Assembly (NCBI GenBank): GCA_015233055.1
Contig: JADFYN010000011.1
Coordinates: 1 to 33,871 of the forward strand
DNA length: 33,871 nucleotides
Reading direction: 5' to 3'
From: Deltaproteobacteria bacterium
Lineage (GTDB): Bacteria > Desulfobacterota > JADFXK01
Below the pieces are notes generated by a model. It was not told the origin of the DNA, did not search any database, and worked only from the letters and a program-made list of their open reading frames with translations. Positions 1 to 33,871 of this stretch are shown here, piece after piece. Positions within the stretch are counted from its first letter, which is position 1. Every line of letters begins with the position of its first letter. The position numbers were made by a program, and so were the translations under genes.

Positions 1-2
1 TT

Positions 3-533
3 CTTTTGGACTTATCTACTCTGGCGGATGAAAAGATAAAAGGAGATGTCAAGACCAGGATGACCCTGTTGCTCCAGAAGCACATCAGTGATCCTGAGTT
101 AGTTGCTAAGTTAGCTGATATAGCTACCCTTTATCACGAAATTTCAGATGATCCGGATCAGCTTGAATTTCTTAAAGTGATTGCTCAGTATTTGATTTTC
201 ACAGACAGATTAACGAAAGAAGAGATAACGGCCTTTTTAGACCGTGCCACATTAGGAAAAGGAGGAGAGATCATGCCTACAGTCGTAGAAGAATATATCC
301 AGGAAGGATACCAGAAGGGTATTCAGGATGGTATTCATAAGGGCGTTTTGGTTAAGGCCAGGGAAGATATTCTTGAGGGAATTGAGATCCGATTCGGTCA
401 GGTTCCTTCTGAAGTCATTGATTCCATAAGCGGGTTAGCCGATACCATCGTATTGAAGTCACTGCTCAAACAGGCTTTTGTCTCAAAAAATTTGGATGAA
501 TTCATTCAAGCGTTAAAGAACTCCACGAATTAA
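3..533 (+). CDS. Rpn family recombination-promoting nuclease / putative transposase, C-terminal part (5' end outside window)
   Basis: The reading frame is open to the left edge, so only the C-terminal ~176 residues are present and the catalytic PD-(D/E)XK core would lie upstream. What is visible is typical of the tail of this family: a helical region, then short glycine-spaced repeats (EGYQKG, QDGIHKG), then REDILEGIEIRFG and a terminal LDEFIQALK segment. Family members are nuclease-related proteins often linked to recombination and present in many diverged copies. The next reading frame is a diverged copy of the same tail. Family assignment rests only on the tail, so it is fairly but not completely secure. 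Confidence 0.7.
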   Translation, partial: LLDLSTLADEKIKGDVKTRMTLLLQKHISDPELVAKLADIATLYHEISDDPDQLEFLKVIAQYLIFTDRLTKEEITAFLDRATLGKGGEIMPTVVEEYIQEGYQKGIQDGIHKGVLVKAREDILEGIEIRFGQVPSEVIDSISGLADTIVLKSLLKQAFVSKNLDEFIQALKNSTN

Positions 534-558
534 CTGCCCATCTTGGGCGGAAATTATA

Positions 559-852
559 ATGCTCTTCTTAGACCGGTCTACATCTGGAAATGGAGATGAA
601 ATTATGCCTACCGTTGCCGAACAGTTTATTGAAGAGGGTTTCAAAAAGGGTATTCATGAAGGCGTGTTGGTAAACGATAGAGAAGCTGTCATTGAGGGCA
701 TTGAAATTAGATTTGGAAAGGTCCCCAATGAAATCGCCGAATCCATAAGTGGGTTATCAGACATGGGGTTACTGAAATCCCTACATAAGCAGGCTATCAT
801 AGCAAAGAATCTTGATGAATTCATCATAGCGCTGAAGAAGTCCAAGAACTGA
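559..852 (+). pseudogene. Decayed tandem copy of the Rpn-type C-terminal tail
   Basis: This 97-codon frame repeats the last ~95 residues of the preceding gene (LFLDRST matches AFLDRAT, then MPTVAEQ, EGIEIRFG, SISGL and NLDEFI), with one glycine repeat unit fewer. The DNA after both stops also begins with the same ctgcccatctt. It has no nuclease domain, and only a weak Shine-Dalgarno lies before the ATG at 559; a GGAG before the internal ATG at 604 is better placed. It is most likely a remnant of a tandem duplication or of an internal deletion. It could still be translated as a small protein. Confidence 0.6.
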
Positions 853-1128
853 CTGCCCATCTTCACTCGGGTGTACCCTTAGCCGAGCTTTAGCCAGCTA
901 CATCAGTAGCCGAGACCCACCCAATGGGTTAAGAAGTTGTGGCGATGACTATCCCCAGAATACTCAGGTGTTAAGCCGGTTATATGATTATCTTAGCCAT
1001 CTTGGAAGTTTCCGGGAGGGCTGAGTGATCTTTTCACATAAGTCTGTTTCCAAGAAACCTGTCCAACTACCGGGACAGAAATTCCCAACTTCCTATTCCA
1101 ATAGACCTTATTGGAGCTGATTTTCAGC
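853..1128. other. Intergenic region with no recognisable gene
   Basis: About 275 bases separate the Rpn tail copy from the promoter proposed for the cyclase gene. I see no RNA gene, no convincing terminator and no supported reading frame. The antisense frame at 993-1295 overlaps the start of the cyclase gene and has no family resemblance. Confidence 0.4.
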
Positions 1129-1157
1129 TTGACAACCGAATCATGACCGCATACATA
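1129..1157 (+). promoter_or_regulatory. Candidate sigma-70 type promoter of the cyclase gene
   Basis: A perfect TTGACA at 1129-1134 is followed after 17 bases by TACATA at 1152-1157, a poor match to TATAAT. Transcription would start near 1164, leaving a leader of about 44 bases before the ATG at 1208. The -10 element is weak, so this is a prediction. Confidence 0.4.
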
Positions 1158-1207
1158 ACAAAAATGTACCAATGTTGGATTACAACCGGCTAAAGAAGGA
1201 AATTTCA

Positions 1208-4200
1208 ATGTTATGTCCTCAATGCCAATCCGATAATAGGGATGGAGCCAAGTTTTGCTCCGAGTGCGGGACCAAGTTTGCCCAGATTTGCACAAATTGC
1301 CAGGCGCAACTCAGATCTGGAGCAAAATTTTGTGATGAATGTGGTCATAAGGTTGGGCAGGACAAGTCTTCCGTATCCTCGGCTACGCCCCAGGCCTCTC
1401 CTTCTCCTGACTTTGCCAATCCCCTTTCTTACACTCCCAAACCTTTGGCGGAAAAAATACTGGCTGCTCGGTCTTCCATGGAAGGCGAAAGAAAGATAGT
1501 AACGGTCTTCTTTTCGGATGTGGCCGGTTTCACACCAATGGTAGAGAAGTTCGATCCGGAAGAAGTTCATGGCATTATGGAGGGTTGTTTCAAGATATCT
1601 TTAGACGAAATCCACAAGTATGAAGGAACAGTGGTCAGCTTGACCGGTGACGGCATTATGGCCTTGTTTGGAGCCCCCTTGGCTCATGAAGACCATGCCA
1701 GAAGAGCGTGTTTAGCTAGTTTGAATATCCAGCGGGCTTTGAAGCCATATGCCGAGAAGATTAAGTCGAGGTACGGGATTGACTTCAAGATGAGGATAGG
1801 ACTCGATTCAGGTCCTGTAGTTGTGGGTACCATCTGGGATAATCTTAGGGTAGAATATGCGGCACTGGGCGATACCGTCAATACGGCAGCTCGCATGCAA
1901 AGTCTTGCCCCTCTGGGTGGAGTATTGGTTACTGTAGATACTTACCGGTTAGCCAAGCCATATCTCGAGTTCGTCTCCCAGGGTTCGGTTAAGGTCAAAG
2001 GAAAGGAGAATCTTCATGAGGTCTACGAACTGGTTGGTGAGGGAGAAGCAGAGACGAGGATCCAGGCTTCGAAGGCCAAAGGCCTGACCAGGTTTATCGG
2101 TCGTCAGATGGAGATGGACAGGCTTCTCCGGGCCTTTGACAAGGTCAAGTCCGGCGTTGGTCAGATGGTGGGTATAATGGGAGAAGCCGGTGTCGGTAAA
2201 TCAAGACTGTTGCTGGAACTGAGGCAAGCCCTGCCGGCGGGAGAGTTTACTCTTCTCCAAGGACAATGCCTCCAATTTGGCCGAAATATGCCCTATCTCC
2301 CCATCTTGGACATCTTGCGGTCCTACTTTGATCTCCATGATTTTGAAAATGAGGGTCACGCTAAAAACAAGCTGAAAGAGAAACTTCAAAGCCTGGATGA
2401 ACTGCTGCTAAAGCACCTATCCTCTTTTTACTCTCTGTTATCTCTGACAGTGGAGGATGACGCCTACCGGAAACTGGAACCAAAAAATAAGCGGGATAGG
2501 GACTTTGAGGCCGTAAAGGATTTGTTGGTTCTTCTAAGCCGTGGCCGGCCGTTGGTCTTGGTGGTGGAAGACCTGCACTGGATGGATAAAGCTTCGGAGC
2601 AGTTCCTGGATTATCTCATCGGGAGCCTGACAGGGGCCAAGATTTTGTTAATTTTGCTGTATCGCCCTGAATATAACCATCAATGGGCCAGTAAGACTTA
2701 TTATCGCCAGGTTAGCCTGGATCAACTTCCTTCGGAGGAAAGTGCCGATTTAGTCATGGCCATTTTGGAAGGTGGAGAAGTCTCCCCCGAATTGAGGGAG
2801 CTGATTTTAGACCGCGCCGCAGGTAATCCGCTGTTTATGGAGGAACTGACCCACAATTTGGTTGAAAATGGAACCGTCCGCAAAGAAGACAATAAGTACG
2901 TTCTTTGTGCTAAGTCATCTGAAATTCATGTTCCTGATACAATTCAAGGCATCATTGCGGCCCGGATCGATAGACTTGAAGATAATATGAAACGGACGAT
3001 GCAGGTAGCCGCAGTTATTGGACGTGATTTTGCTTTCCGTCTTTTAAAAACCATCACTGATTTGGGAGAAAATCTTAAATCTGTTTTGCTTATTTTACAG
3101 GGACTTGAGTTTATTTATGAGAAAAGCCTATTTCCGGATCTGGAGTATATATTTAAGCATGCCCTAATCCAAGAGGTGGCTTACGACAGTCTACTAGTCA
3201 AAAGAAGAAAATATCTTCACGAGAGAATAGGCCAGGCTATTGAGCAGATCTATTCCGATAGATTGGAAGAGTTCTACGAGATACTGGGTTATCATTATTC
3301 AATTGGTGAAAACAACGAGAAAGCCGGTTATTATTTAAGAAAATCCGGAGAGAAGGCGATCAAAAACTATTTAGGTTTGGAGGGTCTTGATTATTTTGAA
3401 AAAAGCTTAAGTGTATTAAGGGCGTTGCCGGAAACGTTGGAAAATAAGCAAAAGATGCTTGATATCATTTTGTTGATGCGTTCTGCTATAGCCGCTTGGG
3501 GCTGGCACGAAGATTCTTACTTAAGAATCCTTGACGAAGGTGAACAATTAGCCAGGTCGCTTAATGATGAAAGATCATTGCTCAGAATGTGCTCGGCCAA
3601 ATGCCTTTATTTTGCAATTAGGGAGACCGATGTTGAAGGTATTGATTACTTGGAAGACGCCTTAAAATTAGCCATAGAGAGAAAAGATGACATTATATTC
3701 GGACAAAATTGGTTTGAATTGGTTTTTTACTTACACTTGCGTGGATCATACGGTAAAATTATTGACATAACTATGAATGGGATATTACTTCTTGAACTAT
3801 CAGGTCATACTAATAGTATGTTTGAGACTCATTACATCCAATATTGTTTATTATTATCATTTCAGGGGCTTTCGTTTGCAATGCTCGGAGATTTTTCGAG
3901 GAGCCAAATACTGTTCGAAAGGGCCATTGAAACCGCAAAAAGAGCAGAACACTTGGCCACGATTAGTTTTTGTACATTTCAGTATGCCTTATATTTATTT
4001 TTAAGAAGTGATTGGGTGTTATGCCGGCAAGTTAGTCAACACGTCATAGAGTCTTTAGAAAAACTAAATAAATTGGAGACAGCCAATTATACCATGGCCA
4101 TAAAGGGGGTGTCGGAAGCTTTTTTGGGGCAACTTGAGCAAGGAAGAAGGAATGTTGATAAAGGATTGCAGGGTCATCAGGCCTTGGGTCATAAGTACTT

Positions 4201-4609
4201 TAAAGGTTTCTTTTTCTTATGTCGAGGAATAGTTTCCTATGAGAGTAAAATGTGGGAAGAATCATATGATCTCTTTTGCAAAAGCAGAGACTTATCAAAT
4301 GATAGACACGAGCGTCGAGTTGAAGGGTTAGCCATGATTTGGCTCGGGCGCACATTAATCAAGATGAACATGGCGGAGCATCAGCAAGCTATCAAAGAAA
4401 TAAAACAAGGATTGGTCCTGCTGGAAGGCCTAGATCTCCGGCCTGACGCCGCCTTAGGCATGTTTTTTCTAGGCGAAGCATACATGCTGATAGAAGACAA
4501 GGACAACGCTTCTGGCAACCTCGATACGGCCGCCGGAATGTTCCAAGGCATGGGCATGACCTACTGGCTGGGCAAGACAAATGAGCTACTCACCACATTG
4601 CCTTCTTAG
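1208..4609 (+). CDS. Zinc-ribbon, class III nucleotide cyclase, AAA ATPase, helical-repeat signalling protein
   Basis: The 1133-residue protein starts at the ATG at 1208, preceded by GAAGGA seven bases upstream; an in-frame ATG at 1172 lacks this. Two zinc ribbons come first (Cys 3, 6, 17, 20 and 28, 31, 42, 45). A class III cyclase domain follows at about 95-275, with both metal-binding aspartates (FFSDVAGF, D104; LTGDG, D148) and the Asn/Arg of GDTVNTAARM. Next is a STAND/AAA-type ATPase with Walker A GEAGVGKSR (325-333) and Walker B LVLVVEDLHW (449-458), then a long helical region resembling TPR repeats. By family, such proteins are cytoplasmic one-component signalling ATPases. The residues that normally select adenine or guanine are Ser and Ala here, so the nucleotide substrate cannot be named. 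Confidence 0.85.
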   Translation: MLCPQCQSDNRDGAKFCSECGTKFAQICTNCQAQLRSGAKFCDECGHKVGQDKSSVSSATPQASPSPDFANPLSYTPKPLAEKILAARSSMEGERKIVTVFFSDVAGFTPMVEKFDPEEVHGIMEGCFKISLDEIHKYEGTVVSLTGDGIMALFGAPLAHEDHARRACLASLNIQRALKPYAEKIKSRYGIDFKMRIGLDSGPVVVGTIWDNLRVEYAALGDTVNTAARMQSLAPLGGVLVTVDTYRLAKPYLEFVSQGSVKVKGKENLHEVYELVGEGEAETRIQASKAKGLTRFIGRQMEMDRLLRAFDKVKSGVGQMVGIMGEAGVGKSRLLLELRQALPAGEFTLLQGQCLQFGRNMPYLPILDILRSYFDLHDFENEGHAKNKLKEKLQSLDELLLKHLSSFYSLLSLTVEDDAYRKLEPKNKRDRDFEAVKDLLVLLSRGRPLVLVVEDLHWMDKASEQFLDYLIGSLTGAKILLILLYRPEYNHQWASKTYYRQVSLDQLPSEESADLVMAILEGGEVSPELRELILDRAAGNPLFMEELTHNLVENGTVRKEDNKYVLCAKSSEIHVPDTIQGIIAARIDRLEDNMKRTMQVAAVIGRDFAFRLLKTITDLGENLKSVLLILQGLEFIYEKSLFPDLEYIFKHALIQEVAYDSLLVKRRKYLHERIGQAIEQIYSDRLEEFYEILGYHYSIGENNEKAGYYLRKSGEKAIKNYLGLEGLDYFEKSLSVLRALPETLENKQKMLDIILLMRSAIAAWGWHEDSYLRILDEGEQLARSLNDERSLLRMCSAKCLYFAIRETDVEGIDYLEDALKLAIERKDDIIFGQNWFELVFYLHLRGSYGKIIDITMNGILLLELSGHTNSMFETHYIQYCLLLSFQGLSFAMLGDFSRSQILFERAIETAKRAEHLATISFCTFQYALYLFLRSDWVLCRQVSQHVIESLEKLNKLETANYTMAIKGVSEAFLGQLEQGRRNVDKGLQGHQALGHKYFKGFFFLCRGIVSYESKMWEESYDLFCKSRDLSNDRHERRVEGLAMIWLGRTLIKMNMAEHQQAIKEIKQGLVLLEGLDLRPDAALGMFFLGEAYMLIEDKDNASGNLDTAAGMFQGMGMTYWLGKTNELLTTLPS

Positions 4610-4728
4610 AATTATTATCCGGTTGGTGAAATGGAATGTCTTATTTCAATGATATCCCGGCAACTATTTCATCATTAATTAGTAGCTGCCTCATTCTACT
4701 ATGCGTCAGCTTCAGGAAGGAGGATTTT

Positions 4729-6096
4729 ATGGCCAAGAAGGTCTTTCTCAGTGAAGAAGAAATGCCTAAAAAATGGTATAATATTCAGGCTGACATGCCC
4801 ACTCCAGTCCTCCCGCTAATTAATCCTGGGACCGGTCAGCCGATTCCTTTAGATCAATTTGCCCGTATTTTTCCAATGAGTCTAGTTGAACAAGAAGTTT
4901 CTAAAGAAAGATGGATTGATATCCCGGATGAAGTGTTGAGCGCCTACACTATCTGGCGTCCTACACCGCTATGCCGGGCATATAATTTTGAAAAATTGCT
5001 CAACGCTCCAGTCAAGATCTACTACAAGAATGAAGGGGGCAGCCCCGCAGGCAGTCACAAGACCAACACCGCTGTGCCGCAGGCTTTCTATCATAAAATG
5101 TCCGGGGTTAAAAGAATCGTATCGGAAACGGGTGCCGGTCAATGGGGCAGCGCCATGGCCTTTGCCGGGAACTTATTTGGAATTCAGGTCAAAGTTTACA
5201 TGGTCAGGGTGAGTTATGAACAGAAACCGTACCGCAGGCTTATGATGATGACCTGGGGGGCGGATTGTGTGGCTTCTCCTACGAATACGACTGAGGCTTG
5301 CCGCCGGGTTCTGGCCGTAGACCCTAACTCACCCGGAAGTATTGCTATTGCCGTTAGTGAAGCGCTGGAAGAAATGGCAAGTCGGGATGGCACCAAACGA
5401 ACCGTGGGTAGTGTCCTTAACTATGTCATGCTTCACCAAACCGTGATGGGTTTGGAAGCGCAGAAACAGATGGACAAGATCGGTGAATACCCCGATGTGG
5501 TTATCGGCTGCGCTGGAGCCGGGAGCAACCTGGCCGGGTTGTCCTTCCCCTTTGTCAGAGATAAGATTGCGGGAAAAAAAATACTTATTATTGCTGCCGA
5601 ACCTTCCTCTTGCCCGACCCTGACCCGAGGGCGATTTGCCTATGATTCTTCCAGCTCTGAGAAGGGAATCACATTATTGCCCATGCACACCTTAGGCCAT
5701 GATTTTATTCCTTCACCCATCCACGCCGGTGGGTTGCGTTTTCACGGGATGGCCCCATTGGTCAGTCAACTGGTGTTGGATGGACTGATTGAGCCACGCT
5801 CTTATCACAATCTGGAGACGTTCCAAGCTGGAGTTATGTGGGCGCGGAGCGAAGGATTCATTCCCGCACCGGAGACGAACCATGCCATTGCCGCCGTGAT
5901 CGAAGTGGCCCGCCAGGCCAAAGAGGAAGGAAAAGAAAAAACTATTTTGTTCAACTGGACTGGGCACGGATTGCTTGATTTGGCAGCATATGACGACTAT
6001 TTAAGTGGTAGGCTGACTGATTACGCCTTGCCACAGGAAGAAATTGAGCGGAGTCTGGCCTCCATTGATGGTTATCCCAAACCTCCTCGGAGATAA
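4729..6096 (+). CDS. trpB2: Tryptophan synthase beta-like protein, type 2 (TrpB2)
   Basis: This PLP-dependent enzyme converts indole and serine to tryptophan. The start at 4729 is set by GAAGGAGG six bases upstream; a longer frame from 4636 has no ribosome site. The product is 455 residues, the usual TrpB2 length. The PLP-binding lysine is in GSHKTNTA (Lys 111), the ETGAGQWG loop is at 133-140, and a GCAGAGSN phosphate-binding loop lies near 250. The N-terminal extension with PTPVLPLINP and the WRPTPL motif fits type 2 rather than the TrpA-partnered type 1. No trpA or other trp gene is near, so it may be a salvage or stand-alone enzyme. Confidence 0.93.
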   Translation: MAKKVFLSEEEMPKKWYNIQADMPTPVLPLINPGTGQPIPLDQFARIFPMSLVEQEVSKERWIDIPDEVLSAYTIWRPTPLCRAYNFEKLLNAPVKIYYKNEGGSPAGSHKTNTAVPQAFYHKMSGVKRIVSETGAGQWGSAMAFAGNLFGIQVKVYMVRVSYEQKPYRRLMMMTWGADCVASPTNTTEACRRVLAVDPNSPGSIAIAVSEALEEMASRDGTKRTVGSVLNYVMLHQTVMGLEAQKQMDKIGEYPDVVIGCAGAGSNLAGLSFPFVRDKIAGKKILIIAAEPSSCPTLTRGRFAYDSSSSEKGITLLPMHTLGHDFIPSPIHAGGLRFHGMAPLVSQLVLDGLIEPRSYHNLETFQAGVMWARSEGFIPAPETNHAIAAVIEVARQAKEEGKEKTILFNWTGHGLLDLAAYDDYLSGRLTDYALPQEEIERSLASIDGYPKPPRR

Positions 6097-6118
6097 CTCA
6101 ATTGATTGAGATCTGTTA

Positions 6119-6733
6119 CCTCAATGACATTGACTTAAGACGCAGGGTCATCGGACCCGATTCTAATAAATGGGCAAATCCGATTAAGCCCTGAAAGGGC
6201 GCTCCAGGTTAGCCCAGCGGCAACGCCCTGGGTTGTTGAATTAGGGTGCGACGTTAAGATTTCTCGCTTCGCTCGAAATGACAAGGAAGTGGATCACGTG
6301 GAATGACGACGTAAATTTGTCATTCCGAACGAATGTGAGGAATCTTATCACATCCGAAGATGGTTAAGCCGCAGCTTAATTCAACAGCATTAGGGCAGCG
6401 CCCTGGGTAGGGGCGGAGACTATATGAAATACCATGTAATGGTCACATAAAACCGCCGACGATTCAGCGGCCTACCCCTGGTTATGTATCCCCGCCTGTG
6501 GATAGCCTTTTGGTCTCGCATGGGATGAAATAAATGTTTAACCACCACCAAAATAATGTATTGCCGATGGCTTTATATGTGGTTATATTGTATTTTATAA
6601 GGGCCTCATACCATACCCAGGGCGCTGCCCTGGGCTAACCTAGAGCGCCCCGTTGGGGCTTAATCGGACTTGTCTATTTTAAAATTTAAAAAATTTTAGC
6701 TCGTTTGTCCGTTTTAAATCAATGACATTGAGG
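6119..6733. repeat. 615-bp palindromic repeat island without genes (MITE-like)
   Basis: The island is bounded by imperfect ~20-bp inverted ends (6119-6138 and 6714-6733), each containing the 13-base palindrome TCAATGACATTGA. Inside lie two near-identical 57-bp inverted arms (6177-6233 and 6615-6671, carrying ATTAAGCCC...GCCCTGGGT), a third partial copy near 6392-6410, and a smaller inverted pair (6257-6282 with 6319-6345). There is no reading frame of note. Such layouts fit a non-autonomous mobile element or nested repeat insertions. No clear target-site duplication was found. Confidence 0.6.
6257..6345. repeat. Inverted pair of a dispersed short repeat
   Basis: The left arm 6257-6282 (AGATTTCTCGCTTCG... 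to AATGAC) and right arm 6319-6345 (GTCATTCCGAACG... to GAATCT) are imperfect reverse complements. A diverged relative of the right arm recurs at 24676-24702, so the sequence is dispersed in this genome. Confidence 0.6.
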
Positions 6734-6853
6734 TCTGGGCGACAATATCGGCTCTGGCTTACGGGCCGTTTGCATCCCCTGTCGAGCAGTTGACCGGTCG
6801 CCAACCTGGCCTAAAAGACCTCTATCAACTCATTACTGAAAGGAGTCATGACT

Positions 6854-8047
6854 ATGAGTAAAGAATTACACCAAACATGGCCTGCCGGATTGTTTATCCT
6901 GGTTATGATGATAACGGTGGCGTGGGTGGGCCAGGCAACTGCAGAAACGGGCGTAACCGATAAAGAGATCAAAATCGGACAGTGGAGTCCCCAGACAGGA
7001 CCGGCAGCCTTGTGGGGAGCTATTGCTCGGGGGACTGATTGCTACTTTAAGATGCTCAATGATGAAGGCGGGGTTAATGGACGGCAACTGAAGTTGTTCC
7101 TCAGAGACGACGGATACCAACCTCCCCGGACCAAAGCGGTGGTCAAAGAGCTGGTCGACAATGTCGGAGTTTTCGCTTTTGTCGGGGGTGTCGGGACGGC
7201 CTGTACTATGGCCGTGAAGGATTTCTTGGCTGAGAAAAAAATCCCTTTGATCGGGCCGAGTACGGGATCGACCCGCTTTACCTTACCTCCTTCCAAATAC
7301 CTCTTTGGCGTTCAGTCCTATTATGTCGATGAAGCCAGCATCTTGACCCAATACGCCGTCGAGACGATGAAAAAAAACAAGCTGGCCTTTTTTTTTCAGA
7401 ATGATGATTACGGGAAAGAGGGGCTGAGGGGGGTTAAGGCCCAACTGAAAAAGTACAACCTGGAGCTTTCGGCTGAAGTTCCGGTGGAGGTTATGGACTC
7501 CGACCTTTCTACCCACTGCCTTAAACTGAGGGAATCTGGAGCAGACACGGTCATTCTCTGGGTTTCGCCCAAACACGCGGCCATGATTCTTGGAGCTGCG
7601 TCCAAGCTGGGCTATAAGCCGCAGTTCATGTCTTCGAGCTCCTTGAGCGACGCTCCGATGATGAATCAGATCACCAAGGGACTTTGGGCGGGAGTGATTT
7701 TCGCCAATTTTGCTCTGCCTCCGTCCTCTAAAAACCCTCTCATGATTAAGTATCATGCGGCCCAGCAAAAATATGCCCCTAATGAGCATTGGGGAGTCTT
7801 TTTTTATGCTGGATTTGTGTTTGCCGAGCCTCTGGTGGAAGCGATCAAACGATGCGGTCAGGATGTGACCAGAGAGAATCTGATCACCAAACTGGAGACC
7901 CTGAATAAATTTGAAGGAATTTCCGGCCCCATCACCTTCAGTACCACCCAGCGGCAGGGACGCCGGTCTGTTTATTTAGGTAAATGCCTCCCAGACGGTC
8001 AGGTGGAAGTCTTGTCCGGCTGGATTACCTCGGAGATGCCTCTGTAA
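6854..8047 (+). CDS. ABC transporter substrate-binding protein, LivJ/Peripla_BP_6 family (copy 1)
   Basis: A periplasmic ligand-binding protein of the branched-chain amino acid/amide/aromatic acid uptake class. AGGAG at 6841-6845 fits the ATG at 6854 (8-base gap) better than the ATG at 6848. The 397-residue product has a signal peptide (hydrophobic core LFILVMMITVAWVG, probable cleavage after ATA), then TDKEIKIGQWSPQTGP, GGVNGRQLKL and FAFVGGVGTA, all typical of the fold. It is followed by a second copy. No permease or ATPase gene of the transporter is in the window, so the ligand and partner are unknown. Confidence 0.9.
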   Translation: MSKELHQTWPAGLFILVMMITVAWVGQATAETGVTDKEIKIGQWSPQTGPAALWGAIARGTDCYFKMLNDEGGVNGRQLKLFLRDDGYQPPRTKAVVKELVDNVGVFAFVGGVGTACTMAVKDFLAEKKIPLIGPSTGSTRFTLPPSKYLFGVQSYYVDEASILTQYAVETMKKNKLAFFFQNDDYGKEGLRGVKAQLKKYNLELSAEVPVEVMDSDLSTHCLKLRESGADTVILWVSPKHAAMILGAASKLGYKPQFMSSSSLSDAPMMNQITKGLWAGVIFANFALPPSSKNPLMIKYHAAQQKYAPNEHWGVFFYAGFVFAEPLVEAIKRCGQDVTRENLITKLETLNKFEGISGPITFSTTQRQGRRSVYLGKCLPDGQVEVLSGWITSEMPL

Positions 8048-8277
8048 CGATTGAGTGTTGCGCAGGCAGGATAACAGGATGATTTTTTTTATAAATATGA
8101 TCCTTTTGAATAGAAAAGGGCAATAAAGCCCCAAAGGGACGGATCCAACTTCGTGAGTCGGGTCGGGACAATGTCAAGCCTGGCCGACTTGCCGTTTTGG
8201 TCCCCTTTTGAGCGTTGACCGGTCGCCAAGCCGGCCAACAGACCTCTATCAACTCATTACTGAAAGGAGTCATGACT

Positions 8278-9471
8278 ATGAGTAAAGAATTACACCAAAC
8301 ATGGCCTGCCGGATTGTTTATCCTGGTTATGATGATAACGGTGGCGTGGGTGGGTTCGGCCGCCGCAGAAACGGGCGTAACCGATAAAGAGATCAGAATC
8401 GGACAGTGGGGTCCTCAGACAGGACCGGCAGCATTGTGGGGAGCGGTAGCCCGTGGGACTGAATGCTACTTCAAGATGCTCAATGATGAAGGCGGGGTTA
8501 ATGGACGGCAACTGAAGCTGTTCCTCCGGGACGATGGGTTTCAACCCCCCCGGACCAAAGCGGTGGTCAAAGAACTGGTCGACAATGTCGGAGTTTTCGC
8601 CTTCGTCGGAGGTGTCGGGACGGCCTGCGGTATGGCCGTCAAGGATTTCTTGGCTGAGAAGAAAATCCCCTGGATCGCGCCGAGTGGAGGATCGTCCCAC
8701 TGGACCTCACCTCCATCGAAATATCTTTTTGCCATTTACCCCAAATTTGTCGATGAGGCCGGCATCTTGACCCGTTATGCCATCGAGACGATGAAGAAAA
8801 ACAAGCTGGCCTTTTTTTTTCAGAATGATGATTACGGGAAAGAGGGGCTGAGGGGGGTTAAGGCCCAACTAAAAAAGTACAACCTGGAGCTTTTGGCTGA
8901 AGTGCCTGTAGAGGTCATTGATACCGACCTTTCTACCCACTGCCTTAAGCTTAAAGAATCTGGTGCGGATACGGTCATTCTGTATGTCTTACCCAAGCAC
9001 GCGGCCATTATGCTCGGAGCTGCGGCCAAGCTGGGCTATAAGCCACAGTTCATGTCTTCAAGCACCCTGGGCGACGCCCCGATGATGAATCAGATAACCA
9101 AGGGGCTTTGGTCAGGTGTCGTTTTCGCCAATTTCGCTCTGCCGCCGTCCTCTAAGAATCCTCTTATGATTAAGTATCATGCGGCTCAGGAAAAATATGC
9201 CCCTAATGAGAAATGGGGACTCTTTTTTTATGCCGGAATTTTGTACGCTGAACCTTTGGTGGAAGCGATCAAACGATGTGGTAAGGATGTGACCAGGGAG
9301 AACTTGATCTCCAAACTGGAGACCCTTAATAAATTTCAAGGAATTTCCGGAGCCATCACCTTCAGCCCGACCCAACGGCAGGGAAATCGGTCTGTTTATT
9401 TAGGCAAATGCCTCCCCGACGGTCAGGTGGAGGTCCTGTCCGGCTGGATTACCTCGGAGACGCCTCTTTAA
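8278..9471 (+). CDS. ABC transporter substrate-binding protein, LivJ/Peripla_BP_6 family (copy 2)
   Basis: A paralogue of the preceding gene with the same length (397 residues), the same signal peptide core and the same ribosome site (AAAGGAG before the ATG at 8278). Differences cluster in the ligand-cleft half after GGVGTA: LIGPSTGSTRFTLP in copy 1 becomes WIAPSGGSSHWTSP here, and VQSYYVDEAS becomes IYPKFVDEAG. Ligand-contacting loops in this family lie in such positions, so the copies may bind different compounds; this is inference. The alternative start at 8215 reads through the duplicated leader and is unlikely. Confidence 0.9.
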   Translation: MSKELHQTWPAGLFILVMMITVAWVGSAAAETGVTDKEIRIGQWGPQTGPAALWGAVARGTECYFKMLNDEGGVNGRQLKLFLRDDGFQPPRTKAVVKELVDNVGVFAFVGGVGTACGMAVKDFLAEKKIPWIAPSGGSSHWTSPPSKYLFAIYPKFVDEAGILTRYAIETMKKNKLAFFFQNDDYGKEGLRGVKAQLKKYNLELLAEVPVEVIDTDLSTHCLKLKESGADTVILYVLPKHAAIMLGAAAKLGYKPQFMSSSTLGDAPMMNQITKGLWSGVVFANFALPPSSKNPLMIKYHAAQEKYAPNEKWGLFFYAGILYAEPLVEAIKRCGKDVTRENLISKLETLNKFQGISGAITFSPTQRQGNRSVYLGKCLPDGQVEVLSGWITSETPL

Positions 9472-9473
9472 CC

Positions 9474-9511
9474 GTTGCTGGTTACGTGTTGAGTTGAGGA
9501 CAACCAGCAAC
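9474..9511. repeat. Inverted repeat between convergent genes
   Basis: The 10-base arms GTTGCTGGTT (9474-9483) and AACCAGCAAC (9502-9511) can form a hairpin right after the stop of the second binding protein. Partial copies of the arm (ACCAGCAACCAGG) follow to about 9542. No T-run follows, so a terminator role is uncertain. Confidence 0.5.
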
Positions 9512-9553
9512 AAGGAACGAGTCACCAGCAACCAGGTAGCAACATGATGGAGC

Positions 9554-10621
9554 CTATTTCAAAGTGATGGCCTTCTCAGGGCACATTTCCTGGCAGCAAA
9601 AACAGGTGATACAGTCGTTGGTATTGATTTGCGGCAATCCGCTCTCCATTGAGATGGCCGATGCCGGACATTGTTCAGAACAAGTCCCACAGCCAGTGCA
9701 CTTTTCCGGGTCAGGCCTAGGCCGGAGCAAGGTCCGGCTATGGATCAATTCCTGATAGAAAGTGGATTGGGTGACTGCTTCTCCGCTTAAAGGTGGGAGC
9801 TTGAAATCCGGGATCGGGGTCAGTTCTCCAATGATTTCTATGGCCGTTTCATCGTAGTCCCCCAAGCCCAGGGCCTTGGCTTTTTTAAGAAAGCGGAGCA
9901 GTCCTGGATCAAGCCCCATCATCCTGGCCATGGTTGCATCCAGGGCCACGGCATTGTCCGAGGCCAGAATTTGTCCGATAGATCTCAGATCGGGAGAGGC
10001 CGGACCGTTGCCTTCCATCCCAATGACTGCGTCCATGATGAACAGATCTGGAATTCGGAGCCGAAAGACATCTACGATAAGTTCTTGGAATTGAGCAGGG
10101 ATGCCGGCCAGTTTGTGTAATGCGGCTTTTTGGGCGCCGAGAAGGATACCATAGCTGTTTTTTATGGCGCCAGTCAAGATAGTCAGGCCGTGAGTCTTAA
10201 ACTTGGGTATGGAAATGATAACGTCGGCCTCTAACACGGCCCGTGAGATGCTCAACCGGTTCACATATTCGGGGTTGAAGTTTACTTCGACTGCGTCCAG
10301 GCCGATGTTTTGGTAGTGCCCCAGAGACGCCTCATACAATCCCGTCTGCCGGAAGCAGTCCTCATTGGCTCCGTAGCTCAACAATCCTGTATTGTCCCCA
10401 ACTATAATTTTGGCGGGATTCAGTTCCTCAATACATTGGACCACCGCCCGTAAGACCGCCGTGTTGGTTACAATCGCTTCTGCGGGGTTAGAAGTTCGGA
10501 GCGCGTTGGGTTTGACCAAAACCTTCTTACCCCTAACGCCCAAAGGAAAAAGCTCGAAGGCAGTCTTGACTGCGGCAAGGCAGTTTTGATAGTCGGCCGG
10601 TTGAATCATTACTCGGTGCAT
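9554..10621 (-). CDS. DUF362 domain protein with C-terminal 2x[4Fe-4S] ferredoxin domain
   Basis: The 355-residue product begins like other DUF362 proteins (MHRVMIQPADYQN). The ATG at 10621 is preceded by GGGGGA seven bases upstream, while the ATG at 10642 has no ribosome site. The DUF362 domain fills residues ~1-290 (VLVKPNAL, ISIPKFKTHGLTILTGAIKN). Near the C-terminus are two four-cysteine clusters, CTGCGTCSEQCP and CITCFCCQEMCP, typical of two [4Fe-4S] centres. These proteins are common in strict anaerobes and presumed to act in redox reactions, but their biochemical role is largely unknown. It is the last gene of the - strand run, separated from the HDOD gene by a palindromic element. Confidence 0.9.
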   Translation of the reverse strand: MHRVMIQPADYQNCLAAVKTAFELFPLGVRGKKVLVKPNALRTSNPAEAIVTNTAVLRAVVQCIEELNPAKIIVGDNTGLLSYGANEDCFRQTGLYEASLGHYQNIGLDAVEVNFNPEYVNRLSISRAVLEADVIISIPKFKTHGLTILTGAIKNSYGILLGAQKAALHKLAGIPAQFQELIVDVFRLRIPDLFIMDAVIGMEGNGPASPDLRSIGQILASDNAVALDATMARMMGLDPGLLRFLKKAKALGLGDYDETAIEIIGELTPIPDFKLPPLSGEAVTQSTFYQELIHSRTLLRPRPDPEKCTGCGTCSEQCPASAISMESGLPQINTNDCITCFCCQEMCPEKAITLK

Positions 10622-10686
10622 GACTATGTCCCCCGTGTTCATAGAATCATAGTCGCTTCAGGCAGGTCTATCCCGGTTAAACTTTG

Positions 10687-10780
10687 AACGGTCATAATCG
10701 TCCGTTTGGCGTGCGCCCTTACCCAGGGTCAGCGAAGCGCCACCCTGAGGCGGAATCAAAAAGGGACAATTATGACCGTT
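10687..10780. repeat. Nested palindromic element between HDOD and DUF362 genes
   Basis: Outer arms AACGGTCATAATCGTCC (10687-10703) and GGACAATTATGACCGTT (10764-10780) are reverse complements with one mismatch. Inside, on the - strand, CTCAGGGT and ACCCTGGG flank GCGCTTCGC, giving a second strong stem-loop. It lies just after the HDOD stop, so it could end or attenuate transcription, or be a REP-like repeat. No T-run follows. Confidence 0.6.
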
Positions 10781-10794
10781 GGGAGTATAGACGG

Positions 10795-11658
10795 TCATGG
10801 AGTGAAAGTACCGACTCGTTCCGTGAATTGGACGATCTGCTCGACTTTAATCTCCAGCTCAGCCAGCATGACTTCATTGAATCCACCCACGTGGGCCTCG
10901 TTGGAATTGGCCAGGACAATGGTTGGATCGTTGATCAGGCCGACCCCTAGCTTTTGGCAGGTCAAATCCACCAACCGGAGCATAATGATCAGCACATCGG
11001 TGGCGTCAAAATTTTCGTCATGATGGTCCCTGACGACATGACAATACTTTTCCGGCAGGTTCCATCGAGACAAGAGATTATATCCTTGAAGGGTGTGTTG
11101 TGTTTGCAGCACTTCGATAATCAATTCTTTCGATAAATCGCTATGAAGTTCGTCGGTCATTCTAATTTCTTCCATCACCCGGAGGAGGAAGAGCTTCCCG
11201 ACGTCATGGAGCAACCCGGCTACGAAAGCTTCATTGGCCATGGCTGGGTAATCAGCCTTTTCGGCCAGCCATCTGGAAGCCAGGGCACAGGTCAGGGAGT
11301 GTCGCCAGAGGTCGAGCATGAGCACATTTATTTTTTGATCCGGGGAGATGTAAACATTCTTCTTTATTGACGCCTCAAGCATGGCGGACATCCGATTGCT
11401 TCCCAACCGGGTGATCGCCTCATCAAGACTGGTAACTCGTCTTAACCCGGCGAAGAAGCCGGAGTTAGCCTCCCGCAGCACCTGACAGGTCAAGGATTGA
11501 TCAATCATAATCAACCGGGATAGATTCTGTATCTGGAAGTTTCCCTGGTTAATCGTCTCTTGGACCTTGGCAGCCACCGGCGGTGATATAGGCAACTGCC
11601 ATCCGTCAGCGTCTAACTTTTCTTGAACGCTCTGAAGCAATGGTTTCGGTATCGACAT
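10795..11658 (-). CDS. HDOD domain signalling protein
   Basis: A 287-residue protein consisting largely of an HDOD domain, a degenerate relative of HD phosphohydrolases found in bacterial signalling proteins. It opens with LPISPPVAAKVQETI and continues through RLIMIDQSLTCQVLREAN and DEAITRLGSNRM. Unlike many HDOD proteins it keeps several candidate metal ligands: His 120 (LWRHS), His-Asp 151-152 (LLHDVGK), His 188 and His 212-213 (RDHHDE). Its ATG lies four bases after the stop of the PilB-like ATPase gene, so the two are almost certainly co-transcribed and probably act together. Confidence 0.88.
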   Translation of the reverse strand: MSIPKPLLQSVQEKLDADGWQLPISPPVAAKVQETINQGNFQIQNLSRLIMIDQSLTCQVLREANSGFFAGLRRVTSLDEAITRLGSNRMSAMLEASIKKNVYISPDQKINVLMLDLWRHSLTCALASRWLAEKADYPAMANEAFVAGLLHDVGKLFLLRVMEEIRMTDELHSDLSKELIIEVLQTQHTLQGYNLLSRWNLPEKYCHVVRDHHDENFDATDVLIIMLRLVDLTCQKLGVGLINDPTIVLANSNEAHVGGFNEVMLAELEIKVEQIVQFTERVGTFTP

Positions 11659-11662
11659 ATGG

Positions 11663-13654
11663 TTATTCGTCTCCCAACAGACGTCTTATTTCCTGAATGG
11701 GCCGAGGTTTCATTAAGCGAGGCAAGAGTCGGATGACATCATGCAACAAGGCTTGCCCGCTGGCCGCCTTAGCCAGACCATCTTCGAGCAAGGTCACCAA
11801 GCCCGAGCTTTGGATACTTAGCCTTCTGATTTCATAAGAAGTCTTTTTAGCTAATATAGCATCTTTTACTATCTCGTTCAAGATTAATAATTCAAACGCC
11901 CCGATTCGTCCTTTGTATCCGGTAAACCGGCAACTTCGACATCCCTGGCCGACTTTGAACGTCGCCCCGGTGATATCATGATGAGCATAATTAATCCGTC
12001 GTAATTCACTGGGCGTGGGGGTATAGTCTACGGCGCAGTGGGGACAAATTCGTCTGATCAAACGCTGGGCCAGAACCGATACGACGGTGGAGGAAATAAG
12101 AAACGCCTCAATGTCCATATTCAACAGCCGGAGCAGCCCGCCGATGGAATCTTCAGTATGAAAAGTGCTCAGGATTTTGTGACCGGTGAGGGCCGCTTGA
12201 ATGGCCGTGTCGGCGGAATACTTGTCCCGGATTTCGCCTAGAATAATCACATCCGGGTCCTGGCGGACCATATGCCGGAGGGTCTCTTCAAAAGTCCGGC
12301 CGATTTTGGGGTTAATGGCGCACTGGGAAATTCCGTCGACTACATATTCCACCGGTTCTTCAGCCGTGATAATGCTGGTGTTGACATCGTTGAGATAAGC
12401 CACGCAACTGTACAAGGTGGTCGTTTTTCCCGAGCCGGTGGGGCCGGTAATCAAGATAACCCCACTGGGCATGTCCAAGGCGTCGGCGCTGAACCGGTCC
12501 AGCATCTTGTTGGCCATCCCGATGTCTTTCAGGCTGAGCACCGATTGCTGCTTACTCAAGAGCCTCATGACCACCTTTTCCCCATATATGGTCACAAAAA
12601 AGGAGGCCCGGATATCGGCGCTGCGCCCGGTTTTCAGATCTTCGTACAGGAACCGGCCGTCCTGGTGACGCATTCGCTCCGAGATGTCTGCTTCGGCCAT
12701 GACCTTGAGCCGGCTAACCATGGAATTGGCCAAGTCGGCGCTGATATATTTGTGATGGACTAAGACACCGTCCCGGCGGAACCGGACCCGCTGCCTATCC
12801 CGGAAGGGTTCGATATGGATATCACTGGCATTTTCAATTATGGCCTCTTGCAATATTTGATTCACGATGGCCACCGCCGAGTCCTCAGCCGGGGCCGGGC
12901 CGATCACCTCCACCAGGCTGCGCTCATAACCGATCAAAAGTTCTGAAATGGCTCTTCGAGAGGCAATGGCTTGAATGATGTTCTTACCGAACAACTGCTG
13001 CGCCGCCTCGACATCCCGCTGGTCGGTGGGGTCGGCGAAAACCACCGTGACTTGGCCGTTCTCTTTGGAGACGGGGATAAAGTTGTTCTGCTTGAAATTT
13101 TTGATAAGGGCTCGGGGCAAGAGCGATCTATCTATTTCCGATAGTAAAGGTTCGATTTGGGGAAAACCGAGCTGGAAGGCCAGTGTCTCCACCAGCTTTT
13201 GCTCACTGATAAAATTAGCCTCGACTAAGACGTCGCCCAGCCGCTTCTTGACTGGAGCCGATTGTTGTATGGCCAGAGCGGATTTGATGTCGTCTTCAGT
13301 CAGATAGCCCAGCTCCACCAGCAGGGTCCCGATTCTTAAGGACACCAGATTCCGCCTAAGGCTCTCCCGGAGTTGTTCGGTGGTAATGAAGTTCAATTCT
13401 TTGATAACACTGAGCAAAGATCGGCGGGAATTCAACTTTCCATGGACCCGGCGGGCATAACCAAACTGTTCATCCGTGATATACCCATCTTTGACTAAAA
13501 ATGATACAATGACCGAGGTTTGGCTATCATCAGCCACATGGAGGTGGGTATCTTTCGGGCGGTCATCGTTACTCACCGGGGAGCCAGGCGATTGTTCCTG
13601 ACCCGCTTCAGTCAACACGTCGACCTGCTTAGCCAGAGCTTCAAATCCTATCAT
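11663..13654 (-). CDS. GspE/PilB-type secretion or pilus ATPase with MshEN-like N-terminus
   Basis: The 663-residue product is a type II secretion/type IV pilus extension ATPase. Walker A is GPTGSGKTT (404-412), Walker B VIILGEI (469-475), with a His box near GHKILSTFHT (491-500) and a tetracysteine zinc site (Cys 537, 540, 572, 575). The N-terminus has repeats of the MshEN pattern (LRIGTLLVELGYLTEDDIKSA at ~106-126, KRLGDVLVEANFIS at ~137-150, and two weaker ones at ~50-100). In MshE this pattern binds cyclic-di-GMP. GGAGGAG precedes the ATG. No pilus or secretion genes are nearby, so it is an orphan ATPase. A sigma-54 promoter lies upstream. Confidence 0.88.
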   Translation of the reverse strand: MIGFEALAKQVDVLTEAGQEQSPGSPVSNDDRPKDTHLHVADDSQTSVIVSFLVKDGYITDEQFGYARRVHGKLNSRRSLLSVIKELNFITTEQLRESLRRNLVSLRIGTLLVELGYLTEDDIKSALAIQQSAPVKKRLGDVLVEANFISEQKLVETLAFQLGFPQIEPLLSEIDRSLLPRALIKNFKQNNFIPVSKENGQVTVVFADPTDQRDVEAAQQLFGKNIIQAIASRRAISELLIGYERSLVEVIGPAPAEDSAVAIVNQILQEAIIENASDIHIEPFRDRQRVRFRRDGVLVHHKYISADLANSMVSRLKVMAEADISERMRHQDGRFLYEDLKTGRSADIRASFFVTIYGEKVVMRLLSKQQSVLSLKDIGMANKMLDRFSADALDMPSGVILITGPTGSGKTTTLYSCVAYLNDVNTSIITAEEPVEYVVDGISQCAINPKIGRTFEETLRHMVRQDPDVIILGEIRDKYSADTAIQAALTGHKILSTFHTEDSIGGLLRLLNMDIEAFLISSTVVSVLAQRLIRRICPHCAVDYTPTPSELRRINYAHHDITGATFKVGQGCRSCRFTGYKGRIGAFELLILNEIVKDAILAKKTSYEIRRLSIQSSGLVTLLEDGLAKAASGQALLHDVIRLLPRLMKPRPIQEIRRLLGDE

Positions 13655-13815
13655 AACTTCTCCTCCAAGCTGAGAATCTCAAACTACCCTCGGCTGCGAC
13701 ACGGAAGGTTACGAGTTTTTTCACACGGGTAAAACTTTTCCGGTCGATTTGAATGGTGGATTTAATTTCAGGTTATGGCCGATAGCCTATCGAACTTTTA
13801 AACTATTATTATGCA

Positions 13816-13830
13816 GCAATAACTATGCCA
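13816..13830 (-). promoter_or_regulatory. Candidate sigma-54 promoter for the ATPase-HDOD operon
   Basis: On the - strand TGGCATAGTTATTGC matches the -24/-12 consensus TGGCAC-N5-TTGC at every defined position but one (T for C), with exact spacing and a preceding T and following T as preferred. Transcription would start near 13804, about 150 bases before the ATG at 13654. The gene just upstream encodes a sigma-54 activator with an intact GAFTGA motif. Confidence 0.72.
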
Positions 13831-13913
13831 ATATAAACAAGAAAACTGATTGTTAGGTTTAGCTGAGGTTTCAGTGAGTTGATGGCTATCATTTTGAGCG
13901 GAGCATCGCTACA

Positions 13914-13950
13914 TGGCAAATTTACACAATATGGGTGTGCGAATTTGCCA
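13914..13950. promoter_or_regulatory. Palindrome, candidate enhancer site for the NtrC-type regulator
   Basis: TGGCAAATT (13914-13922) and AATTTGCCA (13942-13950) form a perfect inverted pair, extended by an inner CACA/TGTG match. Its centre (13932) is about 128 bases upstream of the predicted sigma-54 start, where enhancer sites usually lie. No T-run follows on either strand, which argues against a terminator for the preceding gene. Confidence 0.5.
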
Positions 13951-14081
13951 ACAAGTGAGTTGGGCGGCCGATCCTCCGCCGGGTTGGGTATGTGCAAAAT
14001 AATCAGTTTTGGACGCCTTGAACAGAGATATCTTTCATAGTCATCCATCCAGGAGGAGAAAATGTCGCCCCAATTGATTGA

Positions 14082-15464
14082 TCATCGTTCTTGGAAGAGC
14101 TTTTTCCGGCGGTGGCGCAGGGTATAATAATTAATATTAAGCATTCTGGCCGCTTGACTTTCGTTACCTTGGGATATCTTGAAGGCCTCTTCAATGTAGT
14201 ATTTTTCAATAGTTCCCAACGTGGCCGTAAGGTCGATCCCGGCAGGCGGGATGGAGCAGGGAAAGGCGTTAAGAAGATCCGGTTCTTCTGGTCTCTTTTT
14301 TCCCAGGTCAAGATGTTCCAGGGTCAGCTCCGGGCCATCGTTGAACAAGACGCTTCTTTGGATCAGGTTTCTCAATTCTCTTACATTCCCCTTCCAGGTG
14401 AAGGACTCCAGCGCCTTTTCGGCTTCCATTGAAATCCCGGTGAACCCCTTCCCCAATTTCCGGTTAAATTCCACCAAGAAATATCTGGCCAGGGGGAGGA
14501 TATCTTCGCGGCGGTCATTTAAGGATGGAAGATCTATCCTGACCACGGCCAGCCGGTAGTAAAGATCACGGCGAAAAACGCCTTTATCCATCAAGTCATT
14601 GATGTCCCTGTTGGTCGCGGAGACAACTCGGGTTTCGAGCTTCCGCTTGGTAACACCGCCAACCCGATAATATTCTCCGCTTTCTAGAAAACGGAGCAGT
14701 TTGGCCTGGGCCTCCTGACTCAATTCGCACAGTTCATCCAAGAATAAAGTCCCATTGGCCGCTTGTTCCACCAGTCCTTTTTTTCCGGAGGGCTTAGCAC
14801 CTGTAAAAGCCCCCTTTTCATACCCAAAAAGTTCGCTTTCCACCAGGTCTTTAGGCAAGGAGGCGCAGTTAAACACAACAAACCGTCCTCTAAAACAGGG
14901 ACTCTTATAATGAATGGCGCTGGCCAGGAGTTCCTTACCGGTCCCGGTTTCACCCGTGATCAGGATCGAGGTGTTCCGGCTCTGGGCGACTTTTGAGACC
15001 AGCTCTATAACGTTCTGGATGGCGTTGCTCTCGCCGATGAGGCAGGGCAGATTCTCCTCGATCAGCTTCTCTTGAAGTAACTGAATTTCCTTACGCATCC
15101 GGATAGTATCCAGGGCGTTCCGCAAGGTCACCAACAAGGCGTCGAGGTGCAGCGGCTTCAGCAGATAATCATAAGCACCTAATTTCATCGCAGAAATTAC
15201 GGTAGTTATCTCTTCGGATGCGGTTATCATGATAACCAGGGTATCTGAGTTGATGGCCTTGATCTTCTTTAGCGCCTCGATCCCGCTCATTCCCGGTAGC
15301 CCAATATCAAGCAGCACCAGGTCGGGCGGCTCGGTCTGGATGGTCTCAATGGCCGCTTCTGCAGTCTCAAAACCTTTGACCCGGTAATCGTTTTCGAGAG
15401 CTAAGGTTATTTTCCTTCGAGCAGTAGGTGCGTCATCGATGACATAGATGGTGTAACTGATCAT
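14082..15464 (-). CDS. Sigma-54-dependent response regulator, NtrC family
   Basis: The 460-residue protein has a receiver domain (acidic IDD at 9-11, phosphoacceptor Asp 53 in LLDIGLPG, Lys of LLKPL), an AAA+ domain with Walker A GETGTGKE (171-178) and sigma-54 contact loop GAFTGA (218-223), and a Fis-type helix-turn-helix at the end (ESQAARMLNINYYTL). It activates transcription with RpoN when phosphorylated. The ATG at 15464 has GAGGAG just upstream; a GTG at 15470 overlaps the kinase stop by four bases (GTGA), and either start couples it to the kinase gene. Its likely target is the sigma-54 promoter downstream at 13816-13830. Confidence 0.92.
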   Translation of the reverse strand: MISYTIYVIDDAPTARRKITLALENDYRVKGFETAEAAIETIQTEPPDLVLLDIGLPGMSGIEALKKIKAINSDTLVIMITASEEITTVISAMKLGAYDYLLKPLHLDALLVTLRNALDTIRMRKEIQLLQEKLIEENLPCLIGESNAIQNVIELVSKVAQSRNTSILITGETGTGKELLASAIHYKSPCFRGRFVVFNCASLPKDLVESELFGYEKGAFTGAKPSGKKGLVEQAANGTLFLDELCELSQEAQAKLLRFLESGEYYRVGGVTKRKLETRVVSATNRDINDLMDKGVFRRDLYYRLAVVRIDLPSLNDRREDILPLARYFLVEFNRKLGKGFTGISMEAEKALESFTWKGNVRELRNLIQRSVLFNDGPELTLEHLDLGKKRPEEPDLLNAFPCSIPPAGIDLTATLGTIEKYYIEEAFKISQGNESQAARMLNINYYTLRHRRKKLFQER

Positions 15465-15466
15465 CG

Positions 15467-18232
15467 TCACTCCTCGAACCCCTTAAGGAAGTCAGCCAAA
15501 GCGGCCTTGACCCGACCGACTTCTTCTTCTAATTCCATATACGTTTCTTCTACCTTGGCCAACTTGCCGGCCCGGGCCATTTTTTCTAACCCGGCGTTCA
15601 AATCGACCGCCCTGTAAGCCGCAACGTCCCCTAGAGCACTCTTGAAACGGTGGGCGCAGAATTCCAACTTTTCAGGATCTCCAAGATGCACCGCCTGCTT
15701 GATACTATCTAGATCTTTATCACAACCGTCAAGGAATATCACTACAAATTCTCTAACCAAGGCCAAATCGCCTAAAGACCGGGCGGTAACGTCATCAATA
15801 TCTATGACTTTGTCCCGAGGTTGGGATGTCTTCTGAATGTTGTCGATGACGATCTCGGAATCGGACATCCGGCTAAACTTGTTGATCGTCGCAGTAAGCT
15901 CGCCCAGATCAAATGGTTTACCGATATAGTCGTCCATACCGGCGGCTAGACAAAGTTCTCGATCACTCTTCATCACTGAGGCAGTCATGGCAATGATCGG
16001 GATATACCTTCCCGATTGCTTCTCCTTTTCTCTGATCACCCTGGTCGCCTCTAATCCGTCCATTACCGGCATTTGGAGATCCATTAGAACCAAATCGTAT
16101 TTTTGGAGAAAAATTTTTTCAACAGCTTCATGTCCGTCCACCGCGATTTCGACGGTGTGTCCCAATCTGGCCAAAAGCTTGGAACCTACTTTCCGGTTGA
16201 TGTAGTTATCTTCTACAAACAGAATTTTTAAGGGCTGTTTGCCGACGCCGGCTGCGGCCCCTGGTTCCGGCACGTGCAGCCTGGGTTCCTCTGTCCCGAT
16301 GCTCAGCCAGGCCGTGAAATGGAATGTGACCCCAGGCCCGGGATGATTACTTTCCACCCAGATGGCGCCGTTCATCAGCTCCACGATTTGTTTAGAGATG
16401 GCCAGCCCTAGACCGGTCCCTTCATATTTTTTGTTGTAGGAGATATCGACTTGCTCAAACGGATCAAAGATAGATGTAATTTTTCCGGCCGGGATTCCAA
16501 TTCCGGTATCTCGGACCTGGACATGAAGTTTGCACCGGGTTTCGGTGGTCTCTTCGGCCTGGATGTCTAAATCAATTTGGCCGGTTTCCGTGAATTTGAC
16601 GGCATTGCCCAGTAAATTGATGAACACTTGACGCAGCCGGCCGGCATCTCCATAAAGGGACAAGGGAATTTGCTCGGCCGCCGTGCACGTTAATTGGAGA
16701 AGTTTCTCATCGGCTCTGGGACGGATAATCAGGAACACTCGATGTATCAGCTCCGGTAAACTGAAGTTGACATCCAGCAGTTCCACCCGGCCGGCCTCAA
16801 TTTTGGATAAGTCTAATATATCATTGATTAAATCCAGAAGATGAGAGGCGCTTGTCCCGGCCATATCTAAATAATCAAGTTGCTCCTCGGTCAGGGAGGT
16901 GTCGTTCAATAAGTTTATACTGCCGATGATCCCATTTATGGGAGACCGAATTTCGTGACTCATATTGGCCAGGAATTCGCTTTTGGCGCGGTTGGCCGCC
17001 TCAGCGGTTTGTTTGGCCTGGTTCATCTTTTTTTCCCGGTGGTTGATTTCAGTAATGAAATAATTCACCGATTCGGCCATATCCGCCACTTCATCTCGGC
17101 CGCTGGTGGGGATCGGAACAGCCCGGTTTTCCACCAGGCCGCGCATGTACTCCTTCAAACCTATAATTCGGGCGATAACCGACCGTCTGATATAGAAGTA
17201 GATGGCCACGGCGCTGACCAGACCCAGCATCGGAATGGCGATCAACATGATGATAAGACGTCCCACGGCGCGATCAAACAGGTGATGTTGCTTAAACACA
17301 TCGCCTTGAACACCGGAGAAGATTTGGTTGACCATTTCGGCCAATTCCGCCGACAAGAATTTGTTTTCAATTAGATTATCTTCCATGCGCTGCTGTAGGG
17401 CGATCAAATTTTCTTTGAGGGTAAAAATATTTTCTTTTCCGGTACCGTAGTTGAAAATCTCCATGTGAATCGGCCGGGCTGCGGCTTTGATTCTTGCCGG
17501 CAAGGCCTGCCAGGTTTGATCCGCTTCCGTCTGCAAGGAGGTAAATTCTCCTTTGAGATCATCTAACTCACTTTTGTTTGTCACCACATCCAGATAGAGC
17601 AAGGTGGCATTGGCTCGATTAACCGTCTCACGCCAAAGATCAAATTTCATAAGATCTTCTTGGCAGTCACCGGGCGTCGAAGATAAAAGAGTGGATTTGT
17701 CAGGTAAGGGTCGGGGCGAAACCGGGGGGTAGTTAAAGCAGGGGTCTTGGCCGGGTGCGCCCATTGTTTGAGTGATCCGATAGAGCCTGATGAAAATCTG
17801 CCGGGTTCGAAATTCGATTTTGAGACGGTTATCGGTGATATCAATCAGTGTTTTCAGGTTGGCAAAAACCAGGTCGAACTGCCTGGACAGAACCTCAAGC
17901 GCCTTCGATTCAACTCCGGCCTCCCGCAGCGGCCTGATGAATTTGTCCTTTTGGTTGATTTTCTCCTCGATATCTCTGGCTAAATTGGCCCGGATAAATT
18001 GATTCTGAGCCACGATGATATCCGGAGCATTGGCGATAATCCGTTCGCTTTCTCGGATGAGTTTTGAGGCCCCGACCAGGGCGGGAAGTTTGCGCCGGGA
18101 GATATCGGTGAAGCTTTGGTTGAATTGGGTGAACGCGATCGCGGCCAGGCCGGCGGAGACCAGGGTCACCAGGGTCATCACGGTCAGCCCGGCCAGAACC
18201 TTCGAGGCAATGCCTAGTTTGATTCGCGCCAT
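15467..18232 (-). CDS. Membrane hybrid sensor histidine kinase (HisKA-HATPase-REC-HPt)
   Basis: The 921-residue kinase has membrane segments at ~11-34 and ~325-347 enclosing a ~290-residue, mainly helical periplasmic sensor. A HAMP region follows (~350-402), then HisKA with His 426 in SHEIRSP, and the ATPase domain (N box INLLGNAVKF, DTGIGIP, GTGLGLAISK). The receiver domain has Asp 718 in LMDLQMP, and a C-terminal HPt domain has His 861 in CAHRFKSALG. The built-in phosphorelay would end at the HPt and pass phosphate to the downstream NtrC-type regulator. The ATG at 18232 follows an AGGA-containing leader. The signal sensed is unknown. Confidence 0.93.
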   Translation of the reverse strand: MARIKLGIASKVLAGLTVMTLVTLVSAGLAAIAFTQFNQSFTDISRRKLPALVGASKLIRESERIIANAPDIIVAQNQFIRANLARDIEEKINQKDKFIRPLREAGVESKALEVLSRQFDLVFANLKTLIDITDNRLKIEFRTRQIFIRLYRITQTMGAPGQDPCFNYPPVSPRPLPDKSTLLSSTPGDCQEDLMKFDLWRETVNRANATLLYLDVVTNKSELDDLKGEFTSLQTEADQTWQALPARIKAAARPIHMEIFNYGTGKENIFTLKENLIALQQRMEDNLIENKFLSAELAEMVNQIFSGVQGDVFKQHHLFDRAVGRLIIMLIAIPMLGLVSAVAIYFYIRRSVIARIIGLKEYMRGLVENRAVPIPTSGRDEVADMAESVNYFITEINHREKKMNQAKQTAEAANRAKSEFLANMSHEIRSPINGIIGSINLLNDTSLTEEQLDYLDMAGTSASHLLDLINDILDLSKIEAGRVELLDVNFSLPELIHRVFLIIRPRADEKLLQLTCTAAEQIPLSLYGDAGRLRQVFINLLGNAVKFTETGQIDLDIQAEETTETRCKLHVQVRDTGIGIPAGKITSIFDPFEQVDISYNKKYEGTGLGLAISKQIVELMNGAIWVESNHPGPGVTFHFTAWLSIGTEEPRLHVPEPGAAAGVGKQPLKILFVEDNYINRKVGSKLLARLGHTVEIAVDGHEAVEKIFLQKYDLVLMDLQMPVMDGLEATRVIREKEKQSGRYIPIIAMTASVMKSDRELCLAAGMDDYIGKPFDLGELTATINKFSRMSDSEIVIDNIQKTSQPRDKVIDIDDVTARSLGDLALVREFVVIFLDGCDKDLDSIKQAVHLGDPEKLEFCAHRFKSALGDVAAYRAVDLNAGLEKMARAGKLAKVEETYMELEEEVGRVKAALADFLKGFEE

Positions 18233-18289
18233 CTTTTTTCCTATATCTATCTGAGTTCGACGAGTTTAATTAATTGGGAAGCAGAAATG

Positions 18290-18392
18290 TATCCGCAGAT
18301 GGCGCAGATGAACGCAGATGGATAAGAGGCACAGCCGCCTGCGATCATTCATCTTTTTTAATCTGCCGTAAATCTGCGTAATCTGCGGATTA
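18290..18392. repeat. Inverted repeat of the CGCAGAT type
   Basis: The left arm 18290-18321 (ATCCGCAGATGGCGCAG...) and right arm 18361-18392 (...AATCTGCGTAATCTGCGGAT) are imperfect reverse complements made of repeated CGCAGAT words. Similar sequences are scattered between genes in many bacteria. This copy sits between the kinase and binding-protein genes and could form a long hairpin. Confidence 0.65.
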
Positions 18393-18438
18393 AATCATGA
18401 TCTGTCAACTACTGACCATTGGCGTAGTCAAAATTTCC

Positions 18439-20058
18439 TTAGGGCTTCTTCAACCAATAAACCTGATCCATGGGACTTAATGCTCCCCAAATGTTGTCGT
18501 CAATTCCGGCCAAATTCTTTTGATAGATAGTCCGATGAGGAATTTTGAATAAATAATATATGGGTAGATCTCCGACCACCACTCTCTGAAATTCGGCATA
18601 CAGTGCTTTGCGTTTGGCAAAATCCATCTCGGCGCCGGCCGCCTCCATCAGGCGGTTGACTTCGGGATTACAATAGCCTTGGTTATTGGAGTAAATCAGT
18701 CCTTTTTTGATATTATCGCAGTCATAGGTCCGATGCACTCCGATCACGGGATCACCCCGGTTAAAAACGACGTCCAGGCTGAGGTCGAACCGGCCGTTGG
18801 AAATATTATCGGCCCATTGGGAATAACCCTTGAATTTGGAAATGATCAACTCGACACCGATTTTACGTAGTAAATCCTGGCGCAGGTATTCGGAAAAAGA
18901 TACAAAGATACTCCCCTCGGAGGGATAATCAATAGCCGCCTGGAACCTTCGGCCGCCGGCATCCCGGGGGTAACCGGCCGCATCCAACAATTTATTAGCT
19001 TTATCAATATTCACCCCAAATTGTTCCACAGCGGTGGAATAAAAGGGACTGTCCGGGCTGATCGGCCCGGTGGCCTTTTGAGCAGTTCCTTTTAGCAGTG
19101 TTTGGACAATAAAATCACGATCGATACAATAGGCGACGGCTTGCCGGACCCGCAGATCATTAAAAGGTTTTCTTTGAAGGTTGAAGGTCAGCCAGAAAAG
19201 GGCGCCCAATCCTTTGTACCCACTTGATGTCACCACCAGCCCCGGATCTTTTTCATACCTTTGAAAGTCGTCAATATTGGAAGAGAAAATTATGTGTGAT
19301 TCTCCGGCCTCCAGAGACATAGGCATTTCAAGTTCAGGATGCCGGAATATCTTGTAGCGTATTTTATCCAGGTAGGGACGTCCCTTTATGAAAAAATCAT
19401 TATATTTTTCGAGGACGATTTGTTGGCCGGGAACGAATTGGACAAATTTGAACGGCCCGGAGCCGACCGGGGCCAGGTTGGCCGGATGGGTTCGGATATC
19501 TCGGCCGTCACCATAGATATGCTGCGGAATGATCGGGAGCAAAACAGGTGACATGGCCATCAGGATAGCCGGCGACGGCTTTCTCAGCCGGACGATCGCA
19601 GTCCATGGATCGGGAGTATCTACCTTTTCCACGGCCGCAAACATGCTTTTGAAGGGGTGATAGGCTTGCACGGTCATGATGGAAAATTCGACGTCTTTTG
19701 AAGTAATCGGTCGGCCGTCGTGAAAGGTGGCGCCCTTGACCAGATGTAAGGTCACTGCCCGTCCATCAGGTGAGACCTCCCATTTTTCAGCCAGATATGG
19801 TTGCGGCTGCCATTTTTCGTCATATCGGAGTGGACTGGCAAATAATTGCGCGGCCGGCAACCCGGTGAACAGACCTGAAGAGATCGCCGGATTGAGATGA
19901 GCCGGGCCGGCCTCCAGGGCAACGACCAGTTCTCCGCCATACCGGGGTTTTTCCCCTTCGGGCTTATCCTCCGCGGAGGCCGGCATAGACATCGGCCCAA
20001 TCATGCCGGTCATGACCCAGAAAAGAATCCCCATCACCAGCCGTCTCATCTGCTGCAT
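18439..20058 (-). CDS. ABC transporter substrate-binding protein, OppA/DppA (SBP_bac_5) family
   Basis: A 539-residue periplasmic binding protein of the peptide/nickel class. AAAGGAGG sits six to seven bases before the ATG at 20058; an upstream TTG at 20079 would include this ribosome site inside the coding region and is rejected. A signal peptide (ILFWVMTGMIGPMSMPASA) precedes YGGELVVALEAGPAHLNPA, and family hallmarks follow: YLAEKWEVSPDG, VTLHLVKGATFHDGRPITSKDVEFS and VRQAVAYCIDRD. No transporter permease or ATPase genes are adjacent. It lies 206 bases upstream of the hybrid kinase gene on the same strand, so a sensory role is conceivable but unproven. Confidence 0.9.
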   Translation of the reverse strand: MQQMRRLVMGILFWVMTGMIGPMSMPASAEDKPEGEKPRYGGELVVALEAGPAHLNPAISSGLFTGLPAAQLFASPLRYDEKWQPQPYLAEKWEVSPDGRAVTLHLVKGATFHDGRPITSKDVEFSIMTVQAYHPFKSMFAAVEKVDTPDPWTAIVRLRKPSPAILMAMSPVLLPIIPQHIYGDGRDIRTHPANLAPVGSGPFKFVQFVPGQQIVLEKYNDFFIKGRPYLDKIRYKIFRHPELEMPMSLEAGESHIIFSSNIDDFQRYEKDPGLVVTSSGYKGLGALFWLTFNLQRKPFNDLRVRQAVAYCIDRDFIVQTLLKGTAQKATGPISPDSPFYSTAVEQFGVNIDKANKLLDAAGYPRDAGGRRFQAAIDYPSEGSIFVSFSEYLRQDLLRKIGVELIISKFKGYSQWADNISNGRFDLSLDVVFNRGDPVIGVHRTYDCDNIKKGLIYSNNQGYCNPEVNRLMEAAGAEMDFAKRKALYAEFQRVVVGDLPIYYLFKIPHRTIYQKNLAGIDDNIWGALSPMDQVYWLKKP

Positions 20059-20529
20059 CCTAAGCCTCCTTTTGTGCAATAAGGCAAAGAAGAAATATCG
20101 TCCGTTTAATTTACCGGAGTGAAGCGGGAAATCTTGGTCCGGGTCGGCCCTGAGCCTTATCGAAACGAGACGATTATGAACGTTCTAAGTCTAGCCTGAC
20201 TATACATTGTTTTGGTCTTCCCGGCTATGATTATGTTCAGACCAACGATGCCGGGCAATGTTAATTTTAAACCAGTTTCATAAGATATAACTAAAGGTAT
20301 CCTCAGTTGGCCATCCCGGCTGTAAACTCACCGGTTGAACCGGCTCACAACTATTTTTCCTTTGCCTAACGGTTGATATAAGGTTATACTTACCCCCAAA
20401 AGGCGGCCTGCGACCGGTGTCGGGAGTGGCCATTCGTCGCGCCCATCATCTTTCAGTCGCCTTTTCAGTTCGTATCACAATCAAACTAATCCGATCTTTT
20501 TCAGAGACTTCACTGGGTGGGAGGATAGG
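20059..20529. other. Divergent intergenic region with a short palindrome
   Basis: About 470 bases separate divergent genes and should hold both promoters. The clearest element is the perfect palindrome CCGGTT-g-AACCGG at 20331-20343, a possible operator. At 20099-20185 there are words similar to those in the 10687-10780 element (ATCGTCCGTTT, ACGATTATGAACG), too diverged to call a copy. No reading frame, RNA gene or clear sigma-54 site was found. Confidence 0.4.
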
Positions 20530-22788
20530 ATGAAAACATCTCCAAGGTATGGCCTGCTGATGTTGTTGGCTATGGTGACTTGTGTGATCTTGATCTCCAC
20601 CGGGCAGGAGGTCCATGCAAGTGATCTCAACATGGGTTACGTTTACCCCAATACCTCTTCCAATTATCCGCGCACCGGCGCCATCACCTTTTCCACTACC
20701 GCAGGCGCGCCCAGTGTGACCATCACCCAGGATGCCTCGATATTAAATACGACTACGACGACCACGCTCATCAATTGCAGCTATCAGGGCTCGGTCTCTT
20801 CCTCCAATTTTCCATATATCGGGGGCCAGGGGCAGGTCAACATGATCGTGATGCAATCGGGAGGCGGCGGTTGCTTCTGGTCCATATCCTCCGACGTTGA
20901 CTGGATCAGCGCCTTGGGCGGGGGCAGTTCCAGTGGCAGCGCAGGTTTTACCGTGGGACCCAATACTTCCTCCTCTCCGCGCACCGGGACAATCATTGCT
21001 GCGACCACTGCCGGATACCTTTATGCGAGCATCACCCAAGATGGTGCTCCCACGACCACGACCGGGACCACGACGACCACCACCAAAACAACTACCACGA
21101 CTACCGTCAATACGACTCCCAGCACCACTTCCACCACCCAAACAACCACAACCACAACCACGACTACGGTGACCACGACGACGGTGACTACGACCACCAC
21201 GACTACGACCTCGGCCACGACAAGCACGACCCTTCCGGCCGGTTATGGCGAGTTACTTGGGGTGGTCCGGGACGGAGCCACGGGGCTGCCCATCATGGGG
21301 GCCAATGTCTCCACAGACGTGGGCAATTTTGTGCAACTCACCAATACGGCCGGGAGTTTCTTTTTTCGGTTGTCGCCCCGGATCTACCTGGTAACGTTTA
21401 AGGCGCCCGGATACATCTCCAGATCGGCGAATGCTGCCGTCTCTGCCGGGCAAGTCATTCAAATGACGATGGTGCTCACCCCGATTAAGCCCTCCCTCTC
21501 GTCCGTAATCGCCAACCCGAACAGCATCCTGGATGACGAAGTCACTCAGTCCAAATTAACGGTGACCGTCTCCCATCCTAATGGGGTGGCCGCGATTGCC
21601 CAGGTTACGGCCGATCTCTCGCCCATCGGCGGAAATCCATACGAGCCGTTGCCCGCCATAATGTTCGACTCCGACGGCCAGAACGGAAGACAAAGATATC
21701 AGAATGACAATTCAGACAATCCGATGACTCCAGCCCCAACTCCGGTCCCCAGCCACAGTTATGGCACGACCATTACGGCCAAGAAGGGGACTTCGGTGGG
21801 CTCGAAAAACATCGTCATCCCCGCGCTGGACAAGATGGGATTTACCGACCGCGCTCCAGTCACCCTGTCCATAGGTCACCAGGCTACGGCTGCGGTTACC
21901 TCGGCCGCGCCGGTCGGTGGTGATTTCAGCAATCAGATCACCGGGCAAACCCTGACGGTTCATATCAGCTTACACCCGCCGGTAACTAATTCCGCGACCA
22001 GACGGGCGGCCTGCAAGACCCTGGCTACAATCTATAAACCTGATGGCTCCCTTTATCAGACCGTAGATGTTTCATCCGGCGACGCGGAAGTGAGTGTGCC
22101 CCAGGCCGCCGCGGGCAAATACACTTATAGCGTTAAAACCGACTGCAGCGACGCCGTCAATTTCTGGACTGTAGCCAAAGGAAGCGGCACCGGGGTCCTG
22201 GGCGGTCTGGTGACGGATGCTTTTACCAACCAGCGTTTAACCGGAGTGGCGGTGGATACCACTATCGGGGCCCATGGATTTACCACCGACGGTCTCTATT
22301 TCATCACCGCGCCCGCGGGCAAGGCTGATGTCAGCTACAGCTTAACCAATTACCAGGGCACGACCCAGACCGGAATTGTGATTGACACCGGCGCCGTCCA
22401 AGAAATCGATTTAGTTTTGAACCCTACCGTCCCCCAATACGGCCTGGGTCTGAACGGGACCACCTTTTCCGCCGGCACACCGATGACATTAAGTGCCAAT
22501 GTGTCCAATCAGTCGCCCGACATCAACGCCGACGTCTACATCTCAATTAGTCTCCCCACCGGCACGACCCTATATTATCCTGGCTTTTCTCCCACGGCAA
22601 AGCCGGTGGTGTCTAATTTGCTATTTCCCAAGGGCCTTAACATTGTGAATTTTATTTTGCCGCCTTTTGAAAACCTGATTCTTCCGGCTCTTCCCGCCGG
22701 AGATTATGCCTGGCAGATGCAACTTACCCTGCCTGGAAAGAGTCAGTTGATTGGAGATGCTTCCAAGGTTTCTTTCTCGTTTAAATAG
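20530..22788 (+). CDS. Secreted BACON / poly-Thr / carboxypeptidase-regulatory-like domain protein
   Basis: The ATG follows GGGAGGATAGG. The 752-residue protein has a signal peptide (cleavage probably after VHA, residue 30). Residues 31-69 resemble the second half of a BACON-type module (PRTGAITFST...VTITQDA); a short Thr linker leads to a fuller module at 81-172 (...WISALGG...PRTGTIIAATT...ASITQDG). A threonine-rich linker spans ~174-235. Two carboxypeptidase-regulatory-like beta domains follow near 239-315 (GELLGVVRDGATGLPI) and 555-632 (GVLGGLVTDAFTNQRL). Such modules usually mediate binding or spacing at the cell surface; the function is unknown. The downstream barrel gene starts 39 bases later, so the two probably form an operon. 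Confidence 0.8.
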   Translation: MKTSPRYGLLMLLAMVTCVILISTGQEVHASDLNMGYVYPNTSSNYPRTGAITFSTTAGAPSVTITQDASILNTTTTTTLINCSYQGSVSSSNFPYIGGQGQVNMIVMQSGGGGCFWSISSDVDWISALGGGSSSGSAGFTVGPNTSSSPRTGTIIAATTAGYLYASITQDGAPTTTTGTTTTTTKTTTTTTVNTTPSTTSTTQTTTTTTTTTVTTTTVTTTTTTTTSATTSTTLPAGYGELLGVVRDGATGLPIMGANVSTDVGNFVQLTNTAGSFFFRLSPRIYLVTFKAPGYISRSANAAVSAGQVIQMTMVLTPIKPSLSSVIANPNSILDDEVTQSKLTVTVSHPNGVAAIAQVTADLSPIGGNPYEPLPAIMFDSDGQNGRQRYQNDNSDNPMTPAPTPVPSHSYGTTITAKKGTSVGSKNIVIPALDKMGFTDRAPVTLSIGHQATAAVTSAAPVGGDFSNQITGQTLTVHISLHPPVTNSATRRAACKTLATIYKPDGSLYQTVDVSSGDAEVSVPQAAAGKYTYSVKTDCSDAVNFWTVAKGSGTGVLGGLVTDAFTNQRLTGVAVDTTIGAHGFTTDGLYFITAPAGKADVSYSLTNYQGTTQTGIVIDTGAVQEIDLVLNPTVPQYGLGLNGTTFSAGTPMTLSANVSNQSPDINADVYISISLPTGTTLYYPGFSPTAKPVVSNLLFPKGLNIVNFILPPFENLILPALPAGDYAWQMQLTLPGKSQLIGDASKVSFSFK

Positions 22789-22827
22789 CCCTAATAGAGT
22801 CGATGGGAATCGCTGTGAGGGGTGGAC

Positions 22828-24252
22828 ATGAGACAGGTAGAAACGAAATTAGGGTTGGGGGATAAACCTGTTAGGGGGTGCTCAGCCTTCGCCGGGCGCC
22901 TCCCGAGCCGCGGTCTGGAGGTGTTGATGCTGGCCTTGGGGTTAGGCTATATTGTGGCGGTTTGGAACATCCTCCCGGCTGAAGCCCAGGTCAATCCTTC
23001 CATGCACATAGCCTCTTCGCCCAACCCGGTCGGCTCCGGCGCCCGGGCCATGGGAATGGGGGGGGCATTTATTGCCGTGGCCGATGACGCCACCGCGGCT
23101 TCCTGGAACCCGGGCGGCTTGATTCAATTGGAGAGGCCCGAGATATCTATTGTCGGTGCGGGTTGGTGGCAAACAGAGATCAATTCTTCGCGAGAACATC
23201 CGGAGTCCAATGGCCGGAACAGCTTTAACAATGTGGATCTTAATTACCTGAGCGCGGCCTATCCGTTTTATTTTTTGGAACGAAACATGGTTGTTTCGCT
23301 AAATTTTCAAAACCTTTATGATCTGAACAAAGACATTAAGTATAATTATAAACAAGAGGGCGTCATTGGTGGCGATCCTTTCATTTCCCGCGCGGCCTAC
23401 ACCTTTGAAGGACGAGGCAGCCTAAGGGCGCTTTCTCCGGCTTTTGCCGTAGAGATTACAAGTGGATTTTCACTGGGGGTGGCGGTTAATGTGTGGACGG
23501 ACAAACTGTTCTGGAAAAATGACTGGACCAGAAAGCTATCCTTTACCTCAGAGGTCACCTTTCCTGGGAAGTTCACCCAACAGACCGCCACGGTCTATGA
23601 AGAACGATATCATGACTTGTTCGGGATCAACTATCATCTCGGCGCACTCTGGAACGTGAACAAATGGTTTACCCTCGGAGCGGTGGTCAAGACCCCTTTT
23701 ACCATGAAACTAACCCGGACCTTTAAGTCGGCCGATCAATTCATTGATCCACCCGCTCCGTCGAAGACGGACATGAATGACGAAGACATTGAACTGGACT
23801 TCCCTCTGTCTTACGGCTTGGGGACGGCCTTCCGCCTTTCGGATAGGCTGACCTTATCGGCCGATATTTACAGGACGGAATGGGCGCAACACCTGATGCG
23901 TGATTCCCATGGAAACGTTTTCAGCCCCATCGCCGACCTCCCCCAAAGCCTGGCAGATGTTCCGGCCACCCACCAGATCAGAATCGGCGGTGAATATCTA
24001 TTCATCCTAGAAAAAACCATTATCCCCGCTCGGGCCGGAATTTTCTATGATCCTCAACCGGCTCAGGGCACAGTCAACCCTTTCTACGGCTTCAGCCTGG
24101 GCAGCGGGGTCATGATTGGCGACGTGGTCTTCGACGTGGCCTATCAATATCGGTGGGGCCGCGAGGCCCGAAACATCTTGTTCCAAGTTCCAGACGCCAC
24201 CACCGACGTGGACCAGCACATGGTTCTGCTGTCGGTGATTCAACATTTCTGA
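22828..24252 (+). CDS. OmpP1/FadL-like outer membrane beta-barrel protein
   Basis: The 474-residue product has an unusually long polar N-terminus before the signal peptide core (VLMLALGLGYIVAVW) and probable cleavage after AEA. The mature start carries the hallmark of this group (GARAMGMGGAFIAVADDATA, then SWNPGGL), followed by alternating amphipathic strands and a terminal LLSVIQHF ending in phenylalanine, as outer-membrane barrels do. FadL relatives move hydrophobic compounds across the outer membrane. The ATG at 22828 follows GAGGGG; a GTG two codons earlier is less well placed. The pairing with the secreted BACON protein suggests a surface complex, an inference from spacing only. Confidence 0.82.
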   Translation: MRQVETKLGLGDKPVRGCSAFAGRLPSRGLEVLMLALGLGYIVAVWNILPAEAQVNPSMHIASSPNPVGSGARAMGMGGAFIAVADDATAASWNPGGLIQLERPEISIVGAGWWQTEINSSREHPESNGRNSFNNVDLNYLSAAYPFYFLERNMVVSLNFQNLYDLNKDIKYNYKQEGVIGGDPFISRAAYTFEGRGSLRALSPAFAVEITSGFSLGVAVNVWTDKLFWKNDWTRKLSFTSEVTFPGKFTQQTATVYEERYHDLFGINYHLGALWNVNKWFTLGAVVKTPFTMKLTRTFKSADQFIDPPAPSKTDMNDEDIELDFPLSYGLGTAFRLSDRLTLSADIYRTEWAQHLMRDSHGNVFSPIADLPQSLADVPATHQIRIGGEYLFILEKTIIPARAGIFYDPQPAQGTVNPFYGFSLGSGVMIGDVVFDVAYQYRWGREARNILFQVPDATTDVDQHMVLLSVIQHF

Positions 24253-24834
24253 ACGGCTTGATCTCCAGCCTTATACCGGGTTCCGGTGGTCAAAGAAAAA
24301 GCAAAAGGCGCATGAGCATGGGGCGAACCGGTTTGTTCAGATATCCTATTAAATCTATGCGAGCCCTTCTTTTCTCCGAGTCTGCTATGGGCCTGTCTTT
24401 TCCGGGATGTTGGAATTAAGGCTTGTGTTGTGACGGCCGGCCGGCCTGGCTGTGGGGCGCAGAATAAACCAGATTCAAAAATAGTGACCGGCATAGCATG
24501 GTTTTGGCTTGATTTTTTTTGATTATGACAATAATGTTAAATTGACATATCTCAGTCCGGGTCCAAACCTTACAATAGTCAAAAATGGCAAAGCCAAAAT
24601 CATTCTTTAAAAATGGCAAAATAGATATTTTTAGTTGGTTTATCACCTTCGTTTTGAGAGAAACGAGAAATCTTAAGATCCTCAACCTTCGTTCGAGATG
24701 ACGGAAAGCAAAACCTTTCGTTTGGAAGGACCATCATCCAAGCAGATGTTCCACCAAGAAACTGAAGAATGTGACCAGGTGGCAATGGGCTTGTCCATGG
24801 TAATCCATTATGAGTATATCAAGAGGGAGAGAAC
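24253..24834. other. Intergenic region, repeat-bearing, no supported gene
   Basis: This 580-base gap holds a GC-rich palindrome (GGCCGGCCGGCC near 24434) and a dispersed repeat at about 24650-24703. Reading frames on either strand lack family resemblance and ribosome sites. I did not find a promoter for the chemoreceptor gene that leaves a sensible leader. Confidence 0.45.
24650..24703. repeat. Dispersed palindromic repeat, second copy
   Basis: AGATCCTCAACCTTCGTTCG... at 24676-24702 is related to the reverse complement of 6319-6345, sharing CGAACGAA and the flanking GTCAT and ATCT. The adjoining GAGAAATCTT on the left gives a partial inverted pair centred near 24674. Confidence 0.5.
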
Positions 24835-27054
24835 ATGAAGAAACTGAAGTTGGGTGCCAGAGTGGCTCTGGGCTTTGGAGCTCTGATTTTAATTTCGCTA
24901 ATCATGGGCGGCGTCGCATTTTGGAATATGGAACAAGTAAAAATTAAAGCCACGACCCTGGCCACGGAATATGTCCCGGAAGTGGGGGTGGCGAATAATC
25001 TGGAGAGATATTGGTCTGCGGCCATGTTCAGCATGCGGGGTTACGCCCGGTCGGGTGAAAAGAGTTTTTTGGATGAGACCTGGGGGAACCTGGAAAGTGT
25101 CAAGAAGTTCATTGGGGAAGCCAAGGATCTGGCCGCAAAATCAGGACGTCTGGGCAATCTTAAAGAGGCGGCGGGGCGGGCTGAGAACCTGGTTTGGGAG
25201 TATGAGAAGCTGGTCAAGGCCACCGCAGAAAAACATAAAGACGCAAAAAGGATCCGGCAGACTCTGGACGAAGCCGCCGCCATCTACATCAAGAACTCCG
25301 AAGCCTTCCTGGAAACGCACCTTGATTTGATGAAGAAAGATATCGCCGCCGGACTGAGCGCAACCTTGCTCACGGAGCGGGTGGACAAGATTATTATGGT
25401 CAATCAGGTGTCGGACGTGGGGAACCTGGTGAAGCAGACTTATGTCACCTTCCTGGCCACCCGGGACCCCGGTGTCGTCCAAGAGACCTTCAAAAATTTT
25501 GAAATCGTTGAAGCCAACATGAACCGGCTGCGGCCGATTACCCGGCGGGAAGCCAACCTCAGGAACATCGACAACATCATCAAAGCTTCCAGTACTTACA
25601 AGAATACCTTAACGGAACTGGTCAACAATTTTTCGGCTCAAGACGCCCTGGACCGAAAGCGGCGGGAGGTGAGCAACCGGCTCTTGATTGAAGCCAAGGA
25701 CATGGCGGAAAAGGGGATGTCCGAGACGGTTAAGGCGGCGGGGGCGGCGGCCGTTGCCCTGATGGCGGTGTCCACGGTGATGGTCCTTGGGCTGCTTATC
25801 TCGGTCGTGGCCGGGATCATCATCGCCTTAGGAATTACCCGGAGCATTACCCGGCCGGTCAAGAACACCGTGGCCATGCTCAAGGATATCGCCTTGGGTG
25901 AAGGAGATTTAACTAAACAGTTAAAATTGGACCACTTGAATTGCTCTAAGATCATTAACTGCAACCAATCCGGCTGCCCCTCATATGGGAAGGAGACGGC
26001 ATGTTGGACTGAATCCGGCTCTATGTCCCAAGATCCGAAATGTCCTAAGGTGGTCAGCGGCAGCATCAAAGACTGCACTTACTGCAAGGAAGTCTACCAA
26101 AAATCCGTGACCACCGAGTTAGATGAACTGGCCGCCTGGTTTAACTGTTTTGTCCTCAGAATCCGCCGGATGGTCAAACTCATCGCCGACCAGGCGGAGC
26201 AATTGAAGACCGCGTCCGGGGTGTTGACGGTTGTTTCCCAAGAAGTGGCCACCGAAGCCGGCCATATGGCCGATAGCTCCCAGTCAACTGCGGCCGGGGC
26301 TAAACAGATGCAAAACAATATGAACACGATCGCCTCATCTACGGATGAAGTCACGGCCAGGATGAATACCATCGCCACGGCCATCGAAGAACTGAGCGCC
26401 TCATTCAGCGAAGTATCCAAAAACACCCACAGCGCGGCGACGCGGACCGGTGAAGCTGCGGTGCTGGCTGACCAGACCGGTCACATCGTGGATGAACTGA
26501 GCAAAAACTCCAGCGAAATTACCTCCATTACCCGAGCCATCGTAGATATTGCAGAACAAACCAAGCTGTTGGCGCTGAATGCCACCATTGAAGCCGCAAG
26601 AGCCGGTGAAGCCGGAAAGGGCTTTGCCGTGGTGGCCAACGAAGTCAAGGAACTGGCCAAACAAACCACAGATTCAACGGACAACATCCAAAAGATGATT
26701 GACGCCATCCAGATGAACTCTGATAAGGCGGTCAAGAGCATCAACGATATCATCAGCCAGATAAGAGAGATCAACGATATCACCACAACTATCGCCGCGG
26801 CCGTGGAAGAGCAGACAGCGGTGAGTTGCGACTTGGCCGAGAATGCCGCTCATTCCGCCACTCTCTCCGGCCAGGCCGCGGATCAGGCCGCCCAAGGTGC
26901 GGAAGTCTCCAATCATATTACGCAGAATATCGGGCAGGTGGCCCGTTCCGCCGCGGACACCCTGGGCGCTGCAGAAAAGGCCCGGGAGGCAGCCACCCAG
27001 GTCTCCGGGGTCGCCGACGGCCTCGGTGCTATGGTGGCCCGCTTTAAGGTCTAG
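24835..27054 (+). CDS. Methyl-accepting chemotaxis protein with cysteine-rich module after HAMP
   Basis: The 739-residue receptor has membrane segments at ~8-30 and ~302-335 flanking a helical periplasmic sensor domain, then HAMP ([15 protein letters not shown]). Next is a module with seven cysteines at residues 370, 376, 381, 390, 403, 414 and 417 (GCPSYGK, ACW, CTYC). The signalling domain follows, with its tip in the conserved form [29 protein letters not shown] ribosome site precedes the ATG. By family it forms dimers that control CheA kinases. The cysteine cluster would sit in the cytoplasm and could bind an iron-sulfur centre or other metal, suggesting redox sensing; this is inference. 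No che genes are in the window. Confidence 0.92.
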
Positions 27055-27107
27055 ACGAAAGACGATTTCGAGTTACGTTCATATCTTTTTCTAATGACCT
27101 TGTTGCG

Positions 27108-28337
27108 ATGGATTGTGATGGACTGCCTCAATTAATCCCATCCCGAGATAGGCCGCCTATGGGACTCGAACAAGAATATATTGATCTGTTTCGAGAAATA
27201 TTTCCGTTAGAAACTCTTGACGATGATTATATTGAGGCGATCTGTCAAAAATGCCGGACCCGGAGATATGAAGCCGGGAAGATAATCTTTGAAGAGGGCG
27301 AAGAAGGGGAAACCTTTTTCATCATTCTGGAGGGAGCGGTAGACGTCTGGAGGGATTATGGTTCACCCGACCGGGAACTCTTAAACGTCTGCCGCCGGGG
27401 AAATACATTTGGTGAATTAGCCCTGGTGGACGATCTTCCCCGCAGCGCCACCGTGGTGGCCAGAGAAGCCCTGACTCTCCTGTCCATGAGCCGGACCGAT
27501 TTTATCAGTATTCTTAAAGAACACAGTTCTGCAGCCTTGTCGATCATGAGGTCCGTATCAGCCATTGTCCGGCGCAGCAATCATGTCTTCATCAATCATC
27601 TCAGAGAAAAGAACAGGCAACTGGAAAAAGCCTATCAAGACCTGCGGGAAGCACAAGATGAGCTGCTTCGCGCCGAACGGCTGTCCAATCTGGGTAAGTT
27701 CTCCTCGTTGATCCTGCACGATTTTCGGAATCCACTGACTTCGGTGCGTGGTTACGCCGGCTTAATCCTGGCCTATCCCGATGACAAAGAAGAGATCACG
27801 GGCAGTGCCAAGATGATTATCAGTGAAGCCGACCGGTTGAACCGGCTGGCGGATGATCTCTTGGATTATTCCCGCGGGGTCGTCCGGGTCAATTTAGCCC
27901 CGGTGATGTTTGCCGAATTCTTAACCACATGGTCTGATTCACTGGCGGCCGGGTTTAAAGAGCGGGGTATCTCCATTGTCATTGAGGTCCGGGTTACGGA
28001 ACCGGTGATAATGGATGAATACCGGATGCACCGGATGTTCACCAACCTGGCCACCAACGCTTACAAGGCCATGCCTCAGGGCGGAAGGTTTTCCATCAAA
28101 GCCTGGGAAGATGACGGAGCGGTTATCTGCGAGGTGGCCGACACCGGTGTGGGGATGAACGCAGAAGTGTTGGATGAGCTTTTTGAGCCATTTTGTTCAT
28201 TTTCCGATGAAGGCGGCACCGGCCTGGGTATGCCTATCGTTAAGAGTATCCTCGAAGCGCACCACGGCTTCATCACTGTTTACAGCCGAGAAGGGGAGGG
28301 CACCAGGTTCTCCATCACGATCCCCAAGACGTGGTGA
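27108..28337 (+). CDS. Cyclic nucleotide-binding domain histidine kinase
   Basis: A soluble 409-residue protein with an N-terminal cyclic nucleotide-binding fold (~33-150). It contains FFIILEGAVDV and the phosphate-binding cassette pattern FGELALVDDLPRSATVVA at 101-118. A coiled linker precedes a histidine kinase core: phosphoacceptor His 204 in LHDFRNPL, N box NLATNAYKAMP, DTGVGM and GTGLGMPIVKS. It has no receiver domain. The start is uncertain: the ATG at 27108 lacks a ribosome site, and an ATG at 27159 (MGLEQEY) is equally plausible. The gene begins 53 bases after the chemoreceptor, so they may be co-transcribed. The upstream cyclase is a possible source of ligand elsewhere in the cell, but this is speculative. 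Confidence 0.88.
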   Translation: MDCDGLPQLIPSRDRPPMGLEQEYIDLFREIFPLETLDDDYIEAICQKCRTRRYEAGKIIFEEGEEGETFFIILEGAVDVWRDYGSPDRELLNVCRRGNTFGELALVDDLPRSATVVAREALTLLSMSRTDFISILKEHSSAALSIMRSVSAIVRRSNHVFINHLREKNRQLEKAYQDLREAQDELLRAERLSNLGKFSSLILHDFRNPLTSVRGYAGLILAYPDDKEEITGSAKMIISEADRLNRLADDLLDYSRGVVRVNLAPVMFAEFLTTWSDSLAAGFKERGISIVIEVRVTEPVIMDEYRMHRMFTNLATNAYKAMPQGGRFSIKAWEDDGAVICEVADTGVGMNAEVLDELFEPFCSFSDEGGTGLGMPIVKSILEAHHGFITVYSREGEGTRFSITIPKTW

Positions 28338-28448
28338 ATAGGACGGGGTGTTATGCCGCGAATGGGCGTTCTTGCCACCTCCCCCCGGAAAAAGCGCACC
28401 ACCGCCTCTCCATAAAATTACCTGTGATTTCGCCTCGTTTTCTTCTTC

Positions 28449-30185
28449 TCAATTGTCCGATTTCCCTAACTCAACCATCCGGCCGATAAATTGACTGGGC
28501 GGGAGGTAATCGACCAGGCGCAGGTCGTGCCTTTCTGTCCCTTTTTTGTTCAGGAAGACGATGGTGGGAACGCCCTTTACCCCGTACTGCTGCAGCAACT
28601 GTTCGTGTACCGGATTACCGCCTTTAGTCACATCGACCTTGATCATGATAAAGTCTTTTTCCGCCTGGTTGACAATCGCCGCGTCATGGAACGTAACCTC
28701 TTCGAGTTCCCGGCATGGAGTGCACCAGGTGGCGTAGAAATCAATGATGACCGGTTTATGTGATCTTTGGGCCGCCTGTAGGACGACGTTCGAGTAGGGC
28801 TTCCAGGCAACCCCCGGACCGTGCATGGCCCAGGAGGTGATGATAAAGGTGGCCAGAATGAAGCCGGCGACACCAGCGACCATTTTCATCTCGGCAAAGG
28901 CTTTAAAATCAGCCTGATTCCGGTCAATCCAGCCCAGGTGCAGCCCCGCCGCCAGGGCCACCCCGGCCATGAGAAATACTTCTGCGGATTCAGGCAAAAT
29001 GGGCCTGATAAAGTGAACCGCCAGACCGATCAGGACCCAGCCCATCAGCTTCCTGGTCCAAAGCATCCAGCCTCCCGAACGGGGGAGCTTGTCGAGTTGT
29101 GCGGAGAAGACGGCCAGGCAGAAGAGAGGGAATCCTAAGCCCAGGCTTAAAGTGAAAAAGACGAGAAACCCGATCCAGGGGCTGCCCAGGCCGGCCACCC
29201 AGGTGAGTAATCCCAGAATGAACGGGCCGATGCACGGCGCCGCGACCACCCCCAACGTCAGGCCCATAAACAGACTGCCGAAGTATCCCGAGTAAGATTT
29301 TGCCGCCGCCTGAGTCAGACCGCCCGGAAGCCGAAGTTCCCAGAGATCAAGCAGGCTGGTGGCGAAAAAGACCAGTATGGTTGCGACAGCTATGAGCACT
29401 AGTGGATTTTGGAGGATAGCCCCCATCAGGCCGCCGGTTAGAGCCGCGATGACGCCCAGCGTTGAGTTGGTTATGGCCAGGCCGAGCATATAGCACAGAC
29501 CGTGGGTCACGAGATTGCCCCGGCCGGCCTGACCGCCGAAAAAGGAAACGGTGATCGGAATCAATGGATAGACGCAGGGGGTCAGGTTCAGAGCCATGCC
29601 GCCGACAAAGACGCCCAGGAGTGTCCAGATCATAGCCCAGCCATAGAGCGGCCCAGGGGTGGTCGGCTCTTCGCTTGACCGAGATTGCCCGGCCGGGATG
29701 CTGTCAATGGGCATACCCATTTGTTGCCATTCAGGATACCCGTGCGGGTCCCGATAAACGTTCTGGTAACCAAGTTTTACGGCCACCCGGGCCGCCGAGT
29801 CGCTTCGGACTCAGGTTAAGCCGGCTCAGTAAAAGACGATCAGGCGGTCCTTATCCGGTCCCAGGAATGCTTCCAGGGCCGGGGCCTTTTGCCGCCTCGA
29901 CCACCAGGTTGGTTCCATGGGGAAATTTTGAGCGCCCTTAACATGTCCTGTTCGGAACTCCCACTCCTGACGGGTGTCCACCAAGAGAAGATGCTTGGGA
30001 TCATTCCGGTAGAGTTTGGCGAGTTCCTCGGATGTAATGATCCGGTAGCCCCCGATCTTGGCTTCAGCCAGGACATCCGTCCAGGTGGCCTCCCGGGGGG
30101 TGACGGCCCGGTTGGTCAGCCAAAGAGCCCCAAAGGTGATCATCACCGCGGCCAGGGCCAGGCAAGTCATCCTCTTATTGGACAT
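28449..30185 (-). CDS. Rhodanese-DsbD fusion, probable selenoprotein with two selenocysteines
   Basis: Read through two in-frame TGA codons (29826-29828 and 29811-29813), this is one 578-residue protein. Residues ~7-24 form a membrane anchor, and ~45-155 a rhodanese domain (LLLVDTRQEWEFRTGH). Its active loop reads FY-U120-AGLT-U125-VRSDSAA, where relatives have FYC....C..S..AA. A DsbD-type eight-helix membrane domain follows (Cys 204 in LTPCVYPLIPI, Cys 317 in AAPCIGPFILG) and a thioredoxin domain with WCTPC (Cys 488, 491). The usual N-terminal DsbD alpha domain is absent. The ATG at 30185 has AAAGGA six bases upstream. DsbD carries electrons from cytoplasmic thioredoxin to the periplasm, so the selenocysteine pair may be the final acceptor. 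Read conventionally it splits into two false genes (a rhodanese ending at 29826 and a DsbD starting with GTG at 29786). Confidence 0.85.
29779..29814 (-). promoter_or_regulatory. Candidate bacterial SECIS hairpins for the two TGA codons
   Basis: On the - strand, CTGAGTC-CGAAGC-GACTCGG (29795-29814) folds with its loop 18 bases after the first TGA. CGGCC-CGGGT-GGCCG (29780-29794, plus a G-U pair) has its loop 21 bases after the second TGA and includes GGGT, like the GGU of known loops. Bacterial SECIS loops generally lie about 16-37 bases after the TGA. Which hairpin serves which codon is unclear. Confidence 0.55.
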
Positions 30186-30294
30186 AACCAGTCCTTTCGA
30201 TGTAGACCGCAACTTATTCAAGCTCTAAATCTTTCCCTCACGCTTCAGCTTGCAAGCACCTGGTTGTCGTCTCCTCAAGATTGGCCCGGCCCTG

Positions 30295-31383
30295 TCAGGG
30301 CTTGCAGGTCATATGGCAAATACCGGCGGGTGTTTCCATGGCATACGGAAAATATTTCCTTTTGAACCAAAGGGAGACATTGACCAGACTGATCAGGACC
30401 GGCACCTCAACCAAAGGACCAATGACGGCCGCAAAGGCCTGACCCGAGTCTATCCCGAACACGGCCACGGCTACGGCAATGGCCAGCTCAAAATTGTTGG
30501 ACGCAGCAGTGAAACTCAGGGTGGTGGACTGCTCATAGGTGGCGCCCATCTTCATGGACAGCACGAAAGACAAGAAGAACATGACCACGAAATAAATACA
30601 TAAGGGAATGGCTATCCGGACGACGTCCCAAGGTAGTTGGACAATGTATTCACCTTTCAGGGAAAACATGACCAGAATGGTGAAGAGGAGGGCAATCAGC
30701 GTAATCGGGCTGATTTTGGGGATGAACTTTTGCTCGTACCAGTCCCGCCCCTTGGTCTTTAACCCGATCAACCGGGTCATAACGCCGGCAATAAAGGGTA
30801 TGCCCAGGTAAATGAACACACTCTGAGCGATTTGGCCGATGGACACGTTAACAACAGAGCCCTTCAGTCCCAGCCATTGGGGTAGGACGGTGATGAAGAC
30901 GTAGGCGTAAATAGAAAAGAACAAGACCTGAAAAATGGAATTGAAGGCGACCAGACCGGCGCAGTATTCCCGGTCACCGTAGGCCAGATCATTCCAGACG
31001 ATGACCATGGCAATGCACCGGGCCAGGCCGATCATGATCAGGCCGACCATATACTCAGGCCGGCCGGAAAGAAAAGCCACAGCCAGGGCAAACATCAGGA
31101 TCGGCCCGATAACCCAATTTTGGACCAAAGACAGGATGAGGACCCGGACATTCCGAAAAACCGGCCCCAGTTGCTCATACTTGACCTTGGCCAACGGCGG
31201 ATACATCATCAAGATCAAACCAACGGCGATGGGTAGATTTGTTGTGCCCACCTGAAACTGATTGATCACATTGCGAATATCTGGATAAAGAAACCCGGCG
31301 CCGACACCGACGAACATGGCCAGGAATATCCATAAAGTTAAGAATCTATCTAAGAAGGAAAGTCTCTTGCTTGCAGTCGACAT
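30295..31383 (-). CDS. acr3: ACR3 family arsenite efflux permease
   Basis: A 362-residue membrane protein of ten or so hydrophobic segments. Family motifs include [37 protein letters not shown] with its conserved functional cysteine, and [17 protein letters not shown] followed by [13 protein letters not shown]. It exports arsenite using the proton gradient from the inner membrane. It lies 39 bases after the ccdA-like gene and 109 bases before the rhodanese-DsbD fusion, on the same strand. A 48-base internal piece (31167-31214) is repeated exactly at the right edge of the window. No arsR is visible; it may lie beyond the edge. Confidence 0.93.
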
Positions 31384-31422
31384 GACTTGGCGTCCTATGT
31401 ATCAGGTGGTTGAAAACAGAAT

Positions 31423-32130
31423 TCAGGCCACAATAAATGGGCTGCTGACGAAATATACTCCCAGGAGGCCGATAACCGCGCCGGCGCCTTTACGAAACCA
31501 GAGACCGGCTCCTTGCCAGGCGCTGTTTTCCATAACTTTTCTCACTGCCGCCCCGGAGGTTCCGGCGACGACAATAGGCAGGCAATGGCCAATGGCGAAC
31601 AACAGAATAAACATGATCCCGGTGGCCACCTTTTGCTGAATGGTGATGATAGCCAGGATAGGGGCGATAAATCCGAAGGTGCACGAGCCGGAAAGAATCC
31701 CGTAAGCCAGACCCAGGAGACCGGCTCCGAACAGGCCGGTGACCTTTAACCTGGTCAATAATCTACCGGAAATGGAACATTTTTCTACCCCAAGCATACC
31801 CAGGGCGACCCAGATGAGGACCAGCCCCACCAATATTTTCCAGTAACTTCCGACATCACCCAGCATCCGCCCCAGCAGAGCGCAAATGATCCCGACCAGG
31901 GCAATGGACACGAACAGGCCCAGGCTGAAGGCCACGGCGTAATATCCGGCCTGTCTCGGCTCCAGCACCTGCCGCTGACCAGCGACATAGGCGACAATCA
32001 GGGGAATCGAGGCCAGATGGCAGGGACTGAAGACCACGCTAATCATCCCCCACAGGAAGCAGCCTAGGCCCGCCAGCGATGTTTCTGCGATCATCCAATT
32101 ATTGACGGTCAGGAACAACGATTCAATCAT
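31423..32130 (-). CDS. CcdA-type cytochrome c biogenesis / thiol-electron transfer membrane protein
   Basis: This 235-residue protein has about six membrane segments and the two redox cysteines of the CcdA/DsbD-beta family: Cys 37 in VFSPCHLASIPL and Cys 150 in SGSCTFGFIAPIL. The family passes reducing equivalents across the inner membrane to extracytoplasmic thioredoxin-like proteins. GGGGAG lies nine bases before the ATG. The gene follows that of a membrane-anchored thioredoxin, its likely partner. In an arsenic cluster it probably serves a thiol-redox step rather than cytochrome c maturation, which is inference. A second transporter of this kind is fused to rhodanese downstream. Confidence 0.9.
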   Translation of the reverse strand: MIESLFLTVNNWMIAETSLAGLGCFLWGMISVVFSPCHLASIPLIVAYVAGQRQVLEPRQAGYYAVAFSLGLFVSIALVGIICALLGRMLGDVGSYWKILVGLVLIWVALGMLGVEKCSISGRLLTRLKVTGLFGAGLLGLAYGILSGSCTFGFIAPILAIITIQQKVATGIMFILLFAIGHCLPIVVAGTSGAAVRKVMENSAWQGAGLWFRKGAGAVIGLLGVYFVSSPFIVA

Positions 32131-32238
32131 CGAAAGTGTCTCCCCGTGGAGTTTTTTGAATCTTATTACCTTGAAACACTTCTTGCAAGAAAAAGCGCAA
32201 CGGGAGGCGCAGAGAAAAAAGAGAGGATGAAGATGAGG

Positions 32239-32631
32239 CTATTTAACCCCCATTTGGCTAAGCTGCTGGACTATGGCGTTTTCGTCCATGAACCCGACGT
32301 GGCGAAAGGCCTCTTGACCATTCTTATCAAAAAATATTTGGGTCGGGATGGCCCGGATGCCGAACTTAGCGGCTTGATCGCGGTTCTTCCAAACATCGAT
32401 AAAAATGATAGCTGCCTTTCCCTGGTACGATTTCTCCAATTTTTCTAAAATAGGAGCCATCATCTTACAGGGAATACAGGATGTAGCCCCTAAATCGACC
32501 ATGGTGACCATGCCCTTTACGGGGACTTCTTTATTAGACTCCGCGGTCCGGGCGATTACAGCCCACCCACCGAGAAGGGAGGCGACAAGCAAGATCAGCG
32601 TGATATATTTAACCTGATGTTTTGTTAACAC
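32239..32631 (-). CDS. Membrane-anchored periplasmic thioredoxin-like protein
   Basis: A 130-residue protein starting at GTG (32631) with GAGGAAG six bases upstream. A longer frame to 32790 runs through the neighbouring spacer and is rejected. An N-terminal membrane segment (YITLILLVASLLGGWAVI, ~9-26) should anchor it facing the periplasm. The thioredoxin fold carries CIPC at 52-55 in place of CGPC, a central IIFIDVWKN strand, and the cis-proline in RAIPTQIFF. It probably exchanges electrons with the CcdA-type protein encoded 108 bases downstream. Confidence 0.9.
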   Translation of the reverse strand: MLTKHQVKYITLILLVASLLGGWAVIARTAESNKEVPVKGMVTMVDLGATSCIPCKMMAPILEKLEKSYQGKAAIIFIDVWKNRDQAAKFGIRAIPTQIFFDKNGQEAFRHVGFMDENAIVQQLSQMGVK

Positions 32632-32640
32632 ATTATTCTT

Positions 32641-32748
32641 CCTCTTTGAAAATAATTTGCTTCCGGCACAGCGGACACCTGGTTTGCCTGGCGTCGTGAT
32701 TCTCCGGCCGTGATTGTTGAGTTCATCATGCCCATGGTGCTGGTCCCC
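32641..32748 (-). pseudogene. Possible frameshifted small metal-binding protein
   Basis: In the spacer between the DGC and thioredoxin genes, one frame begins MGGDQHHGHDELNNHG (ATG at 32755, no good ribosome site), and a neighbouring frame carries NHDARQTRCPLCRKQI with a stop just before the thioredoxin start. Joined by a frameshift near 32700-32710 they would give a His-rich, CxxC-ended protein of ~40 residues. This may be coincidence; no family is recognised. Confidence 0.2.
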
Positions 32749-32767
32749 ACCCATGAGGCCAGGCTGG

Positions 32768-33190
32768 CTAGCCGCGACAACTGCAAGCACATTGAGGCAT
32801 GGCAGAGGGTGTGACCGGCCGAACGTTTTTTTGCCTGACAGCTTCTTTAGCCCGCATGATTTGATCCCGGGGGAGATCCAGATTCTTATTTTTTTCGATG
32901 CCCAGATCGGTCAAGATCAGATAACTGCCGACGGACACCTGAGCCTGGTCCATAATGGCTTTGGCGCAGCCGACGGAACATCCGTCAATAACCACCACCT
33001 GCGGAGCGTCAGAGGCGGCTTTAACGAACTTGGCCAACCCGGCCCCGATCCCGGCCAGACAGAACATCTTGCCGAATCCTTCCTTGGTCAATTCCACCGC
33101 CGCCTGATTGGACAACTGACCGACATTTGATCCTCCGGAACAGGCTAAAATTAAGGTATTTTCTCCGGTCATGGAACCTTGTGGTAACAT
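32768..33190 (-). CDS. Putative zinc-binding protein, DGC domain
   Basis: A 140-residue protein of the DGC family, named for the Asp-Gly-Cys motif seen here in VVIDGCSVGCAKAIMD. Other conserved parts are LILACSGGSNVGQLSNQAA and FCLAGIGAGL; the conserved cysteines are thought to bind metal. The ATG at 33190 has AGGAG seven bases upstream, better placed than the ATGs at 33205 and 33196. The C-terminus adds three closely spaced cysteines (QCACSCRG). DGC genes often occur beside small thioredoxins and permeases in arsenic or metal clusters, as here; the exact role is unknown. Confidence 0.87.
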   Translation of the reverse strand: MLPQGSMTGENTLILACSGGSNVGQLSNQAAVELTKEGFGKMFCLAGIGAGLAKFVKAASDAPQVVVIDGCSVGCAKAIMDQAQVSVGSYLILTDLGIEKNKNLDLPRDQIMRAKEAVRQKNVRPVTPSAMPQCACSCRG

Positions 33191-33214
33191 TTTCATTCTC
33201 CTCATAGGATAAGA

Positions 33215-33448
33215 TTATTTATTGATCCAGGAGGTTACATCTTCCTTTTTGGGCACCTGGCCTGATATCTTTACCTCTCCGTCCACAATCACGGCCGGGG
33301 TCATGAACACGCCGTATTTGGCGATTTCCATGATATCCGACACTTTTTCTATTTTGGCCTCAACCCCGGCAGCAGCCACCGCTTGCTTGACGATATTCTC
33401 CGTTTCGTGGCATTTCTTACATCCAGGTCCTAATACCTTTATCTCCAT
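33215..33448 (-). CDS. Small thioredoxin-like redox protein (GCKKC type)
   Basis: A 77-residue cytoplasmic protein of the short thioredoxin family often annotated as redox-active disulfide protein 2. It opens EIKVLGPGCKKCHET with the redox pair Cys 10 and Cys 13, and has the cis-proline loop MTPAVIVDGEV. GGGAG precedes the ATG. It lies 24 bases upstream of the DGC gene and after the permease gene, the usual order of this module in many anaerobes. It may reduce or carry the thiol-bound metalloid, an inference from context. Confidence 0.9.
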   Translation of the reverse strand: MEIKVLGPGCKKCHETENIVKQAVAAAGVEAKIEKVSDIMEIAKYGVFMTPAVIVDGEVKISGQVPKKEDVTSWINK

Positions 33449-33498
33449 ATTTTTTCTCCCGGTCAGGTAATTTAGACAGGGCCGGAATTACAATCCGG

Positions 33499-33825
33499 CT
33501 AAATGATCATATTGAATATATATCCGACAAACAAAATGCCGCAGATGACTATACCCAGAAAAGTAACGATCAACCTCATTTTAAGCACCTTTCTCAGAAT
33601 GACCGTCTCAGGTATCGACACCGCGATAACCGACATCATAAAGGCCAGGACGGTTCCCAAGGCCGCCCCTTTTTCGAGCAGGGCCTGAACGACGGGCACA
33701 ATTCCGGCTGCGTTGGAATATAGGGGAATGCCGATTAACACTGCCAAGGGCACCGACCACCAATGCCCTTTCCCCATGAAAGAAGCCAGAATGTTTTCCG
33801 GAAAATATCCATGAATACCGGCTCC
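33499..33825 (-). CDS. ArsP-like permease (PF03773/DUF318), C-terminal part, 5' end lost at a junction
   Basis: Frame continues upstream of the ATG at 33777 through GAGIHGYFPENILASFMGKG, and WWSVPLAVLIGIPLYSNAAG, typical of the permease family, to about 33825. There it breaks: the next codons contain a stop at 33832-33834, and the DNA becomes a copy of part of the ACR3 gene. Only ~107 C-terminal residues remain, with about three membrane segments. Relatives export organoarsenicals or act in metal and redox clusters. The gene is either truly truncated or cut by an assembly error at the window edge. Confidence 0.8.
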   Translation of the reverse strand, partial: GAGIHGYFPENILASFMGKGHWWSVPLAVLIGIPLYSNAAGIVPVVQALLEKGAALGTVLAFMMSVIAVSIPETVILRKVLKMRLIVTFLGIVICGILFVGYIFNMII

Positions 33826-33871
33826 AGTTGCTCATACTTGACCTTGGCCAACGGCGGATACATCATCAAGA
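33824..33871. repeat. 48-bp direct repeat of an internal ACR3 segment at the window edge
   Basis: Positions 33824-33871 are identical and in the same orientation to 31167-31214 inside the ACR3 gene; the match extends six bases further left with one mismatch. The repeat runs off the window, so its full length is unknown. Confidence 0.95.

Follow-up and report, generated by a model that had tools for sequence, protein, structure and literature searches.

TsoB is catalogued as a 'rhodanese/DsbD fusion-like selenoprotein' with two selenocysteine (Sec) residues in a UxxxxU motif in a 2026 review (PMC13188914, citing Haft and Tolstoy 2025), where Tso stands for three-selenoprotein operon. The family is represented by NCBIfam model NF045694 (seleno_TsoB), and its nearest described relatives are DsbD (NF001419) and the rhodanese-like selenoproteins, forms 1-4 (e.g. 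NF041203). Here we compare with these systems a gene from a window of 33,871 nucleotides, the whole stretch of DNA that was analysed.

The gene lies on the minus strand (28449-30185), running from an ATG at 30185, with an AAAGGA ribosome-binding site upstream, to a TGA stop at 28451-28449. Its frame is interrupted solely by two in-frame TGA codons at 29828-29826 and 29813-29811. Reading both as Sec yields a product of 578 amino acids in which Pfam identified Rhodanese (residues 53-155), DsbD_TM (186-397) and Thioredoxin (473-548) domains, with the rhodanese loop reading FYUAGLTUVRSDSAA. The first-pass annotation had placed two TGA codons, five codons apart, inside a single rhodanese-DsbD-thioredoxin frame, and both the positions and the frame were confirmed.

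NF045694 matched the joined protein with 989.4 bits, compared to a cut-off of 805, and covered residues 7-572 with positions 3-570 of its 572. The domain order (rhodanese, DsbD-type membrane domain, C-terminal thioredoxin) and the UxxxxU motif with two Sec (U120 and U125) are those of TsoB, and the gene is thus almost certainly a two-selenocysteine member of this family, tsoB. The model matches from end to end and the review lists TsoB, so that the architecture, of which the first-pass annotation knew no described example, is already catalogued; the finding is sound, but not new. The protein resembles DsbD in its membrane domain with two invariant cysteines and its C-terminal CxxC thioredoxin, which gave a match of 246 bits to NF001419 over residues 180-570. 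This score is, however, below the cut-off of 330, and a rhodanese bearing two Sec takes the place of the N-terminal α domain of DsbD. With the other Sec rhodaneses TsoB shares the rhodanese fold and a Sec within or close to the active loop, whereas those proteins contain one Sec in other motifs, and TsoB reached 32 bits against the NF041203 cut-off of 115.

Conservation of the two TGA codons and the putative recoding hairpins

A search of GTDB genomes retrieved 25 loci homologous to tsoB, the loop being covered in 24. In 23 of these 24 species TGA was found at both positions, i.e. at the position of the rhodanese catalytic cysteine (UGA 1, 29826-29828, Sec120) and at the second position of the loop (UGA 2, 29811-29813, Sec125). 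The remaining homologue (L031) carries TGC and TGT, respectively, so that Cys codons align with both TGAs, as the first-pass annotation had proposed to check. We regard this Cys form as a natural paralogue because the same genome (Cys/Cys copy L031/L090) also carries a TGA/TGA copy (L089), giving a natural pair of Cys/Cys and Sec/Sec TsoB for comparing Cys with Sec in one organism.

A second survey covered 395 evenly sampled Desulfobacterota genomes and counted full-length copies above the TsoB family cut-off. Such copies were present in 21 genomes, each having a copy with exactly two TGA codons; as this survey overlaps with the GTDB homologue set, the two counts are not additive. The double TGA is maintained across many families of the phylum while the flanking protein stays intact, and the pattern is far from a chance origin. 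Among the organisms that carry TsoB is the cultured Desulfacinum infernum DSM 9756 (L037). A pseudogene or a sequencing error was rejected since the arrangement is conserved in the 21 surveyed genomes, including one single-contig genome. Separately, one locus (L030, from position 5358) keeps both TGA codons but lacks approximately 17 residues after UVRSD, including the downstream hairpin described below, and may be a pseudogene or an assembly error.

Two adjacent hairpins follow UGA 1 on the minus strand. Hairpin H1 (29797-29812; stem GAGUC/GACUC, 6-nt loop CGNAGY) is the putative bacterial SECIS element (bSECIS) of UGA 1, and hairpin H2 (29779-29795; stem GCGGCC/GGCCGU, 5-nt loop CGGGU) that of UGA 2. 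With the first nucleotide of UGA 1 as position 1, H1 occupies positions 17-32 and H2 positions 34-50. The H1 stem starts within UGA 2, and because UGA 2 thereby overlaps the base of H1 both signals are packed end to end. According to PMC13188914 a bSECIS has a stem of 4-16 bp, a loop of 3-9 nt with G in one of the first two positions, a distance of 16-37 nt from the UGA and a minimum free energy of at most -7.5 kcal/mol. In both hairpins G is the second loop nucleotide; H1 shows a spacing of 18 nt and -8.3 kcal/mol, two weaker outer pairs included, and H2 a spacing of 21 nt and -9.5 kcal/mol. The proposed check for bacterial SECIS elements was thus positive for either hairpin.

In an alignment of 23 sequences, 100% of the H2 cells were paired, with two-sided changes in two pairs (7 cells), a result reached in 0 of 500 shuffles, and the pairing collapsed once the partners were slid by 1 to 3 columns. 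These changes fall at third codon positions (GCG/GCC, GCA/GCT, GCT/GCA and GCC/GCG), and H2 is likewise maintained, rare exceptions aside, in a set of 39 distinct Sec sequences. H1 was paired in 94.8% of the cells of the 23 sequences, and RNAalifold, given no guidance, recovered H2 together with the inner portion of H1. The Asp codon within H1 is GAC in 39 of 39 distinct Sec sequences versus 46% GAC among the Asp codons elsewhere in these genes, a contrast that is not to be read as a probability as related sequences are not independent. The assignment as SECIS elements rests on comparison between species because the window sequence by itself exhibited no excess folding stability over dinucleotide shuffles (z about -0.1 to -0.5); a search of Rfam gave no credible match in this region. 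The paired hairpins with their synonymous covariation add a testable detail to what is described for TsoB.

The reading of both TGAs as Sec is very well supported. The earlier proposal that Sec stands at both loop cysteines agrees with the 23 TGA/TGA homologues, the natural Cys/Cys form, the paired SECIS-like hairpins and the presence of selB, tRNA-Sec and selD (see below), and the conservation provides independent evidence for a two-selenocysteine loop across Desulfobacterota.

Structure model and proposed electron route

An alignment of 16 proteins shows six invariant redox positions: U/C120 and U/C125 in the rhodanese loop, C204 and C318 in the membrane domain, and C488 and C491 in the thioredoxin domain. 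Folding the rhodanese part from its single sequence gave a poor model, which was set aside. The AlphaFold2 model has a mean pLDDT of 73.8, with values of about 90 across much of the rhodanese part and moderate confidence in the membrane part. It predicts an N-terminal helix (residues 4-24) and places residue 120 between strand 115-119, which it directly follows, and helix 127-137, corresponding to the rhodanese catalytic loop. Fold comparison matched the N-terminal part with rhodaneses such as 6mxv, 3nhv and 2hhg, and the thioredoxin part most closely with the γ domain of DsbD (1uc7).

Our preferred reading, to which we assign a probability of roughly 0.65, is a TsoB protein with hairpin-directed double Sec insertion, in which electrons pass in the manner of DsbD to two periplasmic selenols acting on a periplasmic substrate. 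SelB and tRNA-Sec would decode both UGAs, each most likely via its own hairpin 18 to 21 nt downstream, and the N-terminal helix would hold the protein in the inner membrane. Electrons would pass from cytoplasmic thioredoxin to C204 and C318, the cysteines of the DsbD-type membrane domain, from there to the C-terminal thioredoxin motif (C488 and C491) and finally to the selenol pair U120/U125 in a periplasmic rhodanese domain, which would occupy the place of the N-terminal exit domain of DsbD. The pair would then reduce a periplasmic substrate, or take sulfur or a metalloid from one. By analogy such transfer is the likely mechanism; topology, electron order and substrate are inferred, the route being modelled on what is established for DsbD. 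The idea that the selenol pair is fed by the protein's own DsbD and thioredoxin domains, already put forward in the first-pass annotation, is plausible, all six redox residues being invariant.

Alternatively, the selenol pair might serve sulfur or selenium transfer, as in a rhodanese that forms persulfides or selenosulfides, instead of acting like a dithiol reductase, with the DsbD and thioredoxin parts only regenerating it by sulfide release. The Pfam assignment as rhodanese, the predicted position of U120 after a strand in the catalytic loop, and the polysulfide-sulfur transferase 1qxn among the fold matches are all consistent with this function. The invariant second Sec five residues away and the fused reducing conduit, however, fit a two-electron redox pair better, and the TsoB loop is longer than that of ordinary rhodaneses, so that we hold a transferase role to be less likely.

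Gene neighbourhood and the arsenic cluster

TsoA and/or TsoC motifs were found near tsoB in 36 of 43 oriented loci. In 17 loci tsoB has an ArsR/SmtB-type regulator nearby, almost always upstream and on the same strand, one example matching the NCBIfam TsoR. The window differs from this usual setting in that tsoB has no adjoining tsoA, tsoC or tsoR and is preceded by an arsenic cluster instead. The arrangement of tsoB beside tsoA and tsoC, which is not part of the definition of the TsoB protein, is thus not seen here. The incomplete MAG likewise yielded neither TsoA nor TsoC, an absence that carries little weight as the models gave no match in any control genome.

All genes of the arsenic cluster are on the minus strand. 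Directly upstream of tsoB is a gene for an ACR3-family arsenite efflux transporter (30295-31383; TIGR00832, 466 bits), followed by genes for a CcdA/DsbD_TM-like membrane thiol-redox protein (31423-32130; PF02683), a thioredoxin-like protein with a CIPC motif (32239-32790; PF00085), the true start of which is probably downstream of 32790, a DGC-domain protein (32768-33205; PF08859) and a small thioredoxin-like protein of the MTH895/ArsE family (33216-33448; TIGR00412, 105 bits versus a cut-off of 62). The contig end truncates the last gene, of which the 3' part is present (33499-33777), coding for an ArsP_1-type permease (PF03773). The terminal 58 bases of the contig (33814-33871) duplicate a segment of the ACR3 gene (31157-31214, 96.6%) and are joined to the truncated ArsP-like gene. 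In a sister species the ars cluster occurs in two copies, and the contig therefore probably breaks in a repeat.

The sister species carries on one contig (G026:C11) the same ars genes and then genes for TolC, MFP, an ABC permease and ATPase, tsoR, tsoA and tsoB. The window matches this contig on both sides, joined at 30251/30252, where 6.3 kb are missing; of these, only 291 bp match elsewhere in the genome, and the absence may be a real deletion or an assembly gap. Because the sister species likewise carries ars genes and tsoB on a single contig, we rejected the possibility that a random chimera had brought them together. Two further genes were observed around these loci. On the sister contig (locus L115, 4000-23912) a molybdopterin oxidoreductase of 1070 amino acids is encoded upstream of the ars genes, with the tetrathionate reductase TtrA as best match, below the cut-off, and weaker matches including ArrA. 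A membrane protein of ~220-230 amino acids, TVP38/DedA-like by eye and with no match in NCBIfam, is encoded near tsoB in 13 loci (L115 and 12 others), mostly downstream.

The surroundings raise the question whether TsoB functions in arsenic detoxification here, its selenol pair binding or reducing periplasmic arsenic species alongside ACR3. This would be a recruitment of TsoB specific to the genus, to arsenic or another metalloid, with the membrane conduit feeding the selenol pair next to the exporter and with the SECIS hairpins back to back, the second UGA in the H1 stem. Such a role would agree with the ACR3, CcdA-like, DGC, ArsE-type thioredoxin and ArsP-like neighbours, with the occurrence of the same cluster on the contig bearing tsoR-tsoA-tsoB in the sister species, and with TsoR being a regulator of the ArsR/SmtB type. 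Against it, ACR3, ArsP or the DGC protein was not found near any TsoB locus beyond that of the sister species, where, moreover, ~6.3 kb including the TolC-MFP-ABC exporter separate ACR3 from tsoB. We therefore consider an arsenic function unlikely; judged from the loci compared, the arsenic link characterizes this genus rather than the TsoB family. Together with the conserved loop, the hairpins and the Cys/Cys paralogue, this genus-level link offers a way of approaching the biochemical function of the Tso system.

Selenocysteine decoding genes

The MAG from which the window derives (79.7% complete, 527 contigs) contains two tRNA-Sec genes with anticodon UCA, two SelB genes and a SelD gene that itself contains one TGA; SelB and tRNA-Sec, by which bacterial selenoproteins are judged, thus occur together in this genome. 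SelB was also above the cut-off in 22 of the 25 genomes with tsoB homologues. Of the selA, selB, selC and selD genes that the first-pass annotation had proposed to look for, SelB, tRNA-Sec and SelD are accordingly present, but selA was not found in this MAG. The missing selA is the one observation in favour of the TGAs being read otherwise (as Cys via a UGA-reading tRNA-Cys, or as Trp) or of the gene being broken, readings made highly improbable by the two tRNA-Sec(UCA), SelB and the TGA-containing selD, by the double TGA conserved throughout the phylum in otherwise intact protein, and by the use of TGA to terminate other genes here, those of the CcdA-like protein and tsoB itself.

A third SelB-like match (contig C501) was set aside as EF-Tu, with which its frame of 403 amino acids and a neighbouring tRNA-Trp gene agree. 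The two SelB proteins of the MAG (G000, contigs C521, C163 and C3; L019, L017 and L018) share only 30% identity, and the duplicated SelB and tRNA-Sec genes on these contigs point either to a second set of decoding genes or to a contig of foreign origin. On contig C163 selB adjoins a tRNA-Sec gene, beside HdrA/HdrB-like genes.
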